A DNA stretch of 64,000 bases, taken from assembly GCF_000956545.1 (NCBI RefSeq), contig NZ_JYIT01000074.1, positions 1-64,000 on the forward strand, in the 5' to 3' direction. Both the position numbers and the translations under genes were made by a program. Below are positions 1 to 64,000 of this stretch, one piece after another. The stretch comes from Microbacterium azadirachtae. Lineage in GTDB: Bacteria > Actinomycetota > Actinomycetes > Actinomycetales > Microbacteriaceae. Under the pieces are notes generated by a model that saw only the letters and a list, made by a program, of their open reading frames with translations, was not told the DNA's origin and ran no database searches. The number at the start of each line of letters is the position of its first letter. The first letter of the stretch is position 1.

Positions 1-1
1 C

Positions 2-1231
2 GCCGAGGCCGTGCGCCGGGAACCCGCGATCGAGAGCATCGGCATCGACACGTGGGCCGTCGACTACGGCCTCCTCCGCGACGATGCGCTCCTCGCCGAG
101 CCGTTCCACTACCGGGACGCGCGCACGGCCCGCGGCGTGGAGGCCGTGCATGCGCGGATCCCGTTCGGCGACCTGTACGCCCGCAACGGCCTGCAGTTCC
201 TGGCTTTCACCTCGCTGTATCAGCTCGCCGCCGACGAGCGGGCCGCCGACGCCGACACCCTGCTGCTCGTGCCCGACCTGCTCGCGCATCGCCTCACCGG
301 GGCGCGCGTCGCCGAGCGCACCAACGCCTCGACGACCGGGCTCCTCGGCGTGCGCGACCGGGAGTGGGATCAGGAGCTCGCCGAGCGGATCGGGATACGT
401 CCCGCCCTGATGCCTCCGCTCATCGACCCCGGCGCGCGGATCGGACGGCTGCTCCCCGACGTCGCCGCACGGATCGGCGCGGATCTGACCGTCGTCGCCG
501 TCGGCTCGCACGACACGGCCTCCGCAGTCGCCGCCGCCCCTCTCGCTTCCCGGTCCACGGCGTACATCTCCTGCGGCACCTGGGGTCTGGTCGGTCTCGA
601 GCTCACCGAGCCGGTGCTCACGGAGGCCGCCCGCACAGCCGGGTTCACCCACGAGCTCGGCGTCGACGGGCGGATCCGATTCCTGCACAACGTGACGGGG
701 CTGTGGCTGCTCAGCGAGACCGTGCGCGCCTGGGAGGGCGAGGACGGCACGCCGATCGACCTCTCGGAACTGCTCGACGCCGCCGCCACCGTCCCCCCGG
801 ACGTGCCGCTGTTCGACGCCAACGACCCGTCGCTGAGCAGCCCCGGCGACATGCCCGCGCGCATCGCGGCGGCCCTCCGGGCGACCGGGACCGAGCCGCC
901 GTCCGCACGGGCGCCGTTCGTGCGCATGATCGTGGAGTCGATCGCGCAGGCGTTCGCGGATGCCGTGTCGACGGCGTCCGCACTCACCGGCATCGCGGTC
1001 GAGACGATCGACCTCATCGGCGGCGGATCCCTCAACCGGCTGCTCTGCCAGGCGACGGCCGACCGCACGGGCCTTCCGGTGCTGGCCGGCCCCGTCGAGG
1101 CCACCGCACTCGGGAACCTGCTCGTGCAGGCGCGAGCCGCGGGGGTGTTCGGCGACGATGCGACCCTCGAAGAGCTGCGGAGGCTCGTGCGCCGCACGCA
1201 CCCGCCGACGCGCTGGGCGCCGCGCGGCTGA
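2..1231 (+). CDS. rhaB: Rhamnulokinase, 5'-partial (FGGY kinase)
   Basis: This is an FGGY-family sugar kinase. Rhamnulokinase phosphorylates L-rhamnulose with ATP to L-rhamnulose 1-phosphate in the cytoplasm. The frame is open at the left edge, so the start lies outside the window. About 409 codons are visible against roughly 480 for the family, so some 75 N-terminal residues (first phosphate-binding loop) are missing here. Visible signatures are DTWAVDYG near the start (the rhamnulokinase substrate-side motif), SHDTASAV, the SCGTWGLVGLE phosphate-binding stretch, and IGGGSLNRLLCQ, the ADP-binding motif near the C terminus. It points toward the convergent rhamnosidase operon, consistent with use of released rhamnose. 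Among FGGY kinases the DTWAVDYG motif favours RhaB over xylulokinase or fuculokinase. Confidence 0.9.
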   Translation, partial: AEAVRREPAIESIGIDTWAVDYGLLRDDALLAEPFHYRDARTARGVEAVHARIPFGDLYARNGLQFLAFTSLYQLAADERAADADTLLLVPDLLAHRLTGARVAERTNASTTGLLGVRDREWDQELAERIGIRPALMPPLIDPGARIGRLLPDVAARIGADLTVVAVGSHDTASAVAAAPLASRSTAYISCGTWGLVGLELTEPVLTEAARTAGFTHELGVDGRIRFLHNVTGLWLLSETVRAWEGEDGTPIDLSELLDAAATVPPDVPLFDANDPSLSSPGDMPARIAAALRATGTEPPSARAPFVRMIVESIAQAFADAVSTASALTGIAVETIDLIGGGSLNRLLCQATADRTGLPVLAGPVEATALGNLLVQARAAGVFGDDATLEELRRLVRRTHPPTRWAPRG

Positions 1232-1620
1232 CCGGGCGGCGGGCTCCGCGGCGCGCACGAGGTCACGCTCCGGCCGTCACCCGCACCACGGGATCAGGTC
1301 GCGATGCGCGCGATCCGTGCTTCGAGGCCGTGCCAGTCGGGCGCCGGTGCGTGCGCGGCGGGCGGCGCGGGCAGAAGCCGCACAGGAGTGTTCCGGTACG
1401 TCCCCGCGACGATCGGCGCGGGCGGGAGCAACGGGCGACCCGGAGCCTCGATGTTCGCCGGGGTCTCCGCCAGCGCGTCCGTGCGAGCCTCGCCGGAGCG
1501 GGCTCGGGTTCTTCCCGCAGCACCGGGATCCGGACTATGAGCCCTCCTCCGAGACCGGGGTCCTCGCCAGGCCGGCATCTACTACGCCCAGTCCGTGCGA
1601 CACGCCTTAAGCAGGCGACT
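1232..1620. other. Gene-free stretch with a possible degraded 3' coding end
   Basis: No intact gene is visible between rhaB and the convergent glycosidase pseudogene. On the minus strand, a frame ending in a stop at 1294-1296 reads with the local GC-rich third-position pattern from about 1500 downward, including APIVAGTYRNTPVRLLP. I read this as the leftover C terminus of an unidentified protein. It has no convincing start and I could not assign a family. Confidence 0.3.
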
Positions 1621-2658
1621 TCAGTCTTGAGTCGCCCCTTCGGGTACTCGGAGTGGCAGGTCGAGCCATGCCACTCCCACATCCCGTCGGCCATGGCTGA
1701 TTGAGACTTTGCTCGATCCGTCGTAGTACACCGCGAGTCGCTCTCCGATACGGAGCACACTAGGAAGGCCAACAACCAAAGGAGACCACTCTGCGACTGT
1801 CGTATCGACCACGATCGCTTTGTTCGCGGGGGTGAAGGAAGAAAGGTCCGGCGCCCAGTAGACCCAGATGGCATCGGTGTACTCGCGCGAGTAGCCATGT
1901 GGTGCTGACATTTCGGGCGCTAGTTCGGCGATGTGATTGGTGAAGAGAAACCAGGTGCCCGTGGATTCCTCAAAGTATAGGGATGAGTTTTCGATCTGCT
2001 CCGTGAGCGGTAGCAAGGGATGTGGGTCGACGGTCCATGCATCGGAAAGGTCGTCTGTGCGAGCGGTCCCGAGTGTTCGCCACACGCGGCCGTCTACGGC
2101 GGTCGTGGCAGCGCTGAAGAGCATCACGTACCCCTCTTCAGTTTGAACCACCGCGCCCGGGCTGGCTGTGTCGTCGTACCATGTGCCGTCCGCCGCTAGG
2201 AAGGGCGTTATGTCGGGCCGCTTCCGCCAGGGGCCTCAAGCGGAAGCTCCCTCGGCTTTCATCGTCATGTACGGGAACGCAGGTGTACGGAAGCCATCGT
2301 CTAGTACGTTCGGTGTCCCCAAATAGAACATGTGCCAGTTCCGGCCGTCGAAGTAGGTGGTTCCGTAGCTTGCCGAGCCGCTGTCCTGGGCCCCGAGGTG
2401 GCCCAGATCCAGAACCGGGCCGTGCTTCGTCCAATGGACCCCGTCCGGGCTTGTTGCCAGGGCGGCGAGCCAGCCGTGGTCGCCCGCCGCGTCGTAGTGC
2501 ATGAGGTATTGGTCTCCATCGGTGAAGACCCACACGTCTCGCGCTCCGAATCGGTCGCCATGCTTGCCGTCACCATGACGGAGAACCACCCCACCGTCGC
2601 GTGCTTGCATTCGTGCTGTCGGCGCGGGGGCGCGGCAGGTTTCGCTTGTCATCGACAT
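1621..2658 (-). pseudogene. Five-bladed beta-propeller glycoside hydrolase, interrupted by one in-frame TGA
   Basis: Two reading frames, 2658-2239 and 2235-1621, are the same frame separated only by a TGA at 2238-2236. Both halves read as one protein of about 345 residues: RFGARDVWVF, LATSPDGVHWTKHGPVLDLG, then GPWRKRPDITPFL, TDDLSDAWTVD and WSPLVVGLPSVLRIGERLA. The repeated short sugar-hydrolase blades (SPDGVHW, AWTVD) resemble the GH43/GH32/GH130 propeller superfamily. The exact family is not clear. The start at 2658 is supported by AAGGAG six bases upstream; a longer frame to 2778 exists but reads poorly. A CGA-to-TGA change would explain the stop. It ends the operon behind the GH78 gene, so it probably acted on the same rhamnose-containing glycan. 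A sequencing error is the main alternative. Confidence 0.75.
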
Positions 2659-2799
2659 AGGGCGCTCCTTGAAGTGTTCTTGGGTTGGTGTTCGCGGTCG
2701 GGGCGGCGACAGGATTCGAGCGGACAATATGGTCGACGGGATCACAGTCGTCAGACAGAGACGACGGGGACGGTTCACGGTTCTCCATAGGTACGAGAG

Positions 2800-5067
2800 T
2801 CAGCCCGGTTCAGCGAGGGACGACAAGCTTTGAGTGAACCGGTGCGTTCCGCCAGTGACATGGTGGGTCGTGCCGTTTGGAAGGACGATCTTTGCCAGGC
2901 CCCCGTCGGGGATCGTCGTGACCAGCGCAAAGCTGCCATCGTCTAGCGTCCATGAGACATCGATGTCGCCGGCTCGCGAAGTGTAGTGAGCGCTCGCCCA
3001 GGTGATTCCTGGTCCCGGCCTCGGCTGGATGAGAATGCGGCCGTAGCCTGGTTCCAACGGGCGGATCCCGCCGACGACCTGAAAGATCCAGTCTGCGACT
3101 GCACCGAGCGCGTAGTGGTTGAAACTGGTCATCTCACCTGGGTTGATCGTTCCGTCGGGAAGCATGGAGTCCCAGCGTTCCCAGACCGTGGTTGCGCCCA
3201 TCGTGACCGGGTAGAGCCAGGACGGGCACTCGCGTTCAAGCAGCAGCCGATACGCCTCGTCAATATGCCCGGTCTCCGACAACGCCCATGTCACGAAAGG
3301 TGTGCCCGCGAACCCTGTTGTTACCCGGTACCGGCTCACTCGAACGAGTTCAGCTAGTCGTTCACCGGCTTGCGCGCGATCAGTCTCATCGAGCAGGCCG
3401 AAGTGAATCGCCAAGGCGTAGACGGTGGTGCAGTCGGATTGAATCCTCCCGTCCCTCAAATAGTGCTCTTGGAACGCGCGCCGCGTCGTCTGAGCGAGGT
3501 CCGTCCACTGAGAGGCGTCGTCCTCAAGTCCCAGGATTGTTGCCGCCTCTGCCGCGAAGGAGGCGGATCGATAGAGGCACGCCGTGGCCACGACATGGGG
3601 ATCGGCCTTCGCCGCGGCCGCGTTCTCTGGGGGCGCATCCGGGTCGAGCCAATCCCCGAACTGAAACCCACGCTCCCACAGCCCATCGGGAGACAACATC
3701 CGCCGAACAGACTCCAAATGCAACACCATCGCCGGATAGTGCGCAGCTAGACGCTCCCGGTCTCCATATGCGCGCCACAGTGCCTCCGGCACCCAGACGG
3801 CCGCGTCGCCCCAGATGGCGGTCGGTCCGATCTCCGGAAACGAGAAGTCTCCGTCATAGTGCGCGTACTTGAGGGCATCAGGAACGACGACTGGCACGAA
3901 CCTCCCTTCGGTGTGCTCAGCCTCCATCCGGAGGTCGCGCAGCCAGTCGTCGAGGAAATCAGCGACGTCATAGAAGAAGGCCGCGGAGGGCGCGAACGCT
4001 GCGATGTCGCCCGTCCACCCCAGCCGCTCGTCTCGTTGGGGGCAGTCGGTCGGCACGCTCAGGAAATTTCCCCGCTGCCCCCACACGACGTTCTCGACCA
4101 GGCGATTGATGAGCAGGTCCGAGCACTCAAAAGATCCCGTGCGGTGAAGCTCGGAATGCACCACCACTGCCTCGAGCTGGTCGGGGTCGAGCTCGCCCGG
4201 CCACCCCTGTATCTCGGCGTAACGGAAACCGTGGAAGGTGAACGTTGGCTCGAAGACATCGTCCTCACCCGACAGCACGAACACGTCGGTAGCCTGTGCA
4301 GCCCGCAGCGGTCGTGTTCCGAGCTCATCATTCTCGAGGACTTCAGCGTGGCGGATGATGACTCTCGTTCCCCGTGGACCGCGCACGCGCATGCGGACCC
4401 ACCCGACGAGGTTCTGGCCAAAGTCCACGAGTACGTCGTCAGAAGGCGTCCAATTGACTCTCACCGGACGGATGCTCTCGTGCCGAACAACAGAAGGGCT
4501 GATCTGGGCGAAGAGTCGGGCGCGATCGACGTCGAGTATCTCAACCGGTAACTCCGTGCCGGCGCCGCGGAGCCGTGCGTCAATCGTCTGACCGTGGTAT
4601 AGCGAGTTCCGCACTGTTTCAGATTCCCGCGCAGACCAGTCCTCCGAGGTTAGGACCGTCTGCAGGGATCCATCAGCGTATGTAATGCGGAGCGCCGCGC
4701 AGACCCCAATCCGGTCGCCGTAGTTGATGTTCGCCCCCTCGAACCCGAGGTTCCCCCGATACCAGCCGTTGCCGAGGTGCAGTTCGAACCGCATCGGACC
4801 AACGCCCTCCCGCACCAGGTCCGTGACATCCCAGGTCTGGTATGGGAGCCGCCACTCGTATGAGCTCCAGCCCGGATCCAGGACCGATGACGAGATCGGC
4901 TTCCCGTCGATCGTCGCCTCGTAGATTCCGAGAGCTGTGGCGATGAGCTCAGCGGCCTGGATCTCGTCCCGCGGGCGGTCCGGCATCACTTCACGAAAGA
5001 AGCGGATTGCGCAATCGCGCGGAGCGGGTGCGGTCAGGAAATCCGCGTCATCGAGAGGATTAGTCAT
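2800..5067 (-). CDS. Alpha-L-rhamnosidase, GH78
   Basis: Glycoside hydrolase that removes terminal alpha-L-rhamnose. There is no signal peptide, so it should act in the cytoplasm on imported oligosaccharides. The 755-residue protein begins directly in a beta-sandwich domain (LGIYEATIDG, LHLGNGWYRGNLG), with the second sandwich around residues 190-300. The (alpha/alpha)6 catalytic barrel carries the GH78 acidic signature TDCPQRDERLGWTGD near residue 340. The C-terminal sandwich follows the conserved TTVWERWDSM and MTSFNHYALGAVADWI segments. It is shorter than many GH78 enzymes (about 900-1000) because the extra N-terminal module is absent. AAGGAC lies about 10 bases before the ATG. It sits between the dehydrogenase and the broken propeller hydrolase in one minus-strand operon. 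Confidence 0.93.
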   Translation of the reverse strand: MTNPLDDADFLTAPAPRDCAIRFFREVMPDRPRDEIQAAELIATALGIYEATIDGKPISSSVLDPGWSSYEWRLPYQTWDVTDLVREGVGPMRFELHLGNGWYRGNLGFEGANINYGDRIGVCAALRITYADGSLQTVLTSEDWSARESETVRNSLYHGQTIDARLRGAGTELPVEILDVDRARLFAQISPSVVRHESIRPVRVNWTPSDDVLVDFGQNLVGWVRMRVRGPRGTRVIIRHAEVLENDELGTRPLRAAQATDVFVLSGEDDVFEPTFTFHGFRYAEIQGWPGELDPDQLEAVVVHSELHRTGSFECSDLLINRLVENVVWGQRGNFLSVPTDCPQRDERLGWTGDIAAFAPSAAFFYDVADFLDDWLRDLRMEAEHTEGRFVPVVVPDALKYAHYDGDFSFPEIGPTAIWGDAAVWVPEALWRAYGDRERLAAHYPAMVLHLESVRRMLSPDGLWERGFQFGDWLDPDAPPENAAAAKADPHVVATACLYRSASFAAEAATILGLEDDASQWTDLAQTTRRAFQEHYLRDGRIQSDCTTVYALAIHFGLLDETDRAQAGERLAELVRVSRYRVTTGFAGTPFVTWALSETGHIDEAYRLLLERECPSWLYPVTMGATTVWERWDSMLPDGTINPGEMTSFNHYALGAVADWIFQVVGGIRPLEPGYGRILIQPRPGPGITWASAHYTSRAGDIDVSWTLDDGSFALVTTIPDGGLAKIVLPNGTTHHVTGGTHRFTQSLSSLAEPG

Positions 5068-5107
5068 CTGTGCATGTCCTTAGAGGTGAGGTCGTCTGAT
5101 GGCTGGG

Positions 5108-6139
5108 TCAAGCACTTACCTCGTATTGCTGCCGCGTCAGTTCTCGCTCCAGCGGCTGGTCAGAACTGAGCCGCTCCAGTTCATCCAACGCCGCCGAGGC
5201 CATCCGCTGGGTCTCGGTTCCCAATGCCCCCGCGATGTGCGGGGTGATGAAGACGTTCGTCAGTCCGTAGAGGGGTGACGTGGGCGGCAGCGGTTCCGGC
5301 TCTGTGACGTCGAGAATGGCAGAGAGCCGCCCCGAAACGAGCTCGCCTTCCAGCGCCTCTTCATCGATCAGCGCTCCACGAGCCGTGTTGATGATGGTCA
5401 CCCCGTCTGAGAGCAAGGCGAGTTCCCGCGGCCCGATCATGTGTCGCGTTGACGGGAGCAGGGGGGCATGCAGAGTGAGGATGTCGGCGCGTGCGAGCAT
5501 CTCCTCCATCGAGACCAAATGCGCGCCCGCCTCCGCTACCTCCCGCCGGTCGGCGAACGGATCCATGACCAGACAGGTGGTCTCGTGCAGCGTCTGACTG
5601 ACGAGGTGGAGCACCCGGCGTCCGATTCGAGAGAAGCCGACGATACCGATGGTCCGTCGCGCATTCCCCATGCAACCCGGACCAACGGCGCTGCGCGGAT
5701 CCTTCGCGGCTTCGGCGCGGAGTTCCGCGGCAAGAAATGGGGCCTTCTTGCCCGCCATGATGATCGATGCGAGCGTGAACTCCGCGACCGGGTCGGCGTT
5801 AAGGTCCGCGCTGGTAGACACGGTGATTCCGCGCTCCCAGAAATCACTGGTCACTAAGCCCCGTACGCTACCGGCGCTGTGGAGAAGACCGCGGAGCCGC
5901 GGCATCTTGTCGAGCGCGTCGCTACTCAGGGGCATTGCACCCCATCCGGTGATCAGGAACTCAATATCCGCGAGCTGTCCCGCCAGCGCAGGATCGCTCA
6001 GCGAGTTCACCTGCACTGGCGCGGTGAGATTCGCCGCTTCACCGAGGCGTCGGCGGAGCTCTGGTGTGAACTGGGCTCGCCAGTGCTCCTCTCCCATGAT
6101 CACGGCGACGCGAGGGCGCTTCGTCGACTCATCCGGCAT
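5108..6139 (-). CDS. D-2-hydroxyacid dehydrogenase (NAD-dependent)
   Basis: Member of the phosphoglycerate dehydrogenase-like D-isomer 2-hydroxyacid dehydrogenase family, which interconverts 2-hydroxy and 2-keto acids with NAD(P). The 343-residue protein has the nucleotide-binding loop IVGFSRIG at about 166-173, catalytic Arg254 in NTARGALID, Glu282 in TEPEP and His301 in TPHIAG, so the catalytic triad is complete. The start is supported by AGAGAGG before the ATG. It is 40 bp upstream of the GH78 gene and downstream of the AraC regulator on the same strand. The physiological substrate is not shown by sequence. In this context it may oxidise or reduce an acid derived from rhamnose or a uronic acid, or be a general 2-keto acid reductase. 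Confidence 0.85.
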   Translation of the reverse strand: MPDESTKRPRVAVIMGEEHWRAQFTPELRRRLGEAANLTAPVQVNSLSDPALAGQLADIEFLITGWGAMPLSSDALDKMPRLRGLLHSAGSVRGLVTSDFWERGITVSTSADLNADPVAEFTLASIIMAGKKAPFLAAELRAEAAKDPRSAVGPGCMGNARRTIGIVGFSRIGRRVLHLVSQTLHETTCLVMDPFADRREVAEAGAHLVSMEEMLARADILTLHAPLLPSTRHMIGPRELALLSDGVTIINTARGALIDEEALEGELVSGRLSAILDVTEPEPLPPTSPLYGLTNVFITPHIAGALGTETQRMASAALDELERLSSDQPLERELTRQQYEVSA

Positions 6140-6190
6140 TTTCGACCTCTCTGTCTGACTTATGGACGCCGCGGGGGCGGCAGCGGACTC

Positions 6191-7069
6191 TTATCGATGG
6201 GCTGAGGCGCCTGACCGTGCGCGCCCTCGATAGGCTGAGGGGCTCAACCCGAACGACGCCTTGAACTGACGTGCGAAGTGCGCCGGATCGTCCCATCCGA
6301 CTTGAGTGCCGATCTCCGAAATCGGTAAGCGGGTCTGGACGAGGAGTCGGGCAGCCGCTTGCTGTCGCAGCTGACGCATATAGGCGATTGGCGGGGTTCC
6401 GAGTTCCTTCTGGAAAAGTCGGACGAGGTGCGTGCGTTCAACGTTCACAGTCGCCGCGAGCTCCGCGAGGGTCCATGGAAACTGCGGCGACGTCTCGAGC
6501 AACGTCGCGGCTTCCGCGACTGCAGGATGTAGATGTCCAGCGGAACGTCGTGAGCACGGACCGGTCGGCGCCCAGGTCTCGGCCAGGACATCGATCAGCA
6601 TGAGGAGATGGGCCAGCGCGGTTAGTCGTGCACCGCGGAATGTATCCCCGAGTGCATCGAGTTGGCTGACGGCTACCGCGAGTCGCTCTTCGTCGAGATC
6701 AACTCGCTGAGGGCTGGGGAATGGCCCGCGAGCTAGAGCGGTGATGAGCGGCGTATCGTCGACGATGAGGCTTAGCTCGCGTTCGAACACCTCTGGGCCG
6801 ATGAAACAGTCGTAAACGGCAACCGATTTGCACTCGGAGTACCTATGCCACTGATTCGGTGGAATCAACAAGGCACTCCCCGCCCGAACAACGGCCTCTC
6901 CCCCGGCCGTGTGGTGCCTTCCTTCACCCGCTGTCACGATTGCAATCTCGTAGAAGTCGTGGTCATGCGCGGCGACATCTCGAGGAAGGTCATGGTGATC
7001 GGCCCGCACTGCGATGGTCTCTTGCCCTAAGAGAAATGCACGACTGTACCTCTGTTGCGCAGCTTGCAT
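6191..7069 (-). CDS. AraC-family transcriptional regulator with cupin sensor
   Basis: Probable sugar-responsive regulator of the surrounding glycan operon. The N-terminal half is an AraC-binding cupin (HDHDFYEIAIVTAGEGRH, then a buried GSALLIPPNQWHRY segment), expected to bind a sugar. The C-terminal ~95 residues hold two helix-turn-helix motifs (FPWTLAELAATVNVERTHLV and PISEIGTQVGWDDPAHFARQ) with the usual FKASFGLSPSAYR end. The ATG at 7069 is chosen over a TTG one codon upstream. Length (292 aa) is typical of RhaS/RhaR-like regulators. It lies between the DUF2264 gene and the dehydrogenase on the same strand, so it may be cotranscribed or use the 160-bp gap upstream as its own promoter. The ligand is inferred from context only. 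Confidence 0.88.
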   Translation of the reverse strand: MQAAQQRYSRAFLLGQETIAVRADHHDLPRDVAAHDHDFYEIAIVTAGEGRHHTAGGEAVVRAGSALLIPPNQWHRYSECKSVAVYDCFIGPEVFERELSLIVDDTPLITALARGPFPSPQRVDLDEERLAVAVSQLDALGDTFRGARLTALAHLLMLIDVLAETWAPTGPCSRRSAGHLHPAVAEAATLLETSPQFPWTLAELAATVNVERTHLVRLFQKELGTPPIAYMRQLRQQAAARLLVQTRLPISEIGTQVGWDDPAHFARQFKASFGLSPSAYRGRARSGASAHR

Positions 7070-7229
7070 CAATTCTCATCTCACATCTGTCGAGCGAGAA
7101 TGATCAGAGTGCGCGATCGGATTGTTGTTGTCTCCACGACGCGTCCACAAGACCAGCCCATTGAATGAGGCAACCAGGCTCCAACGCTTCCCGCGCCCGA
7201 TGGAAGATCCGGACTCTCCCGGCGACACA

Positions 7230-9113
7230 TCATGCGACGACATCGACAACGCCGTCCGCCCACACGATCTCCACGCGCCCCTTGTCTTCTACGACGTGCG
7301 GCATCACGGAAGGCTCCTCACCGAGCGCCACCGCCGCGACATACCATCTCCCCTCCTCAGGGTGCTCGTACCGGGTCCAGGGCACTCGGACGCCAGAACC
7401 GAACGCCGAGTCCTCGTCGTGGTCAGACACGCCATCGGTGGCACCCGAGGAAAGCCCAACTACTTCGCTGACAAGGTTCGCTCGCGCAGTTGGCGTGGAG
7501 GAATGCGGGAGCGGGTATCCGGATAGAACGACCGCCGCGCCTTCCAGCGGTGTCTCCAGCCTCGCTGCTCGCACCTCAACGGCCCCGTGCACGACCGACA
7601 CCGTCCGAATCATTGACCCCTCGTCAAAAGAGCCATCCGGCGCCTCGAACCGCACATGATTGACGCTCTCTGCTCGATTCCCCTCAACGGAAATCCGATC
7701 GATGAGAGAGCGATGCGACCAGCGGCCGTCAGCGTCGACGAGCGCAACTTGATTGTCGACCGCTGAGTCCCCTGATCCGATCGCGGACCGTAGCGGCGCT
7801 GTGACCGTGGAGTATGCGTAACGCGAATACTGAGCGCGCTCAGGCCCTGCAAGGGCAGTCGAGTGATCAACGCCGTGATTGACCACACGGACGATACCGT
7901 CATCAGCCGTTCCTGAGACGAGCCAGCCGATCGTCGGGTGAGCGGTGAGTTGATCCGCTACCTCGATTGGTGCCGGCACGTCCGGCTCCGTCCACAAGGG
8001 ATGATCTTCCGGGAGTACAAGGCCAGCAAGCCCCAGGCTTGACCAGTACGTCGATCCCATGCTGAGGTAGTCCTCCCGGATGGGCACGAACTCCCCATGC
8101 CAGCCCAGCCGAAGTAGGCCGTCGGCGCCATAAGCGCCTCGCTGCACGAAGTAGTCGATCGTGTTCATCGCGGCGTGACGCACCTGACCGAGTGGTCTTG
8201 GGGAGGCATCAAAGACGGCACCGGTCCACAAGGCCCCGACCGATGCGAACCGGTACGCGAGGGAACGCCCCTGGTAGAGCGGGGCACCGTCCGCCCCATG
8301 GAGATCAGTGGCGGCCGCAACATACGGGCGGAGCCGTTCGATGTACTCCGCCTGACGCTCAGCGATACCGGGTTGACCTTCGGACATGCGGCAGTACCAC
8401 AGCGCGTACTGCTGCATCACCCACCCGGAGTACCAGTCGATGTTACTGAATCGCCCCTCGCCCACTCCGTCGCTGTACCAGCCGTCGCCGGCGTAGCATG
8501 AGTCGAGATAGTCGAGGTGTTGGTCGATCTGACTTTGGTCGTAGGGGCCACCGACAGAGCGCAGGAACGCCTGCGTCACATTGTGGAACCACTGCCAGTT
8601 GCTTTCTGGGTACCATGCCCGCGACGATCCTGCCAGCCACTCCACGGTCTGCTCCTGCACCAGCGGCGACAACCGATCCCAGATCTGGGTACGAGACTCG
8701 TGCAGGGCGATGGCGATCGCCGCGGCTTCAACACAATTCTGATGTTCGCGGTCAAGCGGCAACCAGTGCTCACTTGCAGCCGGATTGACACCAGCGGCAA
8801 GACCCTCCGCGTACCATTCGGCGTGGTTCGAGCGATCGGAATCGCCTCCCGCCGCCAAGAAGCCAACGGCCAAGAACGAGCGCGCGAAGCCCTCAAGGCC
8901 ACTGGCCCTGAGGCCAGCCTTGCTCACAGGGCCAGGGAGATCGAACCTTGCATGTCCTGGTGTGGCCCACGGGCGCAACGCGAGCAGGGACTGGTCAGCC
9001 AACTGTGCGAGGTCCTGGCGAGTCCGCACGCGAAGTGGCGTCCTGCGCCCGCCTTCCTGTCTAGATGCGGCTCCGAGGAGCGGCGAAGATTGGGACGAAG
9101 TATCACTCATCAT
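7230..9113 (-). CDS. DUF2264 family protein
   Basis: A 627-residue protein matching the DUF2264 family by its opening (LLALRPWATPGHARFDLPG, then GLEGFARSFLAVGFLAAGG) and Trp-rich barrel-like segments such as SNWQWFHNVTQAFLRSVGG and SNIDWYSGWVMQQYALWY. Family members often sit in polysaccharide-utilisation loci. An (alpha/alpha)-toroid catalytic or lyase-like fold seems likely but is not established. No signal peptide is seen. The start codon overlaps the stop of the upstream GH99-like gene by 4 bp (ATGA), with GAGAGG before it, so the two are translationally coupled. That coupling suggests the two enzymes act on the same imported glycan. I would not assign a reaction. Confidence 0.85.
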   Translation of the reverse strand: MMSDTSSQSSPLLGAASRQEGGRRTPLRVRTRQDLAQLADQSLLALRPWATPGHARFDLPGPVSKAGLRASGLEGFARSFLAVGFLAAGGDSDRSNHAEWYAEGLAAGVNPAASEHWLPLDREHQNCVEAAAIAIALHESRTQIWDRLSPLVQEQTVEWLAGSSRAWYPESNWQWFHNVTQAFLRSVGGPYDQSQIDQHLDYLDSCYAGDGWYSDGVGEGRFSNIDWYSGWVMQQYALWYCRMSEGQPGIAERQAEYIERLRPYVAAATDLHGADGAPLYQGRSLAYRFASVGALWTGAVFDASPRPLGQVRHAAMNTIDYFVQRGAYGADGLLRLGWHGEFVPIREDYLSMGSTYWSSLGLAGLVLPEDHPLWTEPDVPAPIEVADQLTAHPTIGWLVSGTADDGIVRVVNHGVDHSTALAGPERAQYSRYAYSTVTAPLRSAIGSGDSAVDNQVALVDADGRWSHRSLIDRISVEGNRAESVNHVRFEAPDGSFDEGSMIRTVSVVHGAVEVRAARLETPLEGAAVVLSGYPLPHSSTPTARANLVSEVVGLSSGATDGVSDHDEDSAFGSGVRVPWTRYEHPEEGRWYVAAVALGEEPSVMPHVVEDKGRVEIVWADGVVDVVA

Positions 9114-10339
9114 CGGACCTCTCGAACGGGACTATCAATCGTGGAGGGCGGAATCGTCTCGTCCGCCAGGTTCGCGACATCCAACGGGCGCGGCTCTCCG
9201 AATACTTCACGGATTGCTTCGAGGTACGCCAGGCCGTGGTCGCGGTCGGGGAGCAACGAGGATCCCTCGGTCCACTCATTCCATGCGTTGATCGTCACGA
9301 TGGGGTTGCGCGGCGCGTGCTCGCGCAGGAACTCCTGTGCGCGCCGCAGTCCCTCGGCAAACTCCTGAGGCGTCTGATCCCATACCGGAGTTCGCGGATA
9401 GTCGCCATGCGCAAACGGTGCGCTCTGGGCCACCCGGGGAGATGAGTCCCAGCCCACTGTCACGTTCGGATAGAACGGCACCTCAAGAGAGGCTGCGAGC
9501 CTCTCATAGTCCGCGAATGCGGCCTCCCGGAGAGCTTGTGCCGACGCCTGTGGAAACGGGAAGTCCGCCATGTCAGCATGGTGAATCCACACGTACGAAG
9601 AAGCGGAGTCTGCGGTGAGTGCACGCACAATATCCGCGTCATCATCTACGGTGACGGCCTCAGGAAGAACTCCGAAGCCCCAGACAAGCAGATCCAGATG
9701 CAGTCCCGGGAACCCCGCGGCGATAACCTGCTGTCGGAACCATTCCAGAGCATCGCTCGCTTGCTGAAGTCCCCCCATTCCGCTGACGAAAGTACCCACC
9801 TCATAGAGCGAGAACCAGGGGCAGCCGTCGATCGTGAGGTAGTTGGGCGACGAGAAATACTCAGTGATGATGTGGTGGACCATCGCTTCGAAGGCCTCAC
9901 GCCCGATCGCGCCGTTCTTTAATCTATCGGGCGAACGATCTGGGGCGGGGAAGATGTCCAGAAGCTGGTGATTCGCCCACATCAGTGCGAAGCGCACGTC
10001 CCCGCGGTTGCGCGCCTGCATGATCCCTTCGTCAAGTGCGCGCTGAAGGTAGGGGCCATCGTCGTACCAGTAGTAGTCGATCAAGAAGCCGTCGACACCA
10101 TAGGTTGACGCGAGTGCGATCTGCATCTCCGCGACACCGGGCGAGGCCTCATCGAAGTAGCCGAGGGCGGGGACGCGGGGTTGACGGTGGCCGGGAAACC
10201 GTGGCTTCGCGTTTCGCACCAGGTGCCATTCATCCCAATCCGGTGTGAACCACTCTGAGTTCCGCTCATCGCGATGCCAGTTGGGGAAGTAATACGCGAG
10301 AACGAGTGGGCGAGCGGAATCGTTCTCGGCCGGGCTCAT
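9110..10339 (-). CDS. GH99-like (WbsX-type) glycoside hydrolase-fold protein
   Basis: A TIM-barrel protein of about 409 residues resembling the glycoside hydrolase 99-like/WbsX group. Recognisable parts are LVLAYYFPNWH at the N terminus, a DGFLIDYYWYDDGPYLQRAL segment, FALMWANHQ, and the C-terminal PIVTINAWNEWTEGSSLLP with conserved Trp-Asn-Glu-Trp. GH99 proper contains endo-alpha-mannosidases; this broader group is poorly characterised. The start at 10339 overlaps the last base of the upstream permease stop (TGATG), indicating coupling. A longer frame to 10555 would run back into the permease gene and is rejected. No signal peptide is seen, so it should act on material imported by the adjacent ABC transporter. 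Specificity is unknown; a rhamnose-containing glycan is inferred from the neighbouring GH78. Confidence 0.8.
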   Translation of the reverse strand: MSPAENDSARPLVLAYYFPNWHRDERNSEWFTPDWDEWHLVRNAKPRFPGHRQPRVPALGYFDEASPGVAEMQIALASTYGVDGFLIDYYWYDDGPYLQRALDEGIMQARNRGDVRFALMWANHQLLDIFPAPDRSPDRLKNGAIGREAFEAMVHHIITEYFSSPNYLTIDGCPWFSLYEVGTFVSGMGGLQQASDALEWFRQQVIAAGFPGLHLDLLVWGFGVLPEAVTVDDDADIVRALTADSASSYVWIHHADMADFPFPQASAQALREAAFADYERLAASLEVPFYPNVTVGWDSSPRVAQSAPFAHGDYPRTPVWDQTPQEFAEGLRRAQEFLREHAPRNPIVTINAWNEWTEGSSLLPDRDHGLAYLEAIREVFGEPRPLDVANLADETIPPSTIDSPVREVR

Positions 10340-11181
10340 CACTTTCCAGCCCCCGCGAGCAGGCCTGAGAGGATCCGCTTCTGGGCAAAGAGATAGACGA
10401 TCATCATGGGGAGACTGACGAGAAGGATCTGCATGAAAATGAGGTTCCAGTTGAGTTGATACTCGTTCGCTGCCGCGAATTTGTATAGGCCGAGCGGCAG
10501 AGTGGCGAACGCGGGGTTTGGGAGGAGGAAGAAGACGGTGAAGAACTCGTTCCATACCGCCAGCATGTTGGTGATGCCCACCGTGAGGAGAACGGGACGC
10601 ATTGACGGAAGGATGATCGAAATGAAGATGCGCAGCGAAGATGCGCCGTCGATTCGGGCCGCTTCCTCGACCTCATAGGGAATGCCTCGGACGAAGCCAG
10701 TCATCAAGAAGACGATTCCGCCGAGTCCCACTCCCACCTGAAACAGGATCAGTCCGGGCACCGTGTTGTAGAGGCCGATGGATTGAAGGAGCTTCACGCT
10801 CGCGATCATGGCTGGAGGGAGCATGACCCCCGCCAGAAGGAGGTAATAGATCATTTGCGTGCCAACGCGTCGTCCCCTGGCGATAACCCAAGCGGCGAGA
10901 GCACCGGTGAGTAGCGCAAGCGCAACTGTTGGTACGGCTATCAGCACGCTGTTGAAGAAGGACCGGACCGTTTCGCCCTCGGTAAGGACGGTCCCGAGGT
11001 TCGCCCAGAAGGCGTTCTCGGTCGGCCAATTGAGGTTCACCGTGTGGGCCTGTGAGGCCGGCTTCATCGTCGTGAGGATCATGACGTACAGCGGTAGGCC
11101 GACAAGGGCTAGCACGAACACCCAAGAAGTGGAGAGTCGGATGATGTCATTGCGCTGGGATCGTCGACTTTGGAGACTCAA
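10339..11181 (-). CDS. Carbohydrate ABC transporter permease (MalG-like)
   Basis: Inner-membrane subunit of a CUT1-type sugar importer, 280 residues with about six hydrophobic segments. The EAA loop that contacts the ATPase is EEAARIDGASSLRIFISIILP. It overlaps the upstream permease by 4 bp and the downstream GH99-like gene by 1 bp, so all are one transcription unit. No ATP-binding subunit lies in the window. Actinobacteria commonly power several CUT1 permeases with a shared MsiK-type ATPase encoded elsewhere. The substrate is probably an oligosaccharide released from a rhamnose-containing glycan, inferred from the glycosidases in the operon. Confidence 0.92.
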   Translation of the reverse strand: MSLQSRRSQRNDIIRLSTSWVFVLALVGLPLYVMILTTMKPASQAHTVNLNWPTENAFWANLGTVLTEGETVRSFFNSVLIAVPTVALALLTGALAAWVIARGRRVGTQMIYYLLLAGVMLPPAMIASVKLLQSIGLYNTVPGLILFQVGVGLGGIVFLMTGFVRGIPYEVEEAARIDGASSLRIFISIILPSMRPVLLTVGITNMLAVWNEFFTVFFLLPNPAFATLPLGLYKFAAANEYQLNWNLIFMQILLVSLPMMIVYLFAQKRILSGLLAGAGK

Positions 11182-12146
11182 CCTTCCATCTCCCTTCTAC
11201 GCATTCCGATGATCAGGGGGACAGCGATAAGGAGGACGATTACGAACAGCACGAGAGTCATCGACGAGGCTTGCCCAAATGCACCGTTACCGAACTGAAG
11301 GAACACCAGCATGTTGAGCACCTGGGTGGACCCGGCTGGACCACCTGCCGTCGTGGCGAGTACATAGTCCGCCGTGCCGAGCCCTGCAATGAGAGTGAGT
11401 GAGACATTGATGGTCGCCGCAGGGGCCATGAGCGGCCATCGGACGCGCCAAAACGTCTGCCAGAAGTTGGCTCCGTCGATCCTGGCTGCGTCCTTCAACT
11501 CTTCGGGAACGGTCGACAGTCCGGCGATGTAGAACAACGCACACATACCGAATGTCTTCCATGCCTGGATGGCCGCGATTATCACGATTGCCCAGGTGGT
11601 GCTTCCAAGCCATGGGGTGGTCCACTCCGTTCCGGTGACCGCGCTAAGCAGCTGATTGAGCACTCCGTCGCTGGAGAGAAGCCCCTGGAAGATATATCCC
11701 GCGGCGAGGGGCGACATTAGTACCGGCACGAAGATCAGCGCACGCAGAGGCGCGTTCGACGGCACCGACTTCTCTAAGGCCAATGCCGCGACGAGCCCCA
11801 AGAGGTTGGTGAAGATTACGACGCAGACGGCGTAAACCAAGGTCACGCGGAGCGCGCGCCACAGTGTTCCGTCGGCGATGAGTCTCTCGAAGTTGGCGAA
11901 GCCATTGAACGTGATGGTCGGCGAGTAGACGCTCCAGTTCGTGAACGCCAACCCGAGGTTCATCAGCGCCGGAATGAGGAAGAACACGACGAAAAGCCCC
12001 ACAGGAACCGCGAGAAATAGCCACTGCTCTCGTTGCGAGATGCCGGAGAGCTGCCGGCGCCGATGCCGTCTGTTCGACCCCGATCGGGCGCGGACCGGGG
12101 CCCCAGAGGTCTGCTCTGAGGCCCCAACCGAGTACGAAGTGCTCAC
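11178..12146 (-). CDS. Carbohydrate ABC transporter permease (MalF-like)
   Basis: First permease of the CUT1 importer, 322 residues. A basic cytoplasmic N terminus is followed by six predicted membrane helices beginning WLFLAVPVGLFVVFFLIPAL. The EAA loop is DAARIDGANFWQTFWRVRWP. It overlaps the binding-protein gene upstream and the second permease downstream by 4 bp each. That is the usual binding protein-MalF-MalG order. It forms a heterodimeric channel with the next gene product and depends on an ATPase not encoded here. Confidence 0.92.
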   Translation of the reverse strand: MSTSYSVGASEQTSGAPVRARSGSNRRHRRRQLSGISQREQWLFLAVPVGLFVVFFLIPALMNLGLAFTNWSVYSPTITFNGFANFERLIADGTLWRALRVTLVYAVCVVIFTNLLGLVAALALEKSVPSNAPLRALIFVPVLMSPLAAGYIFQGLLSSDGVLNQLLSAVTGTEWTTPWLGSTTWAIVIIAAIQAWKTFGMCALFYIAGLSTVPEELKDAARIDGANFWQTFWRVRWPLMAPAATINVSLTLIAGLGTADYVLATTAGGPAGSTQVLNMLVFLQFGNGAFGQASSMTLVLFVIVLLIAVPLIIGMRRREMEG

Positions 12147-13405
12147 CAGCCTTTGATCCCTGCAAGGCTCGCGTTCTCTGCGTAGTTCCGCTGTACCTGT
12201 GCTCCCACCTGGGCAGGTGTGAGGGAACCGTCCAGCGCCTGGCTGAGCAGCGTCGGAACGTCGCCCAGTGAAACGAGTGTCTGCGAGTCGAGACTCGGAA
12301 CCGCGCCGTCGAGCAGCTTGGCAGCCTCCGCGGTGATCGGGTTGACCTTGGCGGGGTCAGCGACATCGGACACGATGGAGGGCTCGGCTTGCGCGGTCAG
12401 GTAAGTCTTGTACCCCTCGCCGACGGTCATGTATTGAACGAGGTCGCGGGCAGCGCTTTCCTGCGCCTTGTTTCCCGTGAGCGGGAGCTGCATGGCGGTG
12501 GCATTGCCGGACTGCTTGAGCACTGCGCCCGAAGTGGACGGGAAGGGAATGAACCCGTATTTCGTCATGTCTCCGGTGAGCATGTCCACGATCCACGAGC
12601 CCTGCGGCATCATCGCGATCTTGCCCGCTTCGAACTGCTTGACAGCGTCCGCGTAGGTCAAGGTAAGGAAGTCCGAGTTGGTGTATCCGTCCTTGGCGAG
12701 CTCAAGCGTCCGCGTTACGGCGTCAACGTATGGGGCATCCTCGAAGCTGGCCTTCTTCTTGTTGACCTCGCCGATGAAACCGTCAGCGAGTGGATCGACC
12801 AGGTTGCCGAAAAGGGGCATCTGCAGGGTCCAGGGGTCACCGCCGCTGAATCCGATCGGCGTCACCCCTGCGCTCTTCAGCGTCTTCGCGGCTGACAGCA
12901 GTTCGTCGTAGGTTCGGGGGATCTGAACGTTGTTCTGCTGGAATACTGTCTTGTTGTACAGCACCCCGAACATGGTGGGGAACCCGAACGTCGCCGAGTA
13001 CACCTTCCCATCGAGTTCGCCGGTCTTCCCCAGGCCGTACTTCTGTTGCTTTACGAAGTCCATGTCCGACAGGTCCGCCAGGGTGGTGGGTGCCTGCAGT
13101 TTCCGGAGGAAGGCGGCGTTGGGCTGGCCCATGAGTACGTCGGGGCGCTCCCCCGTCGTCCACTTCGCGAGCAGGGTGGGCTCGAAGGGAGCGGGGATGA
13201 CGACGTAATCGACCTTGGTACCCGATTCCTTCTCGTACGTCTTCAGGGCAGCAGAAACTGAGTCCGTGGGCGTGAATCCCCAGACCGTGAGTTTTGTGGC
13301 CTTCTCCGTCGTGGGCGCTTGAGTCGAGCACCCCGCTGCGGTGACACCGATCGCCAGAGCGATCGCGGCGGCCGTTGCCGCACGAACAAGACGGGCGGGT
13401 GACAT
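12143..13405 (-). CDS. Sugar ABC transporter substrate-binding lipoprotein
   Basis: Family 1 extracellular solute-binding protein, 420 residues. The lipoprotein signal peptide ends in the lipobox TAAGCS, so the mature protein should be lipid-anchored outside the membrane at that Cys. Typical SBP_bac_1 segments follow: LTVWGFTPTDSVSAALKTYE, ERPDVLMGQPNA, GKIAMMPQGSWIVDML and the C-terminal SLTPAQVGAQVQ. AAGGAG lies just upstream of the ATG. It is the first gene of the long minus-strand operon. The ligand is inferred to be a rhamnose-containing oligosaccharide. Confidence 0.92.
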   Translation of the reverse strand: MSPARLVRAATAAAIALAIGVTAAGCSTQAPTTEKATKLTVWGFTPTDSVSAALKTYEKESGTKVDYVVIPAPFEPTLLAKWTTGERPDVLMGQPNAAFLRKLQAPTTLADLSDMDFVKQQKYGLGKTGELDGKVYSATFGFPTMFGVLYNKTVFQQNNVQIPRTYDELLSAAKTLKSAGVTPIGFSGGDPWTLQMPLFGNLVDPLADGFIGEVNKKKASFEDAPYVDAVTRTLELAKDGYTNSDFLTLTYADAVKQFEAGKIAMMPQGSWIVDMLTGDMTKYGFIPFPSTSGAVLKQSGNATAMQLPLTGNKAQESAARDLVQYMTVGEGYKTYLTAQAEPSIVSDVADPAKVNPITAEAAKLLDGAVPSLDSQTLVSLGDVPTLLSQALDGSLTPAQVGAQVQRNYAENASLAGIKGW

Positions 13406-13437
13406 GTGTTCTCCTTCGAATCACGATGCGGTGAAAT

Positions 13438-13476
13438 GTTTAACCAAACGTTAGCGGGCATCGTTCTTCTGCGCAA
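13438..13476 (-). promoter_or_regulatory. Candidate promoter with overlapping LacI-type operator for the ABC/glycosidase operon
   Basis: On the minus strand TTGCGC (13476-13471) and TAACGT (13453-13448) are 17 bp apart, a good sigma-70 arrangement. The -10 hexamer overlaps GTTTAACCAAAC (13438-13449), whose GTTT/AAAC arms are symmetric. The LacI-family gene is immediately upstream, so repression here is a reasonable inference. The operator is imperfect, hence the moderate score. Confidence 0.45.
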
Positions 13477-13549
13477 GCAGGTGTTGCCTGCCGCGGGAGC
13501 AGTCGATCCATCGTGGTACGTCGGGGCGCTGACTCGCCTTGGATTGGTA

Positions 13550-14560
13550 TCAGTTGACTTGACCGGGTGCGGTCGTCGAGTCACGCACGATCAGTTGAGA
13601 CGGTAGCTCCGCGTGCTCGGGATGAGGGATCTCGCGACGAATCGCCCTGAGGAGCATCTCCACCGCAGTTCTGCCCATCTCCTCTGCCGGCGCCCGCACG
13701 GTCGTCAACGCCACGTAGGACAAGGCTGCTGCGGGAATATCATCGAAACCCATGACCGACATGTCGTTCGGCACGTCCACACCGCGCCGCAGCAGACTGT
13801 GCAGTACCGTAAGCGCGAGATAATCGTTCGCCCCGACCACCGCTGTCGGGCGCGGCGCCAGGGACAGCAACGAGTCAACGAGCGTCGCATGATCAGCAGC
13901 GCGTCGCCCGGCGGCTTTCAGATGAACGACCGCGTTCTCCCCACCGAGGTTGCGACCGAAGACGTCGAGGAGCGCATGCCAACGCGCATCGGTGATCCGC
14001 TCGCCACCCGGCGCGCTTAAGAATGCGACCTGTGAGTGTCCGAGCGAGCGCAAATGCTCCGCCGCAAGGATCCCCGCTTCCGTCGAGTCCACGTTCACGC
14101 TACTGATCGCTTTGCCCGCTGTGGCCCCGAGGAGCACGACCGAGGCCCCCACCGCGGAAAGAGCCGAAAGATCCACATCCGTACGACCAGAGAAGTCGCC
14201 GATCACCCCGGCCACGCGCATCTCAGCCAATCGACGCAGGTAATCGTGCTCGCGCTGGACGTCCCCTTTCGTGTCGCACAGCACGACCAAGTAGCCGAAC
14301 GGCTGGAGCGCGTCCTCGATGACGCTCGCAAGCTCGCTAAAGAACGGGTTCGACATGTCCGGAACCACGAACCCAACGGTTGAATGACGCCCACCGCGCA
14401 AGGTCCTCACGAGGCGATTGGGAACGAAGTTAAGGTCGTCGATGGCCTGCTGGATCCGCTCCGCCGTCGCCGGGGTGAGCGCCTTAGTCCCGTTGATGAA
14501 GTGCGACACTGACGCGGTGGACACGCTCGCCGCCGCCGCAACATCGCGTATGGTCGCCAT
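13550..14560 (-). CDS. LacI-family transcriptional repressor
   Basis: DNA-binding regulator of 336 residues. The N-terminal helix-turn-helix and hinge read ATIRDVAAAASVSTASVSHF, followed by FVPNRLVRTLRGG. The periplasmic-binding-like sensor domain includes VGFVVPDMSNPFFSEL, VGANDYLALTVLHSLLRRG and MGFDDIPAAALSYVALTTV. I use the ATG at 14560. A GTG three codons earlier (14569) has a better ribosome site, GAGAGG with 5-base spacing, and may be the real start. The gene lies directly upstream of the ABC importer operon in the same direction and probably represses it until a sugar binds. The inducer is unknown. Confidence 0.9.
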   Translation of the reverse strand: MATIRDVAAAASVSTASVSHFINGTKALTPATAERIQQAIDDLNFVPNRLVRTLRGGRHSTVGFVVPDMSNPFFSELASVIEDALQPFGYLVVLCDTKGDVQREHDYLRRLAEMRVAGVIGDFSGRTDVDLSALSAVGASVVLLGATAGKAISSVNVDSTEAGILAAEHLRSLGHSQVAFLSAPGGERITDARWHALLDVFGRNLGGENAVVHLKAAGRRAADHATLVDSLLSLAPRPTAVVGANDYLALTVLHSLLRRGVDVPNDMSVMGFDDIPAAALSYVALTTVRAPAEEMGRTAVEMLLRAIRREIPHPEHAELPSQLIVRDSTTAPGQVN

Positions 14561-15162
14561 CCTGCTCACAATCGCCTCTCTCGGGCAGTGACCTGGCGTT
14601 GCCTGCACCGTTGCCTTTGCGCGGACGCCTCGACAAGTCCCGATTCGGCCCCCGCCACGTGCGGCACATCCATCCACCATATCGCGTCGCCAGAAGTCGA
14701 GAGAAGAAATGCAGAGAGGAGCACTGCGAGCAGGATTCGGTCACGTCGACAACGGTGGCGTCACCGCCGATCGAAGAGGCCGAAACTGGTGGGTTGGGCT
14801 TTCACGAAGCGATCACCGCACGAACTTGTCCAGGCCAACCTCTCCTCCGTCCGGGCACACAATCCCTGCCTTGGATATGCGTGCCCTGCCTTGGAGATAC
14901 ATGCGGCCTCGACACAGGCCCGCCCAGCCCCGAGCAACTCCTGGCCGGGTACCCCCTGCCAGAACATGCGCGCGAGCGGGGCCTCGTCCGGCCCGAGCGA
15001 CGAACCGACCCTTGCTCCACGTAGTAGTCACATCCGCACGATGTCTGCGCTCGCTGCGGATATCGCAGGAGATGACAGTTCAGACTGCGGCCAATACGAA
15101 AGCCCCGCACCTCCCCAGGTGCTCGCCTTCGCGCCCGCGGATCCTGCCTTCCCGCTCGCGGT
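14561..15162. other. Gene-free stretch between the LacI and TSUP genes
   Basis: About 600 bp separate the divergent LacI and TSUP genes. Frames here read as low-complexity arginine/proline runs with no recognisable protein. The only structure I see is a short imperfect direct repeat around 14868-14905 (two copies of TGCCTTGGA followed by an ATA run). It presumably carries both promoters. Confidence 0.3.
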
Positions 15163-15180
15163 GTGCGGCAGAGTAGTAGC

Positions 15181-15954
15181 GTGATCGCCTTCCTCTTCGC
15201 CCCCGAGCAAGGGGTCATCCTGGCCGTGCTCGTGGGAGTGATGTTCGCGAGCGCGGTGCTCCAAACCACGACAGGGTTCGGCTTTGCCGTGCTGAGCGCG
15301 CCCGTGCTCACCGCTCTCACCAACGGGCCCGCCGCGGTGTCGACAGTTCTGGTCACCGGGACCGTGGCGGATCTGCTCATCCTTCTGCTCCGCCGGTCTC
15401 GCCCGGCGCCCGACTGGCGGGAGGTCGGCCTGGTCGGGCTGAGCTCCATCCCCGGGATCGCTCTCGGCACCCTGCTGCTCGTCGTCGCGCCGAAACCAGT
15501 TCTGATGGTCGTCATTGCAGGCGCCGTCATCGTCGCAGTCGGACTGCGCGTACAGACCCGGCGACAACGGAACTACCCGCCCCGCGTGATCAGCCACCAC
15601 TGGGGACTCCTCGCCGGACTCCTCTCCGGAACCCTCGGCGCCGCGACGACGCTGGCAGGCCCACCAACCGTCTTCTACCTTGCCCACCGCGGCCACACAC
15701 CGGCGACCACCCGGGACACCCTGGTCACGCTCAACCTCGTCCGGCTCCCGCTCAGCGTCGCTGCGCTCCTCACCGCCGGAGCGTTCACAGCCCTCCCCGG
15801 CCTCGCCTGGCTCGTCGCCGCCGTCCTCGCCGGCTACTCGGTGGGTGGGTGGCTGTTCGGGAAGATCGATGCCGCCCGCTACGAACGCCTCACCCTTGCC
15901 GGCCTAATCCTCTCTGCCACCACCGCCCTCATCGCCGCAATCACCACCCGCTGA
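15181..15954 (+). CDS. TSUP-family exporter (TauE/SafE-like)
   Basis: Membrane protein of about 257 residues in the sulfite exporter TauE/SafE (TSUP) family, which exports small organosulfur or organic anions. Two homologous halves are visible. The N-terminal repeat holds VLQTTTGFGFAVLSAPVL and the second holds GLLAGLLSGTLGAATTLAGPP, the paired signatures of the family. About eight hydrophobic stretches are present. A GTG at 15181 is used; another GTG at 15163 is possible and neither has a strong ribosome site. It is monocistronic. Nothing nearby indicates its substrate. Confidence 0.82.
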   Translation: MIAFLFAPEQGVILAVLVGVMFASAVLQTTTGFGFAVLSAPVLTALTNGPAAVSTVLVTGTVADLLILLLRRSRPAPDWREVGLVGLSSIPGIALGTLLLVVAPKPVLMVVIAGAVIVAVGLRVQTRRQRNYPPRVISHHWGLLAGLLSGTLGAATTLAGPPTVFYLAHRGHTPATTRDTLVTLNLVRLPLSVAALLTAGAFTALPGLAWLVAAVLAGYSVGGWLFGKIDAARYERLTLAGLILSATTALIAAITTR

Positions 15955-15984
15955 ACCGCGCGCCCGCACGTTCAGCGACACCGT

Positions 15985-16275
15985 CGACACATAGCTCCAC
16001 ACGCTCAAGGACCGCCTTTCGACGAGAGGCTTCACCGGGACCACGATCGCCGACCGGCTCGGGATGATCACCACCGTCATCGGCGGGATCGTCCTCGCCC
16101 TCAACGGGTTCGCGATCATCGTGCTCCTCGGCTACAGCCTCCGAGGGCGTAGGTACTTTTCACGTGTCTGTCCAGGGAACGCGTCCGAGAAGTCGGCCTC
16201 ACTCAAGCGATGGGCATGGGCTCTGCCTGCGCGGCCACTCTGTTCAGCTTCGAGGCCGTCCTCATTGGGTGCCTC
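15985..16275 (+). pseudogene. Degraded FtsX-like ABC permease fragment, copy 1
   Basis: A broken piece of an FtsX/MacB-type ABC permease. One frame reads LKDRLSTRGFTGTTIADRLG then MITTVIGGIVLALNGFAII. After a frame shift near 16150 the neighbouring frame continues as RERVREVGLTQAMGMGS and LFSFEAVLIGCLG. These match, in order, the better-preserved copy at 29.8-30.1 kb. There is a stop codon upstream (TAG at about 15991) and neither terminus remains. It is not expected to make protein. Confidence 0.7.
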
Positions 16276-16488
16276 GGTAGGCCCCATCGGTGCCGGAGTC
16301 GCTGTCTCGCAGGATCGGCGATCAGTCGCGCGCTCGTTGGATCGCTGCTGCTGTCATAATCTTCGAGCTCCTCGCCTGGGACGCCGCCCGCGGCGCGACG
16401 CGGATCCGGCGGTGTTGCGGCGCTACGAATAGAGAGCGCCAGAGCCCGACCGCGAGCCAGAGCCGGGCCGGTCTCGCGGTCGATGCAG

Positions 16489-17343
16489 TCAGAGCTCCAC
16501 GTTGCCGGAGATCGCGACCGATGTCCGACCGCCCACCCAAATACGACCGTCGTCCTCACTGATATGGACGCGTCCCTCCCGCCCCATCGTCGTTCCCTGT
16601 CGGGCGATGTAAGGGGTGGCAGCACGACCGGTGGCGAGCATCCATTCCGCGGCCGCCGCGTTGAGGCTGCCCGTGACTGGGTCTTCTCGGAGAGTGCGCT
16701 CCCCGTCAGAAAAGAAGGCCCGCAACTCGAACACAGGCCTGTCAGGGCCAGTGGCTCTGCGAACCGGGCCGATCACTCCGATGTCCCACTGACCGGGGTA
16801 CGCGGCAGCGCTGGGGGTGAGATTAAGAACAGCCTCGTCGTCCCCGAGAAGAATGCCGACCCATCCTGCCCCGTTGTCGAGCCATTCGGCATCTACAACA
16901 TCGTTTCGGTCGATGCCGAGGACCGCTGCGACCTTTGCGAGATAGTCCGGGGCAACGGCCCCGGCTCGAGTGCGAGCGGGAGCTGAGAACGAGAGCAAGC
17001 CGTCCGAGGCGATGCGGATTGGAACGAGACCGGCACGGCATTCCTGAACGATCCGGTCAGTCTTGGTCGGCGTGCCTCCCGCGTCGAGCCATGCGCGCGC
17101 GGTGCCGAGCGTGGGGTGGCCGGCGAAAGCGAGTTCGGCCTCGAGGCTGAAGATGCGGACTCGGTAGTCCGCGTCAGGTGTCGTCGGCGGCAGTACGAAC
17201 GTGCACTCGGACAGATTGGTCCAGACGGAGAAGCGCCTCAGGTCCTCGTCCTCGATCCCCTCAGCGTCGAGGACGACTGCGACAGGGTTGCCTCGGTATG
17301 CGGTTTCGCTGAAGACATCGACCTGGCGGAAGGGGCGGCGCAT
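16489..17343 (-). CDS. PhzF-family isomerase
   Basis: Member of the PhzF/YddE epimerase-isomerase family, cytosolic homodimers with a two-domain alpha/beta barrel. The 284-residue protein starts RRPFRQVDVFSETAYRGNPV as the family does. It keeps the catalytic Glu in NLSECTFVL, the GHPTLGTA glycine-rich loop and the C-terminal EDPVTGSLNAA loop. I use the ATG at 17343. An upstream ATG at 17400 has GAGGAG ten bases before it and would add 19 residues. No phenazine genes are nearby, so phenazine synthesis is not implied. Most family members act on unknown small molecules. Confidence 0.86.
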   Translation of the reverse strand: MRRPFRQVDVFSETAYRGNPVAVVLDAEGIEDEDLRRFSVWTNLSECTFVLPPTTPDADYRVRIFSLEAELAFAGHPTLGTARAWLDAGGTPTKTDRIVQECRAGLVPIRIASDGLLSFSAPARTRAGAVAPDYLAKVAAVLGIDRNDVVDAEWLDNGAGWVGILLGDDEAVLNLTPSAAAYPGQWDIGVIGPVRRATGPDRPVFELRAFFSDGERTLREDPVTGSLNAAAAEWMLATGRAATPYIARQGTTMGREGRVHISEDDGRIWVGGRTSVAISGNVEL

Positions 17344-17622
17344 GCTCCGACGGTATCCGCCGTGAGGCCCGTTCGCCGAACCGCCGTCGCTTGCCGTCAT
17401 CGAGTGCCGTCTCCTCGAGAGAATCAGCCAGGAGAGCGCGGCAGGGAGCGACTCGAAGCGACTCCGCGGCCGGGGATCCGTTCGGCGACATGGTGACCTG
17501 CAGCAGCGCATCTTCCACAGTGGCCGGTCCTCGTCTGCAGTTGGCTCTGGCGAGACGCAGAGCCTTCTGGGCGCGTCGTGCAAGACCCCCTCGGATGTGA
17601 CCAATGTCGAGTCCGCAGCCGA

Positions 17623-18288
17623 TCAGGCATCCCCTCTCAGGTCCGTGCGCCACCGGCGGATGCCGTAGGGGATTCCGCTGCGTTGAAAGCGGCGTACGGT
17701 GCGGGCGGATGGTTCGATCAGGATTGTGTTGCGACTCAGTCTGGCGAGCGGGAGATCGCTCGACGAGTCTGTATACAGAGCGTCGATGGCACCGTGGGAG
17801 AGTGGAGGCGGCAGCCGGGCCGCCTTGTGGTGCCCGATGTTGTGAAAGGAGAACCGAGGCCCGTGTTGGCGGAATTCGAAGCGGGAGGCGTGAAGAGTCG
17901 CGCCCTGGATCCCGAGTTCTTCGAGGTAACAGATCGCAAGGAACTCCTCGGTTGCGGTGGTGATCAAACATGCGCCGTTCGTAGCAGTTCGTCGGGCCCG
18001 GCCAACGATAAGTGGGTCAGTGTTGCCGTGTCTGTGAGCGAGCTTTCGCGCGACGCGCCGGGCAAGAGATCGATAGCCGGTGAGTGAAAGGCCTTGCAGG
18101 GCAATATGCACGATCGCGCGGTGAACCCGCGGCCGATGCGGGCCGCCGCTGCTCACGCATGCGCTAGCCAGGGCGAGGATTCCCACCGGAACGACGAGCC
18201 AAGGCCTTCTGCGCAGGCGATCGAAGACGACGGACGCCATTGTGTCCGATCGGCTCAGTACCCCGTCCAGGTCGAAGACGTCCGTCAT
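17623..18288 (-). CDS. HAD-family phosphatase (HAD-IB-like)
   Basis: Haloacid dehalogenase-superfamily hydrolase of 221 residues. Motif I is FDLDGVL at the extreme N terminus (nucleophile Asp and acid Asp), motif II is LITTAT, and motif IV is YTDSSSDLPL with two acidic Mg ligands. The helical cap and order resemble the SerB-like HAD-IB group. Its start overlaps the stop of the GntR regulator by 4 bp, so the two are cotranscribed and coupled. A phosphatase tied to this regulator may balance the sugar or polyol kinase in the divergent operon, but that is inference. Confidence 0.78.
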   Translation of the reverse strand: MTDVFDLDGVLSRSDTMASVVFDRLRRRPWLVVPVGILALASACVSSGGPHRPRVHRAIVHIALQGLSLTGYRSLARRVARKLAHRHGNTDPLIVGRARRTATNGACLITTATEEFLAICYLEELGIQGATLHASRFEFRQHGPRFSFHNIGHHKAARLPPPLSHGAIDALYTDSSSDLPLARLSRNTILIEPSARTVRRFQRSGIPYGIRRWRTDLRGDA

Positions 18289-19040
18289 TCGTCGTCGACT
18301 GACCGCTCGATAGTGAGGGAGACGCGATCGGCACGATAGACGTCCACCGCGTACTCAAGGCATTCGCCGGTGTCGATGAAGGTCTGGCGGGTCAACTGCA
18401 GACCTCCCGTCGCCTGACGGGCACCGAGATACCCACTGTTCTCCGCGTCGAGTACGACCACCTGCAGTTCGGCGGATGTTCGCGCGAGCCTTAGCCCGAA
18501 GCGGTCTCGTATTTCATCCCAGAGGGAGCCATCGAGGTCGCTGTCGAGCAGTCCGGGCACGAGATCAGCACGATAGTACGTCGTCTCGACCGCGAGCGGT
18601 TCACCGTCGGACTTGCGCAGACGCCGAAGCGCGTAGACGATGTGGCCTGGCTGCACATTGAGCCCCGACGCTACTTCATCGTCGGCGGGGCGTACTTCTG
18701 CCCAGAAGAGCTCCGCGCCCGGCTGGCGCCCCGCCCTGACTACCTCTTGCGAGAAGGAGCCGAGGCGTAACCGCACCCGCGGCTCAGAAACGTAGGTCCC
18801 TCGGGTCGCATCCCTGTGTACTCGCCCTTCGCGCTCGAGCACCCCCAGCGCGCGGCGGACCGTCATCCGACTCACACCCCATTCGACGCACAGTTCCCGC
18901 TCCGGCGCCAACGGTTCATTGACACCGAGCTCTCCCGAGTCAATGCGCTCACGCAGCGCGTCCGCAATGCGGAGATACGCGGGCTCGGCCACCTTCCGCG
19001 GCGCGGCATCCCGCCCCTTTTCAACAGTCACCCTTGACAC
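18285..19040 (-). CDS. GntR-family regulator, HutC subfamily (UTRA domain)
   Basis: Transcription factor of 251 residues. The N-terminal winged helix (AEPAYLRIADALRERIDSGE, then VSRMTVRRALGVLEREGRVH) is followed by a UTRA effector domain (VYALRRLRKSDGEPLAVETT and similar). It starts with GTG preceded by GGGAGG. It diverges from the permease-oxidoreductase-kinase-RidA operon across a perfect inverted repeat of the type bound by NagR/DasR-like HutC regulators. It therefore very probably represses that operon and itself. The effector is unknown; in this subfamily it is usually a phosphorylated sugar or pathway intermediate. Confidence 0.9.
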   Translation of the reverse strand: MSRVTVEKGRDAAPRKVAEPAYLRIADALRERIDSGELGVNEPLAPERELCVEWGVSRMTVRRALGVLEREGRVHRDATRGTYVSEPRVRLRLGSFSQEVVRAGRQPGAELFWAEVRPADDEVASGLNVQPGHIVYALRRLRKSDGEPLAVETTYYRADLVPGLLDSDLDGSLWDEIRDRFGLRLARTSAELQVVVLDAENSGYLGARQATGGLQLTRQTFIDTGECLEYAVDVYRADRVSLTIERSVDDE

Positions 19041-19064
19041 GGTACCTCCCCACCCCTATCGTAT

Positions 19065-19095
19065 CTTGGTATAGACCATGTTGGTCTATACCAAG
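19065..19095. promoter_or_regulatory. HutC/GntR operator: perfect 14-bp inverted repeat with 3-bp spacer
   Basis: Arms at 19065-19078 (CTTGGTATAGACCA) and 19082-19095 (TGGTCTATACCAAG) are exact reverse complements around TGT. Each arm also resembles a DasR/NagR site (consensus TGGTCTAGACCA), so two recognition sites may be stacked back to back. The element lies between the divergent regulator gene and the permease gene, at the expected promoter position. Confidence 0.88.
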
Positions 19096-19121
19096 AGCAT
19101 TCGTCCAATGAAGGTCAGGCC

Positions 19122-20606
19122 ATGGCAACTCCCGAAGCAGTAAGTTCGACCCCACCCCAGACTGACGCTCCCTTGAAACGCGAGCTCGGGCTCTATGCGT
19201 CCTTTGCTGTTGCGTTCGGCTTCGTGTCGATTGCGACGGGCATCTTCACCACCTACGGTGCGGTACTAAATAGCAGCGGTCCACGCGGGATCTGGGCGTG
19301 GCCCATCGCCGTCATCGGGCAGACGATGGTCGCCCTCATTTTCGGGGCGCTCGCTGCTCGCATCCCGATCAGTGGCTACGCTTACCAATGGGTGTCCCGT
19401 CTCGCGAATCCCCTCCTCGGGTGGCTCACCGGCTGGATTTCTTTCGCGTTTCTTGTGGTCGTGGTGGTCGCCGTCGACTACACGATCGCTGCGACGATTC
19501 TTCCCGAACTGTTCGGGTATGCCCCCACGCCGGCGAATTGCTGGGTCATCACGGCGGTTGTCATGCTGCTGCAGGCGGTCCTTGTCGCCCTCAGTACAAA
19601 TGTCACCAACCGTGTCAACGAGGTTGCTGTCACCGTTCAGATCGTTGGCATGGTCGGCATCACCGTCCTTCTTTTCGTTGTGGGTGCCGTCATCGGTCGT
19701 CTTGACTTCACTCACCTGTTCGAGACCGCACCTGTCGCTGAGGTGTCCTACTGGGACTTCGGCGGCCTCAGCAACGCCGGCCCGTTCCCGTTGGCGTTCC
19801 TTCTGGGGGCGTTCACCATCGTGGGATTCGAGTCCGCCGCGAACCTCGCTGAAGAGACCAAGAACCCCGAGCGAGTCATCCCCCGCGCCATGGTCCAGGC
19901 CGTCGTCGCCCTCGGAGTGTTGGGAATGCTGTTCCTCGTTGCGGTGACCGCGCTCGCGGACAACACCGTGGAACTTGCGAAGTCGGCGACGCCTGTCGCA
20001 ACCGTCATCACGTCGGTGCTCGGCCCCGTTGTGGGGAAGATCCTGCTCGTGCTGATCGTCGTGTCGATCTTCTCCTGCGGGCTCGTCATCACGCTCAGTG
20101 GTACTCGTCTGGTGTGGGCAATGTCCCGTGACGAGCGTTTCCCGGCATGGCAGCTTCTCCGCAAGGTCAGCCGCAATCGCCATACCCCCGTTGCTGCCAC
20201 CATCGGCTATTTTGTGGTCACGCAGGCGATCCTTGCGATCTTCAGCGGCACCAGCGACGCGCTATTCGTCCTGTTCTCGGCCGCGACGTTGCTTCCCGCC
20301 ATCATCTACGCGGGCACTGTTCTTCTCTACATTGTCAAGCGCAAGTCGTTGCCCGCCAGCAAAGGCTTCACGCTCGGACGCTGGGAGATCCCGGTCCTGG
20401 TGCTGGCCAGCATCTGGCTGATCTACGAGCTCCTGATCTTCCGCGATGCGTCGTTCGAACAGCCGCGACTATACGTCGGCATCATGCTGGTTGTCGGAAT
20501 CGGCTATCTCGTCTACCTCGTCGCCACGCGCGGACGTAAGGGCCTTTCGATGCCCGACATGCAGGACGTCGACCGAGCGTTCGACGACAACACTATTTCT
20601 AAGTAG
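19122..20606 (+). CDS. APC-superfamily permease (amino acid/amine type)
   Basis: Twelve-helix secondary transporter of 494 residues. The APC signature near the N terminus reads LGLYASFAVAFGFVSIATGI, and the conserved cytoplasmic segment AEETKNPERVIPRAM follows around residues 245-260. Homologues move amino acids, polyamines, GABA or ethanolamine with protons or by exchange. It is the first gene behind the HutC operator and leads a set with an FAD oxidoreductase, FGGY kinase and RidA. A nitrogenous substrate is therefore likely. AAGG lies upstream of the ATG. Confidence 0.88.
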   Translation: MATPEAVSSTPPQTDAPLKRELGLYASFAVAFGFVSIATGIFTTYGAVLNSSGPRGIWAWPIAVIGQTMVALIFGALAARIPISGYAYQWVSRLANPLLGWLTGWISFAFLVVVVVAVDYTIAATILPELFGYAPTPANCWVITAVVMLLQAVLVALSTNVTNRVNEVAVTVQIVGMVGITVLLFVVGAVIGRLDFTHLFETAPVAEVSYWDFGGLSNAGPFPLAFLLGAFTIVGFESAANLAEETKNPERVIPRAMVQAVVALGVLGMLFLVAVTALADNTVELAKSATPVATVITSVLGPVVGKILLVLIVVSIFSCGLVITLSGTRLVWAMSRDERFPAWQLLRKVSRNRHTPVAATIGYFVVTQAILAIFSGTSDALFVLFSAATLLPAIIYAGTVLLYIVKRKSLPASKGFTLGRWEIPVLVLASIWLIYELLIFRDASFEQPRLYVGIMLVVGIGYLVYLVATRGRKGLSMPDMQDVDRAFDDNTISK

Positions 20607-20636
20607 CACGGCACCACTATCGAAAGAGGACCCATC

Positions 20637-21794
20637 ATGAGTTCGCATTCCCCGTCCCACACCATCGCCATCATCGGCGGGGGCATCGTCGGGTCGGCCC
20701 TGCTGTACACGCTGGCCCATCGTGGCGTCGATGCGATCCTGTTCGAGGCGGAACCTGAGCTCGGGCTCGGCGCAAGCGGCACGAACTCCGGCGTGCTACA
20801 CACCGGGTTCGATTCTGCCCCCGGACAGCTCGAGACGGACCTGATCCTGCGCGCCGCTCGCATACGCCCTGCAGTCCTCCACGCGCTCGACGTACCCGTC
20901 ATCCACGCCGGCGCGGAACTCGTCCCCCACACGAAAGAGGACAATGACACCATCCGCCATCTCGCCGCCAATGCCGCCGCCAACGGTGTCGAGGTCGCCA
21001 TCAGAGAATCCGACGGGGCACTGCTGGTGGCAGGAGAATCCGTCAGCGACCCGGTCGCGTTCACCTTGGCGCTGGCCGAGTCCGCGCAAGCGGCCGGTGC
21101 CGCCGTCGAGGTGAATGCGCTGGTGACCGGGATCACCTCTCACACCGACGGTCTCACGCTCCAGTTGGCCGATGGCCGGACCTTCGCCGTCTCCGCCGCG
21201 ATCAACGCCGCGGGACTCTACGCCGACGAGATCGCACGCCTGGTCGGCGATGACTCCTTCGAGATCTACCCTCGCAAGGGAGAGTTCTTCGTCTTCGAAC
21301 TCCCCGACAGGCAGACCCTCGACAGGATCATCCTCCCGGTCCCCACCAAACGCACCAAAGGCGTGCTCGTCTTCCCAACCCTCGACGGCAAAGTCGTCGC
21401 CGGACCCACAGCCGTCGATCTTGAGGACAAGAAGGACTGGGGTGTGCGCCCCGAAGCGCAGGACGAGATCCTCAGCAAAGCCGTTCAACAGTTCCCGACG
21501 CTGGAGGGCCTCACCCCCATCGCGAGTTACGCCGGGCTGCGCCCAGCAGGCCGCGGCAGCAACTACATTATCGAGCGCTCCGCCGCCAATGACCGTCTCA
21601 TCCACGTCGCTGCGATCCGTTCCACTGGCCTCACCGCGTCCCTCGGCATCGCCGATTACGTCGCCGCCGAGCTCCTTCCGGATCTCGGCATCGCTGTCGA
21701 CCCGCTGCGCCCGACCACCAAGGTCAGCATGGCACCTAGCAACGGGCCGTGGTGGCAGCGAACCGCACGCCATCACGCAGCCGATAACTCATGA
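20637..21794 (+). CDS. FAD-dependent oxidoreductase, DAO family (GlpA/LhgO-like)
   Basis: Flavoprotein of 385 residues in the DAO superfamily. The dinucleotide-binding loop IAIIGGGIVGSALLYTLAHRG is at residues 9-29, followed by LGLGASGTNSGVLHTGF, characteristic of glycerol-3-phosphate dehydrogenase (GlpA) and L-2-hydroxyglutarate oxidase relatives. The C-terminal region has SYAGLRPAGRGSNYIIE and IRSTGLTASLGIADYV. The (S/N)SGVLHTG segment favours oxidation of a phosphorylated polyol or hydroxyacid. With an FGGY kinase just downstream, a plausible order is phosphorylation followed by oxidation of the phosphoester, as for glycerol. The real substrate is unknown. Confidence 0.85.
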   Translation: MSSHSPSHTIAIIGGGIVGSALLYTLAHRGVDAILFEAEPELGLGASGTNSGVLHTGFDSAPGQLETDLILRAARIRPAVLHALDVPVIHAGAELVPHTKEDNDTIRHLAANAAANGVEVAIRESDGALLVAGESVSDPVAFTLALAESAQAAGAAVEVNALVTGITSHTDGLTLQLADGRTFAVSAAINAAGLYADEIARLVGDDSFEIYPRKGEFFVFELPDRQTLDRIILPVPTKRTKGVLVFPTLDGKVVAGPTAVDLEDKKDWGVRPEAQDEILSKAVQQFPTLEGLTPIASYAGLRPAGRGSNYIIERSAANDRLIHVAAIRSTGLTASLGIADYVAAELLPDLGIAVDPLRPTTKVSMAPSNGPWWQRTARHHAADNS

Positions 21795-21857
21795 CTCCCG
21801 GTGCGGGCGCACCGTTCGATCGCGCCCGCACCCAACTGGACCCGAAGGGCGCACACC

Positions 21858-23273
21858 ATGACCACCGTTCTAGCGATCGATCAAGGAACATCCGGCACGA
21901 AAGCTGTCGTCGTTGGTCCAGACGGCGACGTTCTCGCCCTCAGCGAAGTCTCCGTACGGCCTACCTACCTCCCTGGCGGCGGAGTCGAACACGACCCGCA
22001 CGCCATACTCGACTCCGTCCTGCGGGCCGGACGCGTCGCTGTCAACATCGCCAAAGCCGACATCGACATCGTCACGCTCGCTAACCAAGGCGAAACGGTC
22101 CTCGCCTGGGACCCGGACACCGGCCGCCCCCTCTCCGACATGATCGTCTGGCAGGACCGCCGCGCAGAGTCCATCTGCACCGACCTCCACGAGCACGCCA
22201 GCGATATCGCGCAACGCACCGGCCTCGTTCTCGACCCCTATTTCTCCGCCCCGAAACAGGCCTGGCTGCGACGCAATATCACCACCGACGGTGTCGTGAC
22301 CACCTCAGACTCCTGGCTTCTGCACCAACTCACCGGCGAGTTCGTCACTGATGCTTCCACCGCAAGTCGATCCCTCGTCCTCGACATCGACACCGCTGAC
22401 TGGGACCGCGACCTCCTTGCACTCTTCAACCTCCAAGAGGAACGACTCCCGGAGATCCTCGCCTGCGACGAGATCGCCGGCAGCACCAGCGCCTTCGGCG
22501 GCACCTCCGCCGTTGGCGGACTCGTCGTCGACCAACAGGCGGCACTCGTCGCACAACGCTGCCTCTACCCCGGAGAAGCCAAATGTACCTTCGGTACCGG
22601 CGCGTTCCTCCTCGCTAACACCGGACGCACCGCAGTGCGGTCCACCGCAGCCCTCTCTTCCTCCATTGCCTGGCAGCAAGGAGGCCGGACAACCTACTGC
22701 CTTGACGGGCAGGTCTACACCGCTGCCTCCGCCGTCCAATGGCTCGAGAAACTCACCTTCATCGACACCGCAGCAGACCTCGACCGCGTCGCCGCAGAAG
22801 ACTCACACGGAGTCCTCTGTGTCCCCGCGCTCGCCGGCATGGCTGCACCCTGGTGGCGCCCCGACGCAACCGCAACGTTCACCGGAATGACACTGTCAAC
22901 CGGCAGCGAACACCTCGTACGCGCCGTACTCGAAGGCATCGCAGCCCAAGTCGCAGAACTCGCGGCAGCCATGTCCGTCGACCTCGACCAACCACTGCAA
23001 CGCCTCCGCGTCGATGGCGGGCTCACCCAGAGCAGGGTCCTCATGCAAGCCGTCGCCGACTTGATGCGCATCCCGGTTGACGTCTACCCCTCCCAACACG
23101 CCACGCCCCTCGGCGCCGCCGCACTCGCCCGATGCGCAGCAAACCCCGAACTCTCACTGGACGACGCAATCATCAATTGGTCCCCCTCCACGACATACGA
23201 ACCCCAATGGTCAAACGACCGCGCAACCGAGTTCTCCACCCGATGGCGCGCCGTCGCCGACTCCCTCTCCTGA
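21858..23273 (+). CDS. FGGY-family carbohydrate kinase (glycerol kinase-like)
   Basis: ATP-dependent kinase of 471 residues. It begins TTVLAIDQGTSGTKAVVVG, the phosphate-1 loop, and has the glycerol-kinase-like MIVWQDRRAE segment. CTFGTGAFLLANTG is the phosphate-2/adenosine region and RVDGGLTQSRVLMQAVADL the ADP-binding motif. The ATG at 21858 is chosen because homology starts there; a frame extending to 21801 does not look coding. The closest style is GlpK. The operon (APC permease, DAO oxidoreductase, RidA) is unusual for glycerol, so another polyol or amino-alcohol is possible. Confidence 0.87.
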   Translation: MTTVLAIDQGTSGTKAVVVGPDGDVLALSEVSVRPTYLPGGGVEHDPHAILDSVLRAGRVAVNIAKADIDIVTLANQGETVLAWDPDTGRPLSDMIVWQDRRAESICTDLHEHASDIAQRTGLVLDPYFSAPKQAWLRRNITTDGVVTTSDSWLLHQLTGEFVTDASTASRSLVLDIDTADWDRDLLALFNLQEERLPEILACDEIAGSTSAFGGTSAVGGLVVDQQAALVAQRCLYPGEAKCTFGTGAFLLANTGRTAVRSTAALSSSIAWQQGGRTTYCLDGQVYTAASAVQWLEKLTFIDTAADLDRVAAEDSHGVLCVPALAGMAAPWWRPDATATFTGMTLSTGSEHLVRAVLEGIAAQVAELAAAMSVDLDQPLQRLRVDGGLTQSRVLMQAVADLMRIPVDVYPSQHATPLGAAALARCAANPELSLDDAIINWSPSTTYEPQWSNDRATEFSTRWRAVADSLS

Positions 23274-23295
23274 CCCACGCTGAAAGGAAACTCCC

Positions 23296-23673
23296 ATGAG
23301 CAAACGCCAGAACATCTCCTCCGGCTCCCCGCGCGAACCCATCCTCGGCTACTCACGAGCCGTGAGAGTAGGGAACCTCGTCTTCGTCGCAGGAACCACG
23401 TCCGGCGGCATCGGGGACACCGCCGCCAAGCAGACCCGCGAGATCTTCACCCGCATCGAGAACGCCCTCACCCAAGCCGGCGCCACACTCCAAGACATCG
23501 TCCGCACCCGCGTCTTCCTCACTGACATGGCCGACTTCGACGCCGTCGGCACCGTACACGGCGAGCTCTTCCGAGACATCCTCCCCGTCACCTCCACCAT
23601 CGGCACAACCGCCCTCGCCGCCCCCGACATCCTCGTCGAAATCGAAGTCGACGCCGTACTCGGAACAAACTAA
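23296..23673 (+). CDS. RidA-family enamine/imine deaminase
   Basis: RidA/YjgF-family protein of 125 residues. RidA hydrolyses reactive enamine/imine intermediates to keto compounds and ammonia in the cytoplasm. The conserved Arg in IVRTRVFLTD and the C-terminal acidic VEIEVDAV are both present, as is the N-terminal YSRAVRVGNLVFVAGTT. AAAGGAAA precedes the ATG. It is the fourth gene of the HutC-controlled operon. Its presence with an FAD oxidase suggests the pathway makes an imine, supporting a nitrogen-containing substrate. Confidence 0.9.
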   Translation: MSKRQNISSGSPREPILGYSRAVRVGNLVFVAGTTSGGIGDTAAKQTREIFTRIENALTQAGATLQDIVRTRVFLTDMADFDAVGTVHGELFRDILPVTSTIGTTALAAPDILVEIEVDAVLGTN

Positions 23674-23796
23674 GCGCAGTCGCGACCAAACACCACGAAG
23701 TTGCCGTCAACGCGGGTCGGCTTCCGGACGGTGGTGGAGCCCATCGCCCCCCGCTCCTTCCACCCGCCACCGTCAGGGATGCGACCAAGCTTCCTT

Positions 23797-24586
23797 ACCT
23801 TAAACGCACCAGCGCCTCGTCGGCGACGGTTCACTCGCTGACAACAGGGTCGTGGTCACGGCGTTCGGATGTGTTGTGATCGCGGTGATGATGTGGGTGT
23901 CCCTGCGCGGCGTCCAGATCGGTGAGCGGATGCAGCAGGTGCTGCTCGCGATCCAGTACCTTGCGATGGCCGCTTTCGTCATTGGATGCCTCGTCGGCTA
24001 TTTCACCGGCAATGCTCCGAAGCCCCCGGCGCCCGCTCTTGACTGGTTCAACCCGCTCCTCGCTGACGGCCACGGAATGGTGCAGGCGGTCTTGCTGGCC
24101 CTGTTCATCTATTGGGGATGGGACACATGCCTCGCCCTGACCGAGGAGACCCGAGACCCGCGCCGTACGCCCGGTCGGGCAGCGACGCTCTCAACGGTGA
24201 TCCTTCTCATCACCTACGTAGCCGTGACGGTCGTCACGATGATGTACGCCGGCATCGGTGACACCGGCACGGGGCTGGCCAATGCCGACCATGCGGACGA
24301 TGTCTTCTCCGGTCTCGCTGGCATGGCGCTCGGCCCGATGGGATGGTTCCTCGTCGTCGCCGTCGCGGTCTCGGCGCTCTCCTCGTCACAGACGACGATC
24401 CTCCCCACGGCCCGCGGCACGTTCGCGATGGGCATATACAAGGCCCTCCCCAAACGCTTCGCGGCGCTGCACCCCGTGACCCAGACGCCGACGTTTTCCA
24501 CCCTGCTCATCGGTGTCGTGGCGATCCTCTATTACGCAGGGATGAACCTCGTCTCCACCAGCGTCCTCTCCGACTCCGTCGTCATC
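23797..24586 (+). pseudogene. APC-superfamily permease remnant (both ends missing)
   Basis: The frame reads as the middle of an APC permease: VVVTAFGCVVIAVMMWVSLR, the conserved ALTEETRDPRRTP loop, and SSSQTTILPTARGTFAMGIY. It ends in NLVSTSVLSDSV, where family members normally continue into further membrane helices. The N-terminal helices are absent; a stop codon precedes the open frame at about 23794 and no good start is seen. At about 24583 the frame passes directly into a flavin amine oxidase. Confidence 0.8.
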
Positions 24587-25900
24587 GGTGCAGGCATCGC
24601 CGGGATCACCACCGCACGGCTGCTGCGACAAGCGGGCCAGAACGTGGTGATACTCGAGGCACGAGACCGTATCGGCGGGCGCATGTGGACCGACCGCGAT
24701 GCCGGATTCCCCGTCGATCGCGGGGCCTCATGGATCCATGGCCTGATCGGCAATCCACTGACCCCCCTGGTGGAATCGCTCAACATCCGCACTCTGGAGT
24801 TCACGGTAGGTGCCTACCAAGCCGGTGGGCGCCCGATCAGCAACTTCGATGCGAATAACGAGCCGCTCGATACACGACGTACCGATGCGTGGCTTGAGGA
24901 CGCGAGCATGGCCGACGAGCTCCTCGCTGACGCGATCGCTGCATCGGCTCCCGGTACCAACTATGCGCATGCAGTTGAACGTGCTGTCGCCGCTTTCGAC
25001 GCGGACGCGGCCCGAAAACGACAAGTCCATGAATTTCTCCACCACCGCACCGAAGAGCAATGCGGCGCAGAGAGCTCGGAGGTCGATGCGCACGGTTTGG
25101 ACGAAGACATCATTGAAGGTGACGAAGTCGTCTTCCCCGATGGTTACGACACCCTCCCCCGCATGCTCGCCGAGGGCCTCGACATCCGTCTTGGCCGGGT
25201 CGCCAAGACGATCGAGCGGACGACAGCCGGCGTGCGTGTGCGAACGGAGTCCGAGTCGTTCGATGCAGCGCACGTCGTAGTGACTGTGCCGCTCGGCGTC
25301 CTAAAAGCCGGTGACATCGACTTTGATCCGCCCCTGCCTGAAACGATCACGGCCGCGATCGAACGCATCGGCATGGGAGTCTTCAACAAGATCTTCCTCC
25401 GCTTCCCCGAACGATTCTGGGCCGACGGCGTCTACGCCATTCGCCAACTCGGTTCTCCGAGCCACCCATGGCATTCCTGGTACGACGTGTCCGAGATCAG
25501 CGGCGAACCGATGCTGCTCACCTTCGCGGGAGGAGCGTGGGGACGCGAGATCGAGAGCATGGACGACGAGGACATCGTCGACTCGGTGGTCACCTCGCTT
25601 CGACGCATGTACGGCGACGCGGTACCGTCGCCAGTGGCGCATTGGATCACTCGCTGGGGCGCCGACGAGTTTAGCCGCGGCTCCTACTCCTACATCGCGG
25701 TCGGCGCTTCCCATGACGACCACGATGCGATTGCCGAGCCCGTAGCCGACGTACTGCACTTCGCCGGAGAGGCCACGTACGGTGCCGAACCGGCGACGGT
25801 TCACGGAGCGCTCCTCTCAGGGCATCGGGCCGCTGAACGAATTCTCGGTCGGACGGTTCCGCTGAAGACACTACCTGGGACTCAGCACGCGCCCCGTTGA
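23852..25900 (+). CDS. Chimeric ORF: truncated APC permease fused in frame to flavin monoamine/polyamine oxidase
   Basis: One 682-codon frame. Residues 1-244 are permease remnant. From residue 245 it is a flavin amine oxidase: VVIGAGIAGITTARLL (FAD-binding loop), EARDRIGGRMWTD, DRGASWIHG, VVTVPLGVLKAGDIDF, and the C-terminal FAGEATYGAEPATVHGALLS. The oxidase lacks only the first few residues before its FAD loop. An in-frame ATG at 24542 (MNLVSTSVLSDSVVIGAG) would give a near-complete oxidase of about 452 residues without membrane helices, so activity may survive. Amine oxidases convert primary or polyamines to aldehyde, ammonia and peroxide with FAD. It lies 178 bp after ridA, so it probably belonged to the same amine pathway. 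The joint looks like a deletion scar. Confidence 0.8.
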   Translation: MVTAFGCVVIAVMMWVSLRGVQIGERMQQVLLAIQYLAMAAFVIGCLVGYFTGNAPKPPAPALDWFNPLLADGHGMVQAVLLALFIYWGWDTCLALTEETRDPRRTPGRAATLSTVILLITYVAVTVVTMMYAGIGDTGTGLANADHADDVFSGLAGMALGPMGWFLVVAVAVSALSSSQTTILPTARGTFAMGIYKALPKRFAALHPVTQTPTFSTLLIGVVAILYYAGMNLVSTSVLSDSVVIGAGIAGITTARLLRQAGQNVVILEARDRIGGRMWTDRDAGFPVDRGASWIHGLIGNPLTPLVESLNIRTLEFTVGAYQAGGRPISNFDANNEPLDTRRTDAWLEDASMADELLADAIAASAPGTNYAHAVERAVAAFDADAARKRQVHEFLHHRTEEQCGAESSEVDAHGLDEDIIEGDEVVFPDGYDTLPRMLAEGLDIRLGRVAKTIERTTAGVRVRTESESFDAAHVVVTVPLGVLKAGDIDFDPPLPETITAAIERIGMGVFNKIFLRFPERFWADGVYAIRQLGSPSHPWHSWYDVSEISGEPMLLTFAGGAWGREIESMDDEDIVDSVVTSLRRMYGDAVPSPVAHWITRWGADEFSRGSYSYIAVGASHDDHDAIAEPVADVLHFAGEATYGAEPATVHGALLSGHRAAERILGRTVPLKTLPGTQHAPR

Positions 25901-26022
25901 CACGACCCTCAGGCGGGCGGAGCCGGCCATGTATGGCGCGTTTTGCGTATGTTCATCAGAATGGTTGCCGCCCGCAATCTCGGTGTTCCATCGTGTGGTG
26001 ACGACGCTAGTAGTTTCGTGCG

Positions 26023-26904
26023 GTGCCTCTGACGCAACGTCCCGCTATCGCGCTTGCCGCCGCGGTGGCGCTGTGGTCCGCGGGCTACCCTGCCACGTCG
26101 TGGGCGCTGCACGCCAGCGGATCCGTCGCCGTGATCACAACGATGAGGTTCGGCATCGCGGCGGCCGTTCTCGTCGTTCTGACCTACCGGCGCCCGGGGT
26201 TTCGCGAGGCGTGGTGTCGGTTCGACATGGTCATCTTGGCCGCGTCAGGAATCACTCTCTATTACGCGCTATCAAGCGTTGGCCTGCTCTATACGACCCC
26301 CGGGACCGCAGCGCTCCTTGGAGCACTACTCCCAGTCCTCATCGCTTTCGGCGGCTGGGGCCTCCTGGGAGAACGACCCTCTCTGCCCACGCTCGCGGGG
26401 CTGACGGTCGCCGTGGCCGGCGTTGCACTGATCGCCGCAGCCCAATGGCGGTTCGATCTCGGGGTGGTTCTGAATGCCGCAGCCGTCACCGCCTACGCCT
26501 CATACGCACTCCTGCTCCGAAAGTCCCGCGGGGACCGGAGAGACCCCCTGGTGGTCGCGGCGGTAACGGCCAGCTGGGGCGCGCTCCTCATGCTCCCCTG
26601 GGTCGCGTGGGAGATCGCTTCGGGGCGAGCCGGCCTTCCTCCGACACCTACTGATGCGCTCCCCGTCCTCCTGCTCGCCTGCGGGATCACGATTCCGACC
26701 CTTCTGCTGTACACATATGCGGCGGCGAAGCTCCCTGCTGCCGCATCCGCCCTCGCCACCGCAGCAATTCCCGCCCTTGGCTACCTCTTTGCCGTAGCAC
26801 TCGGCGAACCGTGGGAGCCACTCAAAGCCCTCGGGGGTGCCATCGCCTTGCTCGGAGTTGTCGTAGGAAGTACCGGTAGCCCCAAGGACGTGTCACTCCG
26901 TTGA
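26023..26904 (+). CDS. EamA-family (DMT superfamily) transporter
   Basis: Ten-helix inner-membrane exporter of 293 residues with two EamA repeats. The first runs from AAAVALWSAGYPATSWAL to about residue 130 and the second from VLNAAAVTAYASYALLLRKS onward. Each repeat ends in the usual GEPWEPLKALGGAIALLGV-like pattern. Relatives export amino acids or metabolites. The start is GTG at 26023, with no strong ribosome site visible. It appears monocistronic and separate from the oxidase upstream. The substrate is not predictable. Confidence 0.87.
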   Translation: MPLTQRPAIALAAAVALWSAGYPATSWALHASGSVAVITTMRFGIAAAVLVVLTYRRPGFREAWCRFDMVILAASGITLYYALSSVGLLYTTPGTAALLGALLPVLIAFGGWGLLGERPSLPTLAGLTVAVAGVALIAAAQWRFDLGVVLNAAAVTAYASYALLLRKSRGDRRDPLVVAAVTASWGALLMLPWVAWEIASGRAGLPPTPTDALPVLLLACGITIPTLLLYTYAAAKLPAAASALATAAIPALGYLFAVALGEPWEPLKALGGAIALLGVVVGSTGSPKDVSLR

Positions 26905-27024
26905 GGCAGATGCGCGCTGGATCGGCGCGCTGGGCCAAAGCGTCCTCCAGCGGGCACGGCCACAACGGAGGTCGCATCAGCGCTTTGAGACCATTCCACA
27001 CTCGCTCCCAACCGACACTCTCCC

Positions 27025-27042
27025 GTGTGCAATATTGCACAC
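27025..27042. promoter_or_regulatory. Perfect 18-bp palindrome, probable operator for the secreted esterase gene
   Basis: GTGTGCAATATTGCACAC is an exact palindrome 155 bp before the esterase start. A looser second copy, GTGCGATATTTCG, follows about 10 bp later. Paired sites of this size fit a dimeric TetR- or GntR-like regulator. No regulator gene adjoins it, so the binding protein is unknown. Confidence 0.55.
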
Positions 27043-27196
27043 CGCCCGGTGCGATATTTCGGATCGATCCGTGCCGGACGGAGGCGAATACTGAGGTCAC
27101 CATTGCGGGAAGGCTCCCATCCTCGGAAGAGGGCCCGGACTCCCTGCGCACACGGACGTCGACGACGACGTCCAGACGGAACAAGGAGGTTCCCGA

Positions 27197-28474
27197 ATGA
27201 CGATAGCGATGAACAACCATCAACAGGCCCGGAGGCGCCGCCGGGCGGCGCCACTGGCCTTGCTCACGGCGGTCGCCTCAGCGATCACACTTTCCATAGT
27301 CATCGCCGGAACTCCCGCTCGTGCCGCGACAGGCACCTGGGCAACTGAAACGATCGCAGGAATGTCCGTGCGGATCTACACACCAGCAACCGCGGGCACG
27401 CTCGGGGTCGGGCGCGCCCTGATGATCAATCTGCACGGTTGTCTCCAGAAGGCCCAGAACCTGCAGGACAACGGAAACTGGGCCGCAACGGCCGATCGCA
27501 CCGGAATGATCATCGCGCTCCCGGACGCACCGAGCGGCGGTGTGATTGCAGGATGCTGGGACTATTACGACAACAGCCACAGCTCGACGGCCCCTACCCG
27601 TCACGACGACAATCTCCTTGACCTCGCCACCACCCTGATCGGGCGGACGACTCTCGGGATTGACCGCAACCAGGTCTACATCTCGGGTCTGTCATCGGGC
27701 GGCGGCGAGACGATGGTCATGGGTTGCCTTTTCCCCAGGATTTTCGCGGGCATCGGCATCAACGCCGGCCCGACAGTCGGGACCAGCTCATCACAGATCG
27801 GGAGCGTCGCGACGACCGCTGCAGCGGCGGCATCTACCTGCACGAACTTCGCCGGGTCTGACAGCGCGTCCTTCCAGACACAGCTGACGTCGGTCATCTA
27901 CGGCAGCAACGACGCGACTGTCGCCCCGGGATACGACACACTGAACGGCGAGGTCATGGCCAACATCTATGGTGCTTCCGCCAAGACGACGTTCTCGCTC
28001 TCCGGACTGCCGGGCACCAATACCCAAGGCAGCGGCACCTTGTACAGCGACTCGAACGGAGGCCGAGTCTCGGTCATCCAGAACACCGGACTGGGGCACA
28101 ATTGGCCTGCAGGCTCCGGTAGCGGCGGCTCTTACATTTCAGCCAACAGCATCGATTACCCGTCTTACCTCGCCTCGTTCTTCTTTGCGAACAATCGTCG
28201 GGTTGACCGCAGCGGGACGCCAACGCCAACCCCCATCACAAGACCGACGCCAACTCCCACGGCGACACCAACTCCAACGCCGACTTCAACGGACTGCATC
28301 ACTGCCACGAACCTGGAACACAAGAATGCCGGCCGCGCAACGAGCTACGGTATCAATCCCTACAATCCCTACTACTCCGCAGGTTTGCTCGGGTATATGG
28401 GCCAGGGCGACGGAACCGTGTCAAGCCTTAAGCGAAAGACCAATGGCTGGACCGTGGCTTCTTCCTGCAGTTAG
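27197..28474 (+). CDS. Secreted PHB-depolymerase-family esterase with Thr-Pro linker and C-terminal module
   Basis: Extracellular alpha/beta hydrolase of 425 residues. A Sec signal (RRRRR, hydrophobic core, ARA-A cleavage near residue 43) is followed by the PHB depolymerase/feruloyl esterase catalytic domain. Visible are the oxyanion region INLHGCLQKAQNL, nucleophile in GLSSGGG near residue 164, and probable catalytic His in GLGHNWP near 298. A Thr-Pro repeat linker spans about 341-365. The last 60 residues, bounded by two Cys, contain CITATNLEHKNAGRATS. They resemble the small C-terminal modules seen on secreted actinobacterial esterases and may bind substrate. An AAGGAGG ribosome site precedes the ATG. 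The real substrate could be polyester, acetylated or feruloylated polysaccharide. Confidence 0.85.
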   Translation: MTIAMNNHQQARRRRRAAPLALLTAVASAITLSIVIAGTPARAATGTWATETIAGMSVRIYTPATAGTLGVGRALMINLHGCLQKAQNLQDNGNWAATADRTGMIIALPDAPSGGVIAGCWDYYDNSHSSTAPTRHDDNLLDLATTLIGRTTLGIDRNQVYISGLSSGGGETMVMGCLFPRIFAGIGINAGPTVGTSSSQIGSVATTAAAAASTCTNFAGSDSASFQTQLTSVIYGSNDATVAPGYDTLNGEVMANIYGASAKTTFSLSGLPGTNTQGSGTLYSDSNGGRVSVIQNTGLGHNWPAGSGSGGSYISANSIDYPSYLASFFFANNRRVDRSGTPTPTPITRPTPTPTATPTPTPTSTDCITATNLEHKNAGRATSYGINPYNPYYSAGLLGYMGQGDGTVSSLKRKTNGWTVASSCS

Positions 28475-28482
28475 GCCAGCTC

Positions 28483-28529
28483 ACGGTGGGGTGGTGCCGG
28501 CGCGTCCCCCGCCAGCATCACCCCACCGT
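28483..28529 (+). terminator. Hairpin terminator after the secreted esterase
   Basis: ACGGTGGGGTG (28483-28493) pairs perfectly with CACCCCACCGT (28519-28529) around a GC-rich loop that can fold further. It lies directly after the stop codon at 28474 and before the convergent aminotransferase remnant, so it could serve both directions. There is no strong T run, as is common in actinobacteria. Confidence 0.65.
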
Positions 28530-28538
28530 CGGCCACCG

Positions 28539-29312
28539 TTAATTTGCTTCCTCCGAGCCGACATTGGCCCTGAGCACAAGCTCGTTCAGAGCTCGACCCA
28601 GCGCGTCGACAAACCCATCGGCTTCCGCGATCGTCAGAACGAGAGGCGGCTTCACCTTCTTAACGTTCTGCCTTTCCGAGGTCGCTTGCATGATCACGCC
28701 GAGCTCCAATAGGCGCTCACACACCCACGCGGTCTCCCGGTCTGCGGGCTCGAGGGTCCCCCGGTTACGGACCAGCTCGACGCCGAGATAGAGCCCTCGC
28801 CCGTGGACGGCCCCGATCAGAGGATGCTGCTGTGCGAGGTCGGCCAGTCGTCGACGCAAATGCTCCCCGACGACCGCCGCGTTCTCCATCAGTCCCTCAT
28901 CGCGGATCACGTCGAGCACGGTGCTGCCGGCGATAGCGCTTGCCGGGGCGCCGCCTGCCGAGGAGAAGAACATGCCCTCGTCGCGCAGCGCGTCCACGAT
29001 CTCGCGCCGGGTGATCACCGCACCAACGGGGTAAGCGTTGCCGGCCGCCTCCGCCACCGCGATGATATCGGGGACAACGCCACCATCTCAGCCCCCCCAG
29101 AACGCGGCCCCCAATCGCCCATAACCGACCTGCACCTCGTCGGCGATCGCCAGGCCACCGTGACGACGAACTGCATCGTACGCGCCGGCGAGGTATCCAT
29201 CCGGGGGGATGACCCCGCCCGCGTTACCCAGAACGGGCTCACAGATGAAGGCCGCAGGTGCCCGGCCCTCGCCGTCGAGTCGCGAGGTAAGGATCGCGAG
29301 CCAAAGCGTCAC
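28539..29312 (-). pseudogene. Class III aminotransferase remnant (N-terminus lost, internal stop)
   Basis: The C-terminal two-thirds of a PLP-dependent class III aminotransferase. From about 29312 downward it reads APAAFICEPVLGNAGGVIPP, DEVQVGYGRLGAAFWGG, then a TGA at 29090-29088. The same frame resumes DGGVVPDIIAVAEAAGNAYP, FSSAGGAPASAIAGSTVLDV and VKPPLVLTIAEADGFVDAL. The PLP-lysine region around EAAGNAYPVGAVI lacks the usual Lys-containing G-K-P context, which suggests further decay. The N-terminal third is gone; sequence upstream belongs to an FtsX permease on the opposite strand. It probably used an amino acid or diamine donor when intact. Confidence 0.78.
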
Positions 29313-29313
29313 C

Positions 29314-30296
29314 GCCCTCACTCCCGCCGACATCGAGACTTTGGATGCCATCAAGGGCGTTCGCAGCGTCGATGCCACCTGCACTATCACTCCCGGCTAC
29401 ATCCGGGCGATGGCAAGCGGTTGGTCACCTCCGTCGGAAGCCTCATCCCCGGCAGACCGCCGTCCTTGACACGGGCCGCAAGCCCGTCCCGACTCTGCGA
29501 CCCAAGAGGTCGCGCTGCCCCTTGCCTACGTCAAGCCTCTCGGCTTCAACGGCGGCGAGGACGCGATCGACAAGACCGTCTCCATCGGCATCACCGATGC
29601 CAACCGCACCCAGCACACGCTCGAAGCCACAGTCGTGGCTGTCACAGCAGACGCGCTCGCCAGCCCCACAGGATCCAACATCTTCGTCAACGACGCCCTC
29701 AGCGACGCACTGTTCGACACTCAGTCCACCGGCCTGACCGCCGAGCATGCTGACCGATACGCCTCCGCCACGGCCTGGTTCGATCCGAAAGCCACTGACG
29801 ACGAGATCCAGACCCTGAAGGACCGCCTAGCCGACAAGGGGTACACCGGGACCACGATCGCCGATCACCTCGGGACGATCACCACGGTCATCGACGGGAT
29901 CGTGCTCGTTCTCAAAGCCTTCGCGGTCATCGCTTTGCTCGCCGCGACCTTCAGCATCGTGAACACCCTCTACATGTCCGTGCAGGAACGCACCCGCGAG
30001 ATCGGCCTCCTGAAGGCGATGGGCATGGGATCCGGTTCAGCGTCGAGGCCGCGTTCCTCGGCTTCCTCGGCATTGCCGTCGGCGCGGGGCTCGCGATCCT
30101 CGCCGGCGTCGATATCAGCGGCGCACTCTCCGCGGGATTGCTCGCCGACCCACCTGGGCTCACCCTGATCGCGTTCGACCCCGCCTCGATCGCCACGATC
30201 ATCGTGCTCGTCATGCTCATTGCGTTCGTCGCCGGCACCCAGCCCGCGGCCAGGGCCGCGCGCAAAGACCCGATCGATGCTCTCCGCTACGAGTGA
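29314..30296 (+). pseudogene. Degraded FtsX-like ABC permease, copy 2
   Basis: Pieces of one FtsX/MacB-type permease lie in successive frames. VTALTPADIETLDAIKGVRS with VDATCTITPGYIRAMASG spans about 29314-29420. EVALPLAYVKPLGFNGGEDA and on through LKDRLADKGYTGTTIADHLG and TREIGLLKAMGMGSG span about 29500-30035. After a frameshift near 30035, FSVEAAFLGFLGIAVGAGLA and on to ARKDPIDALRYE ends at the TGA 30294-30296. The last part is the complete normal C terminus. The N terminus is missing at the junction with the aminotransferase remnant. The partner ATPase gene is absent. Confidence 0.78.
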
Positions 30297-30330
30297 GCAA
30301 TGCCAGTGGGCCGGGCGCGAGCGTCTCGGC

Positions 30331-31125
30331 TCACCGGCGTTGGTTGGGCCGGGCACCCTTGGCATGGTGGGCCGCCTTGACCGCCTCGGGGATGGTCCGG
30401 TTGTCGATGACAACTTGCTTCGTCGCCTCGTCGCCTCCGACGACGTGGTCCTCGCCGTTCATCAGTGCCTCGAACCCCTGACGCGCCACCTCGGTCTTGT
30501 CGTTCTTCCAGGAGTTGTCGCCGTACTTGGTGTCGCCCATCCCCGCGTTGGCGTGGAAGTCGCTGTTCGTCGCGCCGGGGAGCAGAGCGGTGACCGAGAC
30601 GCCGGTGCCGCGAAGCTCTTCACGAATGCTCTCGGCGAAGGAGTAGCCAAACGCCTTCGATGGGCCGTAGACCGTCTCGAAGGGGGTGGGTGTGGTGGCG
30701 CTGACGGACGACACGATGAGGATCTTGCCGTCGCCGTTGCGCACCATGTGCTGAACGACCCGCTTGGCCATGTGCACCGTGCCCGTGATGTTGACGGCGA
30801 TGATCGCGAACTCATCCTCGAGGGTGTTGTCAACGAATGCGCCGCCCCTCCCGATGCCGACGTTCAGCGCGGCTGCGGCGACAGGTCGCCCCTGGCTCAG
30901 CGTGAACTCCCAGAAGCCCTCGACGCCCTCGAAGGTGGCGGCATCGCCTTGGTACGCGTATGCCTCGACGCCGAGCTTCGTCAATCTGTCGGCGGATGCG
31001 AACACCCGCTCGCTCCGGCCGGAGATAGCGACGTCGTAGCCGTGCTCGGCGAACTGCGCCGCCAGTTCGAACCCGATGCCGGACGACCCTCCGGTAACCA
31101 GGGAGAGGGGACGCGTGCTGGTCAT
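30331..31125 (-). CDS. SDR-family NAD(P)-dependent oxidoreductase
   Basis: Classical short-chain dehydrogenase of 264 residues. The cofactor loop LVTGGSSGIGFELAAQF is at residues 8-24, followed by NVGIGRGG in place of the usual NNAG, and catalytic Ser and Tyr/Lys in IVSSVSATTPTPFETVYGPSKAFG. GAGTTC-type ribosome bases precede the ATG. It diverges from the MmyB-type regulator at 31.5 kb, an arrangement common for SDRs induced by electrophiles or small ketones. The substrate is not known. A decayed SDR N terminus lies between the two genes. Confidence 0.85.
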   Translation of the reverse strand: MTSTRPLSLVTGGSSGIGFELAAQFAEHGYDVAISGRSERVFASADRLTKLGVEAYAYQGDAATFEGVEGFWEFTLSQGRPVAAAALNVGIGRGGAFVDNTLEDEFAIIAVNITGTVHMAKRVVQHMVRNGDGKILIVSSVSATTPTPFETVYGPSKAFGYSFAESIREELRGTGVSVTALLPGATNSDFHANAGMGDTKYGDNSWKNDKTEVARQGFEALMNGEDHVVGGDEATKQVVIDNRTIPEAVKAAHHAKGARPNQRR

Positions 31126-31200
31126 AAGAACTCCTTCAATCTGCGTCGTGCGGACGCGTGCGGTGGATGACGACGAGCCGGATTGGAAGCGCTCGAAGAT

Positions 31201-31379
31201 CTAGGAGCGGTCGGCGCCGCGGTGGTCCAAGAGAACGGCGCGCTCTCCGCCGACCTCAGCGAGGTCTTGCAGCGCCTTCGAATCTTGAGCAGTCGCGACA
31301 ACCGTGTTGCCACGACGCAGAGCTTCCCGCGCGACCTCGCGGCCGAAACTGCAAGACGCTCGCGTGATGAGCCAGGTTT
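31201..31379 (-). pseudogene. SDR N-terminal remnant
   Basis: A short minus-strand frame reads TWLITRASCSFGREVAREAL, then RRGNTVVATAQDSKALQDLA and a stop at 31201-31203. This is the first beta-alpha-beta unit of a short-chain dehydrogenase (the normal loop would be LITGASxGFG). It is out of frame with the nearest ATG and lacks the rest of the protein. It is a leftover of a second SDR between the intact SDR and its likely regulator. Confidence 0.65.
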
Positions 31380-31535
31380 GTCATGATGCCCATCACCATG
31401 TAAGGCAGCCGATGTTCCGGCTGTGCCATCTATCTGACGCGGATGCGAGGACACAAGGAAGGGAGAGAGCACCGTAGGACAGCAAGACCCACCCTCACGC
31501 GTGCTCCGCTGCCGAAGCCGGCGGACAATAGGGCT

Positions 31536-32396
31536 ATGCCGAAGAACGAAGCGTTGAGCGAGTTCCTCACCAGCAAGCGCGCCGCGGTGAGCCCCACCGT
31601 AGCCGGGATCCCCGAGACTGGCCACCGACGCGTTCCCGGTCTTCGCCGCGAAGAGGTCGCTTTCCTGGCTGGCGTCAGCGTCGATTGGTACGTCCGGCTG
31701 GAGCAGGGGCGCCAGGTCACGCCGTCAGAGTCTGTCCTCGCCGCTATTGCCCGCATCCTGCGCCTGGACGATGCGGAACGCGACTATCTGTTCAACCTCG
31801 CACGCCCGACTCCAGGATTGAACAACCATTCGACTAAGCGGTCGCTGGTTCGCCCCGGGATTACCCGAATGATCCAGACTTTCGTCAACCAGCCCGCTTT
31901 CGTCCTCGGGCCTCGCATGGAAGTGCTCACAGGCAACGAGCTCGCCTGGGCCCTGCTCGCGGACTTCCCCACCATGGCTCCGGGCCACCGCAACCTTCTC
32001 CGTTGGATCATGACGGACCCGTCGACGCGCACCCTCTATGTCGATTGGGCGATCATCGCCGCAGAACTCGTCGGAGTCCTCCAGCTCGAAGCGAGCGCGA
32101 ACCCGGATGACGAGGAGATCGCCGCGCTCGTGGGCTCGCTGTCGACGTCCACTCCGGAATTCCGCCGCTGGTGGGCAACTCCCAATCCGCAAGGACGCAC
32201 CGCCGGCACCAAGCGTTTCGACCACCCCATCGGCGGCCCGCTGACCATCGACTGGGAGGCATTCACGATCCCCGACGACACCCAGCAGACACTCTTCGTC
32301 TACACCGCTGCAGACGCCAACTCCGCGGCCGCGCTTTCCCTTCTCGGAAGTTGGCGCGCGTCCCAGATGACCAGCGCACGGGGGATGCCCGTGTGA
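31536..32396 (+). CDS. Helix-turn-helix regulator with MmyB-type ligand domain
   Basis: XRE-family regulator of 286 residues. The N-terminal HTH reads LRREEVAFLAGVSVDWYVRL, preceded by the family hallmark GHRRVPG. The C-terminal MmyB-like PAS-related domain covers about residues 100-280 (FVLGPRMEVLTGNELAWALL and others) and usually binds a hydrophobic ligand. The ATG at 31536 is chosen by homology over the longer frame from 31443. It diverges from the SDR gene at 30331, and such regulator-SDR pairs are a recurrent actinobacterial arrangement. Regulation of that SDR is inferred. Confidence 0.87.
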   Translation: MPKNEALSEFLTSKRAAVSPTVAGIPETGHRRVPGLRREEVAFLAGVSVDWYVRLEQGRQVTPSESVLAAIARILRLDDAERDYLFNLARPTPGLNNHSTKRSLVRPGITRMIQTFVNQPAFVLGPRMEVLTGNELAWALLADFPTMAPGHRNLLRWIMTDPSTRTLYVDWAIIAAELVGVLQLEASANPDDEEIAALVGSLSTSTPEFRRWWATPNPQGRTAGTKRFDHPIGGPLTIDWEAFTIPDDTQQTLFVYTAADANSAAALSLLGSWRASQMTSARGMPV

Positions 32397-32932
32397 GCCT
32401 GCTCACATTCTTGACCTTGAATCTCGCCTGCAACGAGACCCGCTCTTCTCGCGATCCCAGCCGGAACCCGCTGCTCAACAGCGCTGTCGCAGGGGCCGCG
32501 TCTGGACTGGCGGGTCATCGTCGCGCCGTGCAAGAACACTGTCGTACTCATCGGGCATCAACGTCGGGGACCTATGCTGCGACGACTCGAAGAGCAGGTC
32601 ACCCTCGCAACCTCGCCAGCAGGTCTCATATTGGGCTCGAGATCGAGAGAACATCGTGCATCACCCTCGCTGGCTCCTGACGCGCATGCCGGAGTCGGCT
32701 ATCAGGGCAGCACCACAGCTCAACGAACTCCTCACAAATGCTTTCATCCCACTGCTGGGCCCTCGTCACTTACACAAGCCTCACACCGGCCGCTCCAGGA
32801 TTTCGATACGCGGTACACGGGAACAGGGGTCCTGCAATGAGCGATGTTCCGCCTCTTCTTCGCCGCGCTTCGAGACCTCGATCAGGGTCGCGCTTCCGAA
32901 TCGCCCTTCGACGCCTATGCCCCATCGGAGTC
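32397..32932. other. Gene-free stretch between the MmyB-type regulator and the broken AraC gene
   Basis: About 535 bp between convergent genes. Six-frame reading gives only arginine/serine-rich frames with no family resemblance. I see no repeat, tRNA or clear hairpin. It may be decayed sequence, since the neighbouring AraC gene is also damaged. Confidence 0.3.
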
Positions 32933-33960
32933 TCATCCCGATGACCCGGGACGCCCGTTCCCTGCAGACGCTGCCCTCAGCGCAGCGGCTCGGTATGCGG
33001 TTGGGGTCGGCAATTGCACCGCCTGAAAAGCTCTACGCATTCGCAGCGCGTCCCCGAAACCCGAAATCTGTGCGATCTGCTCAATCGATGTCGGCCGGTG
33101 ATTCGAGTCCGCGAGCAGGCGCCGCGCTTCCGTCAGGCGACGATCTCGTATCGCGTCCTTCACCCGCAGGCCCTTGCCCGCGAAGATCTGCTGGAGCCGT
33201 CGGGGCGACGTGCCAAGGAGGTTCGCGAGCTTACCGGAGGTGAAGTCGGGATCCATGTAGCGGGTGGACACGAGTGACATCGCCTCGGTGTATGTATCCC
33301 CATGGACCGTCCGCTGCAAGCGCTGCGCTCCCGCAGCGCCGAGCGTCGCTCCGATGATCATCTCGCCGAGCAGCTGCTCTGCGAAGTAGGTGTTGAGCGG
33401 ATCCATGGGGGCGCTTCGCAGGATCGCGGCAGCGAATTCAGGATCGGCTCGGCAAGAGTCCCTTCCGCTCCGAAGGCGAGAGGCCACGTCGCCTTGTGCA
33501 CGTCATACTCGCGGAGCAGTTCTACCGGGCATTCGACGAAGATGACACGGGCCCCAGGCGAGAACGTGCCAGAGTAGTCGTCTCCGGGGAGCAAGGCCAG
33601 TCCCGCTCCTGGGCCAAACGACGCATCGCCGGTACCCAAATGCAACGTGACCTGACCCGCCTCGAGTAGCCCCATGAACACGGTGACCTTCTGCGCGTCG
33701 TGATGGAGTCTGAACCGCCCGCCTCCGACCGTTGCGGAGACCACGTTGACCCGTCCCGTGAAAAACGCCTCCCCGTCGATATGGATGTTGTGCGAGTCGG
33801 GCGTCCAGACGTGGAAGAGGCCAAGATCGTCTTCCCAAGCGGTGCCCATACCGTGTTCCAACCGACCAGGAAGCATCGTGCCGTCGATGATCATCCGATC
33901 GCCGACGACAGTCCAATGAAACTGCCGATGCGTAGGGACTCGGATCGAACGCATCGACAT
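32933..33960 (-). pseudogene. AraC-family regulator split by a frameshift
   Basis: The N-terminal sensor half reads from the ATG at 33960 (GGGAGGGG just upstream) through FHVWTPDSHNIHIDGEAFFT and ALLPGDDYSGTFSPGARVIF to about 33440. The C-terminal half, in another frame, reads ADPEFAAAILRSAPMDPLNT and LANLLGTSPRRLQQIFAGKG, ending at 32933 with an AraC-type HTH. The overlapping peptides LAEP and ADPEF point to a one-base loss or equivalent near 33440-33460. Both halves are otherwise well preserved, so the lesion is recent or a sequencing error. It follows the LysE gene by 23 bp on the same strand. Confidence 0.75.
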
Positions 33961-33983
33961 CCGCCCCTCCCTTCCGTTGCGTG

Positions 33984-34613
33984 TCATCCGAGCCGAAAAG
34001 CGATGAAGATCTGCTCGCCGAGGAGGAACGTACCGATCGCGGCAACGAGAATCCCGGAGACTCGACCGACGATCCGCGCCAACTCGGGTCGCGTCGCCAG
34101 CACACGACGGGCTCCTGCGCCGACAACAAGGTACACCGCCGCGCACGTCAGAATGTGGATCGTTCCCAAGACAAGCATCTGAGCGGCCACAGGCCACGGC
34201 GATGTCGACGTCACAAACTGCGGAAGCAGGGTCACAAGAAGGAGCAGAACCTTCGGATTCAAACCGCTGATCCCCATTCCACGCACGAACTGTCCAATGA
34301 CCGAAGCAGCGGCCTGATCTGCCGCATGCGGAGTCGACGGCTGTCGAGCCATGCTCACGCCGAGCCAGATCAGGTAGAGCGCGCCGCCCACTGTGAGCGC
34401 GGTGAGCACGACCGGCATCCCGGCAACCAGCGCCCCGACCCCGCCCGCCACCAGCATCACAACGACCGTGTGCCCAGCGATCAACCCGCCCACCGAAGGG
34501 AGGATGCTCCTCTGCCTCAGCCCGGCCGCGATCGTGTACGCCCAGTCGGCGCCGGGGGTCATGATCAGCAACAGCGCGACGCCCCAAAATCCCATCAAGG
34601 TCGCGGGGGACAT
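33984..34613 (-). CDS. LysE-family amino acid exporter
   Basis: Six-helix LysE/RhtB-type exporter of 209 residues. It starts with LMGFWGVALLLIMTPGADWA, the family N-terminal signature with conserved P-G-A/P-D. The central loop contains GMGISGLNPKVLLLLVTLLPQF. It diverges from an Lrp/AsnC gene, the typical layout in which the Lrp protein activates export when an amino acid accumulates. The frameshifted AraC gene follows downstream. Confidence 0.9.
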   Translation of the reverse strand: MSPATLMGFWGVALLLIMTPGADWAYTIAAGLRQRSILPSVGGLIAGHTVVVMLVAGGVGALVAGMPVVLTALTVGGALYLIWLGVSMARQPSTPHAADQAAASVIGQFVRGMGISGLNPKVLLLLVTLLPQFVTSTSPWPVAAQMLVLGTIHILTCAAVYLVVGAGARRVLATRPELARIVGRVSGILVAAIGTFLLGEQIFIAFRLG

Positions 34614-34702
34614 AGGGTAACTCCAGATAGCCTCATGGGAGAAGAAACTATGCGGTATCTAGTGAGAGGTGCTCCTCAATCTCCCCCAAATTCCGAATCA
34701 TT

Positions 34703-34720
34703 ATGTAGATTCTTCTACAT
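34703..34720. promoter_or_regulatory. 7-bp inverted repeat overlapping the Lrp start codon
   Basis: ATGTAGA (34703-34709) and TCTACAT (34714-34720) form a perfect inverted repeat with a TTCT spacer. The right arm ends inside the ATG chosen as start of the Lrp gene (34719). A protein bound here would block transcription or translation of lrp, so autoregulation is plausible. There is no ribosome site before this ATG, which hints at leaderless translation. Confidence 0.5.
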
Positions 34721-35171
34721 GGATCGGGTTGATAGGGAGATTCTTCTCCATCTTCAGGAAGATGGGCGCTCGTCGTTGACCGACCTAGCGAAGACGCTTC
34801 GGATCAGCCTGTCCTCCTGTCACCGGCGCGTCCGCACGCTCGAGACTTCGGGCGTGATCTCCGGCTATCGCGCTCAAGTCGACTCCTCCGTGATCGGATT
34901 CGCCTTCAACGCGCTCGTCTTCATCACGATGCGCAGCACAGCTCGCGCAGCGGTGGAAGCCTTCGAGAGCACCGTGATCACGATCCCTCAAGTGGTCCAG
35001 ACCCAGCGCCTCTTCGGCGAGCCCGACTATCTGCTCCGCGTCGTGGCGGCTGATCTCACCGGGTTCCAGGAGCTGTACGACCAGCAGCTCTCGCAGCTTC
35101 CGGGCGTACAGAAGCTGACCTCCACCCTGGTCATGAAGTCCATCGCCCCGATCCAGGGCCTCCCGCTCTGA
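34719..35171 (+). CDS. Lrp/AsnC-family transcriptional regulator
   Basis: Amino-acid-responsive regulator of 150 residues. The N-terminal HTH reads DREILLHLQEDGRSSLTDLA and LRISLSSCHRRVRTLETSGV. The C-terminal RAM (AsnC ligand) domain includes LFGEPDYLLRVVAADLTGFQ, the typical G-x-x-D/Y-L effector loop. The ATG at 34719 is used because family proteins begin MDRVDREIL. In-frame ATGs at 34635 and 34650, the latter with GGAGAAG nearby, are alternatives. It diverges from lysE and probably activates it. Confidence 0.88.
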   Translation: MDRVDREILLHLQEDGRSSLTDLAKTLRISLSSCHRRVRTLETSGVISGYRAQVDSSVIGFAFNALVFITMRSTARAAVEAFESTVITIPQVVQTQRLFGEPDYLLRVVAADLTGFQELYDQQLSQLPGVQKLTSTLVMKSIAPIQGLPL

Positions 35172-35338
35172 GAGCGGCTGCTCAACAGCTCTAGCGCCGG
35201 CACGGATCTCTCCCTCCAATCAATACCCGCAGTGTGGGAGTCAGTTTCCGAAGCTTTCGTCGATGGCGAACGCTGACGCTTCAGCCACGCCCGAGCATCG
35301 TCTTGTCGCACGAGCGACTACGACGCTTGGAGGAAGAA

Positions 35339-36043
35339 ATGCCCGAAGAGACCACCGCCGATCTCCCGCGACGCGACGGCCTGAGCCGCCGCCGTGTGGT
35401 CAAAGGGGCGGCATGGTCGCTGCCCGTGATCGCCGCGACAGTCGCCGTCCCCGCCCACGCCGCGTCCGGGAAGGCGAACATCGCTGTCACCAGTTCCTGC
35501 TTCGCGGGAACCACCGCGCTCGGCACCCAGCTCGGGCCCACCTGGGTGATGAAAGAGACGAACGGCGTAAACGCGGGGACCGTCGCGCTCACGGAGAAGC
35601 TGACCTTCACCTTCACGTCCGTGCTGACTGGGCCTCTCGGGTTCATCGCCATCTCGGGAGCTATCCCCGGGATCGTGACCTGGATCACTGTCCAGTCCGC
35701 TGGCGCAATCACAGCGCTCCCGTGGTATCAGACCAACGGATCCCAGCTGACGGTCCCACCGATCAACCTCGATCCCGCCAACATCACCTCGGCGCTCGTG
35801 CCCGTCCAGAACCCGGACGGGACGTACTCGGTCCACTACACCCTGACCCGCAACGTCACCTGGAACAACGTCGCCCCCCTGAGCGAAGCCCGCTACAGCT
35901 ACCCGCTGAACCTCACGCCACCGCCCCTGCCCGGACTCAATGTCACCCAGAACTGGACGCTGACATCAGGGCTGGCCGATGCGAACGCCGCGGACAACAC
36001 CGGCGTGATCAACACCGCCCTTCTCGCCGCCTGCGCGGCGTGA
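35339..36043 (+). CDS. Tat-exported protein of unknown function
   Basis: A 234-residue exported protein. The N terminus has a twin-arginine signal, LSRRRVVKGAAWSLPVIAAT, with cleavage probably after AHA near residue 41. The mature part is rich in Thr, Val and Asn and predicted beta (LTFTFTSVLTGPLGFIAISG, YSVHYTLTRNVTWNNVAPLS), with two Cys near the ends (SSCF, AACAA). There is no LPxTG anchor. GGAGGAAG precedes the ATG, a strong site that defines the start. It lies in the same direction as the pilus genes but 440 bp away. Similar Tat-exported beta proteins occur in Microbacteriaceae; I do not recognise a function. Confidence 0.72.
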   Translation: MPEETTADLPRRDGLSRRRVVKGAAWSLPVIAATVAVPAHAASGKANIAVTSSCFAGTTALGTQLGPTWVMKETNGVNAGTVALTEKLTFTFTSVLTGPLGFIAISGAIPGIVTWITVQSAGAITALPWYQTNGSQLTVPPINLDPANITSALVPVQNPDGTYSVHYTLTRNVTWNNVAPLSEARYSYPLNLTPPPLPGLNVTQNWTLTSGLADANAADNTGVINTALLAACAA

Positions 36044-36078
36044 GTTATCGACCTGTGGACTCGGTCCCCTCCTAGACC

Positions 36079-36142
36079 GCTGGTGCGGACGATCTCGATG
36101 TATTCCCCAGACATCTTTCCCACATATTTCGTCCGCACCAGC
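36079..36142. repeat. 14-bp perfect inverted repeat with long loop
   Basis: GCTGGTGCGGACGA (36079-36092) and TCGTCCGCACCAGC (36129-36142) are exact reverse complements separated by 36 bases, and CTTTCCCTTTT follows the right arm. It begins 35 bp after the Tat-exported gene. It may be a terminator, a large-looped regulatory stem or an operator pair. Confidence 0.6.
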
Positions 36143-36486
36143 CTTTCCCTTTTCGCCGATCCAGCCCGCAGCCAGGCACGACCGACGTTACAAAATCCGG
36201 CGTGTGCCAGACGAGACGACGCGTTGATGTGCCGCAGGGCTGAGCCTGCGGGCCATGTGCGAGCCAGAGCTTCCGTACCCTAAACAGGCTTTCGCACTCC
36301 ATCAGGCAATCTGCCATAGGCGTCATCGCCCCACCTCGCAAGACCGGTCCCTTCTTGTGACTCCGAAGCCGACGAAGTTTCGAAAGACCGGCTGTGGATG
36401 CGGCAACACCTGTTCCTAACGGACTTCCGAAACTCCCTGCCCATTCAGTTTCTGTGCCGTCTTGCAAAACCGACCCGAAACCCTCA
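36143..36486. other. Upstream region of the pilus operon
   Basis: About 340 bp with no gene. It contains a small hairpin, CCGCAGG/CCTGCGG around 36233-36252, and presumably the pilus promoter. No ribosome site of normal strength is seen immediately before the pilin ATG. I see no riboswitch I can name. Confidence 0.35.
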
Positions 36487-38982
36487 ATGAAAACCCGTCA
36501 AGTAGGCCGGGCGAAGAAGCGGTGCCGAGGCGACCGTAGCCCGTTTTCCTCATATGCGCGCCGCGGCGTGCTCACTCTTTGCGTAGCCGCCTTGCTGGTG
36601 CTGTCTTCCATGACCATCCAACGCGCGCAAGACGCGAACGCGACTGTCGCGGGTACGCCGGGAACAACGCAGCCTGGTACGCCCGTATACACGGAAGACT
36701 TCTCGAACCACACTGCCGCATCGGGCGCCATCAATGTCATCGGGTACACCGGTGGGGCCGCAGCCGGCAACATGTCCTACACCGCAGATTGGCAGTACAC
36801 GCCAGCGGCAGGCCAATGCAACGGCTGGATTCTCCGTTCAACCACGCCAACTCCGATGACCGACCTCGGATGCTACAACAATCAGTCGACGGCATGGGCG
36901 TCGCTTCAGGACATGGCGATACAGCTCGGCCTCGCGCAGGGTCAGACGTCTTCCCAAGCAGTTGCAAACCAGGCATTGTCTGAGTCGACCAACGCTCCCT
37001 CGGGCGCCATCGCGGCGGGAACGGAGCTTAAGACAGCTAGCGCAGGTGGTATACCTGCAGTGCCCGGCCATTATTACGCCATCTCCGGCTATTTCGCGGC
37101 TGCAAACTGCCCCGCTCAAGGTGGAAATTCCATTCCTCGCGAGACGCTCAGCATCATCATCAATGGAGCGATCACGCCACTTTCGAGCGGTCTAACGCCC
37201 TGTACAGACCTTACGAACTGGGGCGTACAGGTGAAGAAGCTGCAGTCCGCCGCGATCCAGATCCCCAGCGGATCGAACGCCTCGTTGGGCCTGTCGATCT
37301 ACAACGCGACGGCGACAGGCAGCGGCAACGATGTGGCATTCGACCTTCCGCAGATCGTCGACGTGACTCCACAGTTGGACAAGGCGTTCAGCCCAGCCCT
37401 GATCGCTCCTGGCCAGACCTCCACGGTGACGCTGACAGTCACGAACACCAGTGACCTGATGGCGAAAACGGACTGGAGCATCACCGATGCGCTTCCGGCA
37501 GGTCTTGTGATTGCCCCGAACCCGGCAGCGGGTGGCACCTGCGCACAGGCGGCGGGTAACGCGTTCGTCCGGACAGCCGTGGCAGGCAGCAACGTCTTCT
37601 CCGCCACGGGCGGAGACCTGGCCCTCAATCAGGCCTCGTGCACTCTTACGTTCGATGTGACTGCCGCCGCCGAGGGCACCTATATCAACGGGCCCGGCAA
37701 CATCACCTCGAACCTGAACCCGCCCGCTAACGCCACACTCACGGTGCGCGCACCGCGCATCACCTTGAACAAGGCGCTTGCCACGCCGCGCGTAGCGGCC
37801 ACCGACCAGTTCACGATGGCGATCCGCACGGGTGGAGCGTCCGGGACCGTCGTGAATAGCACTGCGAACTCGACCACCACGGGGGCCGGATCTACAGTCA
37901 CCGCGGGAACAGGGACAACCGGTACGTACGTGGCAACAACTGGTACCGCATACAGCCTTACCGAGGCCTCTTCCGGGACCACGGTGTTGGGTAACTACTC
38001 CGCCACCATTAGCTGCACTGACATTGCTGGGCTACAGACCGGGTTGCCTAATGGTGCTGTCTACAACCCCGCCGCACCCCCAACGATCACCCCGATCGCC
38101 GGCGTTAACATCGCCTGCACCATCACCAACAGTGCCCTGCCGATCCTCTCCTATAGCAAGGACGTCGATAAGGGCGCGGGGACGCTCGTGAATCCCGGGG
38201 ACACCCTTACTTACACGCTCTCCATCGTGAATTCAGGGTCGGTTCCGTCAGCGACGATCGCCGCGTTCGATGACCTCACCAACGTTGTCTCCATGGCGTC
38301 CCTGAACACGAGCTCGATCACCATCACCCCCGCCGGTACCGGAGCCGCGACGTATGACGCGACGACGAAGAAGCTGACCTGGACGGGAATCGTCCCAGCA
38401 AACACGACGATCCGCGTCTCCTACACCGTCACCGTCAACGCTGGAGCCTTCGGTCAACTCCGGAACGCGTTCATGGGCAAAACCGTCACCAACCCGATCG
38501 GCGCCAGTCTGCAATGGCGGAAGATCGATGCCACCGTCGCGAAGAATGGACTCACCGCGGCTACGTGGACTCTGACCCCCGTGAACGGGGCAGGACAGCC
38601 CACGGGGACTGCTATCACCATCACGGACTGTGTCTCGACTCCCTGCACGGTGGCGGACACCGACCCGGCCGGTGGACAGTTCCTCGTGAAGGGGCTCGTT
38701 CCTGGGACCTACCAGCTTGTTGAAACCAAAGCTCCCAGCGGCTACGTGTTGAACCCCACGCCAATCAACGTCACCGTATCCGCGGCAACGCAGACCACGG
38801 TGCTCGCCGACGTCGTGAACCAACAGGCACCCCCCATCGTCTTGCCCCTGACCGGCGGCTTAGGGACAGATGCCATCGCCTACGGCGCGACCGCGCTGCT
38901 GGGACTCGCCGCCGCACTGATCATCTGGCAGCTCCGCCGCCGACCACGCCTGGAGGAGGGGCAACGACACGTGGCCCCCTGA
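36487..38982 (+). CDS. LPXTG-anchored pilus tip/minor pilin with DUF11-like and Cna_B-like domains
   Basis: Large surface protein of 831 residues. The N-terminal signal has a hydrophobic core at about 28-41 and probable cleavage near residue 52. A long unique region (to about 290) could be the adhesive head. DUF11-like modules follow, starting near residue 298 (DKAFSPALIAPGQTSTVTLT) and 556 (YSKDVDKGAGTLVNPGDTLT). A Cna_B/SpaA-like domain lies near 675-775 with the E-box LVETKAPSGY that supports isopeptide bonds. The sorting signal LPLTG is near 786, followed by a membrane helix and Arg-rich tail. LPLTG is a variant of LPxTG. It heads an operon with a shaft pilin and two sortases, so it is probably the tip or ancillary pilin. 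The ATG at 36487 is placed by the signal peptide. Confidence 0.87.
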   Translation: MKTRQVGRAKKRCRGDRSPFSSYARRGVLTLCVAALLVLSSMTIQRAQDANATVAGTPGTTQPGTPVYTEDFSNHTAASGAINVIGYTGGAAAGNMSYTADWQYTPAAGQCNGWILRSTTPTPMTDLGCYNNQSTAWASLQDMAIQLGLAQGQTSSQAVANQALSESTNAPSGAIAAGTELKTASAGGIPAVPGHYYAISGYFAAANCPAQGGNSIPRETLSIIINGAITPLSSGLTPCTDLTNWGVQVKKLQSAAIQIPSGSNASLGLSIYNATATGSGNDVAFDLPQIVDVTPQLDKAFSPALIAPGQTSTVTLTVTNTSDLMAKTDWSITDALPAGLVIAPNPAAGGTCAQAAGNAFVRTAVAGSNVFSATGGDLALNQASCTLTFDVTAAAEGTYINGPGNITSNLNPPANATLTVRAPRITLNKALATPRVAATDQFTMAIRTGGASGTVVNSTANSTTTGAGSTVTAGTGTTGTYVATTGTAYSLTEASSGTTVLGNYSATISCTDIAGLQTGLPNGAVYNPAAPPTITPIAGVNIACTITNSALPILSYSKDVDKGAGTLVNPGDTLTYTLSIVNSGSVPSATIAAFDDLTNVVSMASLNTSSITITPAGTGAATYDATTKKLTWTGIVPANTTIRVSYTVTVNAGAFGQLRNAFMGKTVTNPIGASLQWRKIDATVAKNGLTAATWTLTPVNGAGQPTGTAITITDCVSTPCTVADTDPAGGQFLVKGLVPGTYQLVETKAPSGYVLNPTPINVTVSAATQTTVLADVVNQQAPPIVLPLTGGLGTDAIAYGATALLGLAAALIIWQLRRRPRLEEGQRHVAP

Positions 38983-39052
38983 CCCGCCGACCCACGTCTC
39001 CGATATCACCCGAAAACTCTCACTACAACCCACGAACAGACAAGGAACACTC

Positions 39053-40570
39053 ATGAACACCTCTCATCGACTCCGACTGCGGCGGTTCGCTGCCGCAGCG
39101 GGTGCCGTTGCGCTCGCCCTCGTGGGCGTCGCCGCAATCGCCGCGCCTGCACAAGCTGACACGACCGGTGGCAACGTACCGTCCGGTCCGTACACTCTGA
39201 CCATCACCAAGCTGCAGAACCCGATCGCCGGCGGCACGGCCGCCAACGGCACTCAGCAGAACGTCAGCAGCCTGACCCCCATCCCCGGAGTCGTCTACAG
39301 CATCGCCCCCGTGAACGGTGTCGACCTGACCACGCAGGCCGGCTGGACCACCGCGTCCGGGCTCACCGTGAACAGCTCCGGGCAGGTCGTCAATGGCGCC
39401 ACCACCTACACGACGGGAACCGCCACTACGCTCCCGGCCACCAACAGCAGCGGCGTCACCAACTACACCACCTCGACGCCCGCCGTCTACGAGGTCACCG
39501 AGGTCAGCGCCCCCGCCGGCACCGAGATCGCCCCGCCGTTCCTCGTCACCCTGCCGCTGCCGCAGAGCAACAACTGGCTGACGAACGTGTACGTGTACCC
39601 GAAGAACACCCAGCAGAACGCGCCCACCAAGGCCATCGATGACACCGGCGCGTACGGAGTCGGATCCACGGTGAACTGGTCGATCACGTCGACCGTGCCC
39701 AACCAGGCCGCCGGCAACACCTTCACCACCTACTCGATCTCGGACACGCTCGACTCCAGGCTGACGCCACCGGCCGCGTCCGCGGTCACCGTGACCATGA
39801 AGTCCCCGACAGGGACGGCGATCACGATTCCCGCTGCGGACTACACGGTCACCGTGAGCGGTCAGACCGTGACGGTGAACTTCACCGCCGCAGGCCTCAC
39901 CTTCCTTACGGCGAACCCCTCCGCGGTCATCACTGTAGGAATCCCGACCGTCGTGAACTCGGTTGGAACGGGCACCATCCAGAACACCGCCAACCAGACC
40001 ATCCAGGGTCAGACCGGCGGTTCGATCACCACGCCGACCAACACCGTCCAGACCACGTGGGGCAACCTGCTCCTGCACAAGGTAGACCCGAACGGCAACG
40101 CCCTTACCGGTGCACAGTTCCAGGTGTTCGTCTCGAAGACCGACGCACAGAACCTGACCAACCCGGTATCCGTGAACGGTTCGACGACCTTCACCTCTGA
40201 CCCTTCAGGCAACGTGGCGATCAACGGCCTGAAGTCGCAGACCAACGGCGCCGGCGCGAACCTGACCTACTACATCGTCGAGACGAAGGCGCCGATCGGG
40301 TACACGATTGCTCCCGCCTTCCAGCAGAGCGCCGGCGGATACTCCGTCGCTGTCGCCCCGGGCAGCAGCGGCAACGCAGCGATCACCGTGACCGACCCCC
40401 AGGCGCCGCCGATCTCGCTTCCGCTTACCGGTTCCACCGGCACCGCGATCTTCCTTGGCGGAGGCATCACCCTTGCTGCCGCCGCGATCGCCGTGGCAGT
40501 CCTGCTGGTGCGTCGGCGTCGGGCGGAGAGCGAAGGACTTGCCGCCGCTACGGAGAACACCAACTCGTAA
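39053..40570 (+). CDS. Major (shaft) pilin, SpaA/SpaH-type, LPLTG-anchored
   Basis: Surface pilin of 505 residues. The signal peptide ends in APAQA near residue 35. It has the pilin motif VYPKN with the shaft lysine at about residue 184. Two E-box segments (VYEVTEVSAP near 150 and YYIVETKAP near 407) are typical of intramolecular isopeptide bonds. The sorting signal LPLTG is near residue 456, followed by a hydrophobic stretch and RRRR. Sortase C would join the LPLTG Thr to the shaft Lys of the next subunit to build a covalent fibre. AAGGAA precedes the ATG. A strong hairpin separates it from the sortase genes, which fits higher pilin than sortase expression. Confidence 0.92.
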   Translation: MNTSHRLRLRRFAAAAGAVALALVGVAAIAAPAQADTTGGNVPSGPYTLTITKLQNPIAGGTAANGTQQNVSSLTPIPGVVYSIAPVNGVDLTTQAGWTTASGLTVNSSGQVVNGATTYTTGTATTLPATNSSGVTNYTTSTPAVYEVTEVSAPAGTEIAPPFLVTLPLPQSNNWLTNVYVYPKNTQQNAPTKAIDDTGAYGVGSTVNWSITSTVPNQAAGNTFTTYSISDTLDSRLTPPAASAVTVTMKSPTGTAITIPAADYTVTVSGQTVTVNFTAAGLTFLTANPSAVITVGIPTVVNSVGTGTIQNTANQTIQGQTGGSITTPTNTVQTTWGNLLLHKVDPNGNALTGAQFQVFVSKTDAQNLTNPVSVNGSTTFTSDPSGNVAINGLKSQTNGAGANLTYYIVETKAPIGYTIAPAFQQSAGGYSVAVAPGSSGNAAITVTDPQAPPISLPLTGSTGTAIFLGGGITLAAAAIAVAVLLVRRRRAESEGLAAATENTNS

Positions 40571-40612
40571 ACGCCCACTCGGTAGCTCTCCGGATGCCGA
40601 GTGCCTCCGACC

Positions 40613-40659
40613 CCGGGTGATGGGAGGCTGGGAGTGAATCCCAGCCTCCCATCACCCGG
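40613..40659 (+). terminator. 21-bp perfect hairpin between pilin and sortase genes (terminator/attenuator)
   Basis: Arms 40613-40633 and 40639-40659 are exact reverse complements (beginning CCGGGTGATGGG) with a GTGAA loop. The hairpin lies 43 bp after the major pilin stop and 20 bp before the sortase C start. Partial termination would limit sortase expression relative to pilin. A smaller stem (CACTCGG/CCGAGTG, 40576-40603) lies just upstream. Confidence 0.8.
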
Positions 40660-40679
40660 TCCCTCCAGAAACGAACACG

Positions 40680-41630
40680 ATGCCCGATACTCTTCCATCG
40701 CGGTCGAGGCGCGCCAAGCCTCGAGCGCGATGGCGTCTCTCCGGCCTCGCACTCGCCGTGGCCCTCATCAGCCTCCTCGGCGTTGGGGTGGCCCTCTACC
40801 CGTCTACCGCCTCATGGTTCAGCGCCATACAAGAAGCCGAGCAAGTCGCCCGATACGGCAACGACGTCAAAGCGATCGGACCGGCCGCTCGCCAAGAAGC
40901 ACTCGAACTGGCCGACGCCTATAACCGAGCACTTCAGAGCGGTGCGGAAGTGAAAGCCAATCAACGCATCCCCGTCGACACGGGAGCGCAGATCCCCACC
41001 GGTTTCGATTACAACCAGCTCCTCGCTGCCAATCCTTATGGCCTTATGGGGAGAATCCTCATCCCCTCGATCAACGTAGACCTCCCCATCAACCACGGCA
41101 CCAGCGACGCCACACTACTCAACTCGATCGGACACCTCGAGGGAACCTCCCTGCCGATCGGCGGACTCGGCACGCACGCCGTCCTTGCTGGCCATCGCGG
41201 TCTCGCATCGGCCACCCTGTTCAACGACCTCGACAAGGTCGCCCTCGGGGAAAAGATCATCCTCGATGTGTTCGGGGAGACCCTCACCTACAAGATCGTC
41301 GACATCAAAATCGTCGACCCTGAACAGACAAAAGCCTTGGATCCCGTGCCAGGTAAAGACCTGGTAACCCTGGTCACCTGCACCCCCATCGGCATCAACA
41401 GCCAGCGCATCCTCGTTACGGGCGAGAGGGTTGTGCCCACATCAGTCACCGATCAAACCGCCGCAAAAGCCCCACCGGGCAGCCCCAGCTTCCCGGGCTG
41501 GGCAATTGGGATGGGGGCGGCGCTCCTTGCGGCGGGAACGTACGTGTGGTGGTTCGGACGCCCCGTGAAGCGCCGCCATCGCTCTCCCCGGGGCGACGTT
41601 CATCCGGCGACATCGGCAGCGTCGTTATGA
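40680..41630 (+). CDS. Class C (pilus-polymerising) sortase
   Basis: Membrane-anchored transpeptidase of 316 residues with an N-terminal helix (LSGLALAVALISLLGVGVAL) and a C-terminal helix before a basic tail, the class C topology. The catalytic triad is His172 in LAGHRG, Cys234 in TLVTCTP and Arg243 in INSQRILVTG. The segment upstream of the fold, YNQLLAANPYG, occupies the position of the class C lid, though the usual Asp-Pro-aromatic lid motif is not exact. It should polymerise the LPLTG pilin upstream. It overlaps the next sortase gene by 4 bp (ATGA). Confidence 0.92.
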   Translation: MPDTLPSRSRRAKPRARWRLSGLALAVALISLLGVGVALYPSTASWFSAIQEAEQVARYGNDVKAIGPAARQEALELADAYNRALQSGAEVKANQRIPVDTGAQIPTGFDYNQLLAANPYGLMGRILIPSINVDLPINHGTSDATLLNSIGHLEGTSLPIGGLGTHAVLAGHRGLASATLFNDLDKVALGEKIILDVFGETLTYKIVDIKIVDPEQTKALDPVPGKDLVTLVTCTPIGINSQRILVTGERVVPTSVTDQTAAKAPPGSPSFPGWAIGMGAALLAAGTYVWWFGRPVKRRHRSPRGDVHPATSAASL

Positions 41631-42334
41631 CATCTACGCGCCATAGCCGCCGTCCTCGTCAGAATCGGACCGGTGTGATTAGGGTCGTCACCGCCATCTT
41701 CCTGGCCGGTGTAGCAGCCGCGGCCGGCACCTGGACAATCACCACGTATCTCGCAGAACAGCAGTATCCAAAAGACATGCGTGGCAATCCCGTGGTACGC
41801 TCGCCGCTCCCATCCTCGGTAGATAATGAGCTTGACGCAGTTTCCGCACTGCAAGGGATGACCCTCACCGTCCCCTCCAGAGGTCTGACTGTGCCCATTG
41901 GCGCAATCAATGCGGTCGATGGTGTCATCAATCCGCCAGGGTTTGCCTCGGCCTACTTCGTGCGCAACTACGGCGCCAATCTCACGCACGCGCACGATGG
42001 GACAGTGTTCGTCGTCATGCACTCGTGCCGAGGGGGCGCCATCTGTCCAGGCAACTACTTGATCGATGACGAGGCGGGCACGACATCACTTGAGAAAGGT
42101 GCAGATGTCTTTGTCGGAGGTCTTCACTACCGAGTTGTCGCTTCGAAGACGCTCCACAAGCCAGACGTCCGAGCGGCTTCGGACATCTGGGAAAACACAC
42201 CTGGGCGGCTCGTATTGATGACCTGCATGCAGGTCACCGCGGGTACCGATGGCTCTGTCAGTCTGGGGTGGCCCAGGCGTGTCGCTCTGATCTGGCCCAA
42301 CTCGGCGGTGCACGGGGTGTCGTTGTCGGTCTGA
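41627..42334 (+). pseudogene. Second sortase, C-terminus replaced by IS21 sequence
   Basis: Sortase-fold protein with an N-terminal membrane helix (RVVTAIFLAGVAAAAGTWTI). It has a possible catalytic His at about 132 (FVVMHSC) and Cys at about 200 in VLMTCMQ. Native sequence ends near 42255, about 10 residues after the Cys, where an IS21-type end begins. The frame runs another 26 codons into the element (to 42334). The final strand carrying the catalytic Arg is therefore lost, and the arginines supplied by IS sequence (WPRR) are unlikely to substitute. It was probably a housekeeping or anchoring sortase for the pilus, translationally coupled to sortase C. Confidence 0.8.
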
Positions 42335-42382
42335 TTTGGCCCAGGGCTGAGGGTGGCCTCGTTCGTCGAGCGGGGAGGGCCT

Positions 42383-44035
42383 GTGAGGTCGAGGGTGGAA
42401 GAGTTCGCCGAGATTCGCCGTGCTGCGCGGGTTGAGGGGTTGTCGATCAACGCGCTGGCGAAGCGGTTCCGGGTGCACCGGCGCACGATCCGGCAGGCCC
42501 TCGCGTCTGCGGAGCCGCCGCCGCGAAAGACGCCGACCCGTGCCGCCCCGAAGCTGGACGCGGTGCGCGAGCTGATCGATGGGATGCTGCGGCAGGACAT
42601 CGACGCGCCACGGAAGCAGCGGCAGACCGCGACGCGGATCTGGCACCGGCTCCTGGACGAGCATGACGCTGACGTCGGTTACCCCACGGTTCGGGATTAC
42701 GTGCGGTGGCGGCGCCCGGAGATCCTCGGCATCACCGCCATGTCGAAGGCGATGGTTCCGCAGGCGCACGCGCCGGGCGCGGAGGCCGAGGTTGATTTCG
42801 GGGAACTGTGGGTGATCCTCGCCGGGGTGAGGACGAAGTGCTTCATGTTCGCGTTCCGGCTCTCCCACTCCGGGCGCGCCGTGCACCGCGTCTATCCGAC
42901 GCAGGCGTTGGAAGCGTTCCTGGAAGGCCACATCGACGCGTTCGAAGAGTTTGGTGGTGTCCCGACCTTGCAGATCAAATACGACAACCTCTCACCGGCT
43001 GTGACGCAGGTCCTCGCCGGGCGGGCGCGGGTGGAGACCACCCGGTGGGCGCTGTTCCGCTCGCATTACGGGTTCGACGCGTTCTACTGTGAACCCGGCA
43101 TCAACGGGGCGCACGAGAAGGGTGGCATCGAAGGCGAAGTCGGCCGGTTCCGCCGCACCTGGCTCTCGCCCATGCCCGTCGTCGACTCGCTCGCAGAGCT
43201 GAACGAGCGGATCCGCAACTGGGATCAGCGGGACGAGAACCGGCGAATCGGGCGAAAGATCACGACCGTCGCGCACGATTTCCAGACCGACCGAGAACAT
43301 CTCGCGGCGTTGCCGCGGGACCGGTTCGATCCGGGCCTTGAGCTCTACCCGCGGGTGGACCGCTCCGCCCTGGTCACGGTCCGGCAGGCGAAGTACTCCG
43401 TCCCGGTCCGATTTATCGGCCGCAAACTCCGCGTCTCCCTGCGCGCCTCCGAGCTCGTCGTCTTCGACGGTCGACAGGTTGTCGCCCGTCATGAGCGGGT
43501 CATCGAACGATACGGGCAGGCCGTGCTCCTGGACCACTACCTCGAGGTCCTCCAACACAAGCCCGGTGCGCTCGGCGGGTCCACGGCGCTCGCCTACGCC
43601 CGCGCCTCTGGGGCATTCACCGGCCTGCATGATGCGTTCTGGGCCGAGTCCCGGAAAGTCAACGGCGACGCCGCCGGCACGAGGGAGCTCATCGACGTGC
43701 TCCTGCTGCACCGGACGCTGCCTGACTATGCGGTTCTCGCCGGCATCCACGCCGCACTCACGGTCGGGGCGGTCACCGCCGACGTCGTCGCCGTCGAAGC
43801 ACGACTGGCGGCCGGGGCCGAGAACACCGACATCGCTGTCGTCGAGGTGGAGACGTTGCCGAAGGTGGTGTCACTCACCCAGCGTCGGCTCACCGACCCG
43901 GCCGCGGTCATTGCCGGCCTCCCGCCAGACACCCGGCCCGCCCCGTCGGTCGCGGGCTACGACGCCCTGCTGACCCGACGAGCTGCGAAACACGCTGCCA
44001 CCGCACCCATAAGTGAAGGAGTCTCCGGCGCATGA
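42383..44035 (+). CDS. istA: IS21-family transposase IstA
   Basis: DDE transposase of 550 residues. The N-terminal helix-turn-helix reads GLSINALAKRFRVHRRTIRQ. The catalytic acids are Asp138 in EVDFGE, Asp201 in IKYDNL and Glu245 in GAHEKGGIEGEV, so the triad is complete. The C terminus contains the usual core-like YSVPVRFIGRKLRV and beta-barrel segments. The GTG at 42383 is preferred over 42353 because GGGAGG lies directly before it. Its stop overlaps the istB ATG by 4 bp, as in other IS21 elements. Confidence 0.92.
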   Translation: MRSRVEEFAEIRRAARVEGLSINALAKRFRVHRRTIRQALASAEPPPRKTPTRAAPKLDAVRELIDGMLRQDIDAPRKQRQTATRIWHRLLDEHDADVGYPTVRDYVRWRRPEILGITAMSKAMVPQAHAPGAEAEVDFGELWVILAGVRTKCFMFAFRLSHSGRAVHRVYPTQALEAFLEGHIDAFEEFGGVPTLQIKYDNLSPAVTQVLAGRARVETTRWALFRSHYGFDAFYCEPGINGAHEKGGIEGEVGRFRRTWLSPMPVVDSLAELNERIRNWDQRDENRRIGRKITTVAHDFQTDREHLAALPRDRFDPGLELYPRVDRSALVTVRQAKYSVPVRFIGRKLRVSLRASELVVFDGRQVVARHERVIERYGQAVLLDHYLEVLQHKPGALGGSTALAYARASGAFTGLHDAFWAESRKVNGDAAGTRELIDVLLLHRTLPDYAVLAGIHAALTVGAVTADVVAVEARLAAGAENTDIAVVEVETLPKVVSLTQRRLTDPAAVIAGLPPDTRPAPSVAGYDALLTRRAAKHAATAPISEGVSGA

Positions 44036-44840
44036 GCCCGACCATCACAAACGTCACGAGTACCCTCCGCCACCGGCGCGGGCTGACGGAGGAAGCCGCG
44101 GCGGCTGCGGTCGATTCTGCCTGCCGGCGCCTGCGTTGCCGACCATCCGGGCGGTGATGGAGGAGGCCACGCAGACCGCGAAACGGGAGCAACTGTCCTA
44201 CCTCGGCTACCTCGCCGAGCTGCTCCTCGCCGAGGTCGACGACCGGGACCGCCGCTCCATCACCCGCCGCGTGCAGAACGCCGCCTTCCCGCGGCAGAAG
44301 TGGCTGGCCGATTTCGACTACGACGCGAACCCGAACATCAACCCCGCCACCATCCACACCCTCGCCCAGGGCGACTGGATAAGGCGTGGAGAGCCCCTCT
44401 GCCTGGTCGGCGACTCCGGCACCGGCAAGTCCCACCTGCTCATCGGGCTCGGCACCGCCGCGGCGGAGAAGGGCTACCGGGTCAGATACACGCTCGCGAC
44501 CCGGCTCGTCAACGAGCTAGTCGAAGCCGCCGACGAGATGCAACTGAACCGCACGATCGCCCGCTACGGGCGCGTCGACCTGCTGCTCATCGATGAGCTC
44601 GGGTACATGGAACTCGACCGGCGCGGTGCCGAGTTGCTCTTCCAGGTCCTCACCGAGAGGGAGGAGAAAGCCTCCGTCGCGATCGCGACCAACGAAGCCT
44701 TCAGCGGATGGACGAAAACCTTCACCGACCCGCGTCTGTGTGCCGCGATCGTCGACCGGCTCACCTTCCACGGCACCATCATCGAAACCGGCACCGACTC
44801 CTACCGCCTCAACCACACCCGACACGACATCGCTGGATAA
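44032..44840 (+). pseudogene. istB: IS21 helper ATPase IstB, frameshifted near codon 35
   Basis: ATP-binding transposition helper. From the coupled ATG at 44032 the frame reads TITNVTSTLRHRRGLTEEAA then DSACRRLR. At about 44135 the homologous sequence LPTIRAVMEEATQTAKREQL continues in the next frame; one G is apparently missing in CTGCGTTGCC. The rest is intact: Walker A GDSGTGKSHLL, Walker B LLLIDELGYM, and the C-terminal GTIIETGTDSYRL. A longer frame from 44013 covers the body but has a nonsense N terminus. The lesion is small enough to be a sequencing error. Confidence 0.8.
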
Positions 44841-44969
44841 GGATCCCGCTCGAGGGGCGGAACGGCGAAGCTGCGACCGGGGCCGGTGATCACGGCCGCG
44901 CACTCGTGGCGGAGATGACCGAGCACGTCGGCCGCCGGGAACGGACTGCCCGTCCCTGCTCGGGTCCGT

Positions 44970-45023
44970 AGCAACGGCAAGACCACCACGCCGCGTAGGG
45001 GGCGTGGTGGTCTTGCCGTTGCT
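44970..45023. terminator. 23-bp perfect hairpin, bidirectional terminator
   Basis: Arms 44970-44992 and 45001-45023 are exact reverse complements (left arm begins AGCAACGGCAAG) with an 8-base loop. It sits between the convergent istB and MHS-transporter genes and ends 7 bp before the transporter stop at 45031. It most likely belongs to the transporter operon and marks chromosomal sequence just outside the IS. Confidence 0.85.
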
Positions 45024-45030
45024 GTGCTTG

Positions 45031-46419
45031 TCAGGCGCTGGCCGGTGCCTTCTCGGCGGCGAGTTTCTCCTCATCGAGGCGGTCGAGGTCGTGCAGCGAC
45101 GACCCCTTCGTCTCCCGCATTGAGATGACCGCGATGAGGGTGATCCCCGCGGCGATCGCGAGGTAGACGGCGACCGGAATGTACGAGCCGGTGTTCGCCA
45201 GGAGCGCCGTCGCGATGATCGGCGCGAGCGAGCCGGCGACGATCGAGGTCACCTGGTAGCCCAGCGACACCCCCGAGTACCGCATGCGCGTGGGGAACAT
45301 CTCGGACATGATCGCCGGCTGCGGCGCGTACATGAACGCGTGGATGAACAGGCCCAGACTGATCGCCGCGACGATGATCGCAGGGTGGCGGGTGTCGAAC
45401 ATCGGGAAGGCGATGAATCCCCAGGCGGCTGCGCCGATCGTACCGATCAGGTAGACCGGCTTGCGACCGATCCTGTCGGTGAGCGCACCGATGAGTGGGA
45501 TGACGATCATGTGCACGATGTGCGCGATGACGAGCAGCCCGAGGATCTCGGCCGTGTCGACCTGGAGCGCGACGGCGAGGTAGGTGATCGAGAACGTCAC
45601 GACGAGGTAGTACATGATGTTCTCCGCGAACCGGAGCCCCATCGCCGTGAGCACGCCGCGCGGGTAGCGCTTGATCACCTCCAGCACACCGAAGCGCACC
45701 GCCTTGGACTGCTCGACCTCCTTCTGCATCTCGAGGAAGATCGGCGCGTCGGTCACCCGGGTGCGCACGTAGTAGCCGATCGCGACGATCACGACCGACA
45801 GCCAGAAGCCGACGCGCCAGCCCCAGGCGAGGAACTGGTCCTCGGTGAGCGTGCGACTGAGAACGAGCAGCACGACCGTCGCGACGAGGTTCCCGATCGG
45901 TACGGCAGCCTGCGGCCACGACGCCCAGAAGCCGCGCGTCTTGTCCGGCGAGTGTTCCGCGACAAGCAGCACCGCGCCGCCCCACTCACCGCCGACAGCG
46001 AAGCCCTGCACGAAACGCAGCGTCACGAGAAGTACGGGCGCCAGATAGCCGACCATGTCGAATGTCGGCAGGCATCCCATCAGGAACGTCGCAACTCCGA
46101 CGAGGATGATCGCGAGTTGCAGCAGCTTCTTGCGTCCGTACTTGTCGCCGAAGTGGCCGAAGACGATGCCGCCCAGCGGGCGGGCGATGAACCCGACCGC
46201 GTACGTGACGAACGCCGCGATGATCGGCGCGTACGGGTCGTCCGATGGCGGGAACATGATCTTGTTGAACACCAGCGTGGCGGCGGTGGCGTAGAGGAAG
46301 AATTCGTACCATTCGACGACGGTGCCCGCCATCGATGCCGTGACGACACGGCGCAGGCTCGACTGCCGCTCAGCGGCATGATTCTGGTCCGGGGTGTTGC
46401 GGAACGTGGTCTTGTTCAT
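45031..46419 (-). CDS. MFS transporter, metabolite:H+ symporter (MHS) family
   Basis: Twelve-helix transporter of 462 residues like ShiA/ProP/KgtP. The MHS signatures are GTVVEWYEFFLYATAATLVF in helix 1, RPLGGIVFGHFGDKYGRKK at loop 2-3, and RFVQGFAVGGEWGGAVLL in helix 4. Family members import organic acids such as shikimate, citrate, alpha-ketoglutarate or betaine with protons. It is the last gene of the ester operon, 4 bp after the lipase stop. It probably imports an acid released by those hydrolases. Confidence 0.92.
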   Translation of the reverse strand: MNKTTFRNTPDQNHAAERQSSLRRVVTASMAGTVVEWYEFFLYATAATLVFNKIMFPPSDDPYAPIIAAFVTYAVGFIARPLGGIVFGHFGDKYGRKKLLQLAIILVGVATFLMGCLPTFDMVGYLAPVLLVTLRFVQGFAVGGEWGGAVLLVAEHSPDKTRGFWASWPQAAVPIGNLVATVVLLVLSRTLTEDQFLAWGWRVGFWLSVVIVAIGYYVRTRVTDAPIFLEMQKEVEQSKAVRFGVLEVIKRYPRGVLTAMGLRFAENIMYYLVVTFSITYLAVALQVDTAEILGLLVIAHIVHMIVIPLIGALTDRIGRKPVYLIGTIGAAAWGFIAFPMFDTRHPAIIVAAISLGLFIHAFMYAPQPAIMSEMFPTRMRYSGVSLGYQVTSIVAGSLAPIIATALLANTGSYIPVAVYLAIAAGITLIAVISMRETKGSSLHDLDRLDEEKLAAEKAPASA

Positions 46420-46423
46420 TGAT

Positions 46424-47674
46424 CTATCCGAGCCAGGTCGTGACCTGGGATACGGCGGCGGTGTCCCAGGTGAGGCGGATGTGGTTGAGGTTCAGCGTTG
46501 CGGTGCCGGCGAGGTTGGCGATGGCGCCAGTGTCCTGGCAGCTGGCGAGAAGGATCGTGCCGTCGCTCGGACCGTCTGCTTCGTTGTTCCAGTTCGGGAT
46601 GTTGGCGTTGTTTCCGCACAGAAGGTAAGTGGAGATGCCGGCAGGAACGGCGGAGGCTCGCATAGGAGAGATCAGGGACCCCTGCGAGATGGCATAGTCG
46701 ATGCCGTAGCTCTGTCCGTAGAACCCGGTGCCGCCGTTGTAGGTGGTGTAGCCGTCGGGGTTGGATGGGTTGAGCGGGTAGGTGGAGTCCCACCGCTTGA
46801 GCATCTGCCGGATGCCGGGGAAGAAGTCGCCGGCTGAGGTGACGTAGGCCGTGAGTTCTGGGTGCGAATAGAGGACTCCGTAGCAGTTCTGCCAGATCGC
46901 TGCGGTTCCGCCGATTACGGACCCGCCGCACTCTGGGTAGGTGGAGATCGCCGGCCAGGTTCCGTGTCGGAAGGTGTAGTCCCAGCCGTTGTTCGGGCCG
47001 CCCATGAGGATGAGCTTGCGGATGTCGCCCGCGTAGGCGGTGCCCCAGCTTTGCTTCACGCTTGACGCGTACATGCGGCTGGAGAGCGTGCCCATGCTCC
47101 AGGCAATGACGTCGACCTTCGGAGCTCCGGTCGCTGCCTTGATGATGCTGATCGCGTCGCCGATCTGTTCCGCGTGGTTGTAGTTGTTGCCGACCACGTG
47201 CGGGAACGTGATCCCGAACACGCGATACCCAGCAGACGAGAGCGACTGCATCAATCCCGTGGTGGGGCAGGAAGTCGCCCCGCAGCCGACGGGGCTGGTG
47301 TTCGGAGCGGCCCACGCATAGTCCGCGGTCTCGTACGCACCCGGTACGAGGAGGACCGGAACGGTCTTCGGGTTCGTCGACCAACCCGGAGCGTAGGAGA
47401 CCAGGAAGCGGCCCGCGTCCGGGCGAGCAGAGCCGAAGAACGTCTTCCGTTCGCCAGTCTGGTCGATCCGACCGTCGGACGGATACTGCGCGGCAATGAA
47501 CCCGGCGTTCGAGTCGTGCCATCGCTCGACCTTCGCCCACCCGGAGCTGGAAGAGGTGAAGGTGGCTTCGAGTGCGACGGGCCCGGTCGCATTGGCGACG
47601 TTCGCAGCTGTGAGTGACGCGGTGACGAAGGCGAGCGCCGCGGCGACGGCGGCCAGGCGGGAGCGTGTTCTCAT
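46424..47674 (-). CDS. Secreted alpha/beta-hydrolase, lipase-like
   Basis: Exported esterase/lipase of 416 residues. A Sec signal (RTRSRLAAVAAALAFVTASL, cleavage near ANA) precedes the mature enzyme. VLLVPGAYETADYAW gives the strand before the oxyanion loop, the nucleophile Ser is in IAWSMGTL (G-x-S-x-G variant with Ala), and a C-terminal His is in LNLNHIRLTWD. Cysteines occur in pairs (GCGATSC, ECGGS/NCYG, LLCG/ASCQ), suggesting disulfides. It is preceded and followed by coupled genes (3-4 bp gaps). It probably hydrolyses an extracellular ester whose acid and alcohol are handled by the other operon products. Confidence 0.82.
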   Translation of the reverse strand: MRTRSRLAAVAAALAFVTASLTAANVANATGPVALEATFTSSSSGWAKVERWHDSNAGFIAAQYPSDGRIDQTGERKTFFGSARPDAGRFLVSYAPGWSTNPKTVPVLLVPGAYETADYAWAAPNTSPVGCGATSCPTTGLMQSLSSAGYRVFGITFPHVVGNNYNHAEQIGDAISIIKAATGAPKVDVIAWSMGTLSSRMYASSVKQSWGTAYAGDIRKLILMGGPNNGWDYTFRHGTWPAISTYPECGGSVIGGTAAIWQNCYGVLYSHPELTAYVTSAGDFFPGIRQMLKRWDSTYPLNPSNPDGYTTYNGGTGFYGQSYGIDYAISQGSLISPMRASAVPAGISTYLLCGNNANIPNWNNEADGPSDGTILLASCQDTGAIANLAGTATLNLNHIRLTWDTAAVSQVTTWLG

Positions 47675-47677
47675 GGC

Positions 47678-48526
47678 TCAGACCGCTTCCTTGACCGCTT
47701 GCTCGTCAGTGCCGAGCGAAGCTTCGGGCACCTTGCCTTCGATGACATCGACGAGCGCGACGTTCCATTCTTCGCGGTTCTCGATGAACGCCACATGCCC
47801 GCTGTTCTCGAAGTAGGTGAGGGTTGCGTTCGGAAGTAGCCGTCGCGCTTCCTCGGACCACTGCGGGTCCCAGATGAGGTCGTGGCGTCCGGTGAAGATG
47901 GCCACGGGGACGCGGAGGGTGGGCAACTGTTCCCGCATGTCGGTATCGACCAGTGCCTGGAAGCTCGTGAGTCCGACGAAGGCGGGGACTTTCCAGCCGG
48001 TCTGGACGAAGAGCTCTTCAGTGGCCTTCAGATCGGTGCGATGGAAGTTGTTGGCGTAGAGGCCGGCGATGGTCTCGGTGCGCGCGACTCGCACGGCTTC
48101 GATGAGTCCGCTCACGTCATCGGCGGGGGTTCCGAACGGTGCGTTCGGTGCCTGCCAGAAGCGGGGGCCGCTGCCGGTGATGACGAGGCGTCCGATGCGC
48201 TCGGGGTGTTCGTGCGCGTACTTCAGACCGATGTGTCCCCCCATGGACCAACCCACGAGGGTGACGTCGTGAAGATCGAGGCCGAGGATGAGGGTGTGCA
48301 GGTCGCGCACGAAGAGGTCGTAGTCGTACACCCCCCACGGTTTGTCTGAAGCGCCGTGGCCTCGGAGGTCGACTGTGATGCAGCGGTAGTGCGAGGCCAG
48401 ATCGAGCACTTGGTAGTCCCAGCAGTCGCCGCTGCCGGCCCAGCCGTGAACGAATACGATGGGGCGACCGGTCCCTCGGTCCTGATATGCGAGCTGGATT
48501 CCGGGGTCGACTTCGATGGTGGGCAT
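47678..48526 (-). CDS. Alpha/beta hydrolase (cytosolic, HPD/lactonase-like)
   Basis: Alpha/beta-fold hydrolase of 282 residues. It has IVFVHGWAGSGDCWDYQV with the HGW oxyanion motif, DLRGHGASDKP, the nucleophile elbow LVGWSMGGHIG, FTGRHDLIWDP with the probable Asp, and catalytic His in NSGHVAFIENRE. There is no signal peptide, so it acts in the cytoplasm on a small ester, lactone or diketone. The ATG at 48526 follows AAAGGAG; a GTG two codons upstream overlaps that site and is less likely. It is third in the five-gene ester operon. Confidence 0.87.
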   Translation of the reverse strand: MPTIEVDPGIQLAYQDRGTGRPIVFVHGWAGSGDCWDYQVLDLASHYRCITVDLRGHGASDKPWGVYDYDLFVRDLHTLILGLDLHDVTLVGWSMGGHIGLKYAHEHPERIGRLVITGSGPRFWQAPNAPFGTPADDVSGLIEAVRVARTETIAGLYANNFHRTDLKATEELFVQTGWKVPAFVGLTSFQALVDTDMREQLPTLRVPVAIFTGRHDLIWDPQWSEEARRLLPNATLTYFENSGHVAFIENREEWNVALVDVIEGKVPEASLGTDEQAVKEAV

Positions 48527-48561
48527 GTTCACTCCTTTGTGGTGGGTTGGGTGGGGTCAGG

Positions 48562-49374
48562 TCAGGAGAGAAGGTGGACGATCTCGCGAGCGATGACGTC
48601 AGGGTCTTCAAGGTGGAGGAGGTGACCTCCCGCCGGTACTTCTATGTACCGGCGCTGGGGTAGAGCATTGGCGATGGCCCGCCCGTTCTCGACGGGGAGA
48701 ACCCGGTCGTTGGTGCCATGGATGATGAGGACGGGTACTGAGATCAGCTCGGTGGGCACACCGACCGCGAGGAAGCGTTCGCACGCCTGATACTGTGCCT
48801 GCCAGACCCGTCGGTCCGTCGGGTTATCGAGGCGCGCGGCAAGGAGCGCTTCGTAGGCTTCGGGGTGTGCGTCCGGCCATCCCTCGCGGAATGAGAGTGG
48901 CATTGTCTTCCGCGCATACTGCGCCGGTGTTTCGTCCTCGGTCTCGAGCCAGGCCGCCCGAGTTGTCTCGGGTACCGGGGTTGCTCGGCTTCCCCCGGCA
49001 CTGGTGCCGATCAGTACCAGTCGTTCGACGAGGTCGGGTCGGCTGAGCGCGAGGGTCTGAGCGATGTAGCCGCCCATGGAGTAGCCAATCACCGGCACCG
49101 GTCCGCCCAAGCGTTCGATCGCCAGCGCCGCATCCTCCGCGAGCATCTCTATGGGCGTGGCGGGCGTGTTTCCCCGGGTCGATCGGCCGGTGCCGCGGTT
49201 GTCCAACGCGCACACGCTGACATCCGGGGCCAGCGCAGCGCGGAGCGGAGCTGCCGCCCACGATGCGTAGCCGAGGCCGTTCAGCAGCAACACCGGGCGC
49301 CTGCCCTCGACGATCTCCAGATGCAGGTCAGCGCCGTCGGTGGTGCGGACCCATTCGTCCGTGAGCGCACTCAT
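48562..49374 (-). CDS. Alpha/beta hydrolase (second cytosolic member)
   Basis: Alpha/beta-fold hydrolase of 270 residues. Signatures are VLLLNGLGYASWAAAPL, CALDNRGTGRSTRG, nucleophile in VIGYSMGGYIAQ, IIHGTNDRVLPVENG and catalytic His in AGGHLLHLEDP. LNGLG replaces the usual HG motif, as in 3-oxoadipate enol-lactonase-like members. It overlaps the upstream alcohol dehydrogenase by 4 bp. With its neighbour it may act in successive hydrolysis steps of one pathway. Confidence 0.87.
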   Translation of the reverse strand: MSALTDEWVRTTDGADLHLEIVEGRRPVLLLNGLGYASWAAAPLRAALAPDVSVCALDNRGTGRSTRGNTPATPIEMLAEDAALAIERLGGPVPVIGYSMGGYIAQTLALSRPDLVERLVLIGTSAGGSRATPVPETTRAAWLETEDETPAQYARKTMPLSFREGWPDAHPEAYEALLAARLDNPTDRRVWQAQYQACERFLAVGVPTELISVPVLIIHGTNDRVLPVENGRAIANALPQRRYIEVPAGGHLLHLEDPDVIAREIVHLLS

Positions 49375-50477
49375 TCGGGGAACTCGATCAGCTGACGGAT
49401 CGCCCGACCCTCGGCGAGCTCATCCATGGCCGCGTTCACGTCCTCAAGGCCGATCCGCGCGGTGATGAGTTCGTGCAGCGGCAGCCGGCCCTCACGCCAG
49501 AGGCGTTCGAACTTCGGGATATCTCTCGACGGGACCGCCGATCCGAGATAGCTGCCGACGATCTCACGGGCCCCAGCGACGAGGCCGAGGGGCGAGATCT
49601 GGGCACGAACACCCTTCGACGGGAGTCCGACCGAGACTGTCCGGCCGCCGACTGCGGTGATCGAAACCGCGGTCTCGAAAGCCTTCCCCGACCCTGCCGC
49701 CTCGATGACACCCTCTGCTTCGACCGCGCCGACGGCTTCTGCCGGGTCGAAGACTGCGTCGGCACCCAGCTCGAGCGCCTTCGCACGCTTCGCCTGCAGC
49801 GGATCAACTCCGATCACCCGGATCCCGGGAAGGCTTCGCGCCACGAGCAGCGCGGCCATCCCGACGCCACCGAGACCAACGATCGCGATGGTCTGCCCGG
49901 GCCGCGGCCGGACGGCGTTGAGCACGGCACCACCTCCGGTCAACACCGCGCATCCAAGCAATGCGGCAATGTCGCTTGGCACGTCGTCGCCGACCGGCAC
50001 CACCGATCGGTGATCGACGACGGCATACGTGGCGAACGCAGACACACCGAGATGGTGTGCAACGCGTTCACCGTCATGCGAGATCCGCTTCGCGCCCGAC
50101 AGCAGCTCGCCCGCGTTGTTCGCTGCGGAACCCTGCTCGCACGGCAGCCGCCCGTCGGTCGCGCATGCGGAACATTCGCCGCATCGGGGAAGGAAGGCCA
50201 TCACCACTCTGCGCCCAATGAGGCGGAAGTCGGTGCCCTCGCCCACATCGATCACGGTGCCCGCGGCCTCGTGTCCGAGAAGCATCGGAAGCGGCCGCAG
50301 CCGGTTGCCGTCCACGACGGAAAGGTCGGAATGGCAGAGGCCTGCCGCCTCGATTCGCACCAACAGTTCACCGGGGCCAGGATCGTCGAGCTCGAGCTCT
50401 TCGATCTGAATCGGCCGCGATTCCCGATAGGGCGCGGTGCTCGATGAAGTGGTGAGCACTGCTCCTCGTATCCGCAT
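49371..50477 (-). CDS. Zinc-dependent medium-chain alcohol dehydrogenase
   Basis: MDR-family dehydrogenase of 368 residues. Catalytic-zinc ligands appear in EAAGLCHSDLS and LLGHEAAGTV; the structural-zinc cysteines are in PRCGECSACATDGRLPCEQG. The nucleotide loop is IAIVGLGGVGMAALLVA and an Asp-type cofactor end follows (IGVDPLQAKR), favouring NAD(H). The ATG at 50477 has AGGAGG upstream. It is the first gene of the operon and diverges from the GAF/PucR-type regulator. It would oxidise the alcohol released by ester hydrolysis, or reduce an aldehyde. Confidence 0.92.
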   Translation of the reverse strand: MRIRGAVLTTSSSTAPYRESRPIQIEELELDDPGPGELLVRIEAAGLCHSDLSVVDGNRLRPLPMLLGHEAAGTVIDVGEGTDFRLIGRRVVMAFLPRCGECSACATDGRLPCEQGSAANNAGELLSGAKRISHDGERVAHHLGVSAFATYAVVDHRSVVPVGDDVPSDIAALLGCAVLTGGGAVLNAVRPRPGQTIAIVGLGGVGMAALLVARSLPGIRVIGVDPLQAKRAKALELGADAVFDPAEAVGAVEAEGVIEAAGSGKAFETAVSITAVGGRTVSVGLPSKGVRAQISPLGLVAGAREIVGSYLGSAVPSRDIPKFERLWREGRLPLHELITARIGLEDVNAAMDELAEGRAIRQLIEFPE

Positions 50478-50566
50478 TGCTTTTCGCCTCCTTGCGTCCA
50501 CACGAGTCTGGCGAACACACCCCTCAATGTTGATGTGCGCTCAAACCACAATCTTCCGGTGCTTAT

Positions 50567-52261
50567 GTGACAAGACTCCACTTCGACGAGAATGTCGGCA
50601 TGGGAACTACCGTGCGAGACCTGGCCGTCACCCTCACCGAGATCGCTCGCGACATTGCGACGCTGGGTTCACCGGACCTGCTGTTGGCGTCGATCGTGCG
50701 ACGCGTCCGCCAACAAGTCGGGACCGATATCGCGTACATCAGCCTGAACGACGCCGACCTCGGCGAGACATACATCCGCACCACAGACGGCGTACGCACC
50801 GACGCGTACGCGGCGATCCGAATGCCGCTCGGCACGGGGGTGCTTGGCCTTGCGGCGGGCGGTGTGATCGCAGAGACGCCGGACTACCTGCCTGACGAAG
50901 GGAAGACGCATCTGCCAGACATCGATCGGGTGGTCCAGGTCGAGGGCGTTCGCGCAATCCTCGGCGCCCCACTGAGGGTGTCGGGCAAAGTCCTCGGCGC
51001 GCTCATGACCGCAAACCGCAGACCGGGGACCTTCACGGTCGATCAGCGCGAGAGCCTCGAGCGCCTGGCAAGCCTGGCTGCCGCGGCCGTTGAGCTGGTG
51101 GCAGCCAAGCATTCAGAACGGGAGGCGCACGAGCTCGCCCAGCGTGCGGCAACCGAACGCGACCAGCTCGTGCAGGCCGAGAATGCTCGCGAGCAGCTTG
51201 ACCTCCTGCTGTCGAGTGAGCTCGTAGAGCAACGTGGCCTCGAGGACCTCCTGCAAGCGGCGACGACGATCATCAGCGGAGGCGTCGAGGTCCGCGACGG
51301 ACATGGCTACATCCTGGCAGCCGCCACCCCAACCACCGATGACCCGCACACCCCGCAGGCAAGCGCGAGCGCACCTCTGATTGGACCCGCACGACCCGGG
51401 ACCGTGGTGATTCACGTTCAAGCCAGCCAGCTCGAAGCCCAGAAGCTCGCCGATCTACTCGCCCGATACGCGAGCATCGCCCTCGTCCACGACCGGTCGC
51501 TCGACGATGTGCGCCACTTCCACGAGAACGAGCTCGTCGGGGCCCTTCTCGCCTCGAACGACCCCGAGCGCCCAGCCTCCTCGTCCGCGATGATCCACCG
51601 CGCGCTCGGCTCCACCGGCGCGATGTGCATCGCCGTACTCCTCCCCGCGCAAGCCGACGAGCCCGGCCGCCGCCGCCTCGTCAGGCACGTTCGATCGCTG
51701 GCAAGGCGAAGCCATACGATCGTCGCAGCCCACCTCGGCCGCATCGTCGTCGTCTCCCGAGATACCGAGGACGAACTGCGCGAACGCCTCACACCACTGA
51801 TCGCAGACGCCTCCTGCTTCGGGGGTGTCGCCGTCGCAGCAACCCTTGCTCTCGCACCCGCCGCATACGACCAAGCCGCCGGCATCGCTGCATCGATGCG
51901 CGCCCTCGGCCGACCGGGCTCGCTCGCAGGAACCGCAGAAGCCGGCATCGCCGGCTTGATGCTTCGGACCGGCGACCCCGAAACAGCGAAGCGCTTCGTC
52001 GCCGCACACCTCAGCCCCCTGAACGACAGCCCGCGCGGCGACGCACTGCTGCAGACCGCGCTGGCCTACCTGGATGCACACGGCGCTATCAACGAAGCCG
52101 CCAGAACCCTGCACCTACACCCGAACACCATCCGGCAACGACTGGAACGGATCGACTCCGAACTCGGCCCCTCATGGCGAGAGGGAGCACACCGCCTCGA
52201 CGTCCACGTCGCGCTCCGGCTCTGGCAACTCTCACGCGACATCCCCACCAACACGACCTGA
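50567..52261 (+). CDS. GAF-domain, PucR-type HTH transcriptional regulator
   Basis: Regulator of 564 residues. A GAF sensor covers about residues 35-180 (VGTDIAYISLNDADLGETYI, VRAILGAPLRVSGKVLGALM), followed by a probable coiled coil rich in Glu/Arg/Ala (about 180-225). A CdaR/PucR-like central region precedes the C-terminal HTH with AHGAINEAARTLHLHPNTIR and QRLERIDSELG. Relatives activate catabolic operons in response to an aromatic, purine or carbon compound bound by GAF. It diverges from the alcohol dehydrogenase operon across 89 bp, so activation of that operon is likely. The start is GTG at 50567; a downstream ATG at 50600 is possible. Confidence 0.85.
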   Translation: MTRLHFDENVGMGTTVRDLAVTLTEIARDIATLGSPDLLLASIVRRVRQQVGTDIAYISLNDADLGETYIRTTDGVRTDAYAAIRMPLGTGVLGLAAGGVIAETPDYLPDEGKTHLPDIDRVVQVEGVRAILGAPLRVSGKVLGALMTANRRPGTFTVDQRESLERLASLAAAAVELVAAKHSEREAHELAQRAATERDQLVQAENAREQLDLLLSSELVEQRGLEDLLQAATTIISGGVEVRDGHGYILAAATPTTDDPHTPQASASAPLIGPARPGTVVIHVQASQLEAQKLADLLARYASIALVHDRSLDDVRHFHENELVGALLASNDPERPASSSAMIHRALGSTGAMCIAVLLPAQADEPGRRRLVRHVRSLARRSHTIVAAHLGRIVVVSRDTEDELRERLTPLIADASCFGGVAVAATLALAPAAYDQAAGIAASMRALGRPGSLAGTAEAGIAGLMLRTGDPETAKRFVAAHLSPLNDSPRGDALLQTALAYLDAHGAINEAARTLHLHPNTIRQRLERIDSELGPSWREGAHRLDVHVALRLWQLSRDIPTNTT

Positions 52262-52985
52262 CAGATCCCTCCGCATCTGTCCGTATCCCGTGCTCGTTCA
52301 TCGACGCATGGCCCACGACCTGACACCGAGCAGCGCCAAGCACCTCCCACTACCGCCATAGCGCGAGTTTCAACTCCGCAGCATGCCAATCTCTCGGTCC
52401 GAGCACCCTAATGGTGTCGAGGATCCGGCGCCATCTCCTGCGTCAACTGACCGACCACGACCACTCCGAGCAGTCATGGGACTCAGCCCCCCGCCAGCTC
52501 TGCCTTGAGCCACATCGGAGCGACGCACCAGGGCCAGATGAACTTGACATAGCCATACCGAATCGGTCGACAACATCATCATCACTGCTCAACTCGTCCT
52601 CCCATAAGCCAGACCCTGCAGCCAGGCCGACACGTTGCAATGCCGTCACAGGCGGCCGAGGGCCACGCACATTTTGATGGATCCTCGTCACTGAATCGAG
52701 CGATTCACGATGCCGCGAGACGGCGTCACCTCCGTAGCCCGCGTTCTTGGCTCCGTGACCGGCGGCTAGCGTTCCTCTGGCCCACACCAATGACTGCCAC
52801 AGACACCGTCCTCGAGGGGACCGCTGAGAAACTCTCCCACACCGACTCTTCGCTCCGTCAAGGCGAGCCACGATGTCTGAGACCTTGCGGGCCTAGGTCA
52901 CTTCACGGGAAGCACCGAACGGGCCGCAGTAATTGGCCGCTCGTGCGTTGAGCGATTAGCCAAGGGCAGTGTCGGTCCCTGTGGC
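52262..52985. other. Gene-free stretch between the PucR-type gene and the TIM-barrel gene
   Basis: About 720 bp between convergent genes. Frames are short and read as arginine/serine/proline-rich noise, and base composition is slightly less GC-rich than the genes. I see no transposase, tRNA or strong hairpin. It may be decayed DNA. Confidence 0.35.
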
Positions 52986-53861
52986 TCACGGGAGCAACGT
53001 GTTCAGAACTTCGGAGCTCAGTTCCGCACTCCGAAGTGGCGACCGGTCAATCCAGTTGCGATGCGTTTCGAGAATGATGGCCTCCACGCCGATCCCAATG
53101 GCCCCCGCGATGAGCCCATTGACATCGAGGTTGCCGCATCCGAGTTCGACGCTGTCAGTTCTGTCGATGGGTGTGAGCGATGGGCCGCGCCGCCGAGAAC
53201 CACGATCTGTGATGTGAAGCAGCTTCATCCGCGCGTCGATCCGCTCCATGAGAACAAGCGGGTTGGCACCAGCAGCTGCGGCCCAGTAGCAATCGAACTC
53301 GATGCCGAGCTTGTCGGGGTCAGTGTGTGCGAGGAGAAAATCGAAGGCGGTAGTCCCTGACTTAGTGCGTCGGAACTCAACTGAGTGATTGTGGTACAGC
53401 AGACCCAATCTGCGCTCTTGAAGCGATCTGCCCGCAACGTTCAGCCTCTCCGAGAGGCTCAGCAGTGCATCTTCATCGGTGTAGTCGAATCGGTACATTC
53501 CGGTGACGACGACTGTTCGCGTACCGAAAGAGGCAGCAACAGCGGCCACGCCATCCGGGTCTTTCTCGATAGTCCCCAAATCCTCATGCAGCGCCACCAC
53601 GCTCAGTCCTGCTGTCCGAACGTGCGATGCCCAATCCACCTTGCCCGCTCTGCCGATAGGCATGCCGGCGAGGCGTGTGAGCGCGCGCACAAGCGGTGAC
53701 GTTGGACGCGTCATGAATCCGTTGAGTTCGATGCCCTCGAAGCCCATGGTCTTCAGCTTCGCGAGGACCTCGTGGGCGCTTCGAGAGGACGAGACGATCG
53801 AGCCGATCTGGATCTGTTGGATGGCGCGCAATGGTCGGGAAACGGGCATGAGATCACTCAT
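52986..53861 (-). CDS. Sugar phosphate isomerase/epimerase-like TIM-barrel protein
   Basis: AP-endonuclease-2-type TIM barrel of 291 residues. Conserved pieces are IQIGSIVSSSRSAHEVLAKL near the N terminus, LLYHNHSVEFRRTKSG with the metal-ligand His, KLGIEFDCYWAAAAGANPL with Glu and Asp, and KLLHITDRG with His. These form the usual divalent-metal site. Its ATG directly abuts the TetR stop (TGA-ATG), so both are coupled. Members isomerise or epimerise free or phosphorylated sugars, and some cleave 3-keto-glycosides. With the GH78/GH1 operon across the promoter, action on a released sugar or keto-glycoside is likely. Confidence 0.85.
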   Translation of the reverse strand: MSDLMPVSRPLRAIQQIQIGSIVSSSRSAHEVLAKLKTMGFEGIELNGFMTRPTSPLVRALTRLAGMPIGRAGKVDWASHVRTAGLSVVALHEDLGTIEKDPDGVAAVAASFGTRTVVVTGMYRFDYTDEDALLSLSERLNVAGRSLQERRLGLLYHNHSVEFRRTKSGTTAFDFLLAHTDPDKLGIEFDCYWAAAAGANPLVLMERIDARMKLLHITDRGSRRRGPSLTPIDRTDSVELGCGNLDVNGLIAGAIGIGVEAIILETHRNWIDRSPLRSAELSSEVLNTLLP

Positions 53862-54476
53862 TCACGCCTCGTTCGTGGAGATCATGCGCACGAACCGCTC
53901 CAGTAGGGGGAGAACAGGTCGATCAGGATCGAGCAGCGATTGGATGCGAAGGCCGTCGATCATCGCGAGAACCATGGTGACCTTCTCCTCGGCAGTGACT
54001 GTCTCTCCGTCATTCAACATCGCTAGTTGCCCGCCGTTGAGGTATTGGCGCATGCGCTGCTTCCGCGCCATGAAGAACTCGTGTGCGGGGTGCGAAGGGT
54101 TGGTGGCGGCGATGGTGATGGCGAGCCAGTTGCGTTGATGATTCGGATGGCTGAACTCGTCTTCTAACACGCTGGCGAGCACGCGCTCGGCGGGGACTCG
54201 GGAGGTCATGATCTGGTGCGCGACTGCTTCGTCATCTGCATCGCGCTGAGCGAGCGCCGCTAGCAGGAGCTCTTCCTTGCTCGCGAAATGCCGCAGGAGT
54301 GCGGCATGTGTGACCCCTGCCCGAACAGCGATGTCACGCAGGGATGCGCGGTCGTATCCGTGTTCCGCGAACCCAGCGAGGGCGGCGCGGACGATCTCGG
54401 CACGTCGCGCGGACGTACCGGCGTAAGGCCCTCGCCTTCTCGCGCCTTGTTCGGCTGGTGCCAACTTCTCGGCCAT
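53862..54476 (-). CDS. TetR-family transcriptional repressor
   Basis: Repressor of 204 residues with an N-terminal HTH (RRAEIVRAALAGFAEHGYDR, SLRDIAVRAGVTHAALLRHF) and a larger ligand domain (about 60-204). It diverges from the transporter-rhamnosidase-glucosidase operon, and two copies of a GTAACC-N5-GGTTAC operator lie between them. It should repress both directions until a ligand, perhaps the glycoside or its aglycone, binds. AGGAGG lies upstream of the ATG. Confidence 0.9.
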   Translation of the reverse strand: MAEKLAPAEQGARRRGPYAGTSARRAEIVRAALAGFAEHGYDRASLRDIAVRAGVTHAALLRHFASKEELLLAALAQRDADDEAVAHQIMTSRVPAERVLASVLEDEFSHPNHQRNWLAITIAATNPSHPAHEFFMARKQRMRQYLNGGQLAMLNDGETVTAEEKVTMVLAMIDGLRIQSLLDPDRPVLPLLERFVRMISTNEA

Positions 54477-54518
54477 CGCGAACCTCCTTCCGCGTCCGGT
54501 TTTTCGCTCTTGCCAAGA

Positions 54519-54535
54519 GTAACCACATCGGTTAC
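54519..54535. promoter_or_regulatory. TetR operator 1 (GTAACC-N5-GGTTAC)
   Basis: GTAACCACATCGGTTAC has perfect 6-bp arms around five bases. It lies 43 bp upstream of the TetR start and is the proximal site for that gene. An identical-arm site follows 29 bp away. Confidence 0.85.
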
Positions 54536-54547
54536 CGTTCGTGAATA

Positions 54548-54564
54548 GTAACCACGACGGTTAC
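54548..54564. promoter_or_regulatory. TetR operator 2 (GTAACC-N5-GGTTAC)
   Basis: GTAACCACGACGGTTAC repeats the same arms with a different spacer. Start-to-start distance from operator 1 is 29 bp, nearly three helical turns, so two dimers could bind the same face. It lies 59 bp before the MFS start. Confidence 0.85.
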
Positions 54565-54622
54565 GTTTGGTGGCGTGATGCTCGCGTCTCGCCGAACCCC
54601 ATCACCCGATAAAGGAGTCTCG

Positions 54623-55960
54623 GTGAAAAACAACGATCCCTCCCCCGGATCTACTGATGTGTCACCCGCGGCCGCCCACTTCGTCAACGACACGAAGGCG
54701 TCTGCCCAAGCCGGTTCTGAACCGCCGCTGGGGCGGGTGAGTGGTGGGTACATCTTCTGGCTCATGCTCGCCAGCTTCGGCGCGTCGATTGCCATGATGG
54801 TGCCTCTGTCGTATGGGATCGCGTTGCGGATCAGTGAACTCGCTCCCGGGCATGAGGAGGTTCTCGGGTTCATCACCGGGACGGCGCAGGCTGTCTTCCT
54901 TGTGATCAGTCCCCTCGTTGGTATGTGGAGCGATAGGACGAGGTCGCGTTGGGGACGGCGCACGCCGTTCATCTTTCTCGGTACCGCGATCGGCCTTGCC
55001 GGGCTGGTACTGATGGGGCTGGCGCCGAATCTGCTCGTCGTGGGGGCCGGCTGGGTGCTGGGGATGTCCGGTTGGTCTATCTCGGGCGCTGCGATTCAGA
55101 ACATCCAGGCAGACAAGCTGCCGGAGCAGCAGCGAGGCAAGGTCTCTGCCCTGACGGGGCTGATGACGCAGATTGCGCCAGTTCTGGGGATCGGTGTCGC
55201 GTACGCAGTGTCGTCCAACACCATGCTGGTGTTTGTCGTTCCGGGGGCTATCGGTGCCGTGCTTCTGGCCTTGTTCCCTGTGCTCAAGCCTGAAGGCAGT
55301 TCACGCGATCTCGGGCAGGGCTCGAAGGTCACAGCTCGGTCAGTGTTCGGCAGCTATGGCTTCAACATCCGCAAGTACCCTGATTTTGCGTGGAACTGGC
55401 TCGGCCGGTTCGTGTTTTTCATCGGCCTGTATTTCAACACCACTTTCGGGACGTTCTTCTACGCGCAGCGGCTGGCCCTTCCGGTCAAGGAGGTCGCCGG
55501 AGTCGTCGCGACGATCGGCATGCTCGGTGTGGTGGCCGCAGCCGGCGGGGCGCTCCTTGGAGGGTTCCTTTCCGACAAGCTGCAGCGCAGGCGGCTGTTC
55601 GTCGTCATCGCAGCATTCCTGTTCGTTGCTGGGGCAATCGCCGAGGCGACCGCGTGGTCACTGCCGCAGCTCATCCTGGGCGCCGTGTTCATGCAGTTGG
55701 CGATCGCGGTTTTCGCGACCGTCGACCAGGCGATTATCTTCGCGATCATCCCTGAACGGAGCGAGACGGGCAGGTACATGGCGATTGTGGCATTCGCGCA
55801 GAAGATCCCTAGCGCCGTTGCACCGCTGCTCGCTTCGGTGGTGATCACCATCGGCGCCCTCGGCGACACGAAGAACTACACGCTGCTTTACCTCCTCGGC
55901 GCGTCTCTCGCGCTCATCGGCGGACTCATCATTCTCCTGAAAGTGAAAGGCGTCCGATGA
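54623..55960 (+). CDS. MFS transporter, GPH/SLC45-like glycoside transporter
   Basis: Twelve-helix transporter of 445 residues. VFLVISPLVGMWSDRTRSRW with GRRTPFIFLG is the loop 2-3 signature shared by GPH and sucrose-type (SLC45) carriers. AGGALLGGFLSDKLQRRRLF repeats it in the second half. The GTG at 54623 follows AAAGGAG; the frame back to 54575 lacks a ribosome site. It is the first gene of the plus-strand operon and overlaps the GH78 gene by 4 bp. It should import a rhamnoside or glucoside for cytoplasmic hydrolysis. Confidence 0.87.
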   Translation: MKNNDPSPGSTDVSPAAAHFVNDTKASAQAGSEPPLGRVSGGYIFWLMLASFGASIAMMVPLSYGIALRISELAPGHEEVLGFITGTAQAVFLVISPLVGMWSDRTRSRWGRRTPFIFLGTAIGLAGLVLMGLAPNLLVVGAGWVLGMSGWSISGAAIQNIQADKLPEQQRGKVSALTGLMTQIAPVLGIGVAYAVSSNTMLVFVVPGAIGAVLLALFPVLKPEGSSRDLGQGSKVTARSVFGSYGFNIRKYPDFAWNWLGRFVFFIGLYFNTTFGTFFYAQRLALPVKEVAGVVATIGMLGVVAAAGGALLGGFLSDKLQRRRLFVVIAAFLFVAGAIAEATAWSLPQLILGAVFMQLAIAVFATVDQAIIFAIIPERSETGRYMAIVAFAQKIPSAVAPLLASVVITIGALGDTKNYTLLYLLGASLALIGGLIILLKVKGVR

Positions 55961-58629
55961 CTCAGGAACTACTCGAGCAGGCCCAAGCGACTCCTTACGC
56001 CCTCCGCGCGGACGACCACGCGGACGAACTGACTGTGACATCCGCGGCACCGCACCTGGCGTGGAAGCCCGCGGCATCCTGCACGTCGACGTCTTTCGAG
56101 GTGGAGGCGAGAGTGGTCGGGGACGGCCTTGTGCGCAGGAGTCGCATCGAGGGACTGCACGCGCCCTGGCCGTGGGCCCCGCTGCGAAGCCGCGACCGCG
56201 TGCAATGGCGTGTGCGTGGCCTCACCCCGCAGACGTTCTGGTCCGAATGGGCCGCCTTCGAAGTGGGCCTGCGCGACTCGGACTGGACTGCTTCATGGAT
56301 CTCCCCGAACGAGGATGGGCAGGACCGAACCGCCCCTCGCCCCGCATACCTGCTTTCAGGGTCGTTCGTCCCCGAAGGGGACGTCCGTTCGGCGCGGTTG
56401 TACTCAACTGCCTTGGGTGTTTACACCGTCACGATCAACACGGAACGCGTCGGTGCGATCGAGCTTGCTCCCGGCTCCACCTCGTACGACCGAACCCTCT
56501 ACGCGCAAGCCGCGGATCCGACGAGGACGATCGTGCCAGGCCGCAACACGATCGACGTCGAACTGTCCGACGGGTGGTATCGAGGGCGGGTCGGGGCGTT
56601 TCGGACTCCTGCCGAGTGGGGCACTGCCACAGCATTCCGCGGCGAGCTCCACCTTGACCTCGTCGACGGTCGCACCCAAGTCGTACGCACTGACGCGTCA
56701 TGGACCAGCACCCTCACCACCATCCGGCGGGCAAGTCTCATGGACGGACAGAGCACCGATCTGACCGCGCCACGTCATCACCTCACCCGCGCGGCGGTGA
56801 CTCACGTCGACGCCCCGCCGATCACGTGGTCCCCCGCTCCGCCCGTCCGCGTCGTTCAGTCCCGCCCAGCCATCACTACCACCCGGCCAAAACCCGGCGT
56901 ATGGGTGTTGGACTTCGGGCAGAACGCCTCGGGCTGGGTGAAGCTCACAGATCTCGGGCCCGCCGGCACCCGCACGACCATCGACTTCGGGGAACACCTG
57001 GCGAGCGATGGGGACCTGACTACCGCGCATCTGGATTCGGAGCGCCCCGGCCAGCCGCCGAAGCAGTTCGTCCAGCGTGACGAGGTCGTCTCCGATGGGA
57101 CCACGGCGGTGTTCGAGCCTCGGCACACGATCCACGGCTTCCGCTATGCCAGAGTTACGCGCTCGAGCGCAGCATTCGACCCCGCGTCAGCCACCATGCA
57201 GGTGGTGCACACCGATCTGAACCGCACCGGCAGCTTTGCAAGCAGCAACACCGACCTCAACCGGTTGCACCAGATCGCGGACTGGAGCTTTCGAAGCAAC
57301 GCGGTCGATGTCCCCACCGACTGTCCCACTCGGGAGCGTCTCGCCTGGACGGGCGATTATCAGGTGTTCGCCCCCACCGCCACACGCCTCTACGACGTAC
57401 TCGGATTCACCCGCAAATGGTTGCAGTCAGTGCGCGACGATCAACTCGAGGATGGCCGTATCGCGAACTTCTCGCCCGATGGACGCCGGATCAAGCATCA
57501 TCTGGATGACCAGTTCGCCATGATGACCGGCTCCTCTGGTTGGGGCGACGCGATCGTCGCCGTGCCGTGGGAGCTCTACCAGAGCTACGGCGACGTGCGA
57601 GTGCTCGCTGAGAACTGGGATGCCGCCACTCGCTGGATCTCTTGGGTGACCGACAAGGCGGCAACCACCCGCCATCACACCCGAGAGCAAGCCTCACCGG
57701 AACCTGAGCCGTTCGAACAATACCTGTGGGACGGCACATTCCACTGGGGCGAATGGACCGAGCCTCAGCAAGTGGGGAAAGACGGAACGCGCATCAACCC
57801 GATCACCGACAACCCGATGGCCTGGTTCATGGCGGACAAGGGGGAAACCGGCACCGCCTACTTTCACCGATCCGTGAGCACGATGGCTTGCATCGCCGAA
57901 GTCCTCGGCAAGCTCGAGGACGCACGACGATATGCGGACCTCGCCGACAGAATCCTCGCCGCCTGGCGTCAGGCTTACCTACGTCCCGATGGAACGACGG
58001 TGACAGACACGCAAGCCGCCTATGTTCGCGCCCTGTCGTTCGGGCTGATCCCAGACGGACTGCGCAGCACCGCGGCCGACAGACTTGTGGCGCTGATCAG
58101 GGAAGCAGGTAACCATCTCGGCACCGGCTTCCTTTCCACAGGTGACCTACTGCCGGTGCTCACCGAGCACGGACGTTCGGACGTCGCTCATGCGCTGCTG
58201 TTCCAGCGCACCGAACCTTCATGGATGACGATGATCGATCGCGGCGCGACAACGATCTGGGAGGACTGGCATGGAGTGGATGAGAACGGTGACGCCCACG
58301 CTTCGCTGAACCACTACAGCAAAGGCGCCGTGATCCGGTACCTCCACACCCATGTGCTCGGCCTACGGCAAGCGCCCGGCTCCGTCGGCTGGCGCCGCAT
58401 CCTGATCGCCCCCACATTCGTCCCAGAGGTCTCACACGCGAGCGGGCACCATGACGGTCCACAAGGCCGCATCGACGTGGCGTGGACGTCAAACGCAGGA
58501 GTGTTCACTCTCGAAACCTCCATCCCGCCTTTGACGACCGCCCAGGTCATCCTCCCCGACGGAACCGAGCATGCCGTAGGCCCAGGCACCCACCACTTCG
58601 CGACCGCACCATCGGCACTCGCACGCTGA
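55957..58629 (+). CDS. Alpha-L-rhamnosidase, GH78 (second copy)
   Basis: Rhamnosidase of 890 residues with the full set of GH78 domains. There is an N-terminal Ig-like sandwich (to about 110), Bac_rhamnosid_N (LGVYTVTINTERVGAIELAP, DVELSDGWYRGRVGAF), a concanavalin-like domain (WVLDFGQNASGWVKL), and the (alpha/alpha)6 barrel. The acidic signature DCPTRERLAWTGD is near residue 455. The C-terminal sandwich follows ATTIWEDWHGVDENGD and LNHYSKGAVIRYLH. There is no signal peptide. The signature differs from the copy at 2.8 kb (RER rather than RDER), so the two belong to different GH78 groups and are not recent duplicates. It is coupled to the transporter gene upstream. Confidence 0.93.
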   Translation: MTQELLEQAQATPYALRADDHADELTVTSAAPHLAWKPAASCTSTSFEVEARVVGDGLVRRSRIEGLHAPWPWAPLRSRDRVQWRVRGLTPQTFWSEWAAFEVGLRDSDWTASWISPNEDGQDRTAPRPAYLLSGSFVPEGDVRSARLYSTALGVYTVTINTERVGAIELAPGSTSYDRTLYAQAADPTRTIVPGRNTIDVELSDGWYRGRVGAFRTPAEWGTATAFRGELHLDLVDGRTQVVRTDASWTSTLTTIRRASLMDGQSTDLTAPRHHLTRAAVTHVDAPPITWSPAPPVRVVQSRPAITTTRPKPGVWVLDFGQNASGWVKLTDLGPAGTRTTIDFGEHLASDGDLTTAHLDSERPGQPPKQFVQRDEVVSDGTTAVFEPRHTIHGFRYARVTRSSAAFDPASATMQVVHTDLNRTGSFASSNTDLNRLHQIADWSFRSNAVDVPTDCPTRERLAWTGDYQVFAPTATRLYDVLGFTRKWLQSVRDDQLEDGRIANFSPDGRRIKHHLDDQFAMMTGSSGWGDAIVAVPWELYQSYGDVRVLAENWDAATRWISWVTDKAATTRHHTREQASPEPEPFEQYLWDGTFHWGEWTEPQQVGKDGTRINPITDNPMAWFMADKGETGTAYFHRSVSTMACIAEVLGKLEDARRYADLADRILAAWRQAYLRPDGTTVTDTQAAYVRALSFGLIPDGLRSTAADRLVALIREAGNHLGTGFLSTGDLLPVLTEHGRSDVAHALLFQRTEPSWMTMIDRGATTIWEDWHGVDENGDAHASLNHYSKGAVIRYLHTHVLGLRQAPGSVGWRRILIAPTFVPEVSHASGHHDGPQGRIDVAWTSNAGVFTLETSIPPLTTAQVILPDGTEHAVGPGTHHFATAPSALAR

Positions 58630-58659
58630 CCAATCACACGACAACCAAGGAACACCAAC

Positions 58660-59886
58660 GTGAACACATTCCCTCAAGGATTCCTCTGGGGCGCCGCGAC
58701 GGCAGGGCACCAGATCGAAGGAAACAACGTCAACAGCGACTGGTGGGCGCGCGAGCTCACCATGCCGGGCATGGAGCCCTCAGGAGACGCCTGCGACAGC
58801 TATCACCGCTACGAGGAGGACATCGCCCTGCTCGCTGACGCCGGACTCACCTCATACCGCTTCAGCCTGGAATGGTCACGAATCGAGCCTGTGCAAGGCA
58901 GAATCTCCCGCGCTGAGCTTGCCCACTACCGTCGGATGATCGACGCATGCCTCACCCGTGGAATCACCCCCGTCATCACCTTGCAGCACTTCACCACCCC
59001 GCAGTGGTTCGCCGAACGCGGCGGATGGCTCTCTGACGATGCTGGCGAACTATTCGCCCACTACGTCACCGAAGCGACCACCATCCTCGACGGCGTGGAA
59101 TGGGTGGTCACCATGAACGAGCCCAACATGCAAGCCGCAATCATGACGGCGATGCGGCGCATGCAACTGGCCCCCGGCGGCCAATGGCAGAGCCCGACCG
59201 TCGAAGGAGAAGAACAGAAGCAAACCCACAGTGACTTCCTCACATATGCCGACCCAGAGATCGGACGAAAGTTCGCCCGCATCCACCGGACCGCGCGGGA
59301 CATCGTCCGCGACCGCACCAACTCCAAGGTCGGCTGGACCATCGCCGCGGGCGCACTGACCGCAGCCCCCGGCGGCGAGGAAAAGCTGCTCGAGATCCGA
59401 TACGGCAAAGAAGACGTCTACTGGGAAGGAAGCCGAGGCGACGACTTCGTCGGCGTGCAGGCGTACTCAAGCCAGCAAGTGGACGCGAACGGTCTTGTCC
59501 CCCACCCACCCCACCCCGACAACACCCTCGTCGGAACCGCCTATCGCCCCGACGCACTAGCCATGGCCGTCCGCCACGCATGGGAAACCACGCTCGGAGT
59601 GCCGATCCTTGTCACCGAGAACGGCATCGCGACCGCTGACGATGCACAGCGAATCCGATACACGCGCGACGCACTCCGCCACCTGAAGAACACCATCGAC
59701 GACGGCATCGACATCCGCGGATACCTACACTGGTCACTGCTGGACAACTTCGAATGGGGACACTGGGAACCGACCTTCGGCCTCATCGCCGTCGATCGGG
59801 ACACGTTCACCCGCACCCCCAAACCAAGCCTTGCATGGCTGGGACAGGTCGCGCGTAGCAATGCTCTTGTTGAGGTCCTGACATGA
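58660..59886 (+). CDS. Beta-glucosidase, GH1
   Basis: Retaining glycosidase of 408 residues, cytosolic. It starts NTFPQGFLWGAATAGHQIEG, the GH1 N-terminal signature. The acid/base Glu is in TMNEPN near residue 154, the nucleophile in LVTENGI near 319, and the aglycone/-1 Trp segment LHWSLLDNFEWGHWEPTFGL follows. It is somewhat shorter than the family's 440-480. AAGGAA precedes the GTG/ATG-region start, and its last codon overlaps the SDR gene by 4 bp. Placed directly after a rhamnosidase, it would remove the glucose left after rhamnose release, for example from rutinosides. Confidence 0.93.
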   Translation: MNTFPQGFLWGAATAGHQIEGNNVNSDWWARELTMPGMEPSGDACDSYHRYEEDIALLADAGLTSYRFSLEWSRIEPVQGRISRAELAHYRRMIDACLTRGITPVITLQHFTTPQWFAERGGWLSDDAGELFAHYVTEATTILDGVEWVVTMNEPNMQAAIMTAMRRMQLAPGGQWQSPTVEGEEQKQTHSDFLTYADPEIGRKFARIHRTARDIVRDRTNSKVGWTIAAGALTAAPGGEEKLLEIRYGKEDVYWEGSRGDDFVGVQAYSSQQVDANGLVPHPPHPDNTLVGTAYRPDALAMAVRHAWETTLGVPILVTENGIATADDAQRIRYTRDALRHLKNTIDDGIDIRGYLHWSLLDNFEWGHWEPTFGLIAVDRDTFTRTPKPSLAWLGQVARSNALVEVLT

Positions 59887-60698
59887 CCGCCACCTACCCC
59901 TTTCCCGACCTCTCGACATCGCCACTGCCTGACCTACTCTCGCTCCGAGGCCGCCGTGCGATCGTCACCGGCGGCGCTCAAGGCCTCGGCCGCGCCATCG
60001 CTCAACGCTTCGCGGAAGCCGGCGCAGAAGTCGTGATCGGCGACGTGAACGCCTCACTCGCTGCGACGGCGGCAGCCGAGATCACCGAACTGTACGGTGT
60101 GCAGACGACCGCAGTAGCGATGGACGTCACCGACGAAGAGTCAGTCGCATCCGCTACCACTGCCGCCGAGCAGAAACTCGGCGGCAGTATCGGTATCTGG
60201 GTCAACAACGCTGGCATCTTCCCCAGCATCCCTGTTTCCGAAATGACCACGGCTGAATGGGACCACGTATTTGCGGTGAACACCCGAGGAACCTTCCTCG
60301 GCGCGCGCGAAGCCGCCCGCCGCATGACGAGCGGCGGAGTACTCATCAACATCGCGTCCACGGCCGGGTTTCGCGGAACCGCCCCCGGCCTCGCCGCCTA
60401 CGTCAGCTCAAAGCACGCCGCCCGAGGACTCACCAAACAACTCGCCTTGGAACTCGCACCCCGAGGCATCCGAGTCCTCGGCGTCGCACCCACGTTCGTG
60501 CCCACCGAGGGAAACCGTGCCGCCGCGGCAAGACCGTCGCCTGACGGGATCGACCCGGTCGATGTGATGCGCCCCGGACTGCTCGGTCGCCACGCAACAC
60601 CCGACGACATCGCCCGCGTGGTCCTCTTCTGCGCCACCGGGCTTTCTGCAGTGATGACGGGAAGCACGTTGCTCGCAGATGCTGGACTAACGATCTGA
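59883..60698 (+). CDS. SDR-family oxidoreductase
   Basis: Short-chain dehydrogenase of 271 residues. Signatures are RAIVTGGAQGLGRAIAQRFA (cofactor loop), WVNNAGIFPSIPVSEMTTAE, the catalytic Ser in INIASTAGF, and Tyr/Lys in AAYVSSKHAARGL. Asp in VVIGDVN after the second strand suggests NAD(H) preference. It is the last gene of the transporter-GH78-GH1 operon and starts inside the GH1 stop codon. It may oxidise a released sugar such as L-rhamnose or glucose (non-phosphorylative route), or modify the aglycone. Confidence 0.88.
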   Translation: MTATYPFPDLSTSPLPDLLSLRGRRAIVTGGAQGLGRAIAQRFAEAGAEVVIGDVNASLAATAAAEITELYGVQTTAVAMDVTDEESVASATTAAEQKLGGSIGIWVNNAGIFPSIPVSEMTTAEWDHVFAVNTRGTFLGAREAARRMTSGGVLINIASTAGFRGTAPGLAAYVSSKHAARGLTKQLALELAPRGIRVLGVAPTFVPTEGNRAAAARPSPDGIDPVDVMRPGLLGRHATPDDIARVVLFCATGLSAVMTGSTLLADAGLTI

Positions 60699-61150
60699 TC
60701 CATGCCGCGTCCAACACGGGTAGCGAGTCAACCCTCGAGACTGGACGCGACGGCACCCTCATTGGACGTGTATTTCGACCCAGCGTTGATGCTGCCCAGT
60801 GGGGTCGGAGGGATGGGTGTCCGCGAAGACGGCTGCCGCCGCGAGATGCCACGTGTGAATCAAAGCGTCATTCTTCTGATCTCGAAATGGCTGATTACCA
60901 CAGCAGGGGGTAACACGCGCTATGTAGCCTGAACGCAGAATCGCACGTCGCGCACCTCCATTTGACCACCTTTGTTGTCCGCTGCAAGCCCAGGATCGGC
61001 GCCCGCCCATTGCGTTTCCAGGCGACGCGACATCTCCCAGATCGGAACCTCGAAGGGGCGAATGCGGCCATCACGATCTTCGGCACTCGGCCGACGGTGA
61101 TCAACGACACACGAACGGCCGACTCGCACCTCGCGCAAGAGCGAGCCGGC
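60699..61150. other. Gene-poor stretch with a possible small minus-strand remnant
   Basis: About 450 bp. On the minus strand a frame from about 61138 to 60920 reads with protein-like composition toward its end (RIRPFEVPIWEMSRRLETQW, then AADNKGGQMEVRDVRFCVQ). It lies directly after the tautomerase and could be the end of a decayed or fused gene. I cannot assign a family, and the start is doubtful. Confidence 0.3.
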
Positions 61151-61558
61151 TCAGGCGGGGGCAGCGGTGCCGGGAACGGCGAGTTCGCCGGTGACGTACT
61201 GAGCACGACCGAAGCCGAAGGACCAGTCCTGGGGCCCGTTCTCGACATAGCCGATGAAGACGTCCTCGCCAGCGACACCGACACCCTCCAGTCGGCGCGC
61301 GATCTCGGCGTAAAGCTGTTGCTTGGTGACTGTCGCGCGCCCGCGCTGCGTGAAGATCTGGATAATCACCGGGTCGGTGCGCTCGAACCCGAGGCCGGCA
61401 TCCTCCGCAATGATCGTGGTCGCTGGGCGGGTGGTGACTACCTGGAACCGGTCACGCTCGGGGATGCCGTAGACCGCGACGATCGCGTCGTGGATCGCGG
61501 CGGCGATCTCGGCGCTGTTTGTGCGGCTCTCAGTGTGGTCGATGCGGACGAGCGGCAT
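61151..61558 (-). CDS. Tautomerase-family protein
   Basis: 4-oxalocrotonate tautomerase/MSAD-superfamily protein of 135 residues. The mature N-terminal Pro is in position (MPLVRIDH), as needed for the catalytic amine. The internal repeat RFQVVTTRPATTIIAED and the C-terminal EDVFIGYVENGPQDWSFGFG match the Tautomerase_2 type. Family members tautomerise enol acids or dehalogenate. It diverges from the Gfo/Idh/MocA gene across 93 bp. It may act on an aglycone- or sugar-derived keto acid of the same pathway; this is inferred. Confidence 0.87.
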   Translation of the reverse strand: MPLVRIDHTESRTNSAEIAAAIHDAIVAVYGIPERDRFQVVTTRPATTIIAEDAGLGFERTDPVIIQIFTQRGRATVTKQQLYAEIARRLEGVGVAGEDVFIGYVENGPQDWSFGFGRAQYVTGELAVPGTAAPA

Positions 61559-61594
61559 AGCGTCTCCTCATGGATGCTTCAGGCTTTGTTTTAT

Positions 61595-61612
61595 CATAAC
61601 GACATTCTTATG
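61595..61612. promoter_or_regulatory. Candidate operator between tautomerase and Gfo/Idh genes
   Basis: CATAA (61595-61599) and TTATG (61608-61612) form an inverted repeat with an 8-bp spacer, inside an A/T-rich patch unusual for this window. It could hold the -10 regions of both divergent promoters. The arms are short, so confidence is limited. Confidence 0.4.
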
Positions 61613-61651
61613 GCCTTGCAATCTACTTGCTCGAACGCGAGAATCGACGTC

Positions 61652-62824
61652 GTGAAGAACCTCAACGTCGGACTCATCTCCGTCGGCTGGATGGGCCGCC
61701 TGCACTCGCGCGCCTATCTCGCGACGGCACACCACTATCCCGAACTTCCGGTACGCGCTGTGCTCAAATGCGCCGCCGATCCTGACGCCGGGAGTCGGAG
61801 CCATGCGACCGACACCCTCGGCTATCAGGAAGTTGTCTCCGACTATCGCGAACTGCTCGCCGACCCGGCGATCGACCTCGTCTCGATCTGCGCGCCCAAC
61901 TTCCTGCATCACGAGATCGCCCTGGCCGCCGCGTCGGCCGGCAAGCCGTTCTGGATCGAGAAGCCAATGGGCCGCAGCGCCCAGGAATCGCGCGAGATCG
62001 CCGAGGCCGCAGCGGGTGCCGGAATCGTCACCGCGGTCGGCTTCAACTACCGCCATGCGCCCGCGATCGCCCGGGCCCGTCAGCTGATCCGCGACGGTGC
62101 GATCGGCGAGGTCACCAACGCACGGGTCGCCTTCCTGGCCGACTACTCGTCCGATCCCCTCGGTGCGCTCACGTGGCGTTTCGAGCGTGCCCGCGCCGGA
62201 TCCGGTGTGCTTGGCGACTTGCTCTCGCACGGCTTCGACCTGGCTCAGTACCTCGTCGGCCCGGTCGTGCGGGTATCCGCCGACACCGAGACCTACATCC
62301 GTCGCCGGCCCCTGCCCAGCGCGGATGCCGCCAGCCACTTCAGCCGCGGCACCGCGGACGCGCCGACCGGCGATGTCGAGAACGAGGACTACGCGATCGT
62401 CACGGCTCGCTTCGAGAACGGCGCGATCGGCGTCTTCGAATCCAGCCGCATCGCGGTTGGTCCACACGCGGAGTACAACATCGAAGTTTACGGCACCCGC
62501 GGGTCACTGCGGTGGGATTTCCAGCGGCTCAACGAGCTGCGCCTGGCCGACACCCCGTCTGGCTACCGCACGATCATGGCCGGACCGGCGTTCGGCGAGT
62601 TTGCACGCTTCCAGCCGGGCGCCGGTACCAGCATGGGGTTCGATGATCTCAAGACGATCGAGGCAGCCCTGTTCTTGCGCTCAGTCGCAGAAGGGCGCCA
62701 GGTCGCGCCATCGGCCGCCGACGGCTGGGCCGCGGCCGAAATGGTCGACGCCGCGCTACACAGTGCGGAAACCCGGGCGTGGGTCGACGTTCCGCGCGTC
62801 GAAGGGACCACCATCGGCATCTGA
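61652..62824 (+). CDS. Gfo/Idh/MocA-family oxidoreductase
   Basis: NAD(P)-dependent sugar dehydrogenase-type protein of 390 residues. The Rossmann loop reads NVGLISVGWMGRLHSRAY, with VSICAPNFLHHEIALAAASA and the active-site FWIEKPMG. The C-terminal domain has VGFNYRHAPAIARARQLIRD and LGDLLSHGFDLAQYLVG, where the His may be catalytic. The GTG at 61652 is chosen because homology begins there; an ATG at 61610 would add 14 residues. Relatives oxidise inositols, glucosides (to 3-keto forms) or other sugars. Next to the rhamnoside/glucoside operon, sugar or glycoside oxidation is likely. Confidence 0.87.
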   Translation: MKNLNVGLISVGWMGRLHSRAYLATAHHYPELPVRAVLKCAADPDAGSRSHATDTLGYQEVVSDYRELLADPAIDLVSICAPNFLHHEIALAAASAGKPFWIEKPMGRSAQESREIAEAAAGAGIVTAVGFNYRHAPAIARARQLIRDGAIGEVTNARVAFLADYSSDPLGALTWRFERARAGSGVLGDLLSHGFDLAQYLVGPVVRVSADTETYIRRRPLPSADAASHFSRGTADAPTGDVENEDYAIVTARFENGAIGVFESSRIAVGPHAEYNIEVYGTRGSLRWDFQRLNELRLADTPSGYRTIMAGPAFGEFARFQPGAGTSMGFDDLKTIEAALFLRSVAEGRQVAPSAADGWAAAEMVDAALHSAETRAWVDVPRVEGTTIGI

Positions 62825-62871
62825 GCATGAGGAGAGGGGCGTGCGCACCGCGCACGCCCCTCTCCTCATGC
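62825..62871. terminator. 22-bp perfect hairpin, bidirectional terminator
   Basis: Arms 62825-62846 and 62850-62871 are exact reverse complements (left arm begins GCATGAGGAGAG) with an ACC loop. It starts one base after the Gfo/Idh stop codon and ends 7 bp before the convergent sugar-porter stop. Confidence 0.9.
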
Positions 62872-62878
62872 CGCGAAG

Positions 62879-64000
62879 TCAGTTCGCGCGGAGGTTCGCC
62901 GGCAGGAAGATCGTGCCGGTCGTGACCTCCTCCTCAAGCTGCTCGAGGGTGCGACCGCGGGTTTCCGGCACCCACTTGAACACGAAGAGCAGAGACAGCG
63001 CGCCGAGAAGCGCGAAGACGAAGAAGGTTCCGGTGATGCTCACTGCGGCGATGAGCGAAGGGAAGTAAAGCCCGAGAAAGAAGTTCGCCATCCACAAGCA
63101 GAAGACCGAGACGCCCATACCGAACGCGCGCATCTTCAGCGGGAAGATCTCGGACAGCGTCACCCACACCGCCACATTAAGGAACGTCTGCATCGAGCCG
63201 ACGAACGCGACGACAAGAAGGAGGATCACGAACGGACGCAGCGGGTTTCCGACGGGAAGCACGATCGACGCGATGCCGATGAGTAGGTGGCACGTTGTCG
63301 TCAGGGCGAAACCGATCAAGAACGTCTTACGCCGGCTGAATCGGTCCATGATGCTGACCGCGATGATGCCACCGACGACCGCGATCATGCCGGGTGCGAT
63401 GTTCGCGATCAGCGCGGCGCTCTTGGAGAAGCCGGACTCGGTCAGCACCTCCTGGCCGTAGTACATGATCGAGTTGATCCCGGTGAACTGCTGGGCCACA
63501 CCGAGGCCGATGCCGACGAGCAGGATGCGGCGCAGCCATTTGTCGGCGAGGACGCTCTTCCAGTTGAGCTTCTCCGACTCCTCCTCATTGCGGATCTGCT
63601 CGATCTGGGCGAGCTCTAGCTCCGCACGCTCGGCGGGCCTCAGCTCCGAAAGCACCTTGAGCGCCTTTTCGTGGTGACCGTTGTCGGCGAGCCACCGTGG
63701 CGACTCGGGCATCCGGAACATGCCGATGAAGAGCGCGAGCGCGGGGACGAGCTGAATGGAGAGCATGATGCGCCACACGCCTTCCTGCTCGCCCCACACG
63801 ACGCCAATGATCGCGTTGATGACGAATGCGGCGAGCTGACCGACGACGATCGCGAGCTCGTTGCGGCCGGCGAGGGAGCCGCGAATCTCGTACGGTGCCA
63901 GTTCGGCGAGGAACACGGGCACCACGGTGGATGCTCCTCCGACGGCGATGCCGAGGATGAAGCGCCCAGTGATCATCACCTCGACGTTGGGCGCGAGCAC
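62879..64000 (-). CDS. MFS sugar porter (SP family), 5' end outside the window
   Basis: Proton-coupled sugar transporter, partial. 373 residues are visible, and the frame is open at the right edge, so about 100 N-terminal residues are missing. Sugar-porter motifs are GRFILGIAVGGAS, RGSLAGRNELAIVVGQ, PESPRWLADNG between the halves, QQFTGINSIMYYGQE in helix 7 and PETRGRTLEQLEEE at the C terminus. Hexoses, pentoses or inositol are typical substrates. It converges on the Gfo/Idh gene and is likely part of the same sugar-catabolic neighbourhood. Confidence 0.9.
   Translation of the reverse strand: MLAPNVEVMITGRFILGIAVGGASTVVPVFLAELAPYEIRGSLAGRNELAIVVGQLAAFVINAIIGVVWGEQEGVWRIMLSIQLVPALALFIGMFRMPESPRWLADNGHHEKALKVLSELRPAERAELELAQIEQIRNEEESEKLNWKSVLADKWLRRILLVGIGLGVAQQFTGINSIMYYGQEVLTESGFSKSAALIANIAPGMIAVVGGIIAVSIMDRFSRRKTFLIGFALTTTCHLLIGIASIVLPVGNPLRPFVILLLVVAFVGSMQTFLNVAVWVTLSEIFPLKMRAFGMGVSVFCLWMANFFLGLYFPSLIAAVSITGTFFVFALLGALSLLFVFKWVPETRGRTLEQLEEEVTTGTIFLPANLRAN

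Follow-up and report, generated by a model that had tools for sequence, protein, structure and literature searches.

Introduction

The closest counterpart that we found for the locus described here is a pair of genes in Agromyces. In Agromyces allii (L023) and A. lapidis (L026), an APC permease (503 and 509 aa, respectively) and a flavin amine oxidase are encoded by separate neighbouring genes, in the same order as the two parts of our locus, and a further Agromyces genome (G750) likewise carries the two as separate neighbours. The pair is also present in Leucobacter, where the proteins are 53-56% (permease) and 47-53% (oxidase) identical to the halves studied here, and at some of these loci 0.7-1 kb or more separates the two frames. 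Six Curtobacterium loci hold a more distant permease (~40-42%) on the opposite strand.

We have analysed the first 64,000 nucleotides of a 94.6-kb contig from the draft genome of Microbacterium azadirachtae (4.04 Mb in 86 contigs), and refer to this whole stretch as the window. The original prediction had described within it an in-frame chimera of a truncated APC permease and a flavin amine oxidase. With a probability of roughly 0.88, we read this chimera as the deletion scar, or remnant, of an Agromyces-type permease-oxidase two-gene unit in a Microbacterium genome.

Results

A single open frame of 698 codons occupies positions 23804-25900 on the + strand, opening right after a TAA (23801-23803) and terminating at the stop at 25898-25900. 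It passes from a piece of an APC permease into a near-whole flavin amine oxidase with no stop between them, and Pfam places AA_permease_2 (PF13520, E 6.2e-19, profile positions 109-352 of 427, both ends thus being absent) immediately ahead of a full-length Amino_oxidase domain (PF01593, E 3e-83, positions 1-443 of 443). The residues across the junction are NLVSTSVLSDS/VVIGAGIAG. This confirms the central claim of the original prediction, that the permease runs into the VVIGAGIAG motif of the oxidase without a stop; the start that it gave, 23797, has to be abandoned, as it lies outside the fused frame and ahead of the TAA. The first usable start of the fused frame is a GTG at 23852, which would yield a product of 682 aa.

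To find relatives, named species genomes were scanned with the 698-residue frame and the best 80 of 570 related stretches were kept. Among these best 80, permease and oxidase halves alike have their nearest match in a single Agromyces pair, and the three Agromyces loci give 82% protein identity for the permease and 64-66% for the oxidase. The comparison with intact relatives that had been proposed alongside the prediction thus came out as expected, with separate neighbouring permease and oxidase genes in all three Agromyces genomes, and it also suggests how the joint arose. The deletion junction (24571-24580, + strand) reads CGACTCCGTC and contains the bases CGAC, which are common to the permease and the oxidase of the relatives in the same codon phase. 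The window tracks the Agromyces permease as far as CGACTC and the Agromyces oxidase from CGAC onwards. In the three Agromyces loci the distance between the two CGAC sites is 436, 444 and 502 bp, so a deletion of ~440-500 bp in that arrangement would produce the joint seen in the window. It would take away the last ~119 residues and the stop of the permease, the spacer, and the first 2-4 residues of the oxidase. Judged from the relatives, the joint is in frame because a GAC codon stands in the same phase in both genes. Any join of two coding frames stays in phase one time in three, so the open frame alone is no sign of selection. The exact homology shared at the junction amounts to four bases, a length equalled or exceeded in ~3% of joints placed at random in these stretches; we therefore rejected microhomology as strong evidence of mechanism, and regard a short-homology deletion as plausible on the sequence.

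The permease fragment (23811-24576, + strand) has also lost its beginning. Homology to the Agromyces permeases starts at ~23811, which corresponds to residue 131 of the A. allii protein and residue 138 of that of A. lapidis, so that the first 130-137 residues of the relatives are missing as well as the last ~119, and the complete transmembrane core represented by AA_permease_2 is not there. Essential parts of the gene have gone from both ends, as in a pseudogene, and because its ends are missing we infer that the permease half is dead and unable to act as a transporter. The proposal that a deletion took the permease end and the oxidase start therefore stands, supported by the separate genes of Agromyces and Leucobacter and by the CGAC joint, but it was incomplete in that it overlooked the loss of the permease start. 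No close second copy of the permease was found in the M. azadirachtae genome, where the next best match is 40% identical.

Adjoining this 5' truncation is a remnant of ~17 codons of an IS481-type transposase (23748-23798, - strand), which is 76% identical over 17 aa (E 0.002) to a frame at another locus (L106) with the domains rve, rve_3 and LZ_Tnp_IS481. The remnant matches an element present in at least seven copies in another genome (G037) over 34 bases at 88%. Of 199 genomes of the family searched, 24 others match it weakly (E 6e-5 to 0.007), in many cases inside transposase-sized frames. Its position beside the truncation suggests that an insertion element was probably involved in the loss of the permease start. 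A search of the M. azadirachtae genome with the L106 transposase did not find a full IS481 copy, an empty result that carries little weight. On the opposite strand (23711-23738, + strand), a further match to this transposase motif spans just 8 residues (E 2.0) and could be a second remnant or chance.

The Agromyces relatives served as proxies for the ancestor (DNA identity ~79% for the permease and 68-70% for the oxidase). Against the three loci, the permease fragment gave a dN/dS of 0.13-0.15 and the oxidase one of 0.23-0.26, both within the ranges found among the three intact Agromyces pairs (0.09-0.18 and 0.23-0.31), and decay in the form of raised dN/dS is not seen. Between the window and A. 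allii, dN was 0.115 for the permease and 0.272 for the oxidase, a proportion similar to that between A. allii and A. lapidis (0.064 and 0.129). In an alignment of oxidases (A1), the 11 other sequences have 125 invariant columns, of which the window sequence loses six, the second highest count of the 12 (the others, left out in turn, lose 0-7). The permease fragment departs from three of 106 columns that are otherwise invariant, the joint highest count among 20 sequences (of the 19 others, one also loses three, one loses a single column and 17 keep them all). Clear decay is thus absent from these comparisons, with perhaps a slight excess of change. As the dN/dS values lie within the range of intact pairs the event looks recent, and the deletion is probably young relative to the split from Agromyces, so far as the sequences can tell; the dN/dS and column tests say little about selection since the deletion. 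Base composition was also considered. At 0.83 in the permease half and 0.72 in the oxidase half, GC3 resembles that of adjacent genes (0.73-0.83) and is lower than in the Agromyces genes (0.94-0.98). These values do not point to a very recent transfer from Agromyces, and foreign composition or fresh arrival from that genus was rejected on these grounds.

The oxidase half (24571-25900, + strand) is whole except for 2-4 N-terminal residues. It retains at its N-terminus VVIGAGIAG, which we take to be the GxGxxG dinucleotide-binding motif of Amino_oxidase, and in A1 the residues G16, A17, G18 and G21 of this motif are invariant. This half looks structurally intact, and amine oxidation would be its predicted activity. 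The start codon and ribosome-binding site that it once had are gone, and it is therefore probably silent or translated poorly. Any product would arise from an internal start, for instance the ATG at 24542, and would be an ordinary soluble amine oxidase. The original prediction had noted that an in-frame ATG at 24542 would give an almost complete oxidase with a 12-residue foreign leader (24542-24577, + strand) ahead of the FAD motif. That holds for the protein; a Shine-Dalgarno match was not found 3-12 bases ahead of this ATG, so that expression from it is putative. More broadly, no GGAGG core was found 3-12 bases ahead of any of the 22 in-frame starts between 23852 and 24542, the best matches being of six bases to the GTGATC/GGTGAT end of the consensus. 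An AGGG directly touches the ATG at 24542 and was left out by this spacing rule.

Less probably, the oxidase half is still expressed and working, the deletion having been a tolerable re-wiring that placed it behind another promoter; translation would then start at the ATG at 24542 or, leaderless or coupled, inside a transcript from upstream. Expression is favoured by the retention of 119 of the 125 invariant columns and by an AlphaFold2 model of the 24542 product (mean pLDDT 78.7), in which the first Rossmann strand, at residues 7-15, is partly built from the foreign leader and whose neighbours among solved folds include LSD1, LSD2 and maize polyamine oxidase. This conservation mostly dates from before the deletion, however, and besides the missing Shine-Dalgarno match and the six lost columns, the model falls below a pLDDT of 50 at residues 44-58 and nearby. 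In addition, the same genome carries a related and apparently intact oxidase elsewhere (G000:C84, L002; ~67% DNA identity), which reads complete in translation and adjoins what is presumably nusA, named from its translation, so that loss of the oxidase half would be tolerable.

A much bolder alternative is that the whole frame is translated as a membrane-tethered oxidase, a new two-domain protein. The frame is indeed open from 23804, with the GTG at 23852 and several in-frame ATGs available as starts, but in the permease part both the N-terminal 130-137 residues and the end are missing, and such an architecture did not recur elsewhere. Fused homologues, which would have spoken against the original prediction, were sought among 128 loci, 114 with a permease match and 38 with an oxidase match, five that hold both being the window's own copies. 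Frames were checked where the match lies on the + strand of the locus, which covers all 17 distinct places once. These 17 relative loci, each counted once, carry both genes on one strand, and none has a fused frame; the two genes are mostly direct neighbours and all lie within ~2 kb. We therefore rejected a natural permease-oxidase fusion family, the only fused frames among the 128 loci being the window's own copies. At E <= 1e-25, none of the 365 other Microbacterium genomes showed the junction; in this genus search (366 genomes including its own), G261 matched in the oxidase part only. No permease was found among the frames beside the oxidase match at L104. In a search of 59 genomes of the genus, each of the matches listed for other genomes falls within one half, permease or oxidase, and does not reach across the joint. 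Of the 12 plasmid records that matched at E <= 1e-30, none spans 80% of the fusion. Taken together with the truncations, these results make a translated two-domain protein very hard to credit. An assembly error at the junction, for which the draft state of the genome in 86 contigs could speak, is just as improbable, given that the ~4 bp common to the relatives at this point are too short an overlap for usual assemblers to merge on, that the joint is in frame, that the permease is cut at its other end too, and that the assembly yielded no close copy of the permease parts that are missing.

Further genes surround the chimera. Upstream lie a full-length RidA-type gene (Ribonuc_L-PSP; 23296-23673, + strand; PF01042, E 6.5e-28, profile positions 7-120 of 121) and, at 19122-23273, a cluster of an APC permease, a DAO-type oxidase and an FGGY (glycerol-kinase-like) kinase. 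These APC-DAO-FGGY genes occur in other members of the genus: of three genomes read around the cluster, two (G268 and G225) carry it at 79-88% protein identity, and the third (G361) is without this APC match and has a DAO at 33%. In G225, RidA is located elsewhere, away from the cluster. Downstream, an EamA stretch matched only in its own genome among 366 searched at E <= 1e-60; an empty site was not found, nor was a sister genome with the intact pair at the same place.

The chimera lies in a neighbourhood with other broken genes. A class III aminotransferase remnant (28542-29390, - strand) matches its profile in two pieces (191-243 and 260-403 of 403) with an in-frame stop between, leaving the first 190 positions unmatched. 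An FtsX-type permease remnant (29470-30165, + strand) covers only positions 2-40 of the 120 in the FtsX profile and has an apparent frame shift near 30030; by position, its 5' end faces that of the aminotransferase remnant. Further along, the large protein encoded at 36394-38979 combines SpaA/prealbumin-like with DUF7933/DUF7927 domains and probably belongs to the cell surface.

Discussion

The history that best fits these observations would begin with an ancestor in which an amino-acid permease gene was followed by an amine oxidase gene. One deletion, ~440-500 bp when sized in the relatives, would have joined a late GAC codon of the permease to the GAC at residue 3 of the oxidase, in frame, and a separate event beside the IS481-type transposase remnant would have taken the permease start. 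The order and mechanism of these events are what we infer from the traces that remain. Counting for a deletion scar is the shared affinity of both halves for a single Agromyces pair. Set against it are the 698 codons without an internal stop and the dN/dS values in the intact range, with which decay is not demonstrated, and the shared CGAC, which at 4 bp is weak evidence. We think it very unlikely that translation of the fused frame gives a new, retained oxidase anchored in the membrane by half a permease, or that a new promoter and leader have put the oxidase to a different use. There is no evidence here for a new protein family, and the event that we propose is an ordinary one.

Even so, the probable deletion scar calls for caution in annotation, where gene-calling software could list a 682-aa 'permease/amine oxidase' protein at this place. 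It also illustrates neatly how a deletion that joins two adjacent genes can yield an open chimeric frame through chance of phase, amid other broken genes.

Compared with known systems, the chimera is like the A. allii and A. lapidis pair in its two families and their order, at 82% and 64% protein identity, and differs in that Agromyces has two complete, separate genes with a spacer, whereas here they are fused and the permease is cut at either end. The oxidase at G000:C84 belongs to the same family as the window oxidase and differs in its location, in its apparent completeness and in having no permease fragment beside it. Although the chimera shows no sign of retention as a functional fusion, it is like the general class of fusions made by deletion between neighbouring genes in its in-frame joint and in the loss of a stop, a spacer and a start.
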